DNA of 64,000 bases from Microvenator marinus (lineage in GTDB: Bacteria > Myxococcota_A > Bradymonadia > Bradymonadales > Bradymonadaceae), in the NCBI RefSeq assembly GCF_007993755.1, contig NZ_CP042467.1, positions 2,628,001 through 2,692,000 on the forward strand, in the 5' to 3' direction. Position 1 is the stretch's first letter, and each line of letters begins with the position of its first letter. The notes below the pieces were generated by a model that made no database searches, had not been told where the DNA came from, and was given only the letters and a program-made list of their open reading frames with translations. Positions 1-64,000 of this stretch are shown piece by piece. The position numbers and the translations under genes are program-made.

Positions 1-270
1 CATACCCGCCACCTCGTCAGCTTCGGCGACCTTAAGAAGGTCCTCTTGCGTCGGGAAATAGTGGTAACCACTCAGAAGAAAACGCAGGCGCTCAGCGGGG
101 GAAACATCCTTGGAAGGCTCGTCGACCTGATGATCGTGGTCGTGATCGTGCGTCTGAGTCGGGGCAGGACCGATGGCACCGACCGGGAGGCGCGGCGTCA
201 ACGTCGGTGCCTCTTGCGCGGCAAGGGTGGCACTCGAAGCAAAGATAAGGGCAAAAATGAGGTTTCTCAT
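1..270 (-). CDS. secreted protein, N-terminal 90 residues (runs off window)
   Basis: The frame opens at an ATG at 268-270 and continues past base 1, so only the first 90 residues are present. A signal peptide (MRNLIFALIFASSATLAA, probable cleavage before QE) is followed by a Pro/Thr-rich stretch and a HDHDHDH run near residues 42-48 that could bind metal. Next comes a segment with LLSGYHYFPTQEDLL, which resembles the start of secreted HEAT-repeat-type proteins of myxobacteria; that family call is tentative. It starts 12 bases after the stop of the metalloprotease gene and is probably in the same transcript. No lipobox cysteine is seen, so the product is more likely periplasmic or released than lipid-anchored. 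Confidence 0.6.
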   Translation of the reverse strand, partial: MRNLIFALIFASSATLAAQEAPTLTPRLPVGAIGPAPTQTHDHDHDHQVDEPSKDVSPAERLRFLLSGYHYFPTQEDLLKVAEADEVAGM

Positions 271-282
271 ACGAAGTCTCCG

Positions 283-2247
283 TTATTTGACGAGTGCGCT
301 TCTTCGGACAACAAAGGCCTGGCCTTGTGTGGCGCGTGTTTGGCCACTTCCGAGCGAGAAGGCGAACATGAAATTGGTTGAATCACCGCAAAGCGACGCA
401 AGATCTGGAATCAGGCATTCTGGGGTGTCTGTGATCGGGTCGTGAGCTGAGCCGCCGTGCTCGGTGGTGTGGCGAAGCCCGAGGAAGTGCCCAATCTCGT
501 GGGCCATAGTTTGACCGAGCTGCGGGTTATCACGCCCGAGCGATTTAGCGCTGAACACAAGGCCGGACCCAGAGCTTCCGTGAATTCCAGAGACTCCGGG
601 GATTCCCGTGGACACACCCAGGAGTCCTGGGGCCTCCGAGATATTGAAATCTTCGATGAGGAAGACGTTAACACTGAGCTTTTCGTCAACGGTGTCGCCG
701 GGATCCGTGCTCGTCGCAACGAGGTCGAAGACGTCGTAAAAATCTCTCAAGATCCTGTATTGTTGAGTCACAGTCGCGTTGGCATCGAAGTAGTTTGCGA
801 CGCGTGCGGTCACGCCCATGGACGAATAGATGTTTTGAACGACCCGCATCACGGCCGCTACGTCTTGTGAGTTTCGTGCCGCCGCTGCATCCACCTGAGT
901 TCCCACGAAGTAGAAGTTCACGTCGAGCGTACGCCCTTCTTCGGTTTTGGGAATCACGTAGTAGCAGACTTCTGGGGCGGAGGTGCTCACGGTCAAACTA
1001 TAATCACCACCGCCAAAAGCGTTCGCAAATCGAGAGGCGTCACTCGCCGGGAAGAGAAGCGGCGCCATGCTACCGAGGATTTCGGGATTGACGGCCAAGA
1101 ACTCGTAGTCGTTCGGAATGTTTAGGGTGGACCCGTCAGGTTTGGTGAGGGTTTGCGGCGTCACCTTGGCCCCGGTCTGGGTAAACGGCGTGATGTAGAA
1201 GCCGAGTGCGCCATCAGGGATGGTGAAATCCAAGGTCTTGTTCGACTGACAGACGACTTGGAAGTCGTTGTCATCTGCGGTTGGCGCGATGTACTCGACG
1301 GCGGAGTCACACACGCTACCTTCGGGGGTTTCGCGGCATTCGTAGCCCTGCCGGCAATCCGAGTTGGATTCGCACGCTTCGAGGCATGTGGTTGAACGGG
1401 CGCGAGAGACGCAGATTCCGCCGTTGCAATCGTCATTGGTTGAGCAGTCTCTTGTGGTGCAATAGCCGCCAGGGTAGGCCACATCACCGCCCTCTTGCTC
1501 TTGCTCACGAATGCACGTACCCCCTTTGCAGTTCAGGCTCGCCACGCACTCTGCACCGTCATTGGCGCCGTCCGGATTTCGGACCACCGTGGTTTCGCCT
1601 TCGAGGCAAACATCCTCGCCGTTAAAGGACTGGCATCCGAAACCAAAACGGCAATCGTCGCCGTCAGCGCACGCCTGAAGGCAAGCGCTTCTCTGCTCTT
1701 CCGGCGCGGCGTCGGGGTTGAGGACTACACAGGGGTTGGACCCGAGGCAGTCTTCGTTCGACGTACAGTCGTAGCGTGTGCAATAGCCGCCGAAGAATGA
1801 TGAGTCGCAGACAGCATCGTCGCCGTTGCATTGAGAGTTGGTGCTACAGGCTGAGCCGATGGCACCTTGGACCGGCGCGTTTGACGCGGTTGGCGGAAGG
1901 CAGACCGGTGAATCATTGAGTTGAACGCAACGATAGCCTTCGTCCGCGCGGTCGCAGGTTCCGTCATAATTGCAGAGTTGGTAGCAGGCCGTGACGTCCG
2001 AGCCGGCGATTTCGGTTCGGAAGCACTCCGAGCCCCACCCACCACATCCGTTGGTTTCGCAGGAAAGTGAGGTGCAATATCCACCGGGATAGCCAAGGTC
2101 ATCAGTCAAGCACTTGCCGCCAAGACAGGCTCCATCGGCCACACAGGGTGCGCCATCCGAGATGCTGTCGATGAACTCTGTGATCTCGTCGCAACCCCCA
2201 AGTCCACCCAAGCCCCCCAGAGCAATCACAAATACTAAACGGCGCAT
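283..2247 (-). CDS. Cys-rich lipoprotein with C-terminal metzincin-type zinc metalloprotease domain
   Basis: A 654-residue lipoprotein. The signal peptide ends in GGLGGC, a lipobox with Cys19. Residues about 30-315 hold roughly five cysteine-rich units (patterns such as C-x-G-G-x-C and GGYCTxxxC) like the Dickkopf/EGF-type spacers common in myxobacterial surface proteins. The C-terminal part is a protease: HEIGHFLGLRH at about 583-593 is the zinc motif HExxHxxGxxH. A later NFM segment could be the Met-turn, as in pappalysin-like proteases. Glu584 would be the catalytic base. A GAGG-type ribosome site lies just upstream of ATG 2247. It follows the PGRP and small lipoprotein genes in the same direction, suggesting a secreted degradative set. 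The substrate is unknown. Confidence 0.82.
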   Translation of the reverse strand: MRRLVFVIALGGLGGLGGCDEITEFIDSISDGAPCVADGACLGGKCLTDDLGYPGGYCTSLSCETNGCGGWGSECFRTEIAGSDVTACYQLCNYDGTCDRADEGYRCVQLNDSPVCLPPTASNAPVQGAIGSACSTNSQCNGDDAVCDSSFFGGYCTRYDCTSNEDCLGSNPCVVLNPDAAPEEQRSACLQACADGDDCRFGFGCQSFNGEDVCLEGETTVVRNPDGANDGAECVASLNCKGGTCIREQEQEGGDVAYPGGYCTTRDCSTNDDCNGGICVSRARSTTCLEACESNSDCRQGYECRETPEGSVCDSAVEYIAPTADDNDFQVVCQSNKTLDFTIPDGALGFYITPFTQTGAKVTPQTLTKPDGSTLNIPNDYEFLAVNPEILGSMAPLLFPASDASRFANAFGGGDYSLTVSTSAPEVCYYVIPKTEEGRTLDVNFYFVGTQVDAAAARNSQDVAAVMRVVQNIYSSMGVTARVANYFDANATVTQQYRILRDFYDVFDLVATSTDPGDTVDEKLSVNVFLIEDFNISEAPGLLGVSTGIPGVSGIHGSSGSGLVFSAKSLGRDNPQLGQTMAHEIGHFLGLRHTTEHGGSAHDPITDTPECLIPDLASLCGDSTNFMFAFSLGSGQTRATQGQAFVVRRSALVK

Positions 2248-2335
2248 GTTTACCTCAACCTTCCAAATGCTTTGACGCGAAGAAGCCCACTAGATTCATT
2301 CGACCCCCGAAAGGTATCCGAAGTTCAAGGCTCAC

Positions 2336-2512
2336 TCAATGCTGAGGAGCACAGAATAATTGTTGGTCGGTGCCCATGGTGCACACCCCGAGTTTCCCTT
2401 TGGCGATGCGGCATTTCTCGGCGATTTTCGTGCATTCGCCCGTTGGCGCATCCACCTGGCCTTGGGGACAGCCGAGGCCGAAGAGAAGAACGAGTAGAAC
2501 AAGAAATTTCAT
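2336..2512 (-). CDS. small lipoprotein (58 aa)
   Basis: A short gene beginning MKFLVLLVLLFGLGCPQG, a textbook lipoprotein signal with lipobox LGLGC. The mature part is only about 43 residues with four further cysteines (ECTKI, EKCRI, GVCTM, FCAPQH), enough for two disulfides. The ATG at 2512 overlaps the TGA of the upstream PGRP gene as ATGA, so translation is probably coupled. A longer reading from further upstream would lose the signal peptide at the N-terminus and is rejected. Short lipoproteins with a CTKIGEQC / GKLGVC-like pattern are recalled from other myxobacteria, but no function is known to me. Confidence 0.72.
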   Translation of the reverse strand: MKFLVLLVLLFGLGCPQGQVDAPTGECTKIAEKCRIAKGKLGVCTMGTDQQLFCAPQH

Positions 2513-4713
2513 TGTTTTCTGCGCCGCACAAAGAGCTGCACCAGACCTAAGAGGAGTAGCAGAATCCCAGGGTTGCCCGAGGCACTCGCACAACCTGATG
2601 AGACCTCGACTTCGGCGGACTCATCGGGCTCTTCAATGGGGTCCGGATTGCTTGGAGTTTCCGGATTTTGTGGGAGCTCAGCTGCAGGCGCAAAACTCAC
2701 GGGCGCCTCCCCTACAAACGGGTCGGAAGACGAGGTTTCTTCACGCGCGGACGACTGGAAGAAGACCGCGTCTAGATTCACAATCCCTTGAGTCTTGTTC
2801 ACCAGGGGAACGATACGAAGCTGCTGGACCTCGCCGGTCCACGCCGTGTTTTGAGCGAGGGGAACGACGTAGATGCCATTGGGTTTTGCTGCAAACTCGA
2901 CGCTCTTCTCCGTGGTGATCTCCTCACCCTCGGCCGCCCAGAAGACCGCGACCCTATGACCGGGTTGATCTGTGGACATCTTGAGGACGAGTTGGTCCCA
3001 CTCGGCGGTGTCTACAAGGGTCCAAGCCGGTGACGAGAGACAACCTGCACCGGTATTGGTGGCCCGGAGCACACCGGAATCGGGCACGATAACCACGGAG
3101 TCTGTGCCGCCGCCACATGAGCTCCAGCCCTCAACCATAGCCATGTCGTCGGAATTGAATTGCCACTCGTAAGGGCTCAGAACGTCTGACTCGGTGTAGT
3201 GTTGGAGCAGTTTATTGAACGTGTTGAGTGCAGGGGTTTGGTTCCACTCGGTTTGCTCCACATAGCGCTCGTCTATCTTTCGGACCCAGGCACGAATATC
3301 AGGGTGGTCGGCAGCGCCAATGCTGTACTGGCTGGCCTCAACGTCGATCAAGACCCGCTTGGTCTCGCCCGCGCCAAATGCGTACATGGTGAGTTTTGCG
3401 GTTGCAGGCATATCGGTTTTAGGAGGATTGCCCTCGGCAGAATCGGCGTCGTTGAGCTTCCATGTGGCCTTGTCCTTTTCGGGGTGGTCGGTCTGGATTT
3501 CATAGCCAACGGGGCGGAGATAAGGGGACTCAAGCCAGTAGTCGACCTCCACACCACGTATCGGTCCATCGGAATTATTGGTGACGAGAATCTCGGCCTG
3601 AAACCTTTCGCCGATGAGATAGTCAGCCTTCCCGGCGCTGGAGCCTTCCTGGTAGAAATCAGCACTTTCACCGAGCCAGCGGGTCGTAATCTCAACGTCG
3701 TAGTTTTCCGGCTCGGGAGGTACTGGATCGCTCCCGGCAAGGGTCAGCATTTCGCCGAGCCTGTTAAGCATATTGCTTCCAGGGCAGTTTGTGCTCTGGC
3801 CTGGCCACTCCTGATGGCCTTTGACGTTAGTTCTATTCAGAGCAATTCCATACGTATCACCGACCCAACGAACGATATTGGCCACGGCTTCGAACTGAGG
3901 CTGGCCCACCGTTTGGGTTTGGAAATTGCCGATGAGGGAGATGCCGATATTGCCCGTATTCTGGTTGCCGACGTGAATACCGGTTCGCGCTTCGTTCGAA
4001 ATCCCCTGGTAGAGGAGTCCACTTTGGCTCGCCACGAAGTGGTAGCCGATATCGCACCAGCCGTTCGAGTCGATATGATAGGCCTGCATCTGGCGCATTC
4101 TGGCTGCCGGATCCGGGCCGTCATCTACCGGTCCGGCGGTGTGATGGACGCTCATTCTGTAGGGGTCATGCGCAACACCACACACTTTGTCTGGGTTTCT
4201 GGCACCCCATTCGGCCCTTGGAATCACAAGGCTTCTAGGTGCAATCGCGTTCAGAACCGGGGTGAGAACGGGTTCTTCGAGAGGAAGATCTCGGGCAAGG
4301 ATTTGAGACGCCACGATCTCTTTGTGGAAGTCGGCACGTCCGTCTTCGAGGACTGCGTGCGGTCTAAGCTCAATGGCTTGTGCCGGGCTATCGAGGAGAA
4401 TCCGAGCCACGCGATGTTTTCCTTCGCTCCAGGTGACTTCGGCGGATTTCCACGAGGACCATCCGTCGAGGTTTCGCACGCGATAGTCGATGCCCGGCTC
4501 GACTGCGTCGTAGACTAACCCAAGCTGATGAAACTCAAATGGCGCTTCAAGCCGCGTTTGAGTCCAATCTGAGATAGTCAGGTGAGCTGAGTTTCCGTGG
4601 CTATGAGCCTGGCTCCCCAAAATAGTGATGGGGAGTTCGTTTTGGCCCTCAGGTGGCGAAGCCACGGGGTCAACACAGCCGAGAAGAAGAAGAGGTAGTA
4701 GGAATCGCTTCAT
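2509..4713 (-). CDS. peptidoglycan-recognition/N-acetylmuramoyl-L-alanine amidase lipoprotein with MYXO-CTERM-like tail
   Basis: A 734-residue envelope protein. The ATG at 4713 is chosen because GGAG lies 6 bases upstream; a TTG four codons earlier is possible but lacks this spacing. MKRFLLPLLLLGC is a lipoprotein signal. Residues about 160-320 form a PGRP/amidase_2 domain: EWGARNP, the zinc-ligand segment SVHHTAG, GYHF, and GHQEWPGQSTNCPG, which supplies the distal His and Cys. All three ligands expected for an active type-2 amidase are present. An N-terminal beta-rich region and a jelly-roll-like region (about 330-660) flank it. The C-terminus is Pro/Glu-rich, then SSGCASASG, a hydrophobic helix and RRRK, the layout of a MYXO-CTERM sorting tail. 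A paralogue lies at 19188-21788. Confidence 0.88.
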   Translation of the reverse strand: MKRFLLPLLLLGCVDPVASPPEGQNELPITILGSQAHSHGNSAHLTISDWTQTRLEAPFEFHQLGLVYDAVEPGIDYRVRNLDGWSSWKSAEVTWSEGKHRVARILLDSPAQAIELRPHAVLEDGRADFHKEIVASQILARDLPLEEPVLTPVLNAIAPRSLVIPRAEWGARNPDKVCGVAHDPYRMSVHHTAGPVDDGPDPAARMRQMQAYHIDSNGWCDIGYHFVASQSGLLYQGISNEARTGIHVGNQNTGNIGISLIGNFQTQTVGQPQFEAVANIVRWVGDTYGIALNRTNVKGHQEWPGQSTNCPGSNMLNRLGEMLTLAGSDPVPPEPENYDVEITTRWLGESADFYQEGSSAGKADYLIGERFQAEILVTNNSDGPIRGVEVDYWLESPYLRPVGYEIQTDHPEKDKATWKLNDADSAEGNPPKTDMPATAKLTMYAFGAGETKRVLIDVEASQYSIGAADHPDIRAWVRKIDERYVEQTEWNQTPALNTFNKLLQHYTESDVLSPYEWQFNSDDMAMVEGWSSCGGGTDSVVIVPDSGVLRATNTGAGCLSSPAWTLVDTAEWDQLVLKMSTDQPGHRVAVFWAAEGEEITTEKSVEFAAKPNGIYVVPLAQNTAWTGEVQQLRIVPLVNKTQGIVNLDAVFFQSSAREETSSSDPFVGEAPVSFAPAAELPQNPETPSNPDPIEEPDESAEVEVSSGCASASGNPGILLLLLGLVQLFVRRRKQ

Positions 4714-4853
4714 GTCGAACTCCAAACAGTCAACGAGGGCTCAGTCCTCGTTAGATGGGCGGCGTAAACGTTAATCCCTACCTAGTTTTTTCAAAAATGC
4801 CCAATAAAAATGAATTGCCCAGTCATTAGGGGCAGTCCAGCGGGACCACGGTA

Positions 4854-4876
4854 GAGAACGAAGTTTGACTGTTCTC
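4854..4876. repeat. inverted repeat GAGAAC-N11-GTTCTC
   Basis: Six-base perfect arms separated by 11 bases in the 225-bp gap between the giant lipoprotein gene and the PGRP gene. It lies about 140 bases upstream of the PGRP start. It could be an operator for that promoter or chance. The rest of the gap (4714-4938) holds AT-rich sequence around 4785-4815, suitable for a promoter, and the palindromic repeat at 4913-4936. Confidence 0.25.
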
Positions 4877-4912
4877 GTCTGAGGAAATTAGCGAACGAAA
4901 CCAGACCGTTCC

Positions 4913-4936
4913 CACGCGGACAGAGCCCGCGTGTAC
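4913..4936 (-). repeat. 24-bp palindromic dispersed repeat, copy 1
   Basis: Identical over 24 bp to 19212-19235. Read on the minus strand it has arms CACGCGG and CCGCGTG around a GCTCTGT loop, a 7-bp perfect stem. It begins 2 bases after the stop codon of the giant lipoprotein gene, so it could act as a 3'-end mRNA hairpin. There is no T tract after it, so a classical intrinsic terminator is unlikely. Confidence 0.75.
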
Positions 4937-4938
4937 GT

Positions 4939-7900
4939 TCAGGGGTCGAATACCTCAACTTCGATCTGGTACGCGCCCGAGTTCACACCGTTAGGGCCCG
5001 CGGCAGCAAAGAAGAAGTTGTACGGGTCTCCATTTCCGGTGTTGAATTGAATCTGGCGCACACCTGAAGTTGCACCAAAGTCCGCTTCGCAAAGAGCCGA
5101 AGGTACGGCCGGAGGCACGTAAAACTCGTAGTTTCCAATCGTGTAGCCGTAGAGCGAGATATTAGCCCCAGCACTTGGAGTAAGTGTCACGCGGGCTTGC
5201 TTGCCGGGCGGGAGTGGGTCTCTGAGCGCGTAGTAGACATGGTTGCCCTCGTAGGCATCGAAATCAACCGCTGGGAAACACGCGACCGAGCTCGCCGCTG
5301 CGAAAGCAAGATTGGTACATTGCCCGGAGCTCAGGTTACCCGTGGTGGTCGCCTCGAGGTTGGAGTCGAGGGTCAGAAGATTCACGCTCCCCGGCCAGTT
5401 TTGATAGAAGGTTCCTGGCAAGGAATCTTCACAATGAATCTGCCCTTGTTGGCCAATCATTTGGATTTGGTACCCCCCGTCAGTCGCCCCGTTCGCGCCA
5501 GCCACTGCGAAGAAGACGTTGTAGGAAGCAGTGTCACTTGGGTTGTAGAAGGTAATGCTCTCACCGGCCCCTGGGTTTGGAACGCCGAGCGCATAACTCG
5601 CCTCGCAAATTGCAGACGGGACATTCGGTGGTACCACGTATTCGGTCGCGCCGAGCTGGAAGCCATAGAGACTAAGGTCCACACCATCATCAGGATTCAC
5701 TGAGATGGTAAGCGTAGAATTTGGAGGCATCGGTTGGGCGACGGCGTAGAAGTTTTGATTCCCATCAAATCTGTCGAAACGCGTCTCTGGGAAACAAGCC
5801 ACTGCACTGTCCGCCGCGAAGTCGAGGTTCGTACAGGCGCCGGTATTCAGGTTTCCGGTACTCTGATGAATCCCTTGACCATTAAGTGAAAGTTCGGTGA
5901 CACCTGCGGGCCAATCCGAGAGGTTTGTTGGCCCCGGAAGCGATTGTGGGCAGAAGGTCTGCGCAACTTCGAGGTTCGCATCGACGGTGAACGCGCCGCT
6001 TTGCCCGGTCTGAGCATCGCCGGCGACGCCGATCATCACATTGTACATGGCGTTTTCGGTGGGGTTTTGAATCCGAATGGTCTCGACTTCACCGGGATTC
6101 GGCCCTTGTAGGCTGTAGCTCGTGCGACATGCCGTATTCGTGACATTTGGGGGCAAAATGTGTTCGTAATCCCCCATGATGAATGCATAGACGTTGACGT
6201 CGGCGTTGTTTTGCGGGGTTACCGTTACAACGAGTTCCGAGCGAGGAGGAATAGGCTCATCAAGCGTGAAGAAGGTGTGATTGCCTTCAAAGCGTTCAAA
6301 CTGTGTTGCAGGGAAACACGCGACATCGGAGCGCTCCGCCCAGTCGAGGTTTACGCATGAGCCGTCCGCTAGGTTACCTGTCGTGCTACCATCGCCATTG
6401 GCGTCCAAAGTGATCACATCCACGAATGCAGGCCACGTTGGGTAGGCTGCTCCTGGCAAGGATTGTGGACAATGCGGAGGCGGCGGTGTGTCGATCTCGA
6501 CTTCGAGACGGTAATCGCCAGTCATGATGTCGGGGCCACCAGATCCGTCGTTATAGGCCGCGACCCCAAAGGTGTAGCCGTATTGATTCGAGCCGCCCAC
6601 AAACTGGATGAACTCGGTCTCACCTGGGTTCGGCACTTCGCCGATGCCAAAGGTGTAAGACGCTTCGCATTGAACCAGGCCGTTGACGAGTGGTGGCAAG
6701 ACGTAATCTTCGGGGCCGTTTCTGAAGCCGAAGAGGCTGACCTCCACCCCTGGGTCTGGAATTGCGCGAACCCGAATCCTTGAGCCCGCTGGCGGCGGTG
6801 GATCAAGGGCGTAGAAGTCGGTGGCGCCACGGAAGAAGGAGAACCTCGTGGCTGGGAAACACGCGTTGTGGCTGTCGTCAGCCCAATCTAGGGTACACGG
6901 CACGCGCCCGTTTCCAAGTGTTGCCTGCACGGTCTGGCTCGATTGGTTCGAGTCTAGAATGGTGACATCCGAAGGCCATGCGCTCAGGTCAGTGACTGCC
7001 GAATAGTCGGCGTCAGTGCAGTCGTTCGTGGACCATGTAATCAGGTTGAAGCTCAAGGTGTAGCCGCCACTTGAGCCTTGGACTGCGTCGCCAGCGACTC
7101 CGACGAAGACGTTGTAGCCGTTCTGCAGGGCCACAAAACTCAAGGATTCGGCATCGCCCGGATTCCTCGACGTACCGGGTCGGTTGTCGTAGCTCGCCTC
7201 ACAATTGGCAACGGGGAAACCGGTAGGGATTTCGAAGCCGGTCCCGGATCCCTGACTCGCACCGTAGAGACTGATATCGACGCCCGGGTCGGGCACAGCT
7301 GTGACGGTCAGGATGCTATTCGGCGGAATGGGTTGGTCGAGCGCGTAGAAGACGTGATTTCCTTCGAATCGATCGGTACGAGTCGCGGGTGCACAGGTCG
7401 TGTCCTCGACGAAATCGAGCGAACAAGGCAAGGCGCCCTGAGTGAGACTACCGTTGAGCGTTGCACTGCCTTCGCTATCGAGCTCGATACGCTGCACATG
7501 GTTGGGCCAACGCGCAGGTGAAGGTACTTCGTCATAACAGCGGTCTTGGCCGCTAAGAGAGACAACCTCGACCTCGACGGTTACATCCGAGTTTGTGTCT
7601 CCGGCGAATCGCCCTCGATTCGAAACCCCGATGAACACATTTTGCGAGCCGCTTGGATACGTTCTAAACGTGAGTTCTCCTGCAGCCCCTGGCCCTCCAA
7701 AGGTTACGGGGAAGTGGCAGAATCGCGATTCTGTGATCTCCGGCGGCACGAAATAGCCATCATCATCTTGTGTGATGGCGTAGATCGCGGCTTCAGCGTT
7801 ACCCACAGGAGTTGCCGTGATGCGGACTTCGCTCCATTCGTCCACCGGCGCGTCGATGACGAACATGAGGTGGTTACCCGTAAAGTACTCGTTTCGCGTG

Positions 7901-8286
7901 GCATTTTGATAACATGCGATTCCGGGCGACATGAGGAAGTCAATGTTCTCAAGCGCCGGAAAATCAGCGTAATTTGCGGTCGCTTGACCACGCCCGTTAG
8001 CGTCCAGCGGGATTCGAATCACGGAGTCCGGCCAATCTATGGGGCCTGGAGGGTCCATATCCTCGGGCATATCAGCCTCGTTCATGTCTGACTGATCCGG
8101 CGCGTCTTGATCGGGCTCGGCCATATCGGCCTCGTTCATATCCTGCTGAGTCATGTCATTGGTGGGCATATCCTCTGTAACACCAAAATCCATGTCAGTG
8201 TCTTCACTTGTGCCTCCACCGCACGCGATCAGTCCCACCAATGCTGCGGTGAGAACACACAAACGCGCAAAATTCACAGGAATCAT
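4939..8286 (-). CDS. giant lipoprotein with six ~155-residue tandem repeats
   Basis: The product is 1115 residues from ATG 8286, which has GGAGG 5 bases upstream; a longer reading upstream would bury the signal peptide. MIPVNFARLCVLTAALVGLIAC is a lipoprotein signal. An acidic Asp/Met-rich tether follows (about residues 28-80), including two copies of DMNEADM. Then come six tandem units, each starting WPxxVxxIxLD, with a central cysteine pair around CFPATRFDRFEGNHxFYAL, a PPxS turn, LPPxV, CEASY, and a final YNVFxGVAG strand. The first unit is the most divergent. Each unit looks like an all-beta, disulfide-stabilised domain. I do not recognise the family; surface adhesion or coat function is a guess. 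Confidence 0.8.
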   Translation of the reverse strand: MIPVNFARLCVLTAALVGLIACGGGTSEDTDMDFGVTEDMPTNDMTQQDMNEADMAEPDQDAPDQSDMNEADMPEDMDPPGPIDWPDSVIRIPLDANGRGQATANYADFPALENIDFLMSPGIACYQNATRNEYFTGNHLMFVIDAPVDEWSEVRITATPVGNAEAAIYAITQDDDGYFVPPEITESRFCHFPVTFGGPGAAGELTFRTYPSGSQNVFIGVSNRGRFAGDTNSDVTVEVEVVSLSGQDRCYDEVPSPARWPNHVQRIELDSEGSATLNGSLTQGALPCSLDFVEDTTCAPATRTDRFEGNHVFYALDQPIPPNSILTVTAVPDPGVDISLYGASQGSGTGFEIPTGFPVANCEASYDNRPGTSRNPGDAESLSFVALQNGYNVFVGVAGDAVQGSSGGYTLSFNLITWSTNDCTDADYSAVTDLSAWPSDVTILDSNQSSQTVQATLGNGRVPCTLDWADDSHNACFPATRFSFFRGATDFYALDPPPPAGSRIRVRAIPDPGVEVSLFGFRNGPEDYVLPPLVNGLVQCEASYTFGIGEVPNPGETEFIQFVGGSNQYGYTFGVAAYNDGSGGPDIMTGDYRLEVEIDTPPPPHCPQSLPGAAYPTWPAFVDVITLDANGDGSTTGNLADGSCVNLDWAERSDVACFPATQFERFEGNHTFFTLDEPIPPRSELVVTVTPQNNADVNVYAFIMGDYEHILPPNVTNTACRTSYSLQGPNPGEVETIRIQNPTENAMYNVMIGVAGDAQTGQSGAFTVDANLEVAQTFCPQSLPGPTNLSDWPAGVTELSLNGQGIHQSTGNLNTGACTNLDFAADSAVACFPETRFDRFDGNQNFYAVAQPMPPNSTLTISVNPDDGVDLSLYGFQLGATEYVVPPNVPSAICEASYALGVPNPGAGESITFYNPSDTASYNVFFAVAGANGATDGGYQIQMIGQQGQIHCEDSLPGTFYQNWPGSVNLLTLDSNLEATTTGNLSSGQCTNLAFAAASSVACFPAVDFDAYEGNHVYYALRDPLPPGKQARVTLTPSAGANISLYGYTIGNYEFYVPPAVPSALCEADFGATSGVRQIQFNTGNGDPYNFFFAAAGPNGVNSGAYQIEVEVFDP

Positions 8287-8416
8287 CTTTGCCTCCGGGA
8301 TGATTTCGTCTACATGAATAGATCTATACGAGGCTAACTTAGGCGGACGGGTTCGCGCCATGAAGAGATTTTGAAATCAATTCAGCGGATCTCAGCACGT
8401 TTCAGGAGTAGTACGG

Positions 8417-10993
8417 GTGCAAAGCTTAGAAACCTCACAATTTTTGACGTTGCTGGACGAGGCTGACGACCCGGTAATTTTGTGGGGTCCACCGGGCGGC
8501 GGACACCAAAAAATGGTCGACGCGTTGGTCTCTGAGAGAGACTCGTACGTCCTTAATTTGGAATTTAAACCGAATTCGGACGTGGAAATCAAGAAGAATG
8601 GTGTCATTCACGTTCTTTGCGACGTTCATCCCACCCTCATCAGCAAGATTTGCGAGGACTTCAAATCGCATAAACTGGTGATAACGACGTGCGTACGCTA
8701 TTCGGACGGCCATGGTTTTGAGGGGTTGAGCGATATCGAGGACCTTACCCTTCTTCGTGCAGGCGAGCTCCCGGGAGTGCAGGAGTCGATCGAGCCCATT
8801 CGCATGATGCTCTCGGAGTCTGACCTCAAAGACTGGTACTCACTTCGCGGCTTGAAGTTCCTCAAGCACCACTTGACAGCCGCGTTGACGTGTCGGGATT
8901 CATGGCAACCCATTTGGGAGGCTATGGATGAAAAAACGCGCATGAACTGGCGGCGGCTTGCTCTCTTCGATGGCCCGTTCGATATGGAGTCCGCCGTCCA
9001 GGTTCAGAATACGCCATCTCCGCGTGAAGTTGCGGAGCTCTTGCGTTGGAATATCCTTCGCAAACGCGCTGACACCACGGTCGAAATGTGGCCGGGTGCT
9101 CGCACGTGGGCATGGGAACACGTCGATTCAGAAGATATCGAGAAGTTTTCGGCAGTTGCCATCAAACAGGCCGTCGGTCTCTCTGACGTTCTCGAGTTTT
9201 CCTTCTTGGAGTCCAAAGAGCGTGAATTGGTACAGAAGTGGGAGTCGAGCATTCTCCTGGTCTGGGACTTTGTCGAAGCCGGGCTCGTACATCTGGAGCC
9301 CAATCAGAAGCTCGAGTTTGCAAACGCGGTATCACTTGTGGACCACGAAAGCCGCCGCATGCGCTCGTGTATCGATCGACTCGAAGCCGCATTGCCGGTG
9401 GACATCTCTAACTCGGGCCTCGACCCGCGCGTGGTGAGCGCCGCTTTGCGGACACTCTCGAACGCATTTCATTGCACCGGATTGACAGACAACTCTGAAG
9501 ACTGCGCGCGCAAAGCAGAAGCCCTCTCACTTAGCGTCAATGACTATAAGGGCGCGGCGAGAGCCATGTACGAAGAGGTTTGCTCTCATCGCTCGACGGG
9601 TAATGCGCAAGCCTCCCTGGAGGCGATTCAGAAGGGGCTCGAGTACTCGAAAAAGACCGGTTCTTTGGCTGAACTCGCGAGGCTTAAGGAACTTGAGGCT
9701 ATTCTCACTCACACGTTCATGAGTCATACCGAGGCGGAGCCTGTTCATCGAGAGGCTTTGTCGTTAGCGCGATCTGCCGAGCTCAATTCGCTCGAAGCGT
9801 TCATCGTGGTGCATCTCGCGAATATCTACTGGCGAGACCAGGATTTGCTGAGGGCGCGCGCGGCTCTTTTGACGGCCGAGAAGCGACAACGAGAAGTCGG
9901 GGACTTTAGAGCGCTTGGCACTACGCTTACAGGCATCGCCACGGTCTCTCTAGACCTCGGAGATACGGCTGAAGCAGAAAGGTACGCACGTTCGGCATCC
10001 GAGCTTCATCGCGCTTCTGGCCAGTCCATGCCCGACGGGTTGGCCCTCTTGTTGCAATGCCGAATTTCGATCGAAAAACGTGAGCCGCTTCAGGCGGAGC
10101 GATGGTTCATGGAGGCGATGACTAGCGTCCCGATTGGTTTTTCGACGCATTGGGAGTCAAAGGTCAACCAAACCGAATTGATGCTCGGCATTCTTCGGGA
10201 AGATACCGAACGCGTGATGCAGGTTATCCGCAGGGCAAGGAATGCTGCGGACATCTCTGCGGTGGAGGCCGACCTGCTCTTCGTGGAAATCTTGGCGGCG
10301 CTTGTCGACCGCAATTTTGCTCACGCCGGTATGCTCTGTGGTCTGATGCCCGATGTGCTCGGGGCCCACTCTCAGTTTGGCGATCATATCGCGGCGCTGT
10401 TGCCGGTCATCGATATCCTAGTTGCCGGCGAGGATGCCGAAGAAGCCGTTGTAGACCGAGCCTCTGGTGCATTTTTGGGGCTGGTAGAACCTGGCAAAGT
10501 GCGTCAGGCGGCTCACGTAACTTTGAACAGCCGGCTTCGGTTCTGGGTACGAACTCTCGAGGGTTTGCTCCCCTGGCGACACCGCCAACGGTTCTGGGCC
10601 GAAGCATTGACGGGACCCAATACCTGGGTGGTCCATGAACTCTTGGTGCGGCCTCCGGAAGACCCGGAATGGCTCGACCTGAGTCGTAGAAGTGTTCCGG
10701 CACGCGTGTTTCGCTACCTATGCGAGCTCTATTGGAAGGATCCAGACGCTTTGGCCAGCGACGATGACCTCATCGAGCATGCATGGCCTGGCGAAAAGAT
10801 GCTCGCCGACTCGGCGACGACTCGCCTTCAAAAGGCGGTTTCCGACTTGCGAAAACTCGGTCTTGGGGACGTGATTGAGCGCGCTGAAAACGGATATCGC
10901 ATTCACCCGAGTCAGCGCGTGATCAAGCTACCCGACGAGTTTGACGAGTGGTGGTTGAGACGGTTTAGAAAGACCCAGAACCAAGCACCTTGA
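8417..10993 (+). CDS. STAND-like regulator: degenerate NTPase, TPR-like repeats, C-terminal winged helix
   Basis: An 858-residue protein from GTG 8417, with AGGAG 8 bases upstream. The N-terminus resembles an AfsR/MalT-type STAND ATPase: ILWGPPGGGHQK (residues 21-32) sits where the P-loop should be, LVITTC resembles the sensor strand, and RRLALFDGPFDMESA matches the usual RRLAVFAGGFxLEAA segment. However, the P-loop lysine and Ser/Thr are replaced by His30 and Gln31, so ATP hydrolysis is doubtful. Residues about 330-700 are helical TPR-like repeats. Residues about 765-850 (ARVFRYLCELYWKDP ... IERAENGYRI) look like an OmpR/BTAD-type winged helix. It is divergent from the giant lipoprotein gene, a possible target. 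Its last 29 bases overlap the end of cysC on the other strand. Confidence 0.75.
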   Translation: MQSLETSQFLTLLDEADDPVILWGPPGGGHQKMVDALVSERDSYVLNLEFKPNSDVEIKKNGVIHVLCDVHPTLISKICEDFKSHKLVITTCVRYSDGHGFEGLSDIEDLTLLRAGELPGVQESIEPIRMMLSESDLKDWYSLRGLKFLKHHLTAALTCRDSWQPIWEAMDEKTRMNWRRLALFDGPFDMESAVQVQNTPSPREVAELLRWNILRKRADTTVEMWPGARTWAWEHVDSEDIEKFSAVAIKQAVGLSDVLEFSFLESKERELVQKWESSILLVWDFVEAGLVHLEPNQKLEFANAVSLVDHESRRMRSCIDRLEAALPVDISNSGLDPRVVSAALRTLSNAFHCTGLTDNSEDCARKAEALSLSVNDYKGAARAMYEEVCSHRSTGNAQASLEAIQKGLEYSKKTGSLAELARLKELEAILTHTFMSHTEAEPVHREALSLARSAELNSLEAFIVVHLANIYWRDQDLLRARAALLTAEKRQREVGDFRALGTTLTGIATVSLDLGDTAEAERYARSASELHRASGQSMPDGLALLLQCRISIEKREPLQAERWFMEAMTSVPIGFSTHWESKVNQTELMLGILREDTERVMQVIRRARNAADISAVEADLLFVEILAALVDRNFAHAGMLCGLMPDVLGAHSQFGDHIAALLPVIDILVAGEDAEEAVVDRASGAFLGLVEPGKVRQAAHVTLNSRLRFWVRTLEGLLPWRHRQRFWAEALTGPNTWVVHELLVRPPEDPEWLDLSRRSVPARVFRYLCELYWKDPDALASDDDLIEHAWPGEKMLADSATTRLQKAVSDLRKLGLGDVIERAENGYRIHPSQRVIKLPDEFDEWWLRRFRKTQNQAP

Positions 10994-11474
10994 GGAGTTC
11001 CTGAACGCATTCTTGAAGGGAGGTCTCGGCGCTTCGCAGATGAACCTCTGGCGCTACTGGGGCCTCATAGGGGGCGTCTAGCCCGGTGAGTCCTTTGAGT
11101 TCCCCGCGCCGTGCCTTTGCGTAGAGCCCTTTAGGATCCCTTTCTTCTACGACCTCCAAGGGCGCATCTACAAAGACTTCGACGAAGCCTGTCCCAACCA
11201 CTTGGCGAGCCATTTCGCGGTCGGTAGAGCTTGGAGACACGAGGCACACAGCCACGCTTACACCCTGGTTGTTGAGAAGACGTGCAAGCGCGGCCACGCG
11301 TCGTGCCTGCTCGGATCGGTCTTCGGGAGAAAACCCGAGGTCGGCCGAAATTGAGGCTCGAAGCTCATCCCCATCAAGAATGATTAGGTGGCGTGGTTTG
11401 ACGGAATCTTGGAGAGCCCGGGCGAGCGTTGTTTTTCCCGCGCCGGGCAATCCCGTAAACCAAAGAGTGGTCAT
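10965..11474 (-). CDS. cysC: adenylyl-sulfate kinase
   Basis: Phosphorylates adenosine 5'-phosphosulfate to PAPS with ATP in the cytoplasm. The 169-residue protein has the P-loop GLPGAGKTT at residues 8-16, the DGDELR motif (APS kinases have DGDxxR), and the typical DPKGLYAKARRGELKGLTG segment followed by the DAPYEAP lid. It is slightly shorter than many CysC proteins but contains the whole kinase core. Its ATG shares a base with the metK stop (TAATG), so the two are probably translationally coupled. No sulfurylase gene is nearby, so whether PAPS feeds sulfate reduction or sulfotransfer cannot be told here. The 3' end overlaps the convergent regulator gene by 29 bp. Confidence 0.93.
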   Translation of the reverse strand: MTTLWFTGLPGAGKTTLARALQDSVKPRHLIILDGDELRASISADLGFSPEDRSEQARRVAALARLLNNQGVSVAVCLVSPSSTDREMARQVVGTGFVEVFVDAPLEVVEERDPKGLYAKARRGELKGLTGLDAPYEAPVAPEVHLRSAETSLQECVQELLKVLGSGSF

Positions 11475-12634
11475 TAGAATGCGGACTTGAGCTCAGCAGC
11501 TTTGTCCGTCTTTTCCCAACCGAAGAACTGAAGTCCGTCTTTGACCTCTGGAGTGCGGCCGAAGTGTCCGTGACGCGCAGTAGGTCGGTAGATTGGGGCA
11601 CGAAGCTGGAGTTGCTCCATGATGCCGTGTGGCGTGAGCTGGAAGATCTCTCGGATGACTTTGGAGAGCTTGTCTTCGTCCACTTTCGCGGTGCCCTGGC
11701 AATCGATGTACACCGAAGTAGGCTCAACCACGCCGATGGCGTATGAGAGCTGGACTTCGCAGACATCAGCGAGTTCAGCAGCGACCACGTTCTTGGCGAT
11801 ATAACGCGCCATGTACGCAGCGGAGCGGTCGACCTTTGTGGGATCCTTACCGCTGAATGCACCACCACCGTGACGGCCGCGTCCACCATAAGTATCCACG
11901 ATGATCTTTCGGCCAGTAAGGCCACAATCGCCGTGAGGACCACCGATCTCGAAGAGGCCGGTTGGGTTGATGTGGGTGATGATATCGTCGGACCAGAGGT
12001 CACCGAGTACGGGCTTAAGTACGTGCTCTTTGATCTGGGCACGAAGCTCGTCCATCTTATTGTTCCACTCAGGTGCATGTTGTGTGGAGAGAACGAGTGT
12101 TTGCACACGCTCGACCTTGTCGCCGTTGTAAACCGCGGTGACCTGTGACTTTGCGTCTGGACGAAGGCCGCTGATGATTCCAGCTGCGCGAACTTCGGCC
12201 TGGCGCTCCACAAGGCGGTGCGAGAGGTGGATAGGAAGTGGCATGAGGACATCGGTTTCGCGGCAGGCGAAGCCGAACATCAGGCCCTGGTCCCCTGCTC
12301 CACCGGTGTCCACACCTTGTGCGATATCCGGGCTCTGCGCGTCGAGAGCCACAAGCACAGCACACGAGTTGGAATCAAAGCGCATATTGGCGTCGGTGTA
12401 GCCAATTTCACTGACCACTTCGCGCACAACCTTTGGGATGTCCACGTAAGCTTCAGTGGTCACTTCACCGCTGACGACGACCATACCGGTAGAAGTCATG
12501 GTTTCCACGGCAACGCGGGACTTGGGGTCAATTGCGAGCATGGCGTCGAGGATGGCGTCCGAGATTTGATCAGAGACCTTATCGGGGTGGCCCATCGAGA
12601 CCGATTCAGAGGTAAATGGATAAGTTCGGCTCAT
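11474..12634 (-). CDS. metK: S-adenosylmethionine synthase
   Basis: Makes S-adenosylmethionine from methionine and ATP. The 386-residue product has GHPDK at residues 15-19, the [10 protein letters not shown] loop, the ATP-binding [14 protein letters not shown] segment, and [19 protein letters not shown], all signatures of the family. Length is normal. The start ATG at 12634 is preceded by AAGGAAAAC, a moderate ribosome site. The 97-bp leader before it (12635-12731) contains a short CCGCC/GGCGG hairpin but no SAM riboswitch class that I can recognise. It forms a coupled pair with cysC through a TAATG overlap. Confidence 0.96.
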
Positions 12635-12731
12635 CTGTTTTCCTTAGCAAAATTCAGCATTCAGGGCGTCCACCGCCCATTTGGCGGGGAACCCTAGCAG
12701 GTTTTAAGTTGAATGCGAAGTGGGATGGCGC

Positions 12732-13175
12732 TCAACCAAGAATATTGGTTTTCACGAGAATGATGACGATGATCATGATGAGGCCAACCGCTCCGTGAAG
12801 TCCCATGAAGGTGCCACGGCTACCCGTATCTTCCTTGTGGACTTTGCGCATTTTGGCGGCAGTCACCTGATCGAGCACGATGAGTGCGATGACCAGGGTC
12901 AGCTTGATATGGAAGGTTAGGCCCCACGCGCTTCCCGGCGCAAAATAGTTAGCCATACCTTTTCCAAAGAGCATCCCGAGTCCGGTGAGTAGGGCCACCA
13001 GGAAACCGGGCAGAATCGCCATGAAGTACGATTTCCGCTCAAAAGGAATCAGGGCTTCACGGGCCTCCGCAGACGACAGGGTCACGTGGTGTCCAAGGAG
13101 TCTGGAGAGAGTCATCAACCCGCCGAGCCATACGAGAAGTCCCACAAAGTGGAACGCCAGTAGCCAGTTCATCAT
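12732..13175 (-). CDS. HemJ/CopD-like four-helix membrane protein
   Basis: A 147-residue integral membrane protein with four predicted helices (residues about 3-25, 50-70, 85-105, 123-145). The opening NWLLAFHFVGLLVWLGGLMTLSRLLGHH resembles HemJ (protoporphyrinogen oxidase of the UPF0093 type) and the related CopD copper-import family, with a conserved His in helix 1 and LTFHIKLTLV in helix 3. I cannot separate HemJ from CopD by eye. The start overlaps the papain-like protease stop (TAATGATG; two in-frame ATGs), implying coupling to an unrelated secreted enzyme. metK follows 97 bp downstream on the same strand. Confidence 0.65.
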   Translation of the reverse strand: MMNWLLAFHFVGLLVWLGGLMTLSRLLGHHVTLSSAEAREALIPFERKSYFMAILPGFLVALLTGLGMLFGKGMANYFAPGSAWGLTFHIKLTLVIALIVLDQVTAAKMRKVHKEDTGSRGTFMGLHGAVGLIMIIVIILVKTNILG

Positions 13176-14695
13176 TATCGTTCAACTTCCACGAGGACCG
13201 AGTTCACCACGCCTGTGTCTTGCGATGCCGTATCGATGAAAGCGATTTCATAGATATCGTTGCCGGGGAAGCCGGTGGCATCTATTTCGTAGCGCTTCTG
13301 GATATCGTCGCCGGAGTCGCTGGAGTTGCGCTCAAGCACTTGTCGCTCGCCCGATGGGAGAATGAGCTCGATTCGCAGGTCGCCACGGTAGGTGTGGGTC
13401 ACATCTACGGTGATGGCCATGGAGGTGAGCTCTCCCTGACCTTCGACGATGAACGGAAGTACGAGGCCGGTGGGGTCGTTGTCAGGAATCGCGCTCTCGG
13501 AGATTTCCACGTCGATCACTTCGCCTCCGGTGTTGCAGATTGGCTGATCGACGCACGCTGCGTCGTCACAATCGGTGGCACCGTTGGAGTCATTGTCGAT
13601 CTCGTCGCCGCAGATTTCGGTTTTGACGACTGGCTCTGGGAGGTCTGAGACAACGGCGCTAGCGAACTCTTCGACGTACGAGTAAGCGATCCAACCGTAT
13701 CCGTCGCCCTGTGGGTTGGCGGAGCCGAAGCTTCCTTTGCCCCAAGAGTTCTTGAAGAGGAAGAAACCGCGCTCCATATCAGGCGTTCCGTCTGCGTTGA
13801 AGATCGGGTTTCCTTCGCCGTCGACTTTCTGTACCTCGAGGGTGTCGTCCCATCCGGTCAGAAGAATTGCGTGACCAGCACGCTTTGCGAGGCTGATTTC
13901 ACGGTCTTTGGCGTTCGGCGAGAGGACGTATCCTTGCTTCCAGTAGTCGCGGTTGGTTGGCAACTCAGAGCGGCTGTGGTTCCACGATTGGTAGAAGAAG
14001 GTCATACCGACAGGTACAGCCTGCTTCTTGTTGAACATGGTCGCCTTGACGCTTCGCACGCGAGCCGACTGCCAACGAGGGCGAGGAATGAAGTACTTTT
14101 CGGCACTCTCAGCGGATTCAGGTGCGGTCTCACCATTGGTGAAGCATTTGGTAGGCTTATCGTCACCACTTGCACCACAATCTGGGTCGTTCGAGGCGCC
14201 CCATTCGTTGGTTTCGTAGGGCCATGCTGACTCTTCAGGCACACCGTAATTGGCTACCGCACGAAGGTTTGCGTCGTTGTTGGAGCCGCTCGTATTTGGG
14301 AACGCGCGCTCAAGGAATTTTGAGGACCACTGAAGGTACTGCTCCGAGAAATCGGGGTTCGGCAGGCTTCCTTCGGTGATGTAGAGGTGCTCGACGTACG
14401 CCATACTTGAGAAGATGGAGCAGACGCCACGGCTACCCTGGCTCTTAACCGGAGATTGTGTGGCTTGAAGTTCGAAGAATTGTGCTGGGAAGTTTTGGTC
14501 GGACTTGTCCTCGTTGACGAGGTTTTCGTTTCCGGGCCATCCCGCGTTGACGACGTCAGCCGAGATGAGCATTGGGTCATCGACCGCTGAAGAGTCATCA
14601 CCTGCAGGCTCAGACGTATCTTCTGCACAACCTACGGAGCTGATCAAGCCAGCGAACATCAACCATTTCAGCGCTTTCCAGGGACCGTTTGTCAT
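13175..14695 (-). CDS. secreted papain-family (C1) cysteine protease with C-terminal P/Homo-B-like domain
   Basis: A 506-residue lipoprotein-type enzyme. ATG 14695 has AGGAG 6 bases upstream; the signal ends at SSVGC. The C1 peptidase domain (about residues 75-360) shows the oxyanion Gln and catalytic Cys in SPVKSQGSRGVCSIFSS, the His in RAGHAILLTGWDD, and Asn/Trp in LFKNSWGKGSFG. A short EICGDEIDNDSNGATDCDD segment is the DNDxNGxxDCxD calcium-type repeat common in myxobacterial secreted proteins. The last about 115 residues (LVLPFIV ... HTYRGDLRIELILPSG ... VLVEVER) match a proprotein-convertase P domain. The active-site residues appear intact, so it is probably a functional extracellular protease. 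A trypsin-like identity is excluded. Confidence 0.87.
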   Translation of the reverse strand: MTNGPWKALKWLMFAGLISSVGCAEDTSEPAGDDSSAVDDPMLISADVVNAGWPGNENLVNEDKSDQNFPAQFFELQATQSPVKSQGSRGVCSIFSSMAYVEHLYITEGSLPNPDFSEQYLQWSSKFLERAFPNTSGSNNDANLRAVANYGVPEESAWPYETNEWGASNDPDCGASGDDKPTKCFTNGETAPESAESAEKYFIPRPRWQSARVRSVKATMFNKKQAVPVGMTFFYQSWNHSRSELPTNRDYWKQGYVLSPNAKDREISLAKRAGHAILLTGWDDTLEVQKVDGEGNPIFNADGTPDMERGFFLFKNSWGKGSFGSANPQGDGYGWIAYSYVEEFASAVVSDLPEPVVKTEICGDEIDNDSNGATDCDDAACVDQPICNTGGEVIDVEISESAIPDNDPTGLVLPFIVEGQGELTSMAITVDVTHTYRGDLRIELILPSGERQVLERNSSDSGDDIQKRYEIDATGFPGNDIYEIAFIDTASQDTGVVNSVLVEVER

Positions 14696-14848
14696 CTCTA
14701 TCTCCTTAACGAATCGTCGTTCAACGTTATTAGACACCTTTAGGGTTTGCACATGGTGTGCCAGCCGAGTTCAATGTCGCGCGGACCTTGTATCACAAGA
14801 ACTTAGCGGGTTCACGTCTTTTTGGATCTTTGGTGGTGCAACTCGACC

Positions 14849-14866
14849 TGCCACTTCGAAGTGGCA
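14849..14866. repeat. 18-bp perfect palindrome upstream of the protease gene
   Basis: TGCCACTTCGAAGTGGCA is a perfect palindrome, 154 bases upstream of the papain-like protease ATG and 25 bases past the terminator of the Cys-rich lipoprotein gene. It could be a dimeric-regulator site for the protease promoter. As RNA it would fold into an 8-bp stem with a 2-base loop, so a second transcript-end structure is also possible. The rest of 14696-14947 shows no gene. Confidence 0.4.
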
Positions 14867-14890
14867 AGTTCACTGGCCACACATGAGCAC

Positions 14891-14922
14891 AAAAAAGACC
14901 CTGCTGGGATTCAGCAGGGTCT
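14891..14922 (-). terminator. intrinsic terminator of the Cys-rich lipoprotein gene
   Basis: On the minus strand an 11-bp stem AGACCCTGCTG / CAGCAGGGTCT with a short loop is followed directly by TTTTTT. It lies about 25 bases after the stop at 14948. This is the clearest rho-independent terminator in the window. Confidence 0.9.
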
Positions 14923-14947
14923 GAGTTAAGTGGGTTGCAGAGCGCGA

Positions 14948-16216
14948 TTAGCCGCAGGCACCTTCGGTGCAGGTTTGACCGCTTGGGCAATCGCAGCTGT
15001 CTTCGCAGCTGGTGATCGGTGCGGAAGCAGCCTCACATGCGCCGGAGTTCAGGTTGCAGACTTCGCCGGTACTGCAGTCTTGGTTGCAGGTACAAGGGCT
15101 GATACACGCACCATTCTCGCAGATTTGGTCGCCACATTCGGCGTTGCTGCGGCACTCAACGTTCGGGTCCACTTCGCAGTAGCCGTTTCCGTTACATGCG
15201 TATCCAGTTTCGCAGCCCACGCCAGTTGCGGCGTTGCATGTATCGAAGCACTGAGCGTCGACACAGATGTTACCGGCAGCACAGTCAGCACTTCTCTGAC
15301 ATTCCACTGGGTCACAGAGTCCTGCTCGGCATTGCTCGCCGTTAGCGCACTCGGAGTTGTCGGAGCAGGTTGAGCGGCACTGACCATCGACACATCGTCC
15401 ACCGTCACACTCGGAGTTGAAGACACATGATTCAGCGGCTTCAACACAGTCTCCGTCGATGCAGAGGTTGCCGCTTGGGCACTCGCTGCGGGTGGTGCAC
15501 TCAGGCACGTCAGCGGCCACACATGCGAAGTTACGGCACTCTTGACCGGATGGGCATGGGTTGTTCGAGGAGCACTCTGCGTCTTCGCGTGGAGCTTTAC
15601 AGCTGTTGTTGACGCAGGACTCTCCCACACCACAGTCGGTTGCGCGTACACACTCGAGCTCAGGTGATGGGTTGCAGGTTCGCTTTTCGAACTCACCGAG
15701 GACAGGCAGACATTGTGCTGGAGTCCCGGCTTCCTGGCTCACGTTGATACATTCGAAGCCTGCAGGACACTCGTGATTGTACTCACATGTGCGGCCGCAG
15801 ACTTTTTCGCCAGTGGAGGTAGCCTGGTCGTAGTTGAGCTGTACGCAGAGTGCGCCTGGCTCACCACAGTCGGCATTGGTTTCACAGACCTGACAAAGGC
15901 CGGAGACGCCGGTTTCCTCGGTGTCGAGCGGCTGGCAGTAGTCGTTGACGCAGATTTGTCCCTCGCCACAATCTACAGCGGAGTAGCATTCGACCACGGG
16001 TACTGAGACGTTATCTGGGCAGTAGGTGGTGCAGGAAACTTCTTCCCAACACGAGTCCCAACACTCCCAGTAATCACAGTAGGTTTCACAGACGGTGTAG
16101 CTGTAACAGTCTTCATAGCACTCGCCGTATTCCTCGTGTTCCGAGACAATTAAGCATCCCGTACTGAAGGTGGCAAATGCTATGGCACTGAGCATTCCGA
16201 GTTTGACTGGCTTCAT
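14948..16216 (-). CDS. cysteine-rich lipoprotein with Dickkopf/EGF-like repeats
   Basis: A 422-residue lipoprotein. ATG 16216 is preceded by AAGGAGGAG, and MKPVKLGMLSAIAFATFSTGC is a lipoprotein signal. The first 60 mature residues are exceptionally rich in Cys, Tyr and Trp (CYEDCYSYTVCETYCDYWEC). The rest is about ten units of 30-35 residues with the pattern C-x-S/N-x4-G-x2-C-x-D/N-G-x-C (for example DCGEGQICVNDYC, DCAAGNICVDAQC). These disulfide-rich beads are typical of myxobacterial surface proteins; no enzyme domain is present. It ends NCPSGQTCTEGACG-like at the very C-terminus, so it has no sorting tail. It probably works as a structural or binding stalk. Confidence 0.82.
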   Translation of the reverse strand: MKPVKLGMLSAIAFATFSTGCLIVSEHEEYGECYEDCYSYTVCETYCDYWECWDSCWEEVSCTTYCPDNVSVPVVECYSAVDCGEGQICVNDYCQPLDTEETGVSGLCQVCETNADCGEPGALCVQLNYDQATSTGEKVCGRTCEYNHECPAGFECINVSQEAGTPAQCLPVLGEFEKRTCNPSPELECVRATDCGVGESCVNNSCKAPREDAECSSNNPCPSGQECRNFACVAADVPECTTRSECPSGNLCIDGDCVEAAESCVFNSECDGGRCVDGQCRSTCSDNSECANGEQCRAGLCDPVECQRSADCAAGNICVDAQCFDTCNAATGVGCETGYACNGNGYCEVDPNVECRSNAECGDQICENGACISPCTCNQDCSTGEVCNLNSGACEAASAPITSCEDSCDCPSGQTCTEGACG

Positions 16217-16433
16217 TGTCTCCTCCTTAACTCTTTTAACGATGTCGCGTTTCATGTTCATTCCAAATCGGGTGTCGATTGTTCAGACGGGCGACTCAGC
16301 GAGTTATTCAGATCTTTTTTCGCGAACTTAACCGCGCCGAGAGCCGCTTTCGTAACACTTGGTCGGGGGTTTGAATCTTTTTTGTGCAATTTTTTTGAAA
16401 CTTCATCGAGATAGGTTGCGCCAAGAGGCTTAG

Positions 16434-17027
16434 ATGACGCACACTATAAGGAACAATCTTGCCGAGGCACGCCAAATGAATGAGATATCGGACATGGAAT
16501 CGGAGTCGATTGCCGAGACGGTCTTCGACAATCTGGAGATCTTTCAGGGGCTGAATTCCCGCGAGATTCGGCAGCTGCTTCGGGCGAGTGAGCCAGTGAG
16601 CTTCGGTGCGGGAGAGACTCTTTTTGATGAGGGTGATCCGGCGGATGCGATGTACCTGGTTGAATCCGGGGAGCTCGAGGTTCGCACGAGTAGTGGCGTT
16701 GATGACGACGTGGTGCTGGCGCAGCTCGGGGCGGGTTCGGTAGTTGGCGAGATGTCGATTCTGGAAGGAGATACCAAGCGCTCGGCATCGGTGATCGCTC
16801 TCTGTGATGTGCAGGCGTTTCGGCTCACGCGGGATGCGTTTCAGAAGTTGCGGGTGGTTCGAAACCGAGCGGCGTACCGTTTGATTCTGAATCTCGCTGA
16901 GATTCTGGCGGACCGCAGGCGCAAGTCAGATGCCCGACTGAACGAGGTTTTCTCCGATCCGGCGTCTCATATCGATGAGTTCGAGGCTCAAGTTCACGAC
17001 CTTCTGGCGAGGATGCATAAAGTATGA
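16434..17027 (+). CDS. cyclic-nucleotide-binding domain protein A
   Basis: A 197-residue cytoplasmic protein, ATG 16434 with AGAGG 5 bases upstream. Residues about 35-150 are a CRP-type cNMP-binding beta-roll: GAGETLFDEGDPADAMYLVESGELEV and the phosphate-binding-cassette region GSVVGEMSILEGDTKRSASV. The expected Arg of the cassette is present as KRSASV. There is no helix-turn-helix after the roll, only a helical tail of about 50 residues. It is therefore a sensor or scaffold rather than a CRP-like regulator. The stop overlaps the next gene's start as ATGA, and that gene has the same fold, so the two may form a heterodimer. Confidence 0.8.
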   Translation: MTHTIRNNLAEARQMNEISDMESESIAETVFDNLEIFQGLNSREIRQLLRASEPVSFGAGETLFDEGDPADAMYLVESGELEVRTSSGVDDDVVLAQLGAGSVVGEMSILEGDTKRSASVIALCDVQAFRLTRDAFQKLRVVRNRAAYRLILNLAEILADRRRKSDARLNEVFSDPASHIDEFEAQVHDLLARMHKV

Positions 17028-17527
17028 ACAAGCAAAATGTTTTTGATGCCCTTCGCGTGGCAGAAGAGTTCTCGAACTTTACGGACGCAGAGATTCACGA
17101 GTTGGTGGAGCGATGTACCACTCGAGTGGTGGTGAGTGCACAACCACTTTGGAGCCTCGGAGAGTCGCGCCACGCCTGTTACATCTTGCTTTCGGGCTCC
17201 TTTGAGCGCCGAATCCAGACCCAGACGAAGACGCTGGTTCAGACGTTCAAGGTTCCGGGCGAAGTCTTGTCATGGTCGGCGCTGGTGGGAGACTCTGACT
17301 ATTATAGTTCGGCCACCGCCCTGGAGCGCTCGGAAGTACTTGTTCTTGAACGCGAGGCTTTTCAGGACATGTTCGAGAATAACGCCGCGGCGGCCTATGC
17401 GCTGATCGATTTGATCGCGCTCTACCTCGTTGAAGACATGCGAGCAGCCAATTCTCGGCTCAAGGAAGTCTTTGGTCGGCCGGCGGAAACGCTTCGAATG
17501 TTGCGGCGCCGCATTCGCGAAGACTGA
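17024..17527 (+). CDS. cyclic-nucleotide-binding domain protein B
   Basis: A 167-residue partner of the preceding gene, joined by an ATGA overlap. It contains one beta-roll (AQPLWSLGESRHACYILLSGSFERR ... VPGEVLSWSALVGDSDYYSSATALERSEVLVLEREAF). The cassette is degenerate: the GE-x-S element and the Arg are replaced by LSWSALVGDSDYYSSAT, so nucleotide binding is doubtful. The C-terminus RLKEVFGRPAETLRMLRRRI resembles the tail of protein A (RLNEVFSDPASHIDEF), indicating tandem duplication. gpsA starts 43 bases downstream. Confidence 0.75.
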   Translation: MNKQNVFDALRVAEEFSNFTDAEIHELVERCTTRVVVSAQPLWSLGESRHACYILLSGSFERRIQTQTKTLVQTFKVPGEVLSWSALVGDSDYYSSATALERSEVLVLEREAFQDMFENNAAAAYALIDLIALYLVEDMRAANSRLKEVFGRPAETLRMLRRRIRED

Positions 17528-17570
17528 GAATGCGTGCTAAGTCCAGATTCTACGATTTTGAGGAGATGAG

Positions 17571-18596
17571 ATGAAACACGAAGGTTTGAAGATCGGAGTG
17601 ATCGGGGCTGGTTCTTGGGGAACGGCGTTGGCCAAGCTTCTGGCTGAGAACGGCCATGAGGTCGAGATTTGGGCGTACGAGCCCGAACTCGTCAAAGAGA
17701 TCAACGAGAAGCACGAGAACACGCTCTATCTTCCTGGGTTTCGGCTCCCCGATAACCTGAGCGCCACCGGCGACCTTCATACCTGTGTTCGCGGTAAAGA
17801 GCTGATTCTCAGTGTGCCTCCGAGCCACGTGGTGCGGCGTGTGATCTCAGAAATCAAAGATGAAATCCCGGTGGGCGTTCCGATTGTGAGTGCTTCGAAA
17901 GGGATTGAGAATGAGACCTTGATGTTGGTCTCCGACATCATGGAGGATGTGCTTCCGATCCACTGCCATCCTTATCTCTGCTACCTCTCGGGGCCGTCTT
18001 TCGCGAAAGAAGTCGCGGCTCAAAAGCCTACGGCCGTCACGGTTGCCTCCTATAACCACAAGCTCGCCGAGCACGTGCAGCGCGTTTTCAGCAGCGAATT
18101 GTTCAGGTGTTACACGTCTTCGGACGTGCCGGGTGTAGAGATCGGTGGTGCGCTCAAGAATGTGATCGCGATCGCCTCCGGTGCGATTACGGCCATGGAT
18201 CTTGGGCATAATGCGTCTTCGGGCATGATTACGCGCGGCCTCAACGAGATGACGCGCCTTGCGGTTCGACTAGGCGCTAACCCGCTCACGCTCTCGGGTT
18301 TGGCGGGTATGGGCGACCTCGTGCTGACGTGTACTGGCGGTTTGAGTCGTAACCGAACGCTTGGGTACAAGCTTGGTCAAGGCATGACGATCAAGGAAAT
18401 TCTGGACGACATGAATATGGTGGCCGAAGGTGTCAAGACTTCGGAGAGCGTCTATCATCTGGCGAAGAAGATGAACGTCGAGATGCCTATTTGTGAGCAG
18501 GTTTACCTTGTGATTCACGAGGGCAAAGACGTTCGCGAGGCCGTGACGGACCTTTCACGACGTGACCTGAAACGAGAGCTCGCTGGTCTCTACTGA
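17571..18596 (+). CDS. gpsA: glycerol-3-phosphate dehydrogenase [NAD(P)+]
   Basis: Reduces dihydroxyacetone phosphate to sn-glycerol 3-phosphate for phospholipid synthesis. The 341-residue protein has the Rossmann motif GVIGAGSWGTALA (residues 9-21), SASKGIE, LSGPSFAKEV, and the catalytic region IGGALKNVIAIASGA with the conserved Lys, then NASSGMITRGLNEM and GMGDLVLTCTGGLSRNRTLG. Length is standard. GAGGAG precedes ATG 17571 at good spacing. It lies between the cNMP-binding pair and a TetR gene on the same strand, with gaps of 43 and 20 bases, so all four may be co-transcribed. Confidence 0.96.
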   Translation: MKHEGLKIGVIGAGSWGTALAKLLAENGHEVEIWAYEPELVKEINEKHENTLYLPGFRLPDNLSATGDLHTCVRGKELILSVPPSHVVRRVISEIKDEIPVGVPIVSASKGIENETLMLVSDIMEDVLPIHCHPYLCYLSGPSFAKEVAAQKPTAVTVASYNHKLAEHVQRVFSSELFRCYTSSDVPGVEIGGALKNVIAIASGAITAMDLGHNASSGMITRGLNEMTRLAVRLGANPLTLSGLAGMGDLVLTCTGGLSRNRTLGYKLGQGMTIKEILDDMNMVAEGVKTSESVYHLAKKMNVEMPICEQVYLVIHEGKDVREAVTDLSRRDLKRELAGLY

Positions 18597-18616
18597 GGCT
18601 TTAGATTGGAGGAGAG

Positions 18617-19186
18617 ATGCCCAGACCTGGAAGGAAACGAAGTGAGGCAAGCCGGCAGCGAATTGTGGCTGCATCCTTGGAGATCATGGCCGAGCGGGGA
18701 TACAACGGAATCACCGTAGACGAGATTGCCAAGCGGGCTCGAGTGGGCAAACAGACCATCTACCGGTGGTGGCAGACTCGCGGTGAAATCATGATGGAGG
18801 TTCTGGGGGAAGTTGGCCTTGAGGCCGTGCCTGCCCCTGGTACGGGCAAGCTCAAGCAAGACTTGGACAAATGGTTGAAGGGTATTGTTGAGTCATTGAA
18901 CGATCCGACACGGCTATCCATTCTGCGCGGCCTGATTGGAGATGCGCAGGGTGATTCAGGGTTCTTGAAGGTCTATCGCAAAGAATTGCTCGCCGAGTAT
19001 TTGAACCCATTGGAGTCCATCCTCCGAGACGCCGAAGCTCGAGGCGATCTGGGCAAGAAACCAGACCTCGAATTGCTACGAGATCTGGTCATCTCCCCGA
19101 TTTGGTTTCGCCTGCTTTTTGGTGGAGAACTTGATTCGGGCTTCGCCAAATCACTATCTAAGACAATTTTTGGTGCGCTGACCTAG
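18617..19186 (+). CDS. TetR-family transcriptional regulator
   Basis: A 189-residue protein. Residues 12-60 are a TetR helix-turn-helix: RQRIVAASLEIMAERGYNGITVDEIAKRARVGKQTIYRWW. The C-terminal part (NPLESILRDAEARGDL ... LVISPIWFRLLFGG) is the ligand/dimerisation domain of the TetR_C type often paired with efflux genes, but no pump gene lies beside it. GGAGG sits 4 bases before ATG 18617. It ends 1 base before the convergent PGRP gene, with no intergenic terminator visible. The target is unknown. Confidence 0.9.
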   Translation: MPRPGRKRSEASRQRIVAASLEIMAERGYNGITVDEIAKRARVGKQTIYRWWQTRGEIMMEVLGEVGLEAVPAPGTGKLKQDLDKWLKGIVESLNDPTRLSILRGLIGDAQGDSGFLKVYRKELLAEYLNPLESILRDAEARGDLGKKPDLELLRDLVISPIWFRLLFGGELDSGFAKSLSKTIFGALT

Positions 19187-19187
19187 G

Positions 19188-21788
19188 TTAAGCGCGGCCC
19201 CTCTTCCGTCTCACGCGGACAGAGCCCGCGTGTACTGCGAACAACAAGAGCCACAAGCTCGGTATGGCGCCAGACGTTGAACAACCGTCGCTGACGGCGA
19301 GGTCGGTGGGTTGGGCGTCAGGGTCTACCTGGTCGCCCCAGTCCACATCTTCGCCATCTGTGGGATTAGGGTTGGGATCGGGACTCTCATTGTTCCCTGG
19401 CATTTCAGGCGGGGTACCCGGTTGGCCTGGCTCTTCTGGCCCTGGCTCGGGAGGAAGCGGGCGAATCGGGCCAAAGAGACGGGTGGTGGAGTAGTACTTA
19501 ACATCCGAGTAGCCGGCGGCATTTGACCATGCTGGGCCTGCGACCAAGGTGGGGTTGAAGCCTGAACCCGTCGACACCCAACACACGTAGTTCTGAGAAG
19601 CACGCGCGCAGACATCGGCCATTCCATCGCCGTTGATATCCGCCATGGAGATGGTTCTGTAGAACTGTTCATTGTCCCAGCCAGAATCATCTTTCATGGG
19701 TCCGGGAGACCAACCATCGCCGAATTTCTCGCCGTCAAAAGGCCAGCACTGCATGCCAGCGTTCGCACGAGCACAGAGGTCAAGTCGCCCATCGCCTGTG
19801 ACATCGGCGTACCTGATGGTGTCGTAGTTGCTCATATCGTCCCAACCAGACTGGTTGCTCAGACCAGGGCCTTCAATTCGCGGCCCGAAGCCTCCCTCGC
19901 CGTCTGCGAGATGGCAGAGAATGCCAGCGGCTGCGCGCGCACAGATATCTGCGGCGCCGTCGTTGTCGAGATCCACGAGTCGAATGGTGCTCCAGTAGTG
20001 AAAGTTGTCCCAACCGTTTTCGTTGGTCCATCCGGGACCTGAGACTCCTGCTTCGAAGCCGTCTCCTTTGCTAAGGAAGCAACGAATCGTAGTCGCGTTG
20101 CGCGCGCAAACGTCTGACTTCCCGTCCCCGTTGATATCCGCAAACCGAATCGTTCCGAAGTACTCGGGCTTGTCCCATCCGTCGGCGTCACGAAGTAGCG
20201 GCCCCATGAAGGGAGTGCCAAATCCTTCGCCTGTGGAGATTGCGCACTCAAGGCCTTCCTTCTTGCGCGCGCAGAGGTCGGCCATGCCGTCGCCGTTGAT
20301 ATCTGGCATCTGGATCGTGGCGTATTGCGAAACACGGTTGAAGCCCGCATCGTCGCTCCATGCGGGGCCGGTGATCGATGGTCCAAACTTCTCGCCATCG
20401 AAAATCCAACATCGCATTCCGGCGTTTGCACGGGCGCAGAGGTCGGCCATGCCATCACCGTTGATGTCTCCGGCGCGGATGGTCGCGTAGTTGTCGGTTC
20501 CGCCCCAACCGCTCGAGTCCTTGAGTTCCGGCCCACGAATAGATGCGCCGAAACCGTCTCGGGTCGAGACACGGCAGTCGATGCCGTCTTTGTCTCGGAT
20601 ACAGATATCGGCGAGGCCATCGGCATTGAGATCGGCCATGGGTTCGAGCACGATATTTTGCACGTGATGCGCGATATCGTAGACGGGATCTGGCTCAGGC
20701 TCAGGTGTTGGTGTGGTTGGAGTGGTGGGCGTGGTCGCGCCGTTGACGCGACTGATGAAGTTATTGAATTGGGACATGAAGTTTCGACCGGGGCAAGCCG
20801 TGCTTTGCCCTGGCCACTCCTTGTGGCCCTTGATTCGTGTGCGGTTGACAGCGATCCCATAGGTATTTGTGACCCATTTGGTGATGCGGACGGTTGCGTC
20901 ACGCTGTGCGGACCCGAGAGTTTGCACCTCAAAGTTGCCGATCATCGAGATGCCGACATTTCCTGTGTTGGTGTTTCCGGTATGAGCACCGACGCGACCT
21001 TCGTGGTTTCGGCCCTGATAGATTCTACCGCTCTGGCTGGTCACGAAGTGATAGCCGAGGTCGCACCAGCCGTTGGAGTCGATATGATAGGCCTGCATTT
21101 GACGCATTCTGATTGCGGGGTCGGAGCCGTCGGTGGACGGTGCCGCGGTGTGGTGAATGGTCATGCGGTACGGATTGTGAGCGCTTCCGCAGATCTTTCC
21201 GGGATTCCTCGCGCCCCATCCGCTCCTGGAGATGACGAGACTCGAAGGCGCAACGGCTTGATGTTGTGTGCGCAATTGAGCCCCATCTGGAAGCCTTTGT
21301 AGGGTTGGGGGCGTCTGGGTTGCTTCGCGCAGGATCTGAGTGTCGAACTCGGTCTCGAACGGGAGATCGCGGGCGAGTCGGTCGGTCGCGTAGACTTCGG
21401 GCATGAACTCGAGCTTTCCGTCGATCACAGGGCCTGTTCGCTGGATTTCGATGGCCGAGGCAGGGGACGTCAAGATGATACGTCCCACGTGATGGATATC
21501 TTCGGTCCAGGTGATTTCAGCGTCATCCCAATCGGTCCAAGTCCTCGTCATAGTATCCAGGACTCGGAATCGGATTGCTGGGTCTTCGGCGTCAAATATG
21601 AATCCAACCTGCATGAATGGGATGGGGCTCTCGACGACTCCCGCGGTCATGTCGGAGATCACAACCTCGACCTCATTGGCCGGCATTCGGTCATCTTGGC
21701 CGGGCTCAAGCCCGCTTGCCTGGGTGCTGACGTTCTCCGTGCACCCCATCATCAACGCGATAAGTGCAAAAACTAGACATCTCAACAT
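19188..21788 (-). CDS. PGRP/amidase lipoprotein with seven FG-GAP-like calcium repeats
   Basis: An 866-residue envelope protein; ATG 21788 has AGGAG 6 bases upstream, and MLRCLVFALIALMMGC is a lipoprotein signal. Residues about 190-350 form a PGRP domain closely like the one at 2509-4713 (GWGARNPGKICG, TIHHTAAPS, GYHFVTSQSGRIYQG, GHKEWPGQSTACPG), with zinc ligands His/His/Cys conserved. Then seven repeats of about 57 residues contain DxNxDGxxDxCAR calcium loops (for example DINGDGMADLCARANAGM), an FG-GAP/VCBS-type propeller. The C-terminus is Pro-rich, then SDGCSTSGAIPSLWLLLF and a basic tail, a MYXO-CTERM-like end. The last codons include the palindromic repeat at 19212-19235. Confidence 0.88.
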   Translation of the reverse strand: MLRCLVFALIALMMGCTENVSTQASGLEPGQDDRMPANEVEVVISDMTAGVVESPIPFMQVGFIFDAEDPAIRFRVLDTMTRTWTDWDDAEITWTEDIHHVGRIILTSPASAIEIQRTGPVIDGKLEFMPEVYATDRLARDLPFETEFDTQILREATQTPPTLQRLPDGAQLRTQHQAVAPSSLVISRSGWGARNPGKICGSAHNPYRMTIHHTAAPSTDGSDPAIRMRQMQAYHIDSNGWCDLGYHFVTSQSGRIYQGRNHEGRVGAHTGNTNTGNVGISMIGNFEVQTLGSAQRDATVRITKWVTNTYGIAVNRTRIKGHKEWPGQSTACPGRNFMSQFNNFISRVNGATTPTTPTTPTPEPEPDPVYDIAHHVQNIVLEPMADLNADGLADICIRDKDGIDCRVSTRDGFGASIRGPELKDSSGWGGTDNYATIRAGDINGDGMADLCARANAGMRCWIFDGEKFGPSITGPAWSDDAGFNRVSQYATIQMPDINGDGMADLCARKKEGLECAISTGEGFGTPFMGPLLRDADGWDKPEYFGTIRFADINGDGKSDVCARNATTIRCFLSKGDGFEAGVSGPGWTNENGWDNFHYWSTIRLVDLDNDGAADICARAAAGILCHLADGEGGFGPRIEGPGLSNQSGWDDMSNYDTIRYADVTGDGRLDLCARANAGMQCWPFDGEKFGDGWSPGPMKDDSGWDNEQFYRTISMADINGDGMADVCARASQNYVCWVSTGSGFNPTLVAGPAWSNAAGYSDVKYYSTTRLFGPIRPLPPEPGPEEPGQPGTPPEMPGNNESPDPNPNPTDGEDVDWGDQVDPDAQPTDLAVSDGCSTSGAIPSLWLLLFAVHAGSVRVRRKRGRA
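19212..19235 (-). repeat. 24-bp palindromic dispersed repeat, copy 2 (inside coding 3' end)
   Basis: Same 24 bases as 4913-4936 and in the same orientation relative to the upstream gene. Here it is in frame and encodes VHAGSVRV within the C-terminal tail of the PGRP/FG-GAP protein, between the hydrophobic segment and the RRKRGRA end. The stem is CACGCGG/CCGCGTG. Confidence 0.75.
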
Positions 21789-21844
21789 GAAATTCTCCTG
21801 GCCAAAATTTGGCATCTTACATATGGGTACATTAGACCACATCG

Positions 21845-21871
21845 GGTACTCTTATCCGTGGTGCGAGTACC
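21845..21871. repeat. inverted repeat GGTACTC-N13-GAGTACC in a divergent promoter region
   Basis: Perfect 7-base arms in the 226-bp gap between the divergently transcribed PGRP/FG-GAP and DUF1592 genes. It is 57 bases upstream of the PGRP start and could be an operator. No other gene or RNA was recognised in 21789-22014. Confidence 0.35.
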
Positions 21872-22014
21872 ACGATCAACTCTGAAAACCCGGTCTTGCC
21901 CTCTATTTCAGGGGGTAAGTACACGGATCAAACTACTTCTGGGGTTTAACATCGCAGGATGCGTGCCAACCACTTTGAAGCATGTGGCACAGATCATGAA
22001 ACACTGTTTGACTC

Positions 22015-24015
22015 ATGAAGCGAGCAACTCAGATATTTTTGTGTGCGATGATGGCTGCGGGCTGTGAAGGGAAACTTCAGATGTTCGCGGACGGAGCTCC
22101 AGTTCTTGTCGGTGGGGAGGAAGAGGAAACCGAGGCGAAGCTGACCCCGCAGGCCTCTTTGCACCGACTCAACCGCCTTGAATACAACAACACCATTCAG
22201 GATCTTCTCGGCGTTGACCTGGAACCTGCGAACAACTTCCCACCGGATGCTTCCGTGGAGGGGTTCGATAATATCTCGTCGGCGCTGACGGTCACGCCTT
22301 CTTTGATGGATAACTACGTGGAGGCGGCTCGTGTAGCGGTCGAGGATGCTTTCGCGACACGCCCGGTCTTCTCGAGCCAGCTCGAAGAAGATGATCCGCG
22401 TTGGACGTATTCGATCAACCGCGCCGACAACACGATTGGCGGGATTGTACGCCTGAGGGGCGGTCGCGCAGACGCCACGGTGTCTCTCAGCGAGGCGGGG
22501 CAATACCGAGTGATCATTAGGGCTCAGGGATACGTCAATGGAGGAGCCGCGACCCCGAGAATGCGCCTAAGTGTCGCAGGCCAGGATTTCGACTTCGACC
22601 TTCCAGGCGCGATGCAGGACATGGTTTATACGCTTGAGACGGTGCCCGGCTCCCACGGCGTCTCGATCGCGGCGTTAAATTTCGAAGAGGATGCGCCCGC
22701 GAATCGCGGCAACGATATCATGGTGGACTGGGTGCGAATCGAGACTCTGGCTGAGCGCCAGGGACCCGCATACGAGCATTTTGTGACCTGCGATTTCGCA
22801 CAGGATGGTTGTGCACTCGAGACGTTGATGGGTTTTTCCGAGAGGGCTTGGCGGCGGCCTTTGAGCGACACTGAGACAACCAAGATCCGAGGGCTTTTCG
22901 ACACGTTCTTGAGACACGGCGAGACACCTGAAGACGCCTTAAAGCTTGGGCTTCGGGCGGTTTTGACCTCGCCGAAATTCCTTTTCCGTTATCGGACCGT
23001 AGAAGACGCCAATTCGCCTGATTTGCTCGATCCGTGGGTTCTTGCGAGTCGCCTCTCGTACTTCATTTGGAGCTCCACACCGGACGATCGGCTGCTCGCA
23101 GCGGCGGCCGACGGGACGCTAGGCTCGCCCGCAGGCGTTCGAGAGACGGTTGCATGGATGCTCGATGACCCAAAGGCTCAGGCGCTCGCGGACGGTTTTG
23201 CGGAGCAATGGCTCGATCTAAGGCATCTTGAGCAAGCTTCTCCGAGCACCGAGGCTTATCCGACCTTCAATGAAGATGTGCGCGACGCGATGATGCAGGA
23301 ATCGAAACTCTTCTTCTTGGACTATCTGGAGCGGCCGAACCCGATTTCAACGATGTTGGAACCTGATTTTGCGTGGCGAAACATCGCACTTTCGCAACAT
23401 CTTGGTGTTGCGGCACCTGAGGGAGATGGGTTCGTTCGGACCGAGGTCGGAGCCGACGAGCGCTCGGGCGTTTTGGAATTGAGCGCGTGGTTGACTGCAC
23501 GTTCGGATACCGACCACTCCTCACCCATCAAACGAGGCTCCTTTATTGCGGACCAGATGTTGTGTTCGCCCGTACCACCGCCACCACCAGGGCTAGAGAT
23601 CGGACAGCTTTTGGAGGCTTCGAGTGGTCTTTCGATGCGTGAGCGTCTGGAGATGCACCGCAATGACCCTGCGTGTTCGAGCTGCCACCTCTACCTTGAC
23701 GTATTGGGCATGGGCTTTGAAGTTTACGATGGTGCCGGGCGTTGGGTGGATGATCCTAACCTGGACTCAAGAGGTGAATTGCCTGGTCTGGGTGATTTTA
23801 GGGGTGCGAAGGAAATGGTTGCCATGGTGGACCGTGAGGACTTTGTGATGTGTGTGTCGAAGAAGCTCTTGACCTACGCCATCGGTCGAAAGCCGACTCA
23901 GGCTGATATCGAAGCGATGAGTGGAGATGGCGAGATTTTGACCACCACAATGTCTGATTTGATCACAGCGATTGTGCTTTCACCGGCGTTTAGCTACCCG
24001 GTCGAGCTGAAGTAG
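22015..24015 (+). CDS. DUF1587/1592/1588/1585-domain secreted protein
   Basis: A 666-residue lipoprotein (MKRATQIFLCAMMAAGC). The domain order is that of the planctomycete/myxobacterial family: DUF1587 (LHRLNRLEYNNTIQDLLG, DASVEGFDNISSALTVTPSLMDNY), a beta-rich carbohydrate-binding-like insert (about 110-240), DUF1595/1592 (FSERAWRRPLSDTE ... PKFLFRYR ... ASRLSYFIWSSTPDDRLL), DUF1588 (RSDTDHSSPIKRGSFIADQMLCSPVPPPPP ... DPACSSCH) and DUF1585. The CSSCH pair resembles a haem-binding CxxCH motif, as noted for this family. The biochemical role is unknown. No clear ribosome site precedes ATG 22015. The DUF1552 gene follows 12 bases after the stop, the usual partner. Confidence 0.88.
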   Translation: MKRATQIFLCAMMAAGCEGKLQMFADGAPVLVGGEEEETEAKLTPQASLHRLNRLEYNNTIQDLLGVDLEPANNFPPDASVEGFDNISSALTVTPSLMDNYVEAARVAVEDAFATRPVFSSQLEEDDPRWTYSINRADNTIGGIVRLRGGRADATVSLSEAGQYRVIIRAQGYVNGGAATPRMRLSVAGQDFDFDLPGAMQDMVYTLETVPGSHGVSIAALNFEEDAPANRGNDIMVDWVRIETLAERQGPAYEHFVTCDFAQDGCALETLMGFSERAWRRPLSDTETTKIRGLFDTFLRHGETPEDALKLGLRAVLTSPKFLFRYRTVEDANSPDLLDPWVLASRLSYFIWSSTPDDRLLAAAADGTLGSPAGVRETVAWMLDDPKAQALADGFAEQWLDLRHLEQASPSTEAYPTFNEDVRDAMMQESKLFFLDYLERPNPISTMLEPDFAWRNIALSQHLGVAAPEGDGFVRTEVGADERSGVLELSAWLTARSDTDHSSPIKRGSFIADQMLCSPVPPPPPGLEIGQLLEASSGLSMRERLEMHRNDPACSSCHLYLDVLGMGFEVYDGAGRWVDDPNLDSRGELPGLGDFRGAKEMVAMVDREDFVMCVSKKLLTYAIGRKPTQADIEAMSGDGEILTTTMSDLITAIVLSPAFSYPVELK

Positions 24016-24027
24016 AGGAGAGTGAAG

Positions 24028-25344
24028 ATGCGCCATATTTCCCGAAGAACCTGGCTCAAAGGGGCCCTTGGAGCCACACTCGCCCTGCCCACCCTTGAAT
24101 TCTTTAGTGCAGGAACGGCGAGCGCGCAGTCTGGTGGGGCACCACGGCTTCTGGTCTATTTCCTGCCGAATGGCCGAGTGCCCGAATGGTGGGTTCCGAG
24201 CGGCGGTAGCGGTGCGCTGAGTTTTCCAGCCGAATCCGCAGCGCTTCAGCCCTTTGCGAACCGAGCCCTTTCGGTGGTCAACCTGGATAATATCGCGGCA
24301 CGTGAAAGTCCCGGCGCAGCGCACGCGATGGGAACTTCTACAGTGATGTCAGGCGTTAGGTTCCCAGACCTTGCGGGGCTCAAGTGCAACACTACTCTGG
24401 ACCAGTACGTGGCTCAAGAGGTTGGCGGCATGAGTCGATTTAAGTCGCTCCAGTTTAGTGCGGGCGAGCCGGCGACTTGCGATGTCGGTGGCTCACCTTG
24501 TCCATATACGCAATGCATTTCGTGGGCGGCCCCGGGGCAGCCTTTGATCCCGACCATCAATCCCGCACGCGCATTCGATCAACTTTTCGATACGAGCGTT
24601 GACGGCCTCAAGGGCGAAAAAGCGGAGATTCGCAAGATTTCCAGGCGCTCATTGTTGGACTTTGTGCTCGAAGACGCACACGACCTCGAGCGGAAGTTGG
24701 GGAGCGAAGATAAGACACGGCTTGAGGCGTATTTCACGTCCTTTAGGGAGGTAGAACAGCGCTTGACCTCCGAGGCGGTCACTGACGCGTGCCCTTTGCC
24801 AGCTGCCGCACCTGGGGGCACTCTGGCCTATCAGGAGCGCGTCGGCGCGTTCCAGGAGATCATGAAACTCGCGTTCCAATGCGACCAAACGCGCGTGATT
24901 TCATTCATGATCGAGTTCGGTTTGAGCCAACGCACACACGATTTCCTCGGCGCTCCAGGCCAACATCACGCGATTTCACATGGAGACCCAGGACAACTTC
25001 GCCGCGTAGAAACCTGGCATGCTCAACAGATCGCGGGGTTGTTGACCATGCTTCAGGACACGCCAGACATCGATGGTTCAAGCCTTTTGGATAACACGAT
25101 GGTTTTGGTCATGCCGAGCATGGGAATCGGCACGGTGCATGACCATTCGCGGGTTTGCCCATTGATTTTTGGCGCTCAGAATCACGTGCAGACCACAGGT
25201 CAGCGCGTTCAGGCGGATGGAGTGCCCTTGGCTAATCTACACGTCTCGTTGCTGGAAGTCTTTGGAATCGAGGGGCAATTTGGAAACAACGGAATGATCT
25301 TTGGGGACTATGGAGCCGGAACCCTGCAAGGCATCCGCGCCTAG
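24028..25344 (+). CDS. DUF1552 protein, Tat-exported
   Basis: A 438-residue partner of the DUF1592 gene. ATG 24028 is preferred (GAGGAG about 7 bases upstream) over the GTG two codons earlier. The N-terminus SRRTWLKGALGATLALPTLEFF carries a twin-arginine signal with a hydrophobic core and an ASAQS cleavage site. Later segments RLLVYFLPNGRVPEWW, GAAHAMGTSTVMSGVR, SLDQYVAQE-like TTLDQYVAQEVGG, MKLAFQCDQTRVISFMIEFG and LVMPSMGIGTVHDHSRVC match DUF1552, a relative of the alkaline-phosphatase-like DUF1501 group. Tat export suggests folding, perhaps with a cofactor, before secretion. Its stop overlaps the convergent regulator's stop by 4 bases (CTAG). Confidence 0.9.
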   Translation: MRHISRRTWLKGALGATLALPTLEFFSAGTASAQSGGAPRLLVYFLPNGRVPEWWVPSGGSGALSFPAESAALQPFANRALSVVNLDNIAARESPGAAHAMGTSTVMSGVRFPDLAGLKCNTTLDQYVAQEVGGMSRFKSLQFSAGEPATCDVGGSPCPYTQCISWAAPGQPLIPTINPARAFDQLFDTSVDGLKGEKAEIRKISRRSLLDFVLEDAHDLERKLGSEDKTRLEAYFTSFREVEQRLTSEAVTDACPLPAAAPGGTLAYQERVGAFQEIMKLAFQCDQTRVISFMIEFGLSQRTHDFLGAPGQHHAISHGDPGQLRRVETWHAQQIAGLLTMLQDTPDIDGSSLLDNTMVLVMPSMGIGTVHDHSRVCPLIFGAQNHVQTTGQRVQADGVPLANLHVSLLEVFGIEGQFGNNGMIFGDYGAGTLQGIRA

Positions 25345-28271
25345 AACCTGAGATCGGCGGCCGTCAGCACCTTGGGCAGCGGCGTATAAGCCAGGGAGCG
25401 CTCGATCACATTTCTTAGTTCTCGAACATTTCCGGGCCATTCATGCCGACGCAGTCGCTCGGCGGCATCCTGAGCGAGCTTCGGTGGGTTCTCGTCTTCG
25501 AATTGCTCGATGAAGTGTTGCGCGATCGGGGCGATATCTTCGGGCCGCTCCCTCAGAGGTGGGATTTCAAGCGATACCACGGCGAGGCGGTAATAGAGGT
25601 CCTCTCTAAACTTGCCTTCTTTGACCATCTGTTCGAGATCGCGATGCGTCGCGGCGATCACTCGAACATCGACCTTTGTGGCGTGCGTCTCACCTAGTGG
25701 GAAGACCTCGCCGTTTTCGAGGAAACGAAGCAATTTTGGTTGCAGGTCCAGGGGGAGATCCCCGATTTCATCGAGGAAAAGAGTACCTCCATCAGCGGCA
25801 CGTATCACGCCAGGGTGGTGACTCGTTGCTCCCGTGAACGCCCCCTTTCGGTAGCCAAAGAGCTGTCCTTCAAAAAGCTCACGCGGTACAGCCGAACAGT
25901 TGAACGTCACGAAGGCTCGGTTCTTTCGAGTGGACATGGAGTAGACGGCGTGTGCGACGACCTCTTTGCCGACCCCGGATTCACCCCCGATAAGCACACT
26001 GGCCCTCGAGTTTCCGAGCCTTTGAATCTCTTGGACCAATCTCTTGGTGACTTCAGCTTTGGCGATGAAGCCCGGGATGACCACCGGCGTGTGGTCCTCG
26101 TAGGTTACGGAGCGGGCGAGGCTTCGAGATGCTCGCAACGAAGTCGCCTCCATGGCAAGGCTCGCCACATGCGTCAAAAGGTTGAGCGCGGTGTACTGAT
26201 CGCGTGGAATGGAGGCGGAGAGGCCGAGTCTAAAACGCCTCCCCAATCCGTCTCCAAACTCGATAAACGCGCTGGGTTCGGGGCCCGTCTTAAATAGCGT
26301 TTGAACACCGGTGGACGTGAGTTCTTCGACTGTCAGGCATGAATCGGGGATACCCAGGAGGTCTTTCGTCACGTCGAAAAGTTCTTCGAGGATCTGTGCG
26401 ACGCTCAACCCGCGCACGCTCAGGCGGTTCATATACACCGCGAGTAGATGCGCGCCACTGAACACGACGTCTCGTGTAGCGCATTGTCCGCGCGGATAGG
26501 CATAACGCTCGTCTCGGAGACGCTCGACGGCCTCGATGCGATACGGAGCCGGAACTTCAAGACCGAGCTCCTCCCATGCCTGATCTGACTCTTCAAACTC
26601 CGCCGCCACGTCATGGCCAAGGAGGAAGGCGTTCATCAAGCGAACTCTGGCGGCGAGCAAACATTGAGCCTGATCCGCGACCCTTCGAAACGCCGTTTCG
26701 GCGGCATCGACGTGTTGTTCGGCTTCATCGACGCGTGAATCAAGGGCTGCTTGTACGGACTTAAAGAGTCTGAGGACTGCGGTGGTCCAGTAGAGCGGCA
26801 CCCTCTCCAGCGCCTGTTCAGCGCGTCGAAGATACTCAGTCGCGCTCGCCGGCTCGCGGTTTAAGGTGGCCGCATAAAACGCCATGCTGAAGGCGTAGGA
26901 TTTGAGTTGAGGCAGGGTGCCACACTCGAGTTCAAGCTCACCTGCAAGTGCGAACTTATTGGCGGAAAGCGAAAGATTCTCGGAGAAGTTAAGCAGGGCT
27001 TCGGCGAAGGTGAGCGCAGAGCGGGTCAAGGTGGACCGGTGTCCGCCCGATACCACGAGGATCTTATCGGGGAGGTTTCTCAATCCGACGATATCCCCTG
27101 TCAGGTAGAGCACACGGGCCCACGTGTAGACCAGTTCAACGGGAGGCCATTGGGCGCTTCGGGCTAGCTCCCGAGACCGTTGGAGGTGTTCGAGACATTC
27201 GTCGAATTCGCCTCGGCGAGAGAGGCATTCTGCCCATGCCGCCTCGAGGGCGAGCGTGACCCAACCGGGTTCGAGTCGGTGTAAATTGGCGGTATCTCTG
27301 GCGCGTTTGAGCTTTGCTTGCACTTCGTCGACAGGCGTGGCGGCGAAGAGTTCGACCGAGGCAAGCAAAGCGGTGGCCCTCACGGCTACGAGGGGAAAGT
27401 CGTTTTCAAAAGCGGCCTCGATGGTCTCTTCAAATTGTGCGATCGCGTCCACGACGCATCCCGAGAGATAGGTTTCGAGCGCTTGAACCTCTTGGAGCAG
27501 TCTTCTGACGAGAGCACTGCGCGCGACGAGTTCGTGATCTTTTTCCTCTCGGATTCTGGCCATGAGGTTGGCGTCGCCAAAGTGATAGGCGGCCCAGAGC
27601 TCGGCTACGCGCAAAAGGGCGATCAAATCAGGTTCTTCGAGTAGCTTTTCGGCCCGGGCGACATGGGATGAAACGCGCCCGGCACTAAAGATTTGCCCGT
27701 CTGGACAGGAGAAGAGGAGTGCGGCGGTAAGGTGGAGTCTCCCCGCGAGTTCCGTACCGAGCTCATCCGACTGACGGATCACAGGGGCCAAAAGTGCGAA
27801 GGCTCCTCGCACATCATTCTTCCAAAGCAGTTTCATCAGGGCTTGAGCGACTTGCCCGGCGACAGCATCGGATTCGTCGACAGAAGAAAAGAGCTGGAGG
27901 ATGACTACATCAGCCTCATGCCATTGAGCCGCCATGATCAGTTCGAAGGCCTCTTTGGCCTCAGCGCTGAGGTTGCCGGGGTGAAAATGACCGTTCTTCT
28001 TGGGCACCGGCCGAGGAGTAGACGCGATGGACCTTGGGGGCTCAAGACGCGGTGTGTCGCGGGTTTGCGCGACTTCGCGCAGACGTTTGAGGAGTCGACG
28101 CTGTGGACGTCTCGATTCGTTGGCCGAAGGGTCGAGCTCCCAGCGATAGACCGTAAGTGGCGTCACGCCGACGAGTTCCGCGAATTCCTCGCGACTCAAT
28201 TCACCCCTGAGCTCGATAATTTCTTCGGGCGTCATAGTAATAACGTAGCGCCTCTTTCTTGTGTTCGCCAC
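25341..28271 (-). CDS. XRE-HTH / TPR / sigma-54 AAA+ activator fusion
   Basis: A 976-residue regulator, GTG start at 28271 (an ATG 12 codons in is possible; neither has a strong ribosome site). Residues about 13-60 form an XRE/Cro helix-turn-helix (MTPEEIIELRGELSREEF, VTPLTVYRWE). Residues about 100-560 are TPR-like helical repeats, then a GAF-like domain (about 600-715). Residues about 755-976 are a sigma-54 activator AAA+ domain: GGESGVGKE Walker A, KGAFTGAT (the sigma-54 contact loop), GGTLFLDEIGDLP Walker B, FREDLYYRL and the HEWPGNVRELRNVIERS sensor II. The protein stops right there: the usual C-terminal Fis helix-turn-helix is absent, so DNA binding must come from the N-terminus. It is divergent from sucA. 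Confidence 0.88.
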   Translation of the reverse strand: MANTRKRRYVITMTPEEIIELRGELSREEFAELVGVTPLTVYRWELDPSANESRRPQRRLLKRLREVAQTRDTPRLEPPRSIASTPRPVPKKNGHFHPGNLSAEAKEAFELIMAAQWHEADVVILQLFSSVDESDAVAGQVAQALMKLLWKNDVRGAFALLAPVIRQSDELGTELAGRLHLTAALLFSCPDGQIFSAGRVSSHVARAEKLLEEPDLIALLRVAELWAAYHFGDANLMARIREEKDHELVARSALVRRLLQEVQALETYLSGCVVDAIAQFEETIEAAFENDFPLVAVRATALLASVELFAATPVDEVQAKLKRARDTANLHRLEPGWVTLALEAAWAECLSRRGEFDECLEHLQRSRELARSAQWPPVELVYTWARVLYLTGDIVGLRNLPDKILVVSGGHRSTLTRSALTFAEALLNFSENLSLSANKFALAGELELECGTLPQLKSYAFSMAFYAATLNREPASATEYLRRAEQALERVPLYWTTAVLRLFKSVQAALDSRVDEAEQHVDAAETAFRRVADQAQCLLAARVRLMNAFLLGHDVAAEFEESDQAWEELGLEVPAPYRIEAVERLRDERYAYPRGQCATRDVVFSGAHLLAVYMNRLSVRGLSVAQILEELFDVTKDLLGIPDSCLTVEELTSTGVQTLFKTGPEPSAFIEFGDGLGRRFRLGLSASIPRDQYTALNLLTHVASLAMEATSLRASRSLARSVTYEDHTPVVIPGFIAKAEVTKRLVQEIQRLGNSRASVLIGGESGVGKEVVAHAVYSMSTRKNRAFVTFNCSAVPRELFEGQLFGYRKGAFTGATSHHPGVIRAADGGTLFLDEIGDLPLDLQPKLLRFLENGEVFPLGETHATKVDVRVIAATHRDLEQMVKEGKFREDLYYRLAVVSLEIPPLRERPEDIAPIAQHFIEQFEDENPPKLAQDAAERLRRHEWPGNVRELRNVIERSLAYTPLPKVLTAADLRF

Positions 28272-28280
28272 TTACAGTGG
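28268..28280. promoter_or_regulatory. short inverted repeat in the sucA/regulator divergent promoter
   Basis: CCACT-TAC-AGTGG is a 13-bp inverted repeat overlapping the GTG start of the XRE-sigma-54 regulator. It lies 72 bases upstream of sucA, in a gap of only 80 bp that must serve both promoters. CTTACA (28271-28276) and TTATAT (28294-28299) with 17 bases between could be a weak sigma-70 promoter toward sucA. Weak evidence. Confidence 0.25.
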
Positions 28281-28351
28281 AGGACGGGATGTGTTATATC
28301 TTCGTGCGGCAAAAATTTGAGTGTTGTCTTCCTTCACCCCCATGAATAGCC

Positions 28352-31183
28352 GTGTCCAGCAACAAAGCGTCGGAAACACTTCTTTCGGGCGAGAACTTGC
28401 CCTTCATCGAGCAACTCTACCACCAGTATCAGGAGAACCCTGACTCTGTTGATCCAAGTTGGGTACCTCTCTTCCGAGAGTACTACCCGGAGGATGCGAA
28501 TAAGGTGAAGCCAAGCTTCTCTCCACGCAGCATCTTTGGGCCAACAAACGGTGGTTTGAACGGAATGTCGGAGGCAGAATACGCGCCGATTCCGCACAAA
28601 AAGCCGCTCAAAACGCCAGGTCGCAGCACCAAGTTTGCGGCTCGCGTTCTTGGGTTGATCGAGGAGTATCGGCTCCACGGTCATTTGGTTGCGGGACTCG
28701 ATCCGTTAGGGCGGCCGCGCCGAAATTCTCCGCCAGAGCTCGATCCTAAGTACTTTGGGTTTACCGACGAGGATATGGACGCCAAGATCGTGGTGGCCGA
28801 ACTTTTTGGCGATCGCGAAGTAACCTTGAGGCAGGTCGTTCAGCGGCTGCGCGAATGTTATTGCGGCACAGCGGCCGTGGAGTTCGCGAATATCCCGGAC
28901 ACGAAGACCCGCGAGTGGTTGCGCGAGCAAATTGAGCAGCACAACTATTCCGAGATCGATGGCGCAGCAGAGCGTCAGAAGATCTATGAAGATCTCGTGG
29001 CTTCGGATGCGTTTGAGACGTTCCTTCATACCAAATACGTGGGCACGAAACGCTTCTCTCTCACCGGTGGTGACTCGCTCATCCCGATGATGACTGCGGT
29101 ATTGGACGAGGCTGCCAATTCTGGCGTGGAAGAGTCGATCTTAGGCATGGCCCACCGCGGCCGCCTGAACGTCTTGCACAATATTATGGGTAAGCCCGCG
29201 AGCGCGATGCTTTCGGAATTTGAGAAAGCGCCGAACCCTGAAGAATACATGGGCTCGAGCGACGTGAAGTACCATATGGGGTACTCGAGCGATTTTCAGA
29301 CTCGCAGCGGCAAGAAGATCCACCTTTCGCTCACGTTCAACCCGAGCCACCTCGAGTTCGTAAACCCTGTGGTTCTTGGGCGTTCACGCGCGAAACAAGA
29401 TCGGCGCGGCACGGATCGTTCCAATGTGTTGCCGATTTTGCTTCATGGTGATGCGGCGTTTAGTGGTCAGGGCATCGTGGTGGAGTCGTTGAATCTTTCG
29501 CTCGTCGAGGGCTTCAAGGTCAATGGATGTATCCATATCGTGACCAATAACCAGATTGGTTTCACGGCAACTCCAGACGAGACGCGCTCCACTACGTATT
29601 GCACCGATATTTCGAAGATTCTTGAGGCGCCGATTTTCCACGTCAACGGAGACGACCCGGAGGCTTGTGTTCGCGTTGCAAGGTTAGCCATGCGGTACAG
29701 GCAGATCTTCAAGCAAGACGTGATCATCGACCTCGTGTGTTATCGGCGCTACGGCCATAACGAAGGTGACGAGCCTCGTTTCACTCAGCCGGTCATGTAC
29801 AGCACGATCGATTCGCTCTCCCCTGTCCGTGAGCATTATTGCAACACGCTTGTGGAGTCCGGTGTGCTCTCCCGAGAGAAGGCGGACGAGATTTGGGAGA
29901 CGCGCATGAATGATTATGCGCAGGCTTTCCAAGAGGTCCAACAGGCACCAAAGCGCTCGCCGATCAGCACGCTGGCCGGGGTATGGGACAAGTATGAAGG
30001 CGGGCGGATCGACAACGATGAAGTCATCGAGACTAAAGTCGAGCAGTCGGCCTTGACCGAGCTCGGCCTCAAGCTCGCCGAGATTCCGGAGAGCGTTAAG
30101 GCGCACCGCACGATCCAGCGACTCTTCAAGCAACGCGAAGAAATGGCTCGCGGTGAGAAGCCTATCGATTGGGGATTTGCCGAAGGTTTGGCGTTTGCAA
30201 GCCTCTTGGTTGAAGGCACCCATGTGCGCCTGACGGGCCAAGACGTGGTGCGTGCGACCTTCTCCCAACGGCATGCCGCGGTGGCTGATGTTGAGACGAA
30301 TGAGCGTCATTGGCCACACCGGCAACTTGCTGAGAAGCAGGGCCGTTTTGAGGTCTACAACTCGATTCTTTCCGAAGCCGCGGTTCTGGGGTTTGAGTAC
30401 GGCTACAGCCTTGACTACCCGGACACCTTGGTGCTCTGGGAAGCGCAGTTCGGCGATTTTGCGAACGGCGCACAGGTCATCATCGACCAGTTTATCTCGT
30501 CGGGTGAAGACAAGTGGAAGCGGCTTTCTGGGCTTGTCATGCTCTTGCCTCATGGCTTTGAAGGTCAAGGTCCAGAGCACTCGAGCGCAAGGCTTGAGAG
30601 GTTCCTGCAGCTCGCGGCAGAAGACAATATGTACGTCTGCAACTTGACCACGCCAGCACAATACTTCCACGTGTTGCGACGTCAGGTTCGGCACCCGCTT
30701 CGAAAGCCTTTGATCATCATGACTCCGAAGAGTTTGTTGCGGCATCGGCTTGCGATTTCGGAGCTCGAAGAGCTCGCAACAGGTGAATTCCAGCATGTGA
30801 TTCCAGACGTGCGAGGCCTGGACGCGTCTGAGGTCAACCGTGTGCTCTTCTGCTCGGGTAAGGTCTACTACGACCTGGTTCAGGCCGCGGAAGAGCGTGG
30901 GGACACCACAACGGCTATCGTAAGACTTGAGCAGCTCTATCCGTTTGATACAGGGGCAATCAAGAAGATCCTCGAGACCTACTCACACGTGACAGACTTG
31001 CGCTGGGTGCAAGAGGAGCCGAAAAATATGGGTTCCTGGTACTTTGTGCTGCCAAGATTCCTTGAGGATTTTGGCATCCAGCTCAAGTATGCGGGTCGCG
31101 TAGAATCGGCGAGTCCTGCGACGGGTAATTTTGATTCGCATGAGATTGAGCAGAACAAGCTCATCGCGGACTCTTTCACCTAA
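28352..31183 (+). CDS. sucA: 2-oxoglutarate dehydrogenase E1 component
   Basis: Thiamine-diphosphate-dependent decarboxylase of the TCA cycle. The 943-residue protein begins at GTG 28352; an in-frame stop lies just upstream, so this is the first possible start, though no ribosome site is evident. Signatures are the N-terminal E2-binding peptide (LPFIEQLYHQYQENPDSVDPSW), GMAHRGRLNVLHNIMGKP, LTFNPSHLEFVNPVV, HGDAAFSGQG, TNNQIGFTATP, the ThDP motif GDDPEACVRVA through DLVCYRRYGHNEGDEP, and ATFSQRHA. It is full length and intact. The E2 gene sucB does not follow: the next gene is a two-component kinase, separated by a terminator. Confidence 0.97.
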   Translation: MSSNKASETLLSGENLPFIEQLYHQYQENPDSVDPSWVPLFREYYPEDANKVKPSFSPRSIFGPTNGGLNGMSEAEYAPIPHKKPLKTPGRSTKFAARVLGLIEEYRLHGHLVAGLDPLGRPRRNSPPELDPKYFGFTDEDMDAKIVVAELFGDREVTLRQVVQRLRECYCGTAAVEFANIPDTKTREWLREQIEQHNYSEIDGAAERQKIYEDLVASDAFETFLHTKYVGTKRFSLTGGDSLIPMMTAVLDEAANSGVEESILGMAHRGRLNVLHNIMGKPASAMLSEFEKAPNPEEYMGSSDVKYHMGYSSDFQTRSGKKIHLSLTFNPSHLEFVNPVVLGRSRAKQDRRGTDRSNVLPILLHGDAAFSGQGIVVESLNLSLVEGFKVNGCIHIVTNNQIGFTATPDETRSTTYCTDISKILEAPIFHVNGDDPEACVRVARLAMRYRQIFKQDVIIDLVCYRRYGHNEGDEPRFTQPVMYSTIDSLSPVREHYCNTLVESGVLSREKADEIWETRMNDYAQAFQEVQQAPKRSPISTLAGVWDKYEGGRIDNDEVIETKVEQSALTELGLKLAEIPESVKAHRTIQRLFKQREEMARGEKPIDWGFAEGLAFASLLVEGTHVRLTGQDVVRATFSQRHAAVADVETNERHWPHRQLAEKQGRFEVYNSILSEAAVLGFEYGYSLDYPDTLVLWEAQFGDFANGAQVIIDQFISSGEDKWKRLSGLVMLLPHGFEGQGPEHSSARLERFLQLAAEDNMYVCNLTTPAQYFHVLRRQVRHPLRKPLIIMTPKSLLRHRLAISELEELATGEFQHVIPDVRGLDASEVNRVLFCSGKVYYDLVQAAEERGDTTTAIVRLEQLYPFDTGAIKKILETYSHVTDLRWVQEEPKNMGSWYFVLPRFLEDFGIQLKYAGRVESASPATGNFDSHEIEQNKLIADSFT

Positions 31184-31212
31184 ACACTGAAACTTCTTCG
31201 CGGAAGGCACGA

Positions 31213-31240
31213 GGCGGCGCAAGTTTTGCGTCGCCTTTTT
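31213..31240 (+). terminator. intrinsic terminator after sucA
   Basis: Stem GGCGGCGCAA / TTGCGTCGCC (one G-U pair) with a 3-base loop, followed by TTTTT. It begins 30 bases after the sucA stop and separates sucA from the two-component operon. Confidence 0.85.
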
Positions 31241-31296
31241 GCGTTTAGTATCCTAAAGCCCATGCAACTCAAGGCAGTATAGGGCTTTGGGGCTAG

Positions 31297-31312
31297 TGGC
31301 ACGATCCTTGGA
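31297..31312 (+). promoter_or_regulatory. candidate sigma-54 promoter of the globin-coupled kinase operon
   Basis: TGGCACG-ATCC-TTGGA matches the -24/-12 consensus TGGCACG-N4-TTGCA at all but one defined position (the -12 GC reads GG). It ends 30 bases before ATG 31343, leaving a leader of about 20 bases with the AGAGG ribosome site. The second gene of the operon is an NtrC-type activator, so autoregulation is plausible. Confidence 0.6.
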
Positions 31313-31342
31313 AGAGAAGAAGGTTCGGAAAGAGGTTCCACA

Positions 31343-32491
31343 ATGCTCGTATTTGATGAAATCAAAGACTACATGGCGTTTACGCCGCAGGATGCGGCGT
31401 GTTTGGCCGAATTGCGACCGATTGTAGCCCCCCATTTTTCAGATATCGTCAACGCATTTTACACCGCACTCTATGCGAACCCCCGGACCAAGGCCGTTTT
31501 CGAGTCCGAGGAACAGGTTGAGCGTTTGCGAAAGTCGTTGATGACGTGGTTGGACGAGCTTTTTGGGGGCAGGTACGACGATTCGTATTTCATTAAGCGG
31601 GCCCGAATCGGGCGCGCACACGTGGCGGTTGGCCTTTTGCCACACTTCATGTTTGGCGCGATGAATGTGATTCGGTCTGAAATCGTTGAGATCATTCACG
31701 CCGAGCACGCCCCAGAGAAGCGGCATCCTTGCGCAAGTGCGGTGAATCGCATTTTGGATCTGGAGCTCACGATCATGGTGCAGTCCTATTGGGACAACCT
31801 GATGGAGATGAAGCTCAAGGTTCCCGCGGCGCTTGCGAGTGGGCTCGCGCATGAAATTCGCAATCCTTTGAACGCGTTGGCACTCAATATCACGCTCCTT
31901 GAGCGAAAAATGCGCGCCATTGAGGACGACCAATCGGGCCCCATCATGGATGCGATGCGCTCCGAGATCCGACGTATCACGGCGTTGACCACCGAGATTA
32001 TGGATTTTGCGAAGCCAATCAGCGTGGAGCGTGCCTGGTGTTCGGCTCGGCGCCTAACCGATGTGATGCGAATGAACCTCGGGACAACCATGGACGCTAC
32101 GGAGATCGAGTTTACGAGTGAGCTTGAGGGACCGGACGAGCTCTATTGTGACTCAGATCGCCTCCAACAAGCATTGCTGAACTTGATTACCAATGCGGTC
32201 GAGGCGATTCGGCACACTCCTGGTCGCGTCAATCTTAAGATTCTGAACGATGATTCGAACACAACCATCGTGGTGTCAGATAATGGGGAAGGAATGACGC
32301 CGGCGATGCAATACCGGATGTTCGACCTCTTCTTCACCAGCAAGACAACTGGAACAGGGTTGGGGCTCGCAATCGTTAAAAAGATCGTTGAGGCCCATGA
32401 AGGCGCGCTGGATGTCACCTCGAAGGTCGGGCAAGGGACCGCCTTCACCATTTCAATTCCTCGCCCAGCGGCGGGGCCACCTGAGTCATAG
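31343..32491 (+). CDS. globin-coupled sensor histidine kinase
   Basis: A 382-residue soluble kinase. Residues about 8-145 resemble a protoglobin/globin-coupled sensor domain: FSDIVNAFYTALYANPRTKAVF, then KRARIGRAHVAVGLLPHFMFG, in which His93 is the likely proximal haem ligand. The HisKA dimerisation helix follows with ASGLAHEIRNPLNAL, giving His170 as the phospho-acceptor. The HATPase_c domain has the N box (LLNLITNAVEA), G1 (DNGEGMTP) and G2 (GTGLGLAIVKKI). There is no transmembrane segment, so it should sense a diffusible gas such as O2, NO or CO in the cytoplasm. Its stop is 3 bases before the NtrC-type regulator, an obvious cognate pair. Confidence 0.88.
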   Translation: MLVFDEIKDYMAFTPQDAACLAELRPIVAPHFSDIVNAFYTALYANPRTKAVFESEEQVERLRKSLMTWLDELFGGRYDDSYFIKRARIGRAHVAVGLLPHFMFGAMNVIRSEIVEIIHAEHAPEKRHPCASAVNRILDLELTIMVQSYWDNLMEMKLKVPAALASGLAHEIRNPLNALALNITLLERKMRAIEDDQSGPIMDAMRSEIRRITALTTEIMDFAKPISVERAWCSARRLTDVMRMNLGTTMDATEIEFTSELEGPDELYCDSDRLQQALLNLITNAVEAIRHTPGRVNLKILNDDSNTTIVVSDNGEGMTPAMQYRMFDLFFTSKTTGTGLGLAIVKKIVEAHEGALDVTSKVGQGTAFTISIPRPAAGPPES

Positions 32492-32494
32492 ATT

Positions 32495-33883
32495 ATGTCA
32501 GCTGCTAGTGAAATTGTTGAAAGAAATGTGGGGTCTATCCTCGTGGTGGATGATGAGGCATCAGCGCGTCAGGTTTTGGTTCAGCTCTTGCGTGACGACG
32601 GTCATCATGTGGAGGAGGCAGCGGATGGATTTAAGGCCCTTGGCGTGCTTCAGGATTGGCGCCCGGACATCTTGCTGACCGACCTTAAGATGCCGCTGAT
32701 GGATGGCGTGCAATTGTTGAAGAAGGCTCGGGAAATGTACCCGGACCTGACGTGCATCGTGATGACCGCGTTTGCGTCGGTGGATACCGCGGTTCAGGCC
32801 ATGAAAAGTGGCGCAAACGAGTACCTTACTAAACCTCTTAACTTTGAAGCGGTGGAGTTGACCATTGAGCGCGCGTTGGAGCGTGTTCGGTTGGTCAAGG
32901 AGCTCGAGGTTCTTAGGGAAAAAGCCAACACAGCAGCTCCACAGATCGTGGGTAATTCTGCGCCAGTGAAGCACTTGCTTCAGCTCATTGATCAGGTGGC
33001 TCCATCCAGAGCCACTGTGTTGATCACCGGAGAATCTGGCACGGGAAAAGAGATGGTGGCTCGTCGAATTCACGAGATGAGCAACCGAGGTCGAAAGCCC
33101 TTTATGGCCCTGCATTGTGCGGCTCTAACCGAGACACTGCTTGAGTCGGAGCTGTTTGGTCATGAAAAAGGAGCGTTTACCGGCGCGGCGTCTACGCGGC
33201 GAGGCCGTTTTGAAGAAGCGGATGGCGGCACCATTTTCCTCGACGAGATCGGCGAGATTTCGCCTTCAACTCAAGTGAAGTTGTTGAGATTTCTGCAGAC
33301 TCGAGAGTTTGAGCGTGTCGGCGGCAACCAGACGATTTCGGTGGATGTTCGAATTGTGACGGCTACGAATCGTAATCTGGCCGAAGAGGTTCAGAAGGGG
33401 CGCTTCAGGGAGGACCTCTACTATCGTTTGAACGTGATCAATATTGAGACTCCTCCACTTCGAACGCGTCGCTCGGATATTCCGCTTCTGATGCGGCATT
33501 TCGTGGACAAGTATTCGCGCGAGAACAGCAAAACGATTCAAGAGATCGACTCCGAGTTTGTGCGAGAGCTCGAGAGCTATGACTGGCCTGGCAATGTGCG
33601 TGAGCTCGAGAACGTGATTGAGCGCGCGGTGGTATTGACTGAGAGCGGCCGGATTACGGCGGACCATCTGCCGCGCACCGTAACTCAGTCGAGTGGTAGC
33701 AAGGCCTGGGGTAGTGATGTGGTCATCCCTGGTTCTCGGCTTGAGGACCTGGAGCGCTACGCCATCCTTGCGACGTATGAGTCCACAGGTGGTGATTCGG
33801 CTGAAACAGCCCAGATTTTGGGCGTGTCTCAGCGCAAGATTCAATACAAACTGCGGGACTATCGAGACGCGGGCCTCGTCTAG
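32495..33883 (+). CDS. NtrC-family sigma-54 response regulator
   Basis: A 462-residue regulator. The receiver domain has the acidic pocket Asp19/Asp20, the phospho-acceptor Asp63 in TDLKMP, MTAFAS and the YLTKPL lysine. The AAA+ domain shows GESGTGKEMVA, HEKGAFTGA (sigma-54 contact), GGTIFLDEIGEIS, FREDLYYRLNV and YDWPGNVRELENVIERA. The C-terminal Fis-type helix-turn-helix is complete (GDSAETAQILGVSQRKIQYKL). It should activate sigma-54 promoters in response to the globin-coupled kinase; a near-consensus sigma-54 site lies before the operon. The end overlaps glyS by 4 bases (CTAG, both stops). Confidence 0.95.
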   Translation: MSAASEIVERNVGSILVVDDEASARQVLVQLLRDDGHHVEEAADGFKALGVLQDWRPDILLTDLKMPLMDGVQLLKKAREMYPDLTCIVMTAFASVDTAVQAMKSGANEYLTKPLNFEAVELTIERALERVRLVKELEVLREKANTAAPQIVGNSAPVKHLLQLIDQVAPSRATVLITGESGTGKEMVARRIHEMSNRGRKPFMALHCAALTETLLESELFGHEKGAFTGAASTRRGRFEEADGGTIFLDEIGEISPSTQVKLLRFLQTREFERVGGNQTISVDVRIVTATNRNLAEEVQKGRFREDLYYRLNVINIETPPLRTRRSDIPLLMRHFVDKYSRENSKTIQEIDSEFVRELESYDWPGNVRELENVIERAVVLTESGRITADHLPRTVTQSSGSKAWGSDVVIPGSRLEDLERYAILATYESTGGDSAETAQILGVSQRKIQYKLRDYRDAGLV

Positions 33884-35943
33884 ACCGAAAGGTCTGCGAC
33901 CTTGAAGAATAGGCTACGTGTACGCGCGAGGAGCGCGATACGATTGGCGCGCAGGGCGTCATCCTCAGCCATGACCATCACCGTTTCAAAGAACTGATCT
34001 ACAGGCGCTTTAAGGGCAATCAAAGTCTGGCAGGCGCCTGCCCAATCACGTGCTTCGATTGCGGCCTGCATCTTAGCCTCAGCGGCCGTCACCGCTTCGA
34101 AGAGTGATTTCTCGGCGGGGTCTTGCAAGAGGTCGGCATTAACGTCAAGCGACGCAGCGTCTTGTTTCTTGAGAATATTGACCACGCGCTTGAACCCTTG
34201 TGTCAGCGGCTCAAAATCGGGCAGATTCTTGATCGTTGAGAGGGCCTCGACCCTGTCTGAGACGCTCAAGACATCGTTGAGACCTACCGCCAAAACGGCA
34301 TCTACAAGTTCCGTGGGGTGTGCCTGCACCAACGAGTGCCTGAGTCGTGTACTCACAAACTCACTCACTTGCGCCACGACTTCTTCTCGCGAGAGCTTGA
34401 GCGAGCTCGCATCGTAGGCCTCAAAGGCGAGTTCGATGAGCGTTTTAAGGCCGATCGTGTACTCCATAGCCTGAAGCACTCTGAGCACGCCCAGAGCCGC
34501 ACGACGAAGCGCGTATGGGTCAGCGCTAGCGGTTGGCACGAGGCCAATCCCAAAGCAGCCCACGAGGCTATCGAGCTTCTCAGCGAGCGAGAGGCAAGCC
34601 CCTGCGTGCGAGGTTGGGACTTCGGCATCTGCGCCTTTTGGCAGGTATTGCTCATAGATGGCCCGCGCGACTTCAGCCGACTCACCGGCAGCCTTGGCAT
34701 ACTCGCGCCCCATCACACCCTGAAGGTCCGGGAATTCGGAGACCATGCCCGTAGCGAGATCTGCCTTGGAGAGTTCTCCGGCGCGATTTGCGGCGTTGAC
34801 GACTGCAGTTTCCAATCCGAGTTCGGAAGCGATTGCGACGGCCGTCTTTGTCATCCGGCGTGCGCGCTCATCCATGGTCCCAATCTGCTTGAGCCAAACC
34901 ACGGTCTCGAGTTTTCGATTATAATCCTCCAGGCTCGCCTTGAGGTCTTGAGACCAGAAGAACTTGGCATCGTCGAGCCTGGCCTTGAGCACCCGGAGGT
35001 TACCGGCGGCCACCACGGCTGGGTCTCTAACGGGCGTATTGTAGACCACGCCACATGCCGCGATCAGCTTTCCATCGGCCCCCTGAAGGGCGAAGTAGCG
35101 CTGATGCGATCGCATGGACGAGATCAGGACTTCCGGCGGAAGCTCAAGATAGGTCTCGTCATACCTGACGAGAAGCACGTAGGGATCCTCTACAAGATAG
35201 ACGACTTCATCAAGGAGCGCCTCGTCTGAGATCACGTGACCGCCGGCTTCTGCGGCCACCTTGGAGAGCCCTTCTCGGATAATCTCTCGACGCTTTTCCG
35301 TATCCAAAACCACGTGGGCATTGGCCAGCCCGTTGCGGTACGATTCGTGCCCCGAGACACTGATCGGTGCGGGAGCTGCAAACCGATGCCCATAAGTGAT
35401 ATTGCCAGATTTTACGCCCGCCCACTCCACTGGAATCTGCTCCCCGGCAAACACGGCAACAATCCAGCGCACGGGCCTTGCGAAGGTCTCCTTTCGATCT
35501 CCCCATCGCATTGATTTTGGGAAGTTCGTCTGAGCGATCAGGCCTTCGAGCAAACGGGGCAATACTTCAGCGGTGGGCTTTCCAGCTTCAAAAACCTTGG
35601 CCGCAACGTACTCGCCCTTCTCCGTTTGCACCGAGAAGAGGTCTTCAACAGCGACCCCTTGGCCGGCCGCAAAGCCGGAGGCAGCTTTAGTAGGCTGACC
35701 ATCACGAAACGCAGCCGCCATAGGAGGACCGGTACGAACCTCCTCTAGATCTTTTTGGCTCGCAGCCAGTGTGGCGAGGAGCGTGAGGCGGCGTGGTGTT
35801 GCAAAAGCATGGGCCTCGGCATTGATTCGAGCGTCTTTGCACGCCGAGAGAAAACGCGCGTGCAGATCATCGAGTGCCACTTGGACAAATCGAGCGGGGA
35901 TATCCTCACAACCGATTTCAAAAACAAGTTCTTGAGTATTCAT
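33880..35943 (-). CDS. glyS: glycine--tRNA ligase beta subunit
   Basis: The beta chain of the bacterial alpha2-beta2 glycyl-tRNA synthetase, which binds tRNA-Gly. The 687-residue length is normal. The N-terminus VFEIGCEDIPARFVQVALDDL and later FPKSMRWGDRKETFARPVRWIVA, SSMRSHQRYFAL, LDDAKFFWSQD, KADLATGMVSEFPDLQGVMGREYA and DPYALRRAALGVLR are family signatures. The C-terminal anticodon-binding-like region ends near LARTRSLFFKVADLSV. It starts 2 bases after the glyQ stop, so the two subunits are translated from one transcript. Confidence 0.96.
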   Translation of the reverse strand: MNTQELVFEIGCEDIPARFVQVALDDLHARFLSACKDARINAEAHAFATPRRLTLLATLAASQKDLEEVRTGPPMAAAFRDGQPTKAASGFAAGQGVAVEDLFSVQTEKGEYVAAKVFEAGKPTAEVLPRLLEGLIAQTNFPKSMRWGDRKETFARPVRWIVAVFAGEQIPVEWAGVKSGNITYGHRFAAPAPISVSGHESYRNGLANAHVVLDTEKRREIIREGLSKVAAEAGGHVISDEALLDEVVYLVEDPYVLLVRYDETYLELPPEVLISSMRSHQRYFALQGADGKLIAACGVVYNTPVRDPAVVAAGNLRVLKARLDDAKFFWSQDLKASLEDYNRKLETVVWLKQIGTMDERARRMTKTAVAIASELGLETAVVNAANRAGELSKADLATGMVSEFPDLQGVMGREYAKAAGESAEVARAIYEQYLPKGADAEVPTSHAGACLSLAEKLDSLVGCFGIGLVPTASADPYALRRAALGVLRVLQAMEYTIGLKTLIELAFEAYDASSLKLSREEVVAQVSEFVSTRLRHSLVQAHPTELVDAVLAVGLNDVLSVSDRVEALSTIKNLPDFEPLTQGFKRVVNILKKQDAASLDVNADLLQDPAEKSLFEAVTAAEAKMQAAIEARDWAGACQTLIALKAPVDQFFETVMVMAEDDALRANRIALLARTRSLFFKVADLSV

Positions 35944-35945
35944 TA

Positions 35946-36833
35946 TTAACCCTCCACCCCTTGAAGTAGCGGAAACCCTAGGGCTCGGCGCTTTTCAACG
36001 AAGCGCTCGGCAATACCACGTGCCATATTTCGAATTCTTCCGATGTACTTTTGTCTTTCGGTGACGCTGATGGCGCCACGTGCATCGAGGGTGTTGAAGA
36101 CGTGATTTGCGCGCAAAATATAGTCGTAGGCGGGGAGCACGAGCTCTTCTTCCATGAGTCTTTTGGCTTCGGTTTCAAGCTCGTCGAACCACTTGAAGTA
36201 AAGCTCAGCATTGACCGACTCGAAATTGAAATGACTGAACTCGACTTCTTCCTGATGGCGGATTTGGCCATAGGTGACGCCGGGGGCCCACTCGAGGTCG
36301 TAGACGTTATCTTTGTTTTGAAGGAACATCGCGATTCGCTCGAGGCCGTAAGTAATCTCCGCGCAGACTCGCTCGAGCTCGATGCCACCAACTTGTTGGA
36401 AATAGGTAAACTGGGTGGCTTCCATGCCATCGATCCAGACTTCCCAGCCGAGGCCCCACGCACCAAGTGTGGGTTGTTCCCAGTCGTCTTCCACCAGCCT
36501 AAGGTCGTGCTCGAGGGGATCAATTCCGATAGCTCTAAGGCTATTGAAATAGAGGTCGAGCACATTGTCGGGGCTCGGCTTCAGGATGACTTGGAACTGA
36601 AAGTAGGACCCGAGTCGATTCGGGTTTTCGCCATAGCGACCGTCGGTTGGGCGGCGGCAGGGCTCCACGTAAGCTACGTTCCACGGCTCCGGGCCGAGGG
36701 AGCGAAGGAATGTGGCAGCATTTGCGGTGCCCGCCCCCTTTTCAATATCCCAGGGCTGCGCGAGTACGCAGCCATACTCGGCCCAATATGTCTGGAGCCG
36801 CAGAATCATCTCCTGAAACGTCTTTGCCTTCAT
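35946..36833 (-). CDS. glyQ: glycine--tRNA ligase alpha subunit
   Basis: The catalytic class-II alpha chain that activates glycine. The 295-residue product shows [79 protein letters not shown] and [18 protein letters not shown], all conserved in GlyQ. Length is normal. It is first in the glyQ-glyS pair; 58 bases separate it from the pseudouridine synthase gene upstream on the same strand. No T-box element is seen, nor expected outside Firmicutes. Confidence 0.97.
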
Positions 36834-36891
36834 AATCGCCTCGTGGTCGAGCCAGAATCGGGCGAGTTATAAAGGACACCCCGCTTCGCGT

Positions 36892-37569
36892 CTAGCTAGC
36901 ATTGTCGGTTGTGGAGGCCCTCAAGCGCTCAATGCCCTGGGCCAAATCGAGCGGAATCGGCGAGAGCACTTTGATCTCACTTCCCGAGGCCGGGTCCTGA
37001 AAAACAAGTTCCGCTGCGTGCAACGCGAGGCGCTCGATACCATAGGCACTTGCGATTTCGCGATTTAATGCTCCCTTTCCATAGTTTGCGTCGCCTATGA
37101 TCGGGTGATTGAGGTGTTTGAGGTGGCGGCGGATCTGGTGAAAGCGGCCTGTCTTTGGTTGTGCCTGGACGAGCGAGAGTGTGCGTGGAGTGGCGGGCAA
37201 GACTTCGATGGGCTCAAAGCTGGTTGTGGCGGGCACGCGCTCTTTGCCCTCCCCTTTGGGGACGGGGTGATCGAGGACTTTGGACTCAGTGAAGGCTCCG
37301 CGTACAAGCGCGATATAGGTCCTTTGAATCGTATGTTCTGTGAACTGGGTCTGGAGGACTCGCGCCGTTTCTGAGTCTTTGGCGAAGAGGATTACACCGC
37401 TAGTTCCGCGGTCGAGACGGTGCATTGGATAGGTGGTTTTGGATTGAAGGTAATCTGCCACCAAGTCCACCAGAGTGACCTTATCCGCCGCCATACCACG
37501 GTGGACGAGTAGTCCAGATGGTTTGTCGATGGCGAGTAGATTAGGGGTTTCTAGAAGAATGTTGAGCAT
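36892..37569 (-). CDS. RluA-family pseudouridine synthase, TruC-like
   Basis: Converts uridine to pseudouridine in RNA. The 225-residue reading from ATG 37569 starts just before LLETPNLLAIDKPSGLLVHRG, the usual N-terminal strand, though no ribosome site is obvious and upstream GTG/TTG starts exist. The catalytic loop is HRLDRGTSGVILFAKD with the essential Asp. FHQIRRHLKHLNHPIIGDANYGKGALNR resembles TruC (tRNA U65) more than RluC/RluD, and there is no S4 domain. That fits TruC, but the substrate is not proven. It is divergent from the MerR gene. Confidence 0.85.
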   Translation of the reverse strand: MLNILLETPNLLAIDKPSGLLVHRGMAADKVTLVDLVADYLQSKTTYPMHRLDRGTSGVILFAKDSETARVLQTQFTEHTIQRTYIALVRGAFTESKVLDHPVPKGEGKERVPATTSFEPIEVLPATPRTLSLVQAQPKTGRFHQIRRHLKHLNHPIIGDANYGKGALNREIASAYGIERLALHAAELVFQDPASGSEIKVLSPIPLDLAQGIERLRASTTDNAS

Positions 37570-37649
37570 GTGGGGTCTTTGGTTCTGCACTGAACAAGTA
37601 GGAATCGCATACGCGGAGAGAGCGCGCAAAGACAACTCTGATTTCTAAT

Positions 37650-37678
37650 TTGACAGCGTTATTTAACAGTGTTACATT
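37650..37678 (+). promoter_or_regulatory. sigma-70 promoter of the merR-VWA operon, probably leaderless
   Basis: TTGACA (37650-37655), 17 bases, then TACATT (37673-37678). The ATG of the MerR gene is 7 bases beyond the -10, so transcription would begin at or next to it. The spacer holds two 9-base direct repeats, ACAGCGTTA and ACAGTGTTA, 4 bases apart. This is where MerR-type regulators bind, suggesting autoregulation. Confidence 0.55.
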
Positions 37679-37684
37679 GCCCGT

Positions 37685-38269
37685 ATGAATGAGACGTTTG
37701 ACATACACGAACTATCTGCCCAGAGCGCCGCAGAACTTGGTCCGTTGGAACAAGAGAGCGGTCGAGTCAGTGATGTGCCGAGCACCCGAACAATTCGGTA
37801 CTACACACAACTCGGCATCCTCTCCCCTCCCCTTCGTTTCGAGGGACGCACAGCGATCTATGGCAGAAAGCATCTGGCACAGTTGGTGGCAATCAAGCGG
37901 CTTCAGATTCAAGGGCTGTCTTTGAGGGAAGTCCAGGCGGAGTTGACGGGAATCGACGATGGCACACTCGAATCACTGTCACATATCTCGATCAATACTG
38001 TCACAAACAAAGATACGGTTCAGCGTTCGAGACGCGAATTTTGGACCGAAGCTCCAGCCGAGATTTCGGCGAGTCCTGAAAGGGAAGTGGAAGAGCAAGT
38101 CGTCTCCGACGCCCTGAGGTTTGATGACAACGCAGCCCTGGTTTTAGAGGGGCTTTCTCGCCACCTGACCCAATCAGATCGTGCGGCCATCGAGGCCGCA
38201 GCCGGCCCGCTACTAAAAGTGTTACGGACACGCAACTTGGTCTTGGACCACAAAAGGAGGAATCCATGA
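37685..38269 (+). CDS. MerR-family transcriptional regulator
   Basis: A 194-residue protein. An unusual N-terminal extension of about 30 residues precedes the MerR helix-turn-helix (TRTIRYYTQLGILSPPLRFEGRTAIYGRKHLAQLVAIKRLQIQGLSLREVQAEL). The dimerisation helix is short and the C-terminal part (about 95-194) is Glu-rich with a hydrophobic RFDDNAALVLEGLSRHL segment. No cysteine metal site is present, so it is not a metal-type MerR. The TGA overlaps the ATG of the VIT/VWA gene (ATGA), so the two are coupled and probably functionally linked. There is no ribosome site, consistent with a leaderless message. Confidence 0.88.
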   Translation: MNETFDIHELSAQSAAELGPLEQESGRVSDVPSTRTIRYYTQLGILSPPLRFEGRTAIYGRKHLAQLVAIKRLQIQGLSLREVQAELTGIDDGTLESLSHISINTVTNKDTVQRSRREFWTEAPAEISASPEREVEEQVVSDALRFDDNAALVLEGLSRHLTQSDRAAIEAAAGPLLKVLRTRNLVLDHKRRNP

Positions 38270-40695
38270 GCATCGCAATTTTGGACGACAATCAACTCAA
38301 TTCAGCGGAGCCAATCTTAAGCGAAGCAGGATTTGGTGCGATGGAGACCTCAAGGGGCAATCTCCCATTGGCCGCGCTCGATCTTGATGTGGAAATCGTG
38401 GGGCTTATCGCTCGAGTCAAGCTCAAGCAGCGATATTACAACACCCACACACAGCCTCTCGAGGCTACGTACATCTTCCCTCTTCCGGATCGCGGCGCTG
38501 TGCGCGGGTTCAAAATGACGGTGAACGGTCGAGTGATCACGGGCGAGATTAAGGAGCGGGGCCAGGCGCGCAGGGAATACGATGAGGCCATCTCTGCGGG
38601 CAAGAGCGCGTCGATCGTGGAAGAAGAACGACCAGATACCTTCACCATGCGTGTTGGAAATATTCCTCCGACAGCCTTCGCTGAGGTCGAGCTCGAATTG
38701 GTGATGCCCCTTGTTTGGCGGGCCGGCGAGGCGACCTTCCGTTTTCCTCTTGTCGTTGCGCCCCGCTATGTGCCGGGCATGCCACTTCCCGGCGGGCAAG
38801 TCGGCACCGGAATCTCACCCGATACCGATGCCGCGCCAGATGCATCCAGGATTTCGCCGCCCGTGCTACTGCCAGGGTTCCCAAATCCAGTCAGCCTCTC
38901 TATCGATTGTTCGATCGACGGTGCCGGGCTCGAGGTCCAGAACATCGCATCGAGCCTGCATGCGATTACCTCCGGCAAATCCGGCTCCAAACACCTGATA
39001 CGAATCAACCCGGGAGAGCGCGTCAATCGCGACTTCATCCTGCGGTTTCAGACGAGTGGAGCAGAGCTTGGGAGTTCCTTGACGGTGATCCCGGATTCGG
39101 ACTCCGACAAGGAAGCCACGTTCATCATGACCTTGATGCCGCCCATGTCTGCTGTGGATATGCGGCGGCCGCGCGATGTGGTCTTTGTGCTCGACCGCTC
39201 GGGTTCGATGCAGGGATGGAAGATGGTGGCCGCGCGACGCGCTGTGGGTCGGATGATCGACTCGTTGGACGCCATCGACCGCTTTGAGGTTTTGGCATTT
39301 GATACCGTGATTGAGACCTTTGAAGACACTCCGACGCTCAAGGAGGCCACGAATCGCGCACGTTATCGGAACGTCGAATGGATTTCGAAGGTTGAAGCTC
39401 GAGGTGGGACGGAGATCGCGCCCTCAATGGAGACGGCCCTGAAGCTTTTAAGCGACCGCTCACGTGAGCGACATGTGGTCTTGGTCACGGATGGGCAGGT
39501 TGGTAACGAGGACCAGATTCTCAAACACGTCAAAAAGCACAACCACGGGGCTCGTGTGTTTACGGTGGGCATCGACCGAGCGGTCAACGCAGGGTTCTTG
39601 AATCGTTTGGCTCAAGAGACTGGCGCGCTGAGTGAGCTCGTTGAGTCAGAGGACCGACTCGATGAAGTGATGGATTCGATTCACGCCATGATTGAGGCGC
39701 CACTTCTGCGCCAGATCAAGCTTGGATTCGACGGAGCCACACTCATCCCAGATTCGTTGACACCAAGGGAGCCGCTCACGCTTTTTGCGGGGTCTCCACT
39801 TCAGGTCATGGGGCGGCTTTCGCTCAATGGAGAGGTGAGGGCAAGGGTAAGGGCTGCCGGGCGCTCGGGCGAACTCATCGAGGAAGTAGTAGCCTCCAGC
39901 AGCACATCAGACACAGCGTTCTCTGCCGTCTGGGCGCGGGCGCAGCTTCGTAAACTCGAAGACCGCGACGTGGTTGAAGGGCACTCCAGCAATCGCAACA
40001 AGATTATCGAGCTTTCGCTCAAGCATAAGGTCTTGTGCCGGCATACTGCTTTTGTGGCTGTAGATCATTCGTCCAGCGTAGAAGGCAAGCTCCTGCAGGT
40101 CACCCAACCGGTTGAGCAGCCTGACGGTTGGGACTCCGACGGATTTGGTGGCGGGATGGCGCTGATGTCTGCGGCTCCACAACAGGGGGCATATACTCAA
40201 TCAGGCGTCATGCCGCCCCTCCCCGGATCCCCTCTACCAAGACACAGCCCCGCAAGCCCAGCCATGTACTCTAAAGAGCGTAAGGCAGAGTCTGCCGCTG
40301 CCCCCCGAAAGAAGAGTTTGCTCGGCACGCTGACAAGCTTCTTCTCGTCTGACGGCTTCTCGGAGGAAACAGAGGCTAGTGAGATTAGCGAGGATGCCGA
40401 GGTCAACGAGCTCAAAATCTTGTGGCAGACACTGTTGAACCTTCTGGACCTCGGGTCCTTGGATGAGACGCTCAGGAGCGAACTTGAGGACGTGCTCGAG
40501 GAGATCGAAGCAGGCACGGCGAATACGCTTGAGGACCTGATGGCGCACCTGAACGCGATTGCGCAGCAACACGGTATCAAGACCGATACCGAGCCTGCCG
40601 CCGAGAGTCTTGAAGAGCTGGAGGCCCTTGCGCCGGTCTCGTTGGATGTGGCGTTTAGTGCGGTTCTTCGGGAGATTCGTAGAAGACTTCCATAA
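38266..40695 (+). CDS. VIT domain plus von Willebrand factor A domain protein
   Basis: An 809-residue protein resembling inter-alpha-trypsin inhibitor heavy chains. It has no signal peptide. Residues about 25-160 are a VIT domain (LIARVKLKQRYYNTHTQPLEATYIFPLPDRGAV split over two strands; RREYDEAISAGKSASIVEEERPD). Residues about 300-475 are a VWA domain with an intact MIDAS: Asp310-Arg-Ser312-Gly-Ser314, then the Thr of GGTEIAPS and Asp of LVTDGQ. The last 200 residues are acidic and helical (KSLLGTLTSFFSS onward). GAGG precedes the start. It is probably a cytoplasmic protein-protein scaffold under the co-encoded MerR. Its 3' end overlaps truA by 41 bp. Confidence 0.9.
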   Translation: MSIAILDDNQLNSAEPILSEAGFGAMETSRGNLPLAALDLDVEIVGLIARVKLKQRYYNTHTQPLEATYIFPLPDRGAVRGFKMTVNGRVITGEIKERGQARREYDEAISAGKSASIVEEERPDTFTMRVGNIPPTAFAEVELELVMPLVWRAGEATFRFPLVVAPRYVPGMPLPGGQVGTGISPDTDAAPDASRISPPVLLPGFPNPVSLSIDCSIDGAGLEVQNIASSLHAITSGKSGSKHLIRINPGERVNRDFILRFQTSGAELGSSLTVIPDSDSDKEATFIMTLMPPMSAVDMRRPRDVVFVLDRSGSMQGWKMVAARRAVGRMIDSLDAIDRFEVLAFDTVIETFEDTPTLKEATNRARYRNVEWISKVEARGGTEIAPSMETALKLLSDRSRERHVVLVTDGQVGNEDQILKHVKKHNHGARVFTVGIDRAVNAGFLNRLAQETGALSELVESEDRLDEVMDSIHAMIEAPLLRQIKLGFDGATLIPDSLTPREPLTLFAGSPLQVMGRLSLNGEVRARVRAAGRSGELIEEVVASSSTSDTAFSAVWARAQLRKLEDRDVVEGHSSNRNKIIELSLKHKVLCRHTAFVAVDHSSSVEGKLLQVTQPVEQPDGWDSDGFGGGMALMSAAPQQGAYTQSGVMPPLPGSPLPRHSPASPAMYSKERKAESAAAPRKKSLLGTLTSFFSSDGFSEETEASEISEDAEVNELKILWQTLLNLLDLGSLDETLRSELEDVLEEIEAGTANTLEDLMAHLNAIAQQHGIKTDTEPAAESLEELEALAPVSLDVAFSAVLREIRRRLP

Positions 40696-41434
40696 GGCAG
40701 AGTCCTTGCGCGGGCGCAGTTCGCCCCGCAAGGCGCCTATTTCCCTTCTCAAGCGCTTCGAGAACCTGCCCCTCAGCCATCCTGCCCTCTCCAGTCTCGA
40801 CGAGCGTACCGGCGATAATGCGGACCATATTCTTCATGAAGGCGTTTCCACGCACGACAATCCTAATCAGGGGCTTCTCGTCATGAACTTCGATGCTGAA
40901 GATCTGGCGAATCGTAGACTCGGACTGGCAGTCTGCCGCCCTAAAGGCCGAGAAGTCGTGCTCACCTACCAAGAGGTCCGCGGCACTCTGCATCTTCGAG
41001 GCATCCAGCGGCAATCCAAAGGTCCACGAGCGGTGGCGCTCCAGGGGCTCTGGATACCGTTGATTCCAAACGCGGTACTCGTAGCGTTTTCCTTTGGAAT
41101 CAAACCGTGCGTTGAAAGGATGCTCCAGAATCTCAGCACTTCGAACCAAGATGGAGTCGGGCGTCAAAGAGTTTAAGGCTCTAACGTAGTCCCACTCAGT
41201 TTTTCCTGGGATGTGCGGAAACGAAGCGACCTGACCTGAGGCATGAACTCCAGCGTCAGTGCGGCTTGCCCCTTGAAATTCAAGCGTGAAAGGGTCTGGA
41301 TGGTTTTTGAGAACGGCCAGCGCAGAACGCAAAGAGCCTTCCACAGTGGGAAGGCTCGGCTGCTTTTGCCAGCCGTGAAAATCGGAGCCGTCGTAGGCAA
41401 TGACCAGACGTACCGTCGAAGTGTGCTCAGTCAT
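40655..41434 (-). CDS. truA: tRNA pseudouridine(38-40) synthase
   Basis: Isomerises uridines 38-40 in the tRNA anticodon arm. The 259-residue protein has IAYDGSDFHGWQKQP at residues 12-26, GASRTDAGVHASGQVA with catalytic Asp60 (same position as in E. coli), and the RADLLVGEHDFSAFRA-like motif. The C-terminal RIVVRGNAFMKNMVRIIAGTLVETG is diagnostic. Length is normal. The last 41 bases overlap the convergent VIT/VWA gene. It starts 17 bases after the trxA stop on the same strand, so trxA-truA may be one transcript. Confidence 0.96.
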   Translation of the reverse strand: MTEHTSTVRLVIAYDGSDFHGWQKQPSLPTVEGSLRSALAVLKNHPDPFTLEFQGASRTDAGVHASGQVASFPHIPGKTEWDYVRALNSLTPDSILVRSAEILEHPFNARFDSKGKRYEYRVWNQRYPEPLERHRSWTFGLPLDASKMQSAADLLVGEHDFSAFRAADCQSESTIRQIFSIEVHDEKPLIRIVVRGNAFMKNMVRIIAGTLVETGEGRMAEGQVLEALEKGNRRLAGRTAPAQGLCLMEVFYESPEEPH

Positions 41435-41451
41435 TGCTCAGGCGGTCTAAA

Positions 41452-41775
41452 TTAGACGAGTTTTTCGAAAAGCTTTCTCAGGCCTGCTTCACCAGAGAAG
41501 CCAACAGCCACGTCCTGCACGTCGTTGCCGCGAAGGGCCACGAACATAGGGATCGAAGACACGTTGAACGCCTGTGCGATTTCTTGCTCTTCGTCTACGT
41601 TGACCTTCATGACCTTAACTCGGCCATCAAATTCTTCAGCGAGTTTGTCGAGAACTGGCGCAGCGGCGCGGCAAGGACCGCACCATGGTGCCCAGAGGTC
41701 TACCACAATCGGAAGGTCAGAATTCGTTACTTCGGCCTCAAAATTTGCTGAGGTCAGGGCACTTGCTTTACTCAC
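41452..41775 (-). CDS. trxA: thioredoxin
   Basis: Cytoplasmic dithiol-disulfide carrier. GTG 41775 is chosen because AAGGAG lies 6 bases upstream and the numbering then fits the family exactly: VVDLWAPWCGPC puts the active-site cysteines at 32 and 35. The 107-residue protein also has the Asp26 buried acid, VDEEQEIAQAFNVSSIPMF with the cis-proline, and the GLRKLFEKLV end. It lies between truA and rpoD on the minus strand, 103 bp after the rpoD stop. Confidence 0.96.
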   Translation of the reverse strand: MSKASALTSANFEAEVTNSDLPIVVDLWAPWCGPCRAAAPVLDKLAEEFDGRVKVMKVNVDEEQEIAQAFNVSSIPMFVALRGNDVQDVAVGFSGEAGLRKLFEKLV

Positions 41776-41878
41776 GTTTGACTCCTTACGGCCCAAAAAC
41801 AATCAACTTTGGAGGGCCATCGTCTATGGGATTCCCGACATGAATTCAGGATTCCAAAAAACCAAATGTTTGCGTTTC

Positions 41879-43651
41879 CTAGAAGTCCACAAAGCTCTCG
41901 AGCTGTTTCGAGCGGCTTGGATGCCGGAGCTTACGCAGGGCTTTTGCCTCGATCTGACGGATACGCTCGCGCGTTACGTTGAAGTCTTGGCCCACTTCTT
42001 CGAGCGTGTGGTCCGACTTTCCGCCGATTCCAAAGCGCATACGCAAGACTTTCTCCTCACGAGGCGTGAGCGTCGAGAGCACTTTTCGCGTCTGGTCTGC
42101 GAGGTTAGAGTTGATGACCGCTTCGGATGGGTTGACTGCTTCGTCGTCGGCGATGAAATCCCCGAGCGAAGAATCTTGCTCTTCACCGATAGGCGTCTCA
42201 AGGCTGATAGGCTCCTTGGCAATCTTGAGCACTTTGCGGACCTTCTCAACGGGCATATCCATCTTTTCGGCGATTTCTTCCGGAGACGGTGGACGGCCGA
42301 GATCTTGAACAAGGTGGCGCTCGGTACGAGCAAGCTTGTTGATGGTCTCGATCATGTGCACAGGGATACGGATGGTACGTGCCTGGTCGGCGATTGCGCG
42401 AGTGATGGCCTGACGAATCCACCAGGTTGCGTAGGTGGAGAACTTGTAGCCACGCTGGTACTCGAACTTATCGACAGCCTTCATGAGGCCGATATTGCCT
42501 TCCTGAATGAGGTCGAGGAATTGCAGACCACGGTTGGTGTATTTCTTGGCAATCGAGACCACGAGGCGCAGGTTTGCCTCAACGAGCTCAGCCTTGGCAC
42601 GCTCGGCCATTTTCTCGCCGGCAAGTACGGCCTGATAGGTGATTCGAAGCGAGTCGACGCGTGATGAAGCCTCCATCTCTACGGAGCGGATGCGACGGCG
42701 AATAGCGCGCATTTCGCACCAGACGTCCTCGAGACGGTCGCGGGTGTTGAGCTTGCCAAGCACCGGCATCTCTTTGCCTGAGCGAGTGGTCTTCATCGCA
42801 CCACGCACTTGGTCGAAGGTGACCTTGTGGTAGCGCTCGAGCTTTGCGAGGTCCCATTCAGCCTTGTCGATGCGATTGATAAGGCTCTTGAAGCGCGCCA
42901 CGATCTTATCGGTGTGCTTCTTCGTGAGACGAACACCTTTCATGACCTCGAACATATCTTTTCGGTTGGCCTTGATCTTCTCGCGGAACTTCTTTCGCTG
43001 AGCACGGGTAAGGCCCGGCTTGGTGATGAGGTCCTCGGCGAGCTGGCGGCTCTCGGCATCGATGGCGCGGATGCGGTCGACTTGCTCAAGGAACCAGTCT
43101 TTGCGCTCGTCCGTCGAGTACTCGATAGGCTGGCCTTTATCGTCCTTAGGCAAGTCTTCTGGGTTCGGAGCCTGAAGCACATCGGTAAGCTTCACCTTTC
43201 CTTTGCGAACACGCTCGCCGAGGAGAAGCATCTCACGCACACCTGCCGTGGTGCTAAGTACCACAGTGAGAATGGTCTTCTCACCTTCTTCGATGCGCTT
43301 TGCGATTTCGACTTCGCCCTCGCGTGTAAGAAGTGGCACCTGGCCCATCTTGCGAAGGTACATACGAACGGGGTCGTTGCCCTTGACGTAATCGTCTTTT
43401 GCTTCCGGCTTCTTTTTAAGGTCGGTTTTGGGCTCGTCGGAGACAGGCTTTCTGTTCTTCGCTTTTTTAGGGTCGTCGACGATCTCGATTCCCAGCTCAA
43501 CGAAGAGCATCATCATATCATCGATTTGCTCGCTAGAGAGCACCCCTGGAGGCAATGCGTTATTGACCTCTTCGTAGGTAAGGAAGCCTTTTTCCTTTCC
43601 CATATCGATGAGTTTTCTTACTTCAAGACTTGTTTTGCGAGCGTTCGACAT
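41879..43651 (-). CDS. rpoD: primary sigma factor RpoD (sigma-70)
   Basis: The housekeeping sigma factor. ATG 43651 is preferred over a TTG one codon upstream; GGGAG is about 9 bases before it. The 590-residue protein has region 1.1, region 1.2 ([21 protein letters not shown]), the non-conserved insert, regions 2.1-2.4 ([41 protein letters not shown] split over segments), region 3 ([20 protein letters not shown]) and region 4 ([41 protein letters not shown]). All are intact. It follows dnaG by 93 bp, the ancestral dnaG-rpoD order, but rpsU is absent from the upstream side. Confidence 0.97.
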
Positions 43652-43681
43652 CAAGCTGTCTCCCTGTCAGTTTCTCGTGAC

Positions 43682-43696
43682 GGAACCACCGGTTCC
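43682..43696. repeat. inverted repeat GGAACC-ACC-GGTTCC between dnaG and rpoD
   Basis: A perfect 6-base stem with a 3-base loop, 31 bases upstream of the rpoD ATG. It is not followed by a T tract on the minus strand, so it is not a terminator for dnaG. It could be an operator or an RNA processing site separating the two cistrons. Confidence 0.3.
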
Positions 43697-43744
43697 ATTA
43701 ACTGTTCTTTTTAACTTTTCCAAGTACTTCTCTTAAATTTTTGA

Positions 43745-45553
43745 TCAACGCGTGTCTGGCGACTGCCTGAAACGCTCAACCATCAATTTTTGCTCGGATA
43801 ATTGCTGATATTTTTCTCTTTCGGTCATAAAATTTGTTTGTGCAAGCTCACGGTTCAGCTCCTTGAGCGTTCGTTCTGCCCACTGTTTTTTGATGGCACG
43901 TACACAATCGTCATAAAATCGCTGGGTACGCTCAGCGGTGTAGAGCTCCTCGGGGGCCATAAGCGCCTGCTCCACAGTACGCTTGAAGGCCTGATTTTCA
44001 ACATATTGAAGCACTGAAGCGTGAGAAATCTTCCCATCTTCTTGAATTTGATCGGGCAAAGCCCTCAAAAAGCTCGCTAGTTCGGAGCTTGAGAGCAGTC
44101 CATCAAAGGAGTTTTCGAGGAAATGCGCCAGAAATTTCGGGCTATCCAAGATGACGGTCAAAATCCCGAATTCCGCGGGCGGGAGCTCAAGTGGCCGCTG
44201 TGAATCCTCAATGGCCTGACGTACCCGTTGTGCCGCCATCTTTGGACGTTGGATGTATTCACGCAGGAGTTGCGGCTCGATATCGAGGCGCCGCGAGACT
44301 TCCTGTGCGTAATGCTCCCACGTCACCTGGTTCTTTACATCTTTCAGGATTTTTCCTGCGTCTTCGAGCGCGCCGAGCTTTTTCTCGACTTCATTTCCTT
44401 CAGCTGGCGCGAGCACACGATCAAGCGCCCAACCGATAATGGGCGGGGCGGCCTTAATCTTGGCTTCAAGTGCCTGCTTTCCTTCACGTCGGACAAAACT
44501 ATCAGGATCGTCGGTTTCGTCAAATCGAACGACTCTGACGTCTAGCTCGGCCTCATACGTAGCGGCCATGGAGCGCTCGGTGGCATCTTCACCTGCGGAA
44601 TCGCCGTCAAACGCGATATAGACTTCACGGCAATACCTCCCAAGGAGCTTGGTTTGTTCGGCGGTCAACGCCGTTCCCATGGGTGCCACGGCTACCTCGA
44701 TTCCCTGAGCGTGAAGGGCGATGACGTCAAAATTCCCTTCCACGAGGAGAGCCCAGCCTTCCTGCTGAATGGCCTGTTTGGCGGTGTAGAGTCCGTAGAG
44801 CTGGTGTCCCTTGGTGTAATAAGAGGTTTCCGACGAGTTGATATATTTGGGCCCGTCATCGTCTGCGGCAAAGACTCGGCCACCAAAAGCGAGCGTATTT
44901 CCCCAGATGTCTTGCACGGGGAACATGATTCTGTGGCGGAAGCGGTCGTAAAAGCCGTTTTGTTCGCGTCTTTCGAGGGCAAGCCCGGCTTTGGTGACCC
45001 ATGAACCAGGGATATTTTCCTTTTCGAGATGGTCCAAGAGCCCTTGCCAACCTTGTGGGGCATAGCCAAGCGCGAACTTTCGAGACGTAGCTTCATCGAT
45101 GCCGCGCTCGCTGAGGTAAAGTTGTGCTGCGCGTCCCACCTCAGACCAGAGGTTGTCCTCATAATAGGTTCTGGCGAGGTCCATGATGCGGAAGTAGAGC
45201 TTTTTACCTTCGCGTTTCTTGTCGCTTTCGGCGCGTTCTTCTTCAGACTCTTCGGGAAGCTCCACACCGTGCCTTTCGGCCAGGTAGCGCACGGTTTCGG
45301 GGAAATTCCAGCCTTCGATGGCCATAAGAAACCCGATGACGTTTCCTCCCGCTCCACACCCAAAACATTTGTAGATGCCTTTTGCCTGATGAACATTGAA
45401 GCTCGGCGTTTTCTCGTTATGGAACGGACACAAACCCTTATGATTTGCGCCAGCCTTCTTCAACGTGACGTACGTTGAAATGGTTTGCACGATATCAGCC
45501 CGCCTGAGCACCTCGTCGATGACATCTTCCGGGATTCGACCCATAAAATTCAT
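43745..45553 (-). CDS. dnaG: DNA primase
   Basis: Synthesises RNA primers at the replication fork. ATG 45553 is taken as the start (MNFMGRIPEDVIDEV); a second ATG three codons on is equally possible. The 602-residue protein has the CHC2 zinc finger with Cys42, His45, Cys63 and Cys66, then the Toprim core (VEGNFDVIALHAQGI, MGTALTAEQ, YIAFDGDSAGEDA with the metal-binding DxD) and the basic RNAP-like domain with SERGIDEATSRKFALGYAPQGW and GGRVFAADDDGPKYINS. The C-terminal about 150 residues form the helicase-binding domain. rpoD follows on the same strand. Confidence 0.96.
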   Translation of the reverse strand: MNFMGRIPEDVIDEVLRRADIVQTISTYVTLKKAGANHKGLCPFHNEKTPSFNVHQAKGIYKCFGCGAGGNVIGFLMAIEGWNFPETVRYLAERHGVELPEESEEERAESDKKREGKKLYFRIMDLARTYYEDNLWSEVGRAAQLYLSERGIDEATSRKFALGYAPQGWQGLLDHLEKENIPGSWVTKAGLALERREQNGFYDRFRHRIMFPVQDIWGNTLAFGGRVFAADDDGPKYINSSETSYYTKGHQLYGLYTAKQAIQQEGWALLVEGNFDVIALHAQGIEVAVAPMGTALTAEQTKLLGRYCREVYIAFDGDSAGEDATERSMAATYEAELDVRVVRFDETDDPDSFVRREGKQALEAKIKAAPPIIGWALDRVLAPAEGNEVEKKLGALEDAGKILKDVKNQVTWEHYAQEVSRRLDIEPQLLREYIQRPKMAAQRVRQAIEDSQRPLELPPAEFGILTVILDSPKFLAHFLENSFDGLLSSSELASFLRALPDQIQEDGKISHASVLQYVENQAFKRTVEQALMAPEELYTAERTQRFYDDCVRAIKKQWAERTLKELNRELAQTNFMTEREKYQQLSEQKLMVERFRQSPDTR

Positions 45554-45661
45554 CTCTTGATAAGTTCTGGTGCCGTGGCGAAGGCCCCGTACCGGGGCAA
45601 AACAGGCGCTGAAGTGTAGCGGCTGAAATGCGGCTGTCAAATCGTTGTCAAAACTATTTTC

Positions 45662-46597
45662 CTACCATCTGGCGAAATGGTCCTCAGCCACGCCCGGCAG
45701 GGCGACGGTTTGTCCGAGTAGGGTTCCATTCCAAACTCCAAGAGGCTGTTTGTAGACGGAGCGCACGAGCTTGAGATCGACGTCTTCTCGCCGAATACCT
45801 TCGATATCCATCCTGAGGTCTAGCGCCCCGCAATTAGATTTCACCGCGCAGAAGGCCTCGCCCACTTCCACGGTGGCACGGTCAAACGCGTAGATTTCGC
45901 CTTCGGCCCAGACGCAGTTTTCGAGGTCGGCGTTGAACCCCTGAATGGCGTTAAAGCCTAAGCGTTGTTCGGCATCTGAGCCCATCGCCCAGAGCCATGA
46001 CGTCTCGCGGGCCATGAAGCCGTGGGAGTGGTCGAGCAAACCGTGACCGAGTCCAAGCTCATGAAACACGCCCGAAATACGGAGCCCACCGCGTGCGGTC
46101 AGACCGACTTCTTTTCGAGTGGTATTGTGCAAAGATGGACTTCCTTGAACCGGGCAATGGGCGGTGAAGGGCGCCAAGTTTGAGACCAGGTTGATATCGA
46201 TATTGACGTGTTCCCAGTCGATCCGAATCTCCCAAAGATTGGTGGACGGCCTCTCGATAGAAAAGCCGCTGGATTTTGCGATGTCTCTGGTGAACGTGTC
46301 ATCCGCAACGCGCACCAGACGCGCTGGGAGCGTTCGTGAGGCCTCGTACACAAGACTCTGAGTCGTTCTATCGAACACCCAGACAAACGCCTTTGTGGCG
46401 TATCTGAGGTCTACGAGAGCTCCACCGATGGCGTAATTTTGGAAGAATGCCCCGAACCACTGCCACTTCTTCTCAGACTTCAAAAACTCCCAAGAACGAG
46501 AAAACTCCCATCGCGACTCTCCTCGCCATGTTCCGAAGGCCCCTTGAGAGTGGGCCTTCGGAGCATCGAGCAAGGCAGAGAGCTGATGGGAGTTCAT
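45662..46597 (-). CDS. DUF2804-like protein
   Basis: A 311-residue soluble protein; ATG 46597 is used (a TTG lies one codon upstream). There is no signal peptide or cysteine clustering. It is beta-rich with many Trp (WRGESRWEF, EKKWQWFGAFF, NLWEIRIDWEHVN). LLDHSHGFMARETSWLWAMG and RKEVGLTARGGLRISG resemble conserved segments of the DUF2804 family, lipocalin-like proteins of unknown role. The match is from memory and moderate. It begins 15 bases after the stop of the 2074-residue lipoprotein gene, so it may share that transcript despite being cytoplasmic. Confidence 0.6.
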   Translation of the reverse strand: MNSHQLSALLDAPKAHSQGAFGTWRGESRWEFSRSWEFLKSEKKWQWFGAFFQNYAIGGALVDLRYATKAFVWVFDRTTQSLVYEASRTLPARLVRVADDTFTRDIAKSSGFSIERPSTNLWEIRIDWEHVNIDINLVSNLAPFTAHCPVQGSPSLHNTTRKEVGLTARGGLRISGVFHELGLGHGLLDHSHGFMARETSWLWAMGSDAEQRLGFNAIQGFNADLENCVWAEGEIYAFDRATVEVGEAFCAVKSNCGALDLRMDIEGIRREDVDLKLVRSVYKQPLGVWNGTLLGQTVALPGVAEDHFARW

Positions 46598-46612
46598 CAA
46601 AGCGGTCTTTGA

Positions 46613-49600
46613 TTATGGGGCTGGTGGTGTGATCGCTGCGGTGATTGTGAATTCACCAGCGTTGTCATCATCAAAGCCCCACACGTCCACGATGACCGTC
46701 ATTGTTCCGCTTGGAGGAATGGTGGTCGTGAAGGTTTCGACACCGGACGAGAAGTTACTATCCTCATCAATCAAACATGAGTTGATGAAGTCGGTGCACG
46801 TCTCGACTGCCCAGAGAACCGCATCAAAATCGGCATCAACCGTGATAGTGACGGAGTCTCCAGGTGTTCCCGTGACCGAGAATGCAGCATCTCGACCTGC
46901 GGTCGAATTTGCGGAACATTGCCCACCAGTCGCCAACTGATGCTGGTCAGAATAGTCCTCAATGTTGCCCGTGTAAGGCGTACCACTTGAGATATCTATT
47001 GCAGTCGCACAAGTATCATTTGGTGCTGGGCTACAGGCGCCCATGTCGCAACCAAAAGTACAGGTGCTGGTTTGGGTGAACCCAAGACCACTACAGGTGA
47101 CGAGGTCACCTTGGTCGCAGAATGGTGCGTCACCAGGTGTACAATCTGGAGTTCCAAGTAGGATCTCTAGGTCGTAGGTGCCGGATGGTGTGGATGTGAA
47201 GAAATCCGCGTAGACGTAGACAATGCCATCTGCAGGGAAGACGTAGGAGATTTCTTCGGTGCCCGAGGTTGCGTCGCTACCGTCCTCGCACGTGTTTACA
47301 TCACCACAGGTCTCGAGGACGTAGAGCGAAGCATCACTGGCAGCCGTCATCGTGACTTGCAGGACATCTCCTGCAAGACCTTGGACAGCGTACACATGCT
47401 CAGGTCCGTTTGAAGAGAAGCCTGTGCATAGCGAACTGTTGAGGCTCAGGTCGTTGCTCGTAGCCACAGGTACAGCCGAGAAGGTTGTCGACTGGGTGAC
47501 AATGAATGGCTCAGCGCAGTTTTCGCCGTTTGGATCCACACATGTGAGGTTCTGATTACATTGACCACTGGAACAGCTGTAGACACCTGGTAGTCCGAAG
47601 CTGTCACAGAGAAGGATATCTCCGTTGGTGTTGTCGCAGGAATCAAGCGTGTTCGGTGCACAACTTGGAGCTTGAATCTGGATGTCCACGCTGAAATCAC
47701 TGAACGTGGTGCTCGACACGAAGTCGGTCACGATAGTTACGAAGCCTGCATCTGGCATCACCAATTGCAATCTCTCACTGAGTCCGGTGGATGTATTGGA
47801 GCCAGCCAAGCACGTGCTGGAATCGTTGCACGCTTCAAGCGCGTAGATGACCGGATTGCCAGTAGTCGCAACCATGTCGACGGTGACCACCTCACCTGGT
47901 TGTCCAGTCACTCGGAAACGAGCGTCTGGACCGGATGCGCCGGTACCACTGCAGTTGGTGGAGTTCGTGTTGGTCAATGTGCTGGCAACCATATTGAACG
48001 AGGCCGATCCAGAAACGTTGATCATTTCGTGACACACGTCGCCCGATGGACTGTCACAGCCGGTCGGTGAGCATGACCCACTCGAGCAAGTTTGAGCGAT
48101 TTGGAATCCCGCGTCGCAGTAGTCTACATCACCTGCGTTACAGCCCAGAATTTGTCCGTCTACGCAGCCCGTGAATGCTTGAGTGTCAATGGTGAGCGTG
48201 TAGGTGCCTGTTCCAGTGTTGTTTGTAGAACTGAACACATCGGCAACAATGTATGCATAGCCTTCTGCTGGGATGACAAAAGTAATGTCCTCAGGGTTTC
48301 CGCTATCTGAGTCTTCAAGACACGTATTGCCGGTTTGAGCACAGTCAGTCACAGCGTAGAGAACTGCGTCGAACGTTGCGTTGAGTTCAGCAATGATTCG
48401 ATCACCTGGGTTGCCTGTGACTCGATAGATAGCGTCGCGGCCGAAGGTGCTACGAGCCACGCATGCAGTACTCGAACCGCTGACTAGGCGCACTTGATTC
48501 GTGAAGTCTGTGATGGTTCCGGTGAACGTGCCACCGGTTCCTGCTTCGATGGCTTCTGGGCAGAAGTCACCATTTGGAAGGTCGCAGAGGCTTCCATTAC
48601 ATGCGCCCGAGGAGCATGTATATTCCTCAATAACACCAAACCCGTCACAGTATTGGACGGTACCCGCGCTACAACCCAGTTGGGCGCCAGGCGTGCAACT
48701 TGGGGCTACTACTTCGATCTCAAGAGTGAAATCAGAATTCGTGACAGACGACGCGAAGTCAGCGACAACGAAGAATGGATCGGTAGAATCGAGCACGAAA
48801 CGAAGTCGCTCAGCACCCGTGGTAGTCGCATTGCTCGAGCTTCCGCAGGATGCAAGGTCGTTACAATCGTCAAGGGTGTAGACCAGGGCGTTTCCTGCTC
48901 CTGTCGGCGTCATCGTGACAGTGACAACTTCACCCACGTTCCCTTGGACCTGATACACAGCGTCAGGACCACTTGCGGTTGTACCGGCGCATGTTGAGGA
49001 AGCGTTGAAGCCATTGGTCAGGTTTGCAACCGTTTGAGTGAAGACTCCGCCGCCTTGTGGAACTGGAATTGCCTCGTAGCACACGTTTCCATTTGGCTGC
49101 TCACAGGCATCGCCCGCACCATTGCACTGACCGGAACTGCAGAGTGCGCGGTCAATAAATGAACCGGTCGAGTCACACGATTCAATAGCACCATTATTGC
49201 AGCCTACGAACTCGCCAGGAGTACAGGAGACCTGTGGGTCGACATAGGTTGTCAACGTGAACTGGCCAGCATCATCATTTGGAGTTGAACCGAAGACGTC
49301 AACAATGACGAAGAGTTGACCACTGGACGGGAAGACTCCGCTGAGGGTACCGCTGCTTCCAGGAATATCTCGGCCAGCAACGCAGCTCGTTCCAACCGCC
49401 GCACAGTCCTCAACAAAGTACATGACAGAATCGAACGCTGCACTCAATTCAGCACGCAATCGATCCCCTGGGTTTCCTTGAATGACAAAGGTCGCATCGC
49501 GGCCACCCGATGTAACCGAGGAGCAAGTCCCAGAAGTGAGTTGATATTGGTTGCTGAAATCTTCGATCCGACCTGTGACTGAACCGCCGTTTTGAAGTTG

Positions 49601-52600
49601 GACGGCGCCGGCACAGACGTCATTTGGGCCAAAGTTACACACGGCGTTTTGGCATCCATAGGTGCAGGGGGTTGTTACGCTAAGCCCTATATCACTACAT
49701 GAAACCACGGCTTGACCCGCGCCATCACACGCATCTGGGGCACCTACCGTACAATCGGGCTGACCGATGAGTATTTCCAGATCATAGGTGCCTGTTGGCG
49801 AAGATGAGAAGTAGTCTGCGTAAAGGAAAATTGAGCCGTCGGTCGTGAAGGTGTAGTCCACCACTTCTGGATTTCCGGAGTCATCGCCATCGAGACAAGA
49901 CTCTCCGTCGCCACAGCTTTCGAGGATGTAAATCGCAGCATCAGACCCATTAGGTGTCATCGATGCGCGGAAGACATCGCCAGCTTGTCCACGAACCTCG
50001 TAAATGCGGTCGCCACCCGGCGTATTGAACCCGGTACAAGACGTGGCACCCGGACGATTGAGTGAATTGATGGTGGCCACAGGGACACCGGTGAAGGTCG
50101 TGGATTGTTCAACTACGATGGCCTCTGGACATACTTCGCCGTTAGGGTTCTCACATACGGCGCCGTTGCAGATACCGCTGTTGCATGTGTAGGTTTCTTC
50201 CAAGCCAAGCGAATCGCAGGATGTGATCACACCAGCAGCACACGAGATGAAAGTATCAGGGGTACACTCTGGAGCTTGGACACTGATGTCCACGGTGAAA
50301 TCGCTGTCGGTGAAGGAAGACGAGAAGTCCGCCACAACGATGACAGGGTCCGTCGAAGTAAGGGCAAATTGAAGTGTTTCGGCGCCAGTGGTCGTACTGT
50401 TGACGCCTGCAAGACAGGTAGCGGAATCGCTGCATGAATCCAGCGCGTAAACGATTGCGTTTCCGCTGCCGCTTGGGGTCATGGTCACGGTGACAATCTC
50501 GCCAACGGCTCCTGCGATTTCAAGACGCGCATCTACGCCTGGAGCTGTCGAACCACTGCAATTTGTAGAATTGGTATTTGTAAGGTCATCAACGAGGAAG
50601 CTGAAGGTTCCTCCGCCGGTTGGGACTGGAATAGCTTCGAAGCACGTATCTCCGTTGGGAGTTGCGCACGCATCGCCGTCACAGGCGAGTGATGAACAGT
50701 CGTAGAACTCTTGGATGCCGAGTGAGTTACAGACCGGAATCTGGCCAGATGCACAGGTGCCAACTTCGTTAGGCGTACAGGTTGGCGAATCGATCTGGAT
50801 ATCTAGGTCGAATGTTCCCGAAGCCGAAGCCGAGTAGGCGTCTGCCCCTATAAAGACAGGGGACCCATCTGAAACGAAAGAAACCGTTTCGGGATTACCA
50901 CCGTCGCTTCCTTCGATACACGAGGAGATATTCCCGCACTCCGTCAACACATAGAGCGACGCGTCAAACGTTGCGTCCATGGTCACGGTGACAATATCGC
51001 CAGCAGCGCTCTGGATCTGATAGAACGCCTCTGCTCCAAGGCTCTGTCCGAAACCGGTACATGCTGTACCTGTCACCGAGAAGGTGTTGGTGAGGTCCGA
51101 AAGAGGGATGTCAGTGAACACCGTGGATTCGGTCACAACGAACGCTTCCTGACATGTGTCGCCGTTTGGTACGCAAGTTCCGGTGGCTTGGTCACAGCCG
51201 AGCGAGCAGTTGACCTCTTCGAGGGCAGTTCCGAGCTGGTTACACACCAATGCTTTGTTCTGGTCAGCCGGGTCACATGCGTTATCGGCTGGCGTACAAA
51301 TCGGAACTTGGGACTCGTAGGTCAACGTGTAGGAGCCACCGGAGGCTGCGTTGGCGGCGTGAACCACCACATAGTAACGGCCTGGAAGAAGGACTTGAGC
51401 GAAGGTTTCTTCAACTCCAACGGCACCGGCGTTGAGACACTCGGTCTCAGAGCCATCAATTTCACATGCAGTGCGCAAGCTCAATGTAAGGTCTGCGTTC
51501 TCGTCGGGTGTGAGCACCATCGAAACAGCGCGTGCCTCAGGGAGATCGAGCAAGTAGATATCTTCAGCCGTTTGTGCGTCCGAGACACATGATGGAGCCA
51601 ATGGAATGGCAGCACCGCTGATGGTGGTACCGGTCTGACTTGCAGCGATTGCCGGTGCGTTTGCACAGGCTTGAACAACAGCGCCGTCAAGGAGGTCAGC
51701 GTAGAGACCGTAGCGAACGCCTGGCGTTGCAAGGCCTTCACCGGAAACCATGATGGTGTAGACACCCTGATTGATGGCGGAAATAGCGTAAGTCAGCTGG
51801 GCCACGCCATTGGTTGACGTTACCTCACCGACGGACGTTCCGCTTGGGTTTAGAATTTCGATCTTTACTTCGCCCAGACCGATATCTTCTGAGAACACGC
51901 CAGCGCGAACGAAGAGGTCGCCGGTAAAGTCGTTATCGTCGAGGGTATCGAAGGTATAGACATCAACGTCAGCATCACAAAGTGTTGCGGCGATTTCGCC
52001 ATTGGTCTTGTCGGCCACGAAATAGTCTGTGGCTTCAGCGTCCGTGTTGTTTGGTTCAAACGCATCAGCTTCACATGCAGGAGCGTCCGTACACTCACGT
52101 TCGCGGCAAACGCGATCACCGGTGCAGTCGAGCGCCGATGAACATCCTGCTTCATTCTCTGAGCAGGTCACGGCTTGAGCGCCGTCGTAATCACAGTTTT
52201 GGTTACCCGTGCACTCATCACACGCAACTTCGACGGTTTCGCAAACGCCGGAGTTACAGTAGTTGCCGTCGAGGCAATCATCTTGAGTGGAGCATGAATC
52301 TGGGTTGACACACTCACCGGTGAGGCCGTCGCACACACCGCGCGGGCAATCGACCATGTCCACATCACATTGATTGACGGTACATGAACCTTCCACGCAG
52401 AAGTTGCCTTCGAGGCACTCCATATCTGAGGAGCATGTTGGGGAATCTACACACGCTCTTGCGGAGAGCGAGCAAACACCGCGATTACACTCAAGGTCTT
52501 GGCAGTAGGTGGCTTCGTCTACACACTCTTGGCCGTAGCACTCGAAGCCGTCCAAGCACTCCGTGGCCTGGTTTTCGATAGTACACACGGAGGCGTTAGC

Positions 52601-52837
52601 GCACTCACCCGTTTCGATGTCGCAGACTCCGCGGTCGCACTCAACATCTGCACAGAGGTCAACTTCGCAGTCGTCTCCTACACATGGAACACACTCACCT
52701 GTGGCGGCGTCACACACGTCGGTGCCATCACACGTGACATCTTCACAGAGATCGGGCTGGCCTTTTGGCGGGTCGTCGTCGGAACAAGCTGCCGCAAACA
52801 ACAGTGATAAAACAAGTAAACTTCGCAAAATCCGCAT
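46613..52837 (-). CDS. 2074-residue repeat lipoprotein (Cys-rich stalk, PPC-like domains, nine tandem repeats)
   Basis: The largest gene here. ATG 52837 has AGGAG 6 bases upstream; MRILRSLLVLSLLFAAAC is a lipoprotein signal. Residues about 25-250 are Cys-rich beads (CDVMxCPRGVC-like; RGVCDIETGEC, RGVCSLSARAC). Residues about 255-520 hold two jelly-roll domains like bacterial pre-peptidase C-terminal domains (SAINQGVYTIMVSG, LLPGRYYVVVHAAN). Residues about 557-2074 hold nine units of about 168 residues. Each unit starts PNGDxCxEAIxV, has TCSG/TACTGF, PGDxVTVTMTxxxDAxLYxLxxC, IVADxFSSSxTGxF, and closes with a C-rich link CTPGxxxxCxxGxxxxCDSxGxxxxxxCSSGxCNG. No enzyme motif and no sorting tail are seen. 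It is probably a long surface fibre. Confidence 0.85.
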   Translation of the reverse strand: MRILRSLLVLSLLFAAACSDDDPPKGQPDLCEDVTCDGTDVCDAATGECVPCVGDDCEVDLCADVECDRGVCDIETGECANASVCTIENQATECLDGFECYGQECVDEATYCQDLECNRGVCSLSARACVDSPTCSSDMECLEGNFCVEGSCTVNQCDVDMVDCPRGVCDGLTGECVNPDSCSTQDDCLDGNYCNSGVCETVEVACDECTGNQNCDYDGAQAVTCSENEAGCSSALDCTGDRVCRERECTDAPACEADAFEPNNTDAEATDYFVADKTNGEIAATLCDADVDVYTFDTLDDNDFTGDLFVRAGVFSEDIGLGEVKIEILNPSGTSVGEVTSTNGVAQLTYAISAINQGVYTIMVSGEGLATPGVRYGLYADLLDGAVVQACANAPAIAASQTGTTISGAAIPLAPSCVSDAQTAEDIYLLDLPEARAVSMVLTPDENADLTLSLRTACEIDGSETECLNAGAVGVEETFAQVLLPGRYYVVVHAANAASGGSYTLTYESQVPICTPADNACDPADQNKALVCNQLGTALEEVNCSLGCDQATGTCVPNGDTCQEAFVVTESTVFTDIPLSDLTNTFSVTGTACTGFGQSLGAEAFYQIQSAAGDIVTVTMDATFDASLYVLTECGNISSCIEGSDGGNPETVSFVSDGSPVFIGADAYSASASGTFDLDIQIDSPTCTPNEVGTCASGQIPVCNSLGIQEFYDCSSLACDGDACATPNGDTCFEAIPVPTGGGTFSFLVDDLTNTNSTNCSGSTAPGVDARLEIAGAVGEIVTVTMTPSGSGNAIVYALDSCSDSATCLAGVNSTTTGAETLQFALTSTDPVIVVADFSSSFTDSDFTVDISVQAPECTPDTFISCAAGVITSCDSLGLEETYTCNSGICNGAVCENPNGEVCPEAIVVEQSTTFTGVPVATINSLNRPGATSCTGFNTPGGDRIYEVRGQAGDVFRASMTPNGSDAAIYILESCGDGESCLDGDDSGNPEVVDYTFTTDGSIFLYADYFSSSPTGTYDLEILIGQPDCTVGAPDACDGAGQAVVSCSDIGLSVTTPCTYGCQNAVCNFGPNDVCAGAVQLQNGGSVTGRIEDFSNQYQLTSGTCSSVTSGGRDATFVIQGNPGDRLRAELSAAFDSVMYFVEDCAAVGTSCVAGRDIPGSSGTLSGVFPSSGQLFVIVDVFGSTPNDDAGQFTLTTYVDPQVSCTPGEFVGCNNGAIESCDSTGSFIDRALCSSGQCNGAGDACEQPNGNVCYEAIPVPQGGGVFTQTVANLTNGFNASSTCAGTTASGPDAVYQVQGNVGEVVTVTMTPTGAGNALVYTLDDCNDLASCGSSSNATTTGAERLRFVLDSTDPFFVVADFASSVTNSDFTLEIEVVAPSCTPGAQLGCSAGTVQYCDGFGVIEEYTCSSGACNGSLCDLPNGDFCPEAIEAGTGGTFTGTITDFTNQVRLVSGSSTACVARSTFGRDAIYRVTGNPGDRIIAELNATFDAVLYAVTDCAQTGNTCLEDSDSGNPEDITFVIPAEGYAYIVADVFSSTNNTGTGTYTLTIDTQAFTGCVDGQILGCNAGDVDYCDAGFQIAQTCSSGSCSPTGCDSPSGDVCHEMINVSGSASFNMVASTLTNTNSTNCSGTGASGPDARFRVTGQPGEVVTVDMVATTGNPVIYALEACNDSSTCLAGSNTSTGLSERLQLVMPDAGFVTIVTDFVSSTTFSDFSVDIQIQAPSCAPNTLDSCDNTNGDILLCDSFGLPGVYSCSSGQCNQNLTCVDPNGENCAEPFIVTQSTTFSAVPVATSNDLSLNSSLCTGFSSNGPEHVYAVQGLAGDVLQVTMTAASDASLYVLETCGDVNTCEDGSDATSGTEEISYVFPADGIVYVYADFFTSTPSGTYDLEILLGTPDCTPGDAPFCDQGDLVTCSGLGFTQTSTCTFGCDMGACSPAPNDTCATAIDISSGTPYTGNIEDYSDQHQLATGGQCSANSTAGRDAAFSVTGTPGDSVTITVDADFDAVLWAVETCTDFINSCLIDEDSNFSSGVETFTTTIPPSGTMTVIVDVWGFDDDNAGEFTITAAITPPAP

Positions 52838-52885
52838 TCAGAACTCCTAACGACAACAGCATCGAGGCCGTAAACGAAAGGCGCC

Positions 52886-52913
52886 ACTATAGGGATTTTT
52901 GATTTTCACGCAA
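52886..52913 (-). promoter_or_regulatory. promoter of the 2074-residue lipoprotein gene
   Basis: On the minus strand TTGCGT (52908-52913), 16 bases, then TATAGT (52886-52891). The -10 is a 5/6 match and the -35 is weak. The start would fall about 42 bases before the ATG. A TGTGACAC stretch lies just upstream of the -35. Confidence 0.4.
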
Positions 52914-52972
52914 GTGTCACAAAATTTGCGCGAAGTTTGAGCATGTTGTGGGGAATAGAGAAACTACGCCAA

Positions 52973-53323
52973 CTACCCAAAAATGCGGCGGATGCCGAGC
53001 ACTGCGCGGTAAAGCGCAACGTCTCTCATGGGTCCTTGTGCGCCAATGGTGGCAAGGAACATACGACGGCCTGCTGCGCGGAATTCGCATGCAGACGCGT
53101 TCTGGTGGTCTGGTCGGGAGCCGTCGTCGAAGATGTTCGGAAATCCGCGGACCCAATCGGTCAGGGTTTCCGTAGGGGACACGGCACTTGCCGCGACTGA
53201 GCCAGCCTCATCGACAAGAACACAATTCTCCAGGCCGAAGTCTTCGATGACCTGCTGGAGTTGAAATTCTGTGGCGGTTGTTGGGTCTTCACTTCGTCGT
53301 GAACGTCGGTTGGTTTCTTCCAT
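52973..53323 (-). CDS. small protein, possible roadblock/LC7-like fold
   Basis: A 116-residue soluble protein with a good ribosome site (AAGGAG, 9 bases before ATG 53323). The N-terminal 20 residues are charged and disordered (RRSRRSEDPTTATE). The rest alternates helix and strand: FQLQQVIEDFGLENCVLVDEAGSVAAS, then a short acidic linker, CEFRAAGRRMFLATIGAQG, and a final helix VALYRAVLGIRRIFG. This order resembles roadblock/MglB-type domains (an N-terminal helix then VLVDxxGxVxA), but the match is weak and I do not assign a function. It stands alone between the giant lipoprotein and the ATP-grasp gene. Confidence 0.55.
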   Translation of the reverse strand: MEETNRRSRRSEDPTTATEFQLQQVIEDFGLENCVLVDEAGSVAASAVSPTETLTDWVRGFPNIFDDGSRPDHQNASACEFRAAGRRMFLATIGAQGPMRDVALYRAVLGIRRIFG

Positions 53324-53401
53324 GACACCTTCTCCTTCGGCTAGTTCCGTCGAGTTGCATCCTTGCGTCTTTCAACCTAACGGATGAAACACAGACGTCA
53401 A

Positions 53402-53433
53402 CAAAAAGGTTAGAAAACGGGTTTTTGCCCGTT
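53402..53433 (-). terminator. candidate terminator overlapping the ATP-grasp stop codon
   Basis: On the minus strand AACGGG-CAAAAA-CCCGTT forms a 6-bp stem inside the last codons, followed by TTCTAACCTTTTTG. The stem is short and the T tract is delayed by several bases, so it is only a moderate candidate. Confidence 0.4.
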
Positions 53434-54729
53434 CATGGAGATGATGTCAAACTTCCCTTTCTCGGTGATCGGTCCGACATTGTAGAGGATAAAATGCCCC
53501 TCTTGGGTGCGAGGGTTGTAGAGCTTGGGCTCGAGCGCCTGATGAAGCTCCTTGAACGACTTTCCGACCAATGAGGGCTCCACCCAATCCTGCGCCACAT
53601 AGTGCGGACGCTCATCAAAGAGCCTGTCCATCAAGTGCATGGGCGTTGAGGTTCCGCCCCAACGGCCATTACACTCAGTAAACCTTGGCCGCCCGTCTTG
53701 GCCGACCACAAAATCGAAAGAGCAGCGACCTACGTAGCCAAGCTCTTGGAGCGCCGTTGCGACTTTGAACGATGCTTCGCCAATGGCGGAGTTGAGGTCG
53801 GCGGGCAGCGTCGAAGGCTGGGAGCCGAGGAACATCTTTTCAACCCCGACGAGGAGTTGCTCGTAGACGCCATCGAGCCTTGGTTGTCCTTTGCCAAGTG
53901 GTGGAATCCAGGTCTGGGTGGACGGGGAATCATCAGAAACCAGCCATTCCACGACAAGTATTTCTTCGCGTCCGTCCCATTCGGTATCGTCGAGAAATTC
54001 TTGGACAAGGGCGAGCCGTGCCTGGTCGGAGAGGTTAGAAACCTCTTGGCTATCAAAGACTCGGTTACCCATGGCAGAAGCGCAACGTGTGCGCTTGAGA
54101 CCCACAAAATCAAAGTTCTTCGCGAAATCTTTGAGGAGCTCGGAGAGCGCGTCCGCGGAAAAGGCGTGTGCCGTCTTTGGAACCCAACTCTCGCCTAAGG
54201 TCTCGGCCACAAGAGCGGTAAGGGTGGCCTTGTCGTTTGCGAGCCAGAGTACGGCTGGTGGCGGGCCCACAACTTGAGGCTTAACTCCGTCGGCGCTGAG
54301 TTTTTGGGCGAGCGCCCAGACCTCGTCGATGGCCATGTAGGGGTGAATCAGAACGTGCTGACTTGGCTGGTCTCGCGACCATTCCAGGAGTGAGCGGTAA
54401 GCTTCTTCTTTGAGGCACGCGTGGGTGACTCTGGTGGCTTCTTCGACCGGTTCGGCCACAAGATGCTCGGGCGCGCCTAGGCCAAGCCATCGGCAATAAT
54501 CCTCATATCCAGGCTGCGCCTTGGAGACGCTGACAAAGAGGTCTTGGTCTCGCGCTCGCACGCGAGCACGGTGTTGGTATTCTTCAACGCCAGCAATGCC
54601 CGCCACAAAGGGGATTCCACTGACATCTTCGAGATGGATTGAGGGCCTCTCCGTACCGTCCCATTTGAGAGGTTCAAAGGAACGGTTGGCTTCGAGAACG
54701 AGACTTCGGGTGGTATGAAAATCAAACAT
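53410..54729 (-). CDS. orphan ATP-grasp family enzyme
   Basis: A 439-residue cytoplasmic protein. The C-terminal half shows ATP-grasp features: LWLANDKATLTALVAE, FVGLKRTRCASAMGNRVF at the substrate/ATP loop, EEILVVEWLVSDD, and the metal-binding end GRCSFDFVVGQDGRPRFTECNGRWGGTSTPMHL, where Asp and Glu/Asn bind Mg-ATP. The ECNGRWGG segment recalls PGM1-type peptide ligases, but I cannot assign a substrate. The N-terminal about 170 residues form a pre-ATP-grasp domain (HVLIHPYMAIDEVWALAQKL). There is no biosynthetic cluster around it. ATG 54729 lacks a ribosome site; TAGAAT sits 4 bases upstream, so a leaderless message is possible. Confidence 0.75.
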   Translation of the reverse strand: MFDFHTTRSLVLEANRSFEPLKWDGTERPSIHLEDVSGIPFVAGIAGVEEYQHRARVRARDQDLFVSVSKAQPGYEDYCRWLGLGAPEHLVAEPVEEATRVTHACLKEEAYRSLLEWSRDQPSQHVLIHPYMAIDEVWALAQKLSADGVKPQVVGPPPAVLWLANDKATLTALVAETLGESWVPKTAHAFSADALSELLKDFAKNFDFVGLKRTRCASAMGNRVFDSQEVSNLSDQARLALVQEFLDDTEWDGREEILVVEWLVSDDSPSTQTWIPPLGKGQPRLDGVYEQLLVGVEKMFLGSQPSTLPADLNSAIGEASFKVATALQELGYVGRCSFDFVVGQDGRPRFTECNGRWGGTSTPMHLMDRLFDERPHYVAQDWVEPSLVGKSFKELHQALEPKLYNPRTQEGHFILYNVGPITEKGKFDIISMNGQKPVF

Positions 54730-54779
54730 CGCGCGATTCTAGGCCGAAAACCCGGCAGGCGCGAGACGGTTTTGAGATG

Positions 54780-54799
54780 GCGCCCATAGCTCAGCTTGG
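54780..54799 (+). other. tRNA 5'-half-like sequence (remnant or coincidence)
   Basis: GCGCCCATAGCTCAGCTTGG reads like the acceptor 5' strand, TA linker and D-arm start of a bacterial tRNA. The D-stem 3' strand is imperfect. No matching anticodon arm, T arm (GGTTCGAATCC-type) or TGGGCGC acceptor 3' strand follows, so it is not a functional tRNA. Confidence 0.35.
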
Positions 54800-54857
54800 A
54801 AGGAGATAAGCCGAACCACAGGCGCCTCGATCATAAGGTGCTTGTTTGAGGGATTTG

Positions 54858-54883
54858 GTTACAAAAAATCGTGTAACGATTTT
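54858..54883. repeat. nested inverted repeats upstream of the flavoprotein gene
   Basis: GTTACA-N8-TGTAAC (54858-54877) overlaps AAAATCGT-GTA-ACGATTTT (54865-54883). Both have perfect arms, and they lie 164-189 bases upstream of the flavoprotein start. They look like regulator-binding dyads rather than a terminator, since no gene ends here. Two mutually exclusive RNA hairpins are another reading. Confidence 0.45.
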
Positions 54884-55046
54884 GCGATTTTGCAGACTAA
54901 TCGATGGACCACGCAATAAACGTGTGCTTTTTGAAGTTAGGTCGTGCACTTTGCGACGCGAGAAAGCCGTCGTTCATCCTATTTTTTGTCGAATTTGAAC
55001 GGTTTCGCGCGTAGAAAGAGTTTTCATAACAAGTTCAAGAGTTTGT

Positions 55047-56330
55047 ATGCATTATGTGATCGTCGGAAATGGCGTAGCGGGAGTCGAAGCGGCACTCAAG
55101 ATTCGTGAGCGATATGCGCCTGAAGAGGCGAAAATCACGGTAATCAGCGAGGAGACCGACTATTTCTTCTCGCGCACGGCGTTGATGTACGCCTACATGG
55201 ATCTGATGACTCGGAAGGATTTAGAGCCTTTTGAGCGCAAGGTTTTCGACAATCTGAAGATCGAGTTGGTTCGTGGGCGCGCGGTGGATCTCGATGCCGA
55301 CGCGCACACCTTGAAGCTCGAAGACGGCAAGACGCTGAACTACACGAAGCTCCTTTTGGCGGTTGGAGCCAAGCCCAATATCTTTGGTTGGGATGGCATC
55401 AAGGACGCAAAGGATGGCGTGGTTCACTTTGTGTCCATGCAGGATTTGGATGCGTGTGAGCGCCTGACGCCCAGCACCAAAAGCGCGGTCGTTGTGGGTG
55501 GAGGTTTGATTGGTATCGAGCTTGTGGAGTGCCTGAAGCACCACGGCGTGAACGTGACGTTTTTGATCCGAGAGCCCTTTTACTGGCCGATGGCGCTTAG
55601 CTCTGAAGAAGGCGCCATGGTCAACGGCCATATGCAGGCCCACGGTGTGGATGTTCGGCTCGAGGAGGAGCTCTCCAAAGTGAAAGTGGACGCCAACGGG
55701 CGAGTTTCGGGGGTCGAGACGAACAAGGGCAACGCTATCGAATGCCAAATGCTTGGGATTTGTGTGGGCGTACACGCGAATAAAGAATGGCTGAACGAGT
55801 GCAAGTCTACGCCGGAGCTCGGGCGCGGAATCAAGGTCAATCGCGCGTTTGAGACATCGCTGCCGGATGTGTATGCGGCCGGCGATTGTGCTGAGATTGT
55901 TCGTGAAGACGGAAGTACCTTCCAGGAGACCATCTGGTACTCCGCCAAACTCCACGGCCAGCTCGCCGCGCGTTCTATGATGGGTGATGCGGTGGATTAC
56001 GAGAAACCGCTCTTCTACAATTCATCCAAGTTCTTCCATATCGAGTACACGACCGTGGGCGAGGTGGTGAATCTGGCAAAGGGCATTCGTTCTCTGTACA
56101 GGCGGCACCCGAAGAAAGAGATTTCGCAGCGAATTGTGTACAACGAAGCAAACCAGGTCATCGGCTTTAATATGCTCGGGTCGCGCTGGAATCACAACGT
56201 CTTGGAACGCTGGATTCACGAGAGACGCAGCATCGAGTGGGTGCGTAAGAATCTGGCTCAGGCACAGTTTGATGTAGAATTTGGGCGCGCAAAGCTCGAA
56301 GAGTTTGATGAAAAGGAGATCGTTCAATGA
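55047..56330 (+). CDS. FAD/NAD(P)-dependent oxidoreductase
   Basis: A 427-residue pyridine-nucleotide-disulfide-oxidoreductase-fold flavoprotein. The FAD dinucleotide motif GNGVAGVEAA is at residues 7-16, the NAD(P) motif AVVVGGGLIGIELVECLK at about 149-166, and the second FAD motif DVYAAGDCAEI at about 275. ISEETDYFFSRTALMYAYMD resembles the start of rubredoxin/nitrite-reductase-type reductases (NirB/AssT-like), and there is no CxxxxC redox disulfide. The C-terminal about 90 residues form a separate domain (HIEYTTVGEVV, RRHPKKEISQRIVYNE). The stop overlaps the next gene (ATGA), an iron-sulfur membrane protein. Together they look like an electron-transfer module from NAD(P)H or an unknown donor to the membrane. 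Confidence 0.85.
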   Translation: MHYVIVGNGVAGVEAALKIRERYAPEEAKITVISEETDYFFSRTALMYAYMDLMTRKDLEPFERKVFDNLKIELVRGRAVDLDADAHTLKLEDGKTLNYTKLLLAVGAKPNIFGWDGIKDAKDGVVHFVSMQDLDACERLTPSTKSAVVVGGGLIGIELVECLKHHGVNVTFLIREPFYWPMALSSEEGAMVNGHMQAHGVDVRLEEELSKVKVDANGRVSGVETNKGNAIECQMLGICVGVHANKEWLNECKSTPELGRGIKVNRAFETSLPDVYAAGDCAEIVREDGSTFQETIWYSAKLHGQLAARSMMGDAVDYEKPLFYNSSKFFHIEYTTVGEVVNLAKGIRSLYRRHPKKEISQRIVYNEANQVIGFNMLGSRWNHNVLERWIHERRSIEWVRKNLAQAQFDVEFGRAKLEEFDEKEIVQ

Positions 56331-57445
56331 GACGTTCAGGCAAAATCGGCTGGTTTCTGCACGATGTGAAAAATCGCGGGATAACGGCCTGGCTCATCTC
56401 CGGCGTGCTCCTTCTCTTCTACGTGCTTTTGTATTTCACTGAAGAGCTCCAACCGCTGGTCAAGCTGCTGGGGTTTGACAAGAAGCCGTTCGAGGGCAAG
56501 TGGACGCTCTACGGCCTCCTCTACACATTCGCGATCGTGACCGGCGGCGGATGGATGCTCTACAAATACCGGCACAATAAGTACCAAATTGTACGCACGA
56601 TTGTGGTGATGTTTGTGCAGACTACGCTGGCGTTTTCGGTCCCGATTTGGCTCAATTTCATCGACCAGCCGGCCTATTATTTCTCGTATCTATGGCCCTT
56701 GAAGATTGAGTATTTCTACCCTTCGAGCATTCTCTGGATGCCGATTCCGTTCATCGTCTACTCCATCTTGGGCTCATTGATTCTGGTGCCCGTGCTTGGG
56801 ATTTTCTTCGGCAAACGTTGGTATTGCTCGTGGGTGTGTGGATGCGGAGGGCTTGCAAACACGTTCGGAGAACCGTGGAGGCATCTGACGAGCAAGTCGG
56901 AGGCGTCGTGGAAGTTTGAGAAGTATTCCATTCACATCACGCTGGTCTTCAGCATTCTCACCACAGCCCTTGTGGTGATTTCGTACGGTGTTGGCGCGAA
57001 ATACCCTGAGTTTGTGGAGACGACGAAGACCGTGCAGAAGACCTATGGGCTTTTGGTATCGAGCATTTTGAGCGGTGTGGTGGGCGTGGGTCTCTACCCG
57101 ATTGGTGGCACGCGAATCTGGTGTCGAAATTTCTGTCCGATGGCCGCATTCCTGGGGCTCATTCAAAAGTTCGGGCGATTTAGGATCACGGTGAAGGAGA
57201 ATATGTGCATCTCGTGCGGGATGTGCACCAAATACTGTGAGATGGGCATTGATGTGCGTGCCTACGCGCAGCGGAATCAGTCCTTTGTGCGCGCTTCATG
57301 TGTAGGTTGTGGGCTCTGCGCCGAGGTATGTCCGCGCGGCGTGTTGCGCCTTGAAAACTCCTCCGAGCCACATCCCCAGGAGCTCACCATGAACGCGCTC
57401 ATTCACGAGTCGTGGAAACAAAAACCTCACCGTAAGGCGCTCTAG
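56327..57445 (+). CDS. NosR/NapH-like membrane iron-sulfur protein
   Basis: A 372-residue polytopic membrane protein with about five to six helices (residues about 20-40, 55-80, 90-112, 140-165, 205-230, 235-255). The cytoplasmic loop KRWYCSWVCGCGGLANTFGEPWRHL holds CxxxCxC, like the cysteine motif of NosR/NapH/CcoG-type proteins, and RIWCRNFCPMAAFLG is a second CxxxCP. The C-terminus has two [4Fe-4S] ferredoxin motifs: CISCGMCTKYCEMG and CVGCGLCAEVCPRG. It is translationally coupled by ATGA to the flavoprotein. Likely role: moving electrons between the flavoprotein and a membrane or periplasmic partner. No nos, nap or cco genes are nearby, so the pathway is open. Confidence 0.87.
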   Translation: MRRSGKIGWFLHDVKNRGITAWLISGVLLLFYVLLYFTEELQPLVKLLGFDKKPFEGKWTLYGLLYTFAIVTGGGWMLYKYRHNKYQIVRTIVVMFVQTTLAFSVPIWLNFIDQPAYYFSYLWPLKIEYFYPSSILWMPIPFIVYSILGSLILVPVLGIFFGKRWYCSWVCGCGGLANTFGEPWRHLTSKSEASWKFEKYSIHITLVFSILTTALVVISYGVGAKYPEFVETTKTVQKTYGLLVSSILSGVVGVGLYPIGGTRIWCRNFCPMAAFLGLIQKFGRFRITVKENMCISCGMCTKYCEMGIDVRAYAQRNQSFVRASCVGCGLCAEVCPRGVLRLENSSEPHPQELTMNALIHESWKQKPHRKAL

Positions 57446-57531
57446 GGGCCAAGTCGCTATTCAGACCCCGTGCGTTGACTGATATCAGCGCAAAGAGTTA
57501 GTCTCCCGCGCAACTAGCGCACGAGGACAAC

Positions 57532-58695
57532 ATGGCGAGCATCATCGAGAGAATACAAGAGGTCGCAAGCCAAGAGGGTGGCGACGACGAATTACTGGCA
57601 ACGGCCGCCCCAACTCATCACCCAGAACTCTGGGAAGACGCGCTTGACGCCTATGGCACGTGGGATGCGGCATTGATTGCCGCGCTCTGCGACCTGGTGC
57701 AGAAGAAGGCGCGAACATCGGCGGCGAAGGACCGCGAGGAGGGCGCGATTCAGCGGCTCAAGACCGCAGCCGCCCGTGAGCCTGTCTACGTTGTGAGTGA
57801 CGACGGGACATTGTTTTGGATAGACGGCGAGGAGCTCGAGGCAACGGACGCACCGGAGTTTTTGCCTCCTCCTGAGGACGCTGGCCCGATGCGGTCTTTC
57901 TCGCATATCGGCACGTCGGATGGCGTGTTCCTCTTCTCAAATCTCGGCCGCTTCTTTGGCGTGGACCCAAGGCTTGTGCCTCAGTGGATGGGCGAGTCGC
58001 CGGTTCGTGATATGGGCCAAATTTTGCCGCTACAGGGCGGAGAAAATATCCGGTTTGTCCTGCCCAGAAAGGCGATGTACGAGGGTCGCGTCATCCATAT
58101 CACTCGCGATGCCAAGGGAAAGGCGTCTGAGGTTTCTGAGATTGGAAGAACGCTCGATAGGACTGGGAAGGAAGCATTTCTGCTCAACGACGACGATGTG
58201 CCTGTGGCTGTGCTTGCCGGCCCCACAAAGAACGGCGTGTTTTGTGCCTCGGCCATGGGTCAGGGGATTCATTTTGATGCCGACGATATGCGCTCAATGG
58301 GGCGAAAGGCCGTGGGCGTCAACGTCATGAAGTTGGACGGTGATGATGACTCCGTGGTCTCGGCGTTCCTCACGAATGAAGTCGAACAAGTTGCGGTCAT
58401 CACGAAGTTTGGCTGGTCCAAGAGGCTCTGGTTCGATGAGTTCCGCCAACAAGGACGCGGTGGTGGCGGCATGCAGGTCTGCAAATTGGACCCGGGTGAT
58501 ACCGTGGTTGCCGTAGTGCCCTGTGTGAACTCCGAAGACCTTGTGGTTTCGACGAGCCACGGACGTGTGTGGAGATTTGCGACCACCGAGCTCGAGATTA
58601 TGGGCCGTCCGGCGCGCGGAAATCGGATCTTTGAGATGGAAGAAGGCGAGTTTATCATTGGCCTTGCTCCCCTGCCGTGTGGATCGAACGAATGA
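57532..58695 (+). CDS. stand-alone GyrA/ParC C-terminal beta-propeller-like protein
   Basis: A 387-residue protein lacking any topoisomerase catalytic domain. After an N-terminal helical region (1-85) the rest resembles the DNA-wrapping C-terminal domain of GyrA, with blades such as VAVLAGPTKNGVFCASAMGQGIHFDADDMRSMGRKAVGV and VAVITKFGWSKRLWFDEFRQQGRGGGGM shown here in parts. The latter, at about residues 295-312, looks like a GyrA box (QRRGGKG-type) in the form QQGRGGGG. Family members of this kind bind or bend DNA when attached to gyrase; the role as a separate protein is unknown. CACGAGGACAAC gives a weak ribosome site. The TGA overlaps the LuxE-like gene start (ATGA). Confidence 0.72.
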   Translation: MASIIERIQEVASQEGGDDELLATAAPTHHPELWEDALDAYGTWDAALIAALCDLVQKKARTSAAKDREEGAIQRLKTAAAREPVYVVSDDGTLFWIDGEELEATDAPEFLPPPEDAGPMRSFSHIGTSDGVFLFSNLGRFFGVDPRLVPQWMGESPVRDMGQILPLQGGENIRFVLPRKAMYEGRVIHITRDAKGKASEVSEIGRTLDRTGKEAFLLNDDDVPVAVLAGPTKNGVFCASAMGQGIHFDADDMRSMGRKAVGVNVMKLDGDDDSVVSAFLTNEVEQVAVITKFGWSKRLWFDEFRQQGRGGGGMQVCKLDPGDTVVAVVPCVNSEDLVVSTSHGRVWRFATTELEIMGRPARGNRIFEMEEGEFIIGLAPLPCGSNE

Positions 58696-59768
58696 ACGCG
58701 CTCCGAGCCGAGCTCATCGAAGCTATCAATGACCCAAATACAGATTGGGACCGTGATTTCGACGCCTGGGCGACCCGAATTTTTGCGCACCAGTTCGAGC
58801 ATAATGCGCCCTATAGAAATCTAGCTGAAGGGCGTGGAATCTCGAGCGTCAGTGGATGGCGCGAGGTGCCGGCTGTGCCTACCGACGCGTTTAAGTACGT
58901 GGAGTTGAGCACGGCACCTGACGCGGTCACGCATACGTTTTTGACGAGCGGCACCACATTGGATGCGCGCGGCAAACACCACTTTTTGAATCTGGACGTG
59001 TACCGCGCGGCCATCGAGGGCCCGTTTCGCAACTACTGCCTCCCCAAGGGCCGAATGCCCATCCTGGTGCTCGCCGCGGCGCCGGGCGAAATGCCCGAGA
59101 GTTCGTTGAGTTTTATGTGCGGCGAGCTGCTCAAGACGTGTGGCGACCCGCGGTACAGCGGTTTTTTCCTCGCCCGAGAAGAGAACGGCGAGTTCGAGTT
59201 TGATTATGACGGGGTTGTGGACGCTTTGGACTTTTTGGAAAAATCCAAGGTGCCGGTCTTCATCCTCGGGACGGCGTTTGCGTACGTGGATTTTCTGGAC
59301 ACGGTTGGCGACCTGAGATGGAAGCTTGCGCCTGGCTCTCGAGTGCTTGAAACGGGAGGCTTAAAGGGCCGGACCCGCGAGGTATCTCGGGCTGAGCTTT
59401 ATGCGTTGTTTGGCAGCCGATTGGGGATCGCTCCGAGCCACGCGCTCAGTGAGTACAGCATGACCGAGCTCTCGAGTCAGGCCTATACAGACGCCATGGT
59501 GCGTGGCGTAGGTCATGAAGAAGCCGTGTTCCGAACGCCAGGTTGGGCCAGGGTTGAGATTGTGGACCCTGTGTCTCTGGAGGTGCTTGACACACCGGAT
59601 GCCCGCGGCCTTATTCGTTGGTACGACCTTGCGAACTTAGACAGCGTGATGGCCGTACAGACCTCCGACATTGGTCAGAGGCGAGCCGGCGGTTTTGTGT
59701 TGGAAGGGCGTGCCCCTGAGGCCGATCTGCGGGGCTGCAGCCTTGTGATTGAGGAAATCGTGGGCTGA
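58692..59768 (+). CDS. LuxE-like acyl-protein synthetase
   Basis: A 358-residue member of the ANL adenylating superfamily related to LuxE, which activates fatty acids as acyl-AMP and transfers them to protein. ATG 58692 is used because it overlaps the preceding stop as ATGA; an upstream GTG is possible. The adenylate loop is HTFLTSGTTLDARGKHHF. LSEYSMTELSSQAY is the A5-like motif with the Glu that contacts adenine, and GLIRWYDLANLDSVMAVQTSDIG contains the Asp that binds ribose. LuxCD partners are absent, so this is not a lux operon. In other bacteria LuxE-domain proteins sit in lipid or surface-polymer pathways. It ends 4 bases before convergent lipoprotein genes. Confidence 0.85.
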   Translation: MNALRAELIEAINDPNTDWDRDFDAWATRIFAHQFEHNAPYRNLAEGRGISSVSGWREVPAVPTDAFKYVELSTAPDAVTHTFLTSGTTLDARGKHHFLNLDVYRAAIEGPFRNYCLPKGRMPILVLAAAPGEMPESSLSFMCGELLKTCGDPRYSGFFLAREENGEFEFDYDGVVDALDFLEKSKVPVFILGTAFAYVDFLDTVGDLRWKLAPGSRVLETGGLKGRTREVSRAELYALFGSRLGIAPSHALSEYSMTELSSQAYTDAMVRGVGHEEAVFRTPGWARVEIVDPVSLEVLDTPDARGLIRWYDLANLDSVMAVQTSDIGQRRAGGFVLEGRAPEADLRGCSLVIEEIVG

Positions 59769-59772
59769 TGGG

Positions 59773-60267
59773 TTATTCAAACTCGATTTGTGTTTCCTGA
59801 ATCTTCACCGCCGGCCTCCCCTCAAATTCAATCGTAAGATCTGCCGAGATATAGTCCTCGAAGATCTCGATAGAACCTGCGGCTGATGATGCGCTCAACG
59901 CCGTCTCAGGCGCCGCACCTTTGTGCATGGGCGCGCCGGCCACACACGCCTGGTCCTCAATGAAGATGGACTCTACGGATTGAGCTGAGACTACGTTTTC
60001 AAACGGCGAAGCTGAGACCGAATTGCTCAATACAACGTTCAAACACTCCTGAGTGGACGAGGCACGAATCCCCCAATAATCATATCCACCACTGAAATCG
60101 GATAACGCGTACACTCGATTCAACGGCGCCATATCCTCTTCAACATTCATGTCAGCGGTTGCATCTCCCCCGGCATCTTCACCGAGTTCCCACGGACCGG
60201 AATCCTGATTTGAACTGCATGCTGCGCACAACAAGAGAAACCCCAGGGTTGTAAACTTCTTACTCAT
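59773..60267 (-). CDS. small lipoprotein with acidic tether
   Basis: A 164-residue lipoprotein (MSKKFTTLGFLLLCAAC) with GGAGG about 8 bases before ATG 60267. The first 40 mature residues are acidic and Asp/Met-rich (GEDAGGDATADMNVEEDMA). The rest is a small beta domain with two cysteines (TQECLNVVL, EDQACVAG), probably a disulfide. No family recognised. The start overlaps the end of the neighbouring lipoprotein gene by 8 bp, so the two are co-expressed. Both have the same layout of tether plus about 120-residue beta domain, suggesting distant paralogy. Confidence 0.7.
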   Translation of the reverse strand: MSKKFTTLGFLLLCAACSSNQDSGPWELGEDAGGDATADMNVEEDMAPLNRVYALSDFSGGYDYWGIRASSTQECLNVVLSNSVSASPFENVVSAQSVESIFIEDQACVAGAPMHKGAAPETALSASSAAGSIEIFEDYISADLTIEFEGRPAVKIQETQIEFE

Positions 60268-60850
60268 CGACTGGACCTCCAGGACAGATCAGGACCGGTA
60301 TGTCCGACATCTCAACCTTTAGGACCGAAGTACCAAAAGGATTGCCATTACTTTCGCTGAGCGCAACTTCGACTCTTCCTTCTGTCAGTGTCACTGGATA
60401 ATCGTCAATGGCATACTCAAGAGAAACCTCACCACTAACTTGGTCTACATTCGCATGTTGAGATTGATCACCGGGAATCTCTGACGGACAGCCAGAATCA
60501 TCGACTACTGAAGCAGCTAAGAGTCGCCAACCTTCATCCGTAACCAGACTTTGGTTGGCGGAAGCTTCCTCACGGCTAAGAGTGAGAAGAAGACACCCAG
60601 ACGGTTCGCTATGCTCAGCGTAAATAGTAACTTTATCTCCAAACTGGTCTTGGCAAACCTTTACCTCGAAGGTTGAATAGACAGGTGGCACAAACTGATC
60701 CGGCTCAGCGTCTTCGGGCACGTCGGCTGGGGCATCCTGTCCCATGTCCTCAATGGACGTGTTCTTCCCATCACCGGGTTCGTCTTCCGAGCACCCGTGA
60801 CACAGGACCAAAAAACTAAATGCCAGAGCGAGAGATAAACCTTGTTTCAT
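60260..60850 (-). CDS. small lipoprotein with acidic tether
   Basis: A 196-residue lipoprotein (MKQGLSLALAFSFLVLCHGC). AGAGG lies 7 bases before ATG 60850. An acidic Asp/Pro tether (EDMGQDAPADVPEDAEPDQ) leads to a beta domain of about 135 residues with four cysteines (EVKVCQDQFG, EPSGCLLLTL, DDSGCPSEIP, VLICPGG). No family recognised. It is first of a two-gene unit. The 180 bp upstream (60851-61030) show no gene, operator or terminator that I can support. Confidence 0.7.
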   Translation of the reverse strand: MKQGLSLALAFSFLVLCHGCSEDEPGDGKNTSIEDMGQDAPADVPEDAEPDQFVPPVYSTFEVKVCQDQFGDKVTIYAEHSEPSGCLLLTLSREEASANQSLVTDEGWRLLAASVVDDSGCPSEIPGDQSQHANVDQVSGEVSLEYAIDDYPVTLTEGRVEVALSESNGNPFGTSVLKVEMSDIPVLICPGGPVDE

Positions 60851-61030
60851 TGCTTGACCTCTTCAAAACCCATGGCGGCTGGGGGTCCAAACCTAGCGGA
60901 CAAAGACCTTAGACTCTCTGGTGAAAAACCAATTCGACCGAAGGGATGCTTCTAGGTTTAATCCATGGCGAAATTGTTAGTACTACGTTCCCTACCGTTG
61001 ACGCGAAGCTAACCATTGGCCAAAGTAGTG

Positions 61031-61849
61031 TCAAATAGAACGTGTTGCGGGCAGCCTCTTGAGCAAGGTGCGGGAAACATCATCAAGAGCTTCTCGCTGA
61101 GCACCTTGTTCGAGCAGGTTGCTTTTTAGCGAATCTATGATTTCTGGGGCCATTGAACACATTCGGTCGAGCTCATTGAAGACGATTTTTGGCGAAACGT
61201 CGATGTGCTTGGCCATCGTGGACCAGTCGTCTCGCTTCAAGTTGTCTGGTGATCGATTGCGGCCAATGGGCATGGCAAGTGTTCGGTCAACGCCCCTGTA
61301 ATTTCGTGTACACACGAGGTCGTAAAACGGAGCCAGATTACACCCCCGGAAGTCACGCATCATTGAGATGTTTTTGGCGTGGGCGTCGGAGTTACCCGCC
61401 AATACATTGAAAATGGTCAATCTAACGAGTGATTGGATGTCCACCACTGGCTTCGAGGAATGTTCTCGAAGAACTCTTGAAACATTTGCCAATGTCACGT
61501 CGTACTTCTTTGAAGGGGTCAGACCTAAAATCTGGCAGAAGTCTTCTTGGTGTATTCGCTCAACACCCTCATCTCCAACCTCGCGATCGAATCGCTCGAC
61601 GACGAGAAACGGGCGCCCGAGCCGGAAATCAAGCTCCACACTCGCTACCGGGAGTGATAGTGCCGCGGCGAGCTTCATCACAAAGTATTCGTTGACACTG
61701 AGGTGCTGAAACCGAGGGGAATCGAATTTTAGGATGTGGGTGCTGGCTTCATCACTCGACGGCCAAAAATAGTCGTCATCAGCCTTCACGACCGTGGTCT
61801 TGTATTGGGCGCCAGCCAGTGAAAGTCGCGGAGCCCACCACAGACCCAC
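61031..61849 (-). CDS. hipA: HipA-like kinase, N-terminal domain missing (probable deletion derivative)
   Basis: The 272-residue frame encodes the kinase core of a HipA-type toxin: the Gly-rich loop LSLAGAQYKTTVV at residues 10-22, STHILKFDS, PFLVVERFDRE, HQEDFCQILG, the catalytic segment FNVLAGNSDAHAKNIS, and APFYDLVCTR with the metal-binding Asp. Full-length HipA has about 110-140 more residues before the Gly-rich loop; here there are only nine. The natural start, an ATG at 61865 overlapping the hipB stop as ATGA, reads MNVLFRGSVVG, like a normal HipA N-terminus, but then continues in the wrong frame. The GTG at 61849 has no ribosome site. Probably an inactivated or altered toxin. No separate HipS-like gene is present. 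Confidence 0.75.
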   Translation of the reverse strand: MGLWWAPRLSLAGAQYKTTVVKADDDYFWPSSDEASTHILKFDSPRFQHLSVNEYFVMKLAAALSLPVASVELDFRLGRPFLVVERFDREVGDEGVERIHQEDFCQILGLTPSKKYDVTLANVSRVLREHSSKPVVDIQSLVRLTIFNVLAGNSDAHAKNISMMRDFRGCNLAPFYDLVCTRNYRGVDRTLAMPIGRNRSPDNLKRDDWSTMAKHIDVSPKIVFNELDRMCSMAPEIIDSLKSNLLEQGAQREALDDVSRTLLKRLPATRSI

Positions 61850-61861
61850 GAAAGAGCACGT

Positions 61862-62101
61862 TCATAGCGTTGGGTCCCTTGGTTGGACGAAGACATCAAT
61901 CCCAACGCTGTGGAGGAGAAGAAGGACTTTGGCAACTTCAGCACTTTCTTTCCCTCGCTCAACTTCTGAGACGAATCGGGTGCCGAGCGCACAAAGTCCA
62001 GCTAGCTCGGCCTGCGTGAGGCCCAACTTCTTTCGCGCTTTGCGAATGGCCAGCCCCACATCAGTCATATCCAACACCCGTATTTGCGGCTTTCTCTCCA
62101 T
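61862..62101 (-). CDS. hipB: HipB-type XRE antitoxin/repressor
   Basis: A 79-residue DNA-binding protein from ATG 62101; a start 11 codons later (68 residues) is possible. The XRE domain is DVGLAIRKARKKLGLTQAEL, then RFVSEVERGKESAEVAKVLLLLHSVGIDVFV. This RFVxEvErGKxsAexxkVLxxLxxlGI pattern is the couple_hipB type. A TTG 12 codons upstream is unlikely because it would put the downstream operator inside the gene. Operator-like repeats flank the promoter at 62106-62170. Its TGA overlaps the original hipA ATG. It should repress its own operon and, in an intact system, neutralise HipA. Confidence 0.85.
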   Translation of the reverse strand: MERKPQIRVLDMTDVGLAIRKARKKLGLTQAELAGLCALGTRFVSEVERGKESAEVAKVLLLLHSVGIDVFVQPRDPTL

Positions 62102-62105
62102 GCCA

Positions 62106-62170
62106 ATTACCGTACGGGATTTTTTTGAGAAACTCAATGAATTTCGAGCATTTTATTCCCGAACGGTAAT
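62106..62170. promoter_or_regulatory. paired operators of the hipBA promoter
   Basis: ATTACCGTACGGGATT (62106-62121) and ATTCCCGAACGGTAAT (62155-62170) are inverted copies of each other, matching at 14 of 16 positions, with centres 49 bases apart. The AT-rich stretch between them would hold the promoter. Each half is itself partly palindromic (CCGTACGG). The arrangement fits cooperative binding of a HipB-like dimer on both sides of the promoter. Confidence 0.65.
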
Positions 62171-62188
62171 CCAAGAGTCGGAACAAAC

Positions 62189-63058
62189 TCAGGATTCGAA
62201 GACGTCTTTCGCGTCAGCAGCTGTAACAATAGCTTCAAGCCATTGTTCAAGGCGATGCTGATCATGGCAGCGTTCCAGAATCTCTAGGTGCCTTGTGCTC
62301 AGCACGAGTTTCCGGGCCTTTGCGACGCGGAGAATTGAGGCTCGGAGCCCCTCTTCGATACCTTCCTCTCTACCTTCCTCTCTGGCTTCTGCCTTGAATT
62401 CTTCCCAAAATGTGCGTGTTCTCATGTCTAGCTCCATAAAGTGTTGCCTGACTTCCTCAGTTACAACCTCTAGTATTGTATCAGAAATTGCGTCCATGTC
62501 CCTACGTGTTAGCTTTCCCGCTTCATAGCTCTCAATGCACTCATTCATTGTCGCTCGGTAGAGCGGTTCTGCGTAGTCTTTCCGGGCGTGAACCATTGAG
62601 CAGAACAAACCCCACCATGGGTTTTCTGCAAGCTGCTCGGCGGTCAACATTCGAGGCGTGGTAGAAGGCCCGATCACCGTAGGTGTCCAACTCCCGCGGC
62701 TCGTGAACTGAATCGGTCTACTGGCCCATGCCTCGACTTGAGTAGAAAACGTTACCACGATGAGTTCGACGGGCATTCCCTGGCCTTTCATGAAAGCCAC
62801 ATAGTCGGTCCATGCCTGAGGTTTCTCTGCGTCGACCTCTCGTTGGACCTCGGCGATGACATAGTATTCCTGTGCCGCCTGAACAAGAAACACGCAGTCT
62901 GCGCGCCTTACTGAAGGTTGTGTTCTTGTAAATTCTGACTTCTTTTCTTCGACGCCGCCTCCAGGCTTGGGAGCAGGCAATCCGGTTAAACGCAACGCAG
63001 AAGCCAGACTCTTTTCCAAGAGCTTCTCCATGGCTGCGTGGGTAAATGTTAGCCCCAT
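62189..63058 (-). CDS. Rpn/PD-(D/E)XK nuclease-like protein
   Basis: A 289-residue protein. RRADCVFLVQ ... YYVIAEVQREVDAEK at about residues 50-77 gives the Asp and Glu-x-Gln of a PD-(D/E)XK fold, as in Rpn-type transposase-like nucleases and the DUF4351 group. The middle is helical. Residues about 220-240 form a charged coil (EEFKAEAREEGREEGIEEG), a hallmark of these proteins. The C-terminus is a short helical domain. These families spread by transfer and often lie in variable regions, consistent with the neighbouring hip locus. No nuclease partner genes are seen. The stop lies 18 bases before the distal hip operator. Confidence 0.75.
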   Translation of the reverse strand: MGLTFTHAAMEKLLEKSLASALRLTGLPAPKPGGGVEEKKSEFTRTQPSVRRADCVFLVQAAQEYYVIAEVQREVDAEKPQAWTDYVAFMKGQGMPVELIVVTFSTQVEAWASRPIQFTSRGSWTPTVIGPSTTPRMLTAEQLAENPWWGLFCSMVHARKDYAEPLYRATMNECIESYEAGKLTRRDMDAISDTILEVVTEEVRQHFMELDMRTRTFWEEFKAEAREEGREEGIEEGLRASILRVAKARKLVLSTRHLEILERCHDQHRLEQWLEAIVTAADAKDVFES

Positions 63059-63076
63059 AATGTCTCCTTAGAATCG

Positions 63077-63130
63077 CGCCCGCAAAATCACGGGCGTCTA
63101 TCTATATTTTCGGACACTTTGGGAAAGTGT
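63077..63130. other. two hairpins between the nuclease-like and desaturase genes
   Basis: CGCCCG-N8-CGGGCG (63077-63096) and ACACTTT-GGG-AAAGTGT (63114-63130) lie in the 79-bp gap after the desaturase-family stop. Neither has a T tract on the minus strand, so termination is possible but not shown. Confidence 0.35.
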
Positions 63131-63137
63131 TGCAAAA

Positions 63138-64000
63138 TTAGTTCGAAAAAATTTGTTTTGCAGCGGCGGTGCCCGAGAGTAGGCACATGGGAACGCCGCC
63201 ACCGGGGTGCGCGCTACCACTGGCGAGGAAGAGACCTGGCAGGTCTTTGACGCGGTTTGGTGGGCGCTGAAACGCGGAGAATTGGGAGTTTGAGGAGGCG
63301 CCATAGATGCTGCCTCGGGAGCCCGGGAACTGGGCGGCGAGGTCTTGGGGACGGCGCATCCAGACCCAGGTGTCTTCGGGGTGAATCAGGTCGAAGGCGA
63401 GCAGGCGTTGTTTGATTTGGTCGGCGACTTGGTCGGCGACTTCTTCGGCGGGTGGCGCTGAGTTTATGTCTTTGACGTAAGGGGCGTTGATCATGGCGAA
63501 GATGGGCTCATGGTCTTCCCAGCCGGGGCGCTGATGGCTCTTCTCTTGTGCGCAAAGGTAGATGGTTGGCTCCTCTGGCAGCCGCTCACGATCAAAAATA
63601 TCCACAAATTCTTGCTGATAGGGGCGAGCCGGAAAGAGTACGGTGTGGGATGGTCGCGGCACGCGACGCGCCTTAATAACGCCAGTCCAGCCAGACATGG
63701 ACGGCTCTCCGGCCTCTTTGATTGGCGAGTCTTCCAAGAGGTCATGAATGAGATGGGAGACATCGGCGTTACAAAGCACCACAGGCGCTTCGAACTTCGT
63801 GTCGCCGCACATCACGCCGCTGACCTTCTTTCCGGCTCTTAGGATGCTTGTGACGCGCGTGTTGTAGACGAACTCGGCGCCTTTCTCAGTGGCTGCCTTC
63901 TCAAGGGCCTCGGCAAGGCGGAACATACCGCCTTTGATGCCGTAACACCCAAGCCCGAGTTCAACCCAGGCGATACAATTCAAGGTGGCAGGCGCACGCC
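63138..64000 (-). CDS. phytoene desaturase-family oxidoreductase, C-terminal part (runs off window)
   Basis: The C-terminal 287 codons of a CrtI-type FAD-dependent desaturase or isomerase; the frame stays open to base 64000, and the FAD-binding N-terminus is outside. RAPATLNCIAWVELGLGCYGIKGGMFRLAEALE (given in parts: APATLNCIAWVE, GCYGIKGGMFRL) matches the CrtI core. VYNTRVTSIL, VVLCNADVSHLI and the C-terminal FAD motif LPGLFLASGSAHPGGGVPMCLLSG are typical. It probably acts in carotenoid synthesis, where such genes cluster with crtB and others that would lie beyond the window. An internal TTG at 63983 is not a credible start. Confidence 0.88.
   Translation of the reverse strand, partial: RAPATLNCIAWVELGLGCYGIKGGMFRLAEALEKAATEKGAEFVYNTRVTSILRAGKKVSGVMCGDTKFEAPVVLCNADVSHLIHDLLEDSPIKEAGEPSMSGWTGVIKARRVPRPSHTVLFPARPYQQEFVDIFDRERLPEEPTIYLCAQEKSHQRPGWEDHEPIFAMINAPYVKDINSAPPAEEVADQVADQIKQRLLAFDLIHPEDTWVWMRRPQDLAAQFPGSRGSIYGASSNSQFSAFQRPPNRVKDLPGLFLASGSAHPGGGVPMCLLSGTAAAKQIFSN

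Follow-up and report, generated by a model that had tools for sequence, protein, structure and literature searches.

In the DNA-wrapping domain of GyrA, single residues have been described for StGyrA, where R716, R766 and R817 hold DNA in binding and wrapping and R712 is a supporting residue (PMC7210945). The same type of domain can also occur as a separate protein, since Gac of Borrelia burgdorferi is the GyrA C-terminal domain (CTD), whose synthesis begins at a promoter and a start codon that lie within gyrA, and it represses ospC (PMC10127594). Gac turned up in the literature that we searched, in which no paper on a separate gene for a free GyrA-type CTD was found. The second family that concerns us here, LuxE, catalyzes an ATP-dependent activation and transfers the acyl group to its own C-terminal cysteine and from there to LuxC for reduction.

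We examined a locus of Microvenator marinus in which genes of these two kinds overlap. The window, i.e., the whole stretch of DNA analyzed, is 64,000 nucleotides in length. The original prediction described a 387-residue propeller with GyrA-CTD-like blades and a QQGRGGGG box, lacking the gyrase core and overlapping by ATGA a LuxE-domain gene, and suggested a coupling in which the synthetase might modify the propeller, or else a non-DNA role for the propeller. The features of the locus are as follows.

57532..58695, + strand: free-standing propeller protein of GyrA-CTD type, 387 aa, coordinates including the stop (PF03989, AlphaFold2 model, PDB matches)
57535..57720, + strand: N-terminal helical segment, residues 2-63, outside the GyrA homology (DSSP on the model)
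58450..58470, + strand: QGRGGGG, residues 307-313, in the loop equivalent to GyrA blade 5 (alignment with GyrA; R309 aligned to StGyrA R766)
58692..58695, + strand: ATGA overlap of the propeller stop and LuxE start (LuxE ATG at 58692, propeller TGA at 58693-58695)
58692..59768, + strand: LuxE-type acyl-protein synthetase, 358 aa, stop within the coordinates (PF04443, orthologs, PDB 7xc6_E match)
59736..59738, + strand: Cys349 codon, putative acyl-carrying residue within RGCSL (invariance, alignment to GCSL of 7xc6_E)

Identity, predicted fold and arginine equivalents of the propeller

The propeller reading frame matched Pfam PF03989 (DNA_gyraseA_C) with three repeats (E 9.9e-28, 95.8 bits; cut-off 27), and this family was matched by 16/16 propeller orthologs. 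In the NCBIfam GyrA models, residues 123-378 matched nothing but the CTD part (E 4e-38; profile positions 540-795 of 798; 130.9 bits, cut-off 902); the gyrase breakage-reunion core with the catalytic tyrosine was absent from the 387-aa protein in this comparison, confirming a propeller of GyrA-CTD-like blades without gyrase core. The GyrA of the same genome is encoded in a separate 880-aa frame ~2 Mb from the propeller gene, and a further frame elsewhere in the genome (784 aa, one PF03989 repeat) is probably ParC. An AlphaFold2 model built with 16 orthologs as input reached a pLDDT of 88.4, and DSSP placed helices at residues 2-63 followed by strands to residue 381. The best PDB matches of this model were GyrA CTDs, with 5ztj first (Foldseek E 5.9e-24, probability 1.00, TM 0.85 by target length). 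The propeller thus does not belong to an unrelated beta-propeller family, an outcome that would have counted against the original prediction, and the model predicts a beta-pinwheel fold closest to the solved GyrA CTDs. The N-terminus bears a weak, unproven sequence resemblance to HNH_repeat (PF18780): the score in this genome was 9.8 bits against a cut-off of 26, which is not significant, and matches were obtained in 2/16 orthologs (best E 0.1). An AlkZ-like match (E 0.019) was under the cut-off and was set aside. Scanning for promoters and terminators yielded nothing above chance.

The stand-alone propellers were aligned with GyrA. The predicted glycine-rich motif is present, although it lies in the blade-5 loop and is not the GyrA box. 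In GyrA that box, Q(R/K)RGG(R/K)G, sits in blade 1, and 16/16 propellers have it deleted or substituted. The equivalents of StGyrA R712, R766 and R817 are arginine in 16/16 propellers and that of R716 in 11/16, while at the R667 equivalent arginine is found in 0/16 by strict column, the next column being arginine in most. The arginines of blades 4-6 are also conserved among GyrA blades, making a structural reason for their conservation possible. The propeller part of the protein in this genome has a pI of 4.8 and a net charge of −15, and across the orthologs, which are mostly acidic, the pI extends from this value to 8.0. Three GyrA CTDs used for comparison had a pI of 6.6-9.4 and are thus approximately neutral or basic. 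The acidic charge of this propeller speaks against strong DNA wrapping.

The LuxE-type enzyme and its usual neighbourhood

The start codon of the LuxE-type gene overlaps the propeller stop, as the original prediction had stated. The protein itself scored 24.1 bits (E 2e-5) against Pfam LuxE PF04443, for which the cut-off is 24.9; the assignment is nevertheless safe because its orthologs in 14 genomes score above this cut-off and because a profile comparison matched it over its full length to 7xc6_E, a LuxE of solved structure (E 3.3e-31). Cys349, which we take to be the acyl-carrying cysteine from the role of this residue in the LuxE family, is invariant in 18/18 orthologs and aligned with the GCSL of 7xc6_E.

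The LuxE-type gene was present in 39 of 58 sampled genomes of the class, comprising all 18 genomes with the propeller and 21 without it. It usually lies next to LuxC, the gene for the acyl-CoA reductase, which was within ~1 kb in about 17 of the 39 (positions compared by eye), and in relatives it also adjoins ABC-transporter genes. In this genome (G000), LuxC (L087:6212-7258, at 2874 kb) is not adjacent to LuxE, and has beside it an ABC2_membrane gene that shares 60-66% identity with genes next to or near LuxE in L067, L071 and L078. Since LuxC here still adjoins the ABC-transporter gene found beside LuxE in relatives, LuxE has apparently left the LuxC locus and ended up behind the propeller gene, which is the simplest history; its direction is inferred. 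In relatives (L071:5531-11749, L067:522-5499), LuxC and LuxE are found close to genes for an ABC-transporter ATPase, an ABC2_membrane protein and a beta-helix protein, a layout reminiscent of NosDFY sets. The LuxC locus of this genome (L087:2247-8010) holds an FHA-ABC fusion (990 aa) and an amidohydrolase.

Distribution and linkage of the two genes

To delimit the propeller family, a 379-genome sample of the phylum was surveyed, including the 58 genomes of this class. Eighteen genomes carry a stand-alone ortholog of full length (family f1, 13; f2, 3; f4, 2), with intact reading frames and an end-to-end identity of 29-56%. Among the matches listed, none in the ~320 other genomes of the sample belonged to the family; the matches were ranked by E-value with a clear gap between 1.7e-92 and 1.7e-51, and the others listed were partial, starting at profile position 127 or beyond, mostly in long frames of GyrA size. 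Plasmid matches were partial only and mostly annotated as gyrA, and H5, which bears the name of a gyrase propeller domain protein, is a 94-codon fragment. The search of genome contigs gave a single locus (L029), whose contig is, judging by its length, G011:C309. No neighbour of the propeller gene was conserved throughout the loci. In a few genera (g3 and g13) the adjoining gene is of kinase type (cluster 1; Pkinase domain in L056).

Both genes were present in 18/58 genomes. They touch in three genomes, each of a different genus (G000, G004 and G001), with an ATGA overlap or a 2-bp spacing, showing that the pair extends beyond this genome, a point on which the original prediction had depended. 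In a fourth genome (G012) the genes are 1.5 kb apart with an opposite-strand RCC1-repeat gene (L055:7422-8774) between them, whereas in two single-contig genomes they are separated by 2.84 Mb (G010) and 1.36 Mb (G007), and in the remaining genomes with both genes they lie on different contigs. The linked pair spans three genera at 43-61% protein identity, while other nearby neighbours are not shared. In a comparison of flanks only, the window and L050 had just these two genes in common near the pair; a second shared pair of L050 matches the window at 22-25 kb. If an overlapping pair is retained from genus to genus, co-expression may be the reason, or simply the difficulty of pulling such genes apart. 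The trees are compatible with a single clade for the four linked genomes without demonstrating one (propeller tree support 67/58; LuxE tree p-AU 0.34).

Several other genes were seen in the window. Directly upstream of the propeller gene (55047-57445), an FAD oxidoreductase gene overlaps, in ATGA fashion, a gene for a NapH-like 4Fe-4S membrane protein, and this pair is not shared with L050 or L054. Further upstream, a 2074-aa open reading frame with repeated Cys-rich and C-terminal-type repeats (46613-52837) probably encodes a secreted, lipoprotein-like surface protein. At 61031-62137, a HipA-like frame adjoins a small helix-turn-helix-like frame, by eye possibly a toxin-antitoxin pair.

Interpretation and comparison with known systems

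On balance, we favour the view, with reasonable though far from complete confidence, that two unrelated housekeeping-type genes came to lie side by side within one part of the family, and that the propeller constitutes a separate family whose likeliest role is in binding or bending DNA. Because the genes are neighbours in a few genera only, a functional pairing is unlikely. The opposite proposal, that the LuxE-type enzyme acylates the propeller or that both act in one pathway, could draw on the touching genes of three genera, on their persistence while nearby neighbours changed and on a LuxE match in every propeller genome. However, most genomes containing both genes have them unlinked, at megabase distances in the two single-contig ones, LuxE has a much wider distribution than the propeller and usually stands beside LuxC, and the enzyme retains an acyl cysteine of its own; the coupling that had been predicted is therefore unsupported, and we consider it improbable. 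Arguing against unrelated neighbours are the LuxE match in every propeller genome and the persistence of the pair amid changed surroundings, which could indicate selection for co-expression. From the ATGA overlap itself one would expect the two genes to be translationally coupled and expressed together, but not to belong to one pathway.

As regards the propeller alone, it could instead serve as a protein-binding scaffold or as a modulator of gyrase or topoisomerase IV with no direct role on DNA. Such a function would suit the lack of the GyrA box in 16/16 propellers and the acidity of most orthologs, and it has a parallel in the ParC propeller, which binds MukB in the solved structure 4mn4, one of the listed PDB matches; the invariant arginine equivalents of blades 4-6 weigh against it, though they may be structural, and we judge this role rather unlikely. 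That the gene is a degenerating gyrA remnant might be suspected from the joint absence of the gyrase core and the GyrA box, but this is refuted by intact, strongly conserved frames across 18 genomes and three families and deserves hardly any credence.

Under the preferred reading of unrelated neighbours, the propeller family would descend from a GyrA-type CTD as a six-bladed pinwheel in its own gene family, having lost the blade-1 GyrA box, kept the blade 4-6 arginines that contact DNA in gyrase and carrying a short helical N-terminus. It would most likely bind or bend DNA while having no topoisomerase activity, in the role of an accessory chromosome protein or a gene-regulating one. A further possibility, to which we give somewhat less than even odds, is that the box-less propeller family with its helical N-terminus serves in this class of bacteria as a DNA-binding protein that shapes the chromosome or regulates genes and that evolved independently of Borrelia Gac. 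The LuxE-type enzyme, by analogy with its family, would most likely activate a fatty acid with ATP and load it onto its own C-terminal cysteine, from which the acyl group would pass to the LuxC encoded elsewhere in this genome and be reduced to the aldehyde.

The pairing with LuxE matters little, beyond illustrating that overlapping genes can hint at a link that relatives do not support; what has been little studied at this locus is the propeller as a family apart. Should it prove to bind DNA, the propeller would provide a second case, after Borrelia Gac, of a gyrase wrapping domain as an independent protein, and as one that has a gene to itself and lacks the GyrA box, it could reveal what that box adds. 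Compared to the known systems, the LuxE-type protein shares with LuxE (7xc6_E) and LuxC the full-length profile match, the C-terminal GCSL cysteine and LuxC as the usual neighbour in relatives, and differs in its position away from LuxC and in a Pfam score just under the cut-off. With the GyrA CTD (PF03989; 5ztj, 1zi0, 1suu), the propeller has in common the fold, repeat family, blade order and blade 4-6 arginine equivalents, but it lacks the breakage-reunion core and the blade-1 GyrA box, is mostly acidic and carries extra N-terminal helices. Like Gac, it is a free GyrA-type CTD without gyrase core and, by this analogy, would most likely bind or bend DNA as Gac does; in contrast to Gac, which arises from an internal start in gyrA, it has its own gene ~2 Mb from gyrA, is divergent from the GyrA of its genome, and combines a helical N-terminus with the absence of a GyrA box.
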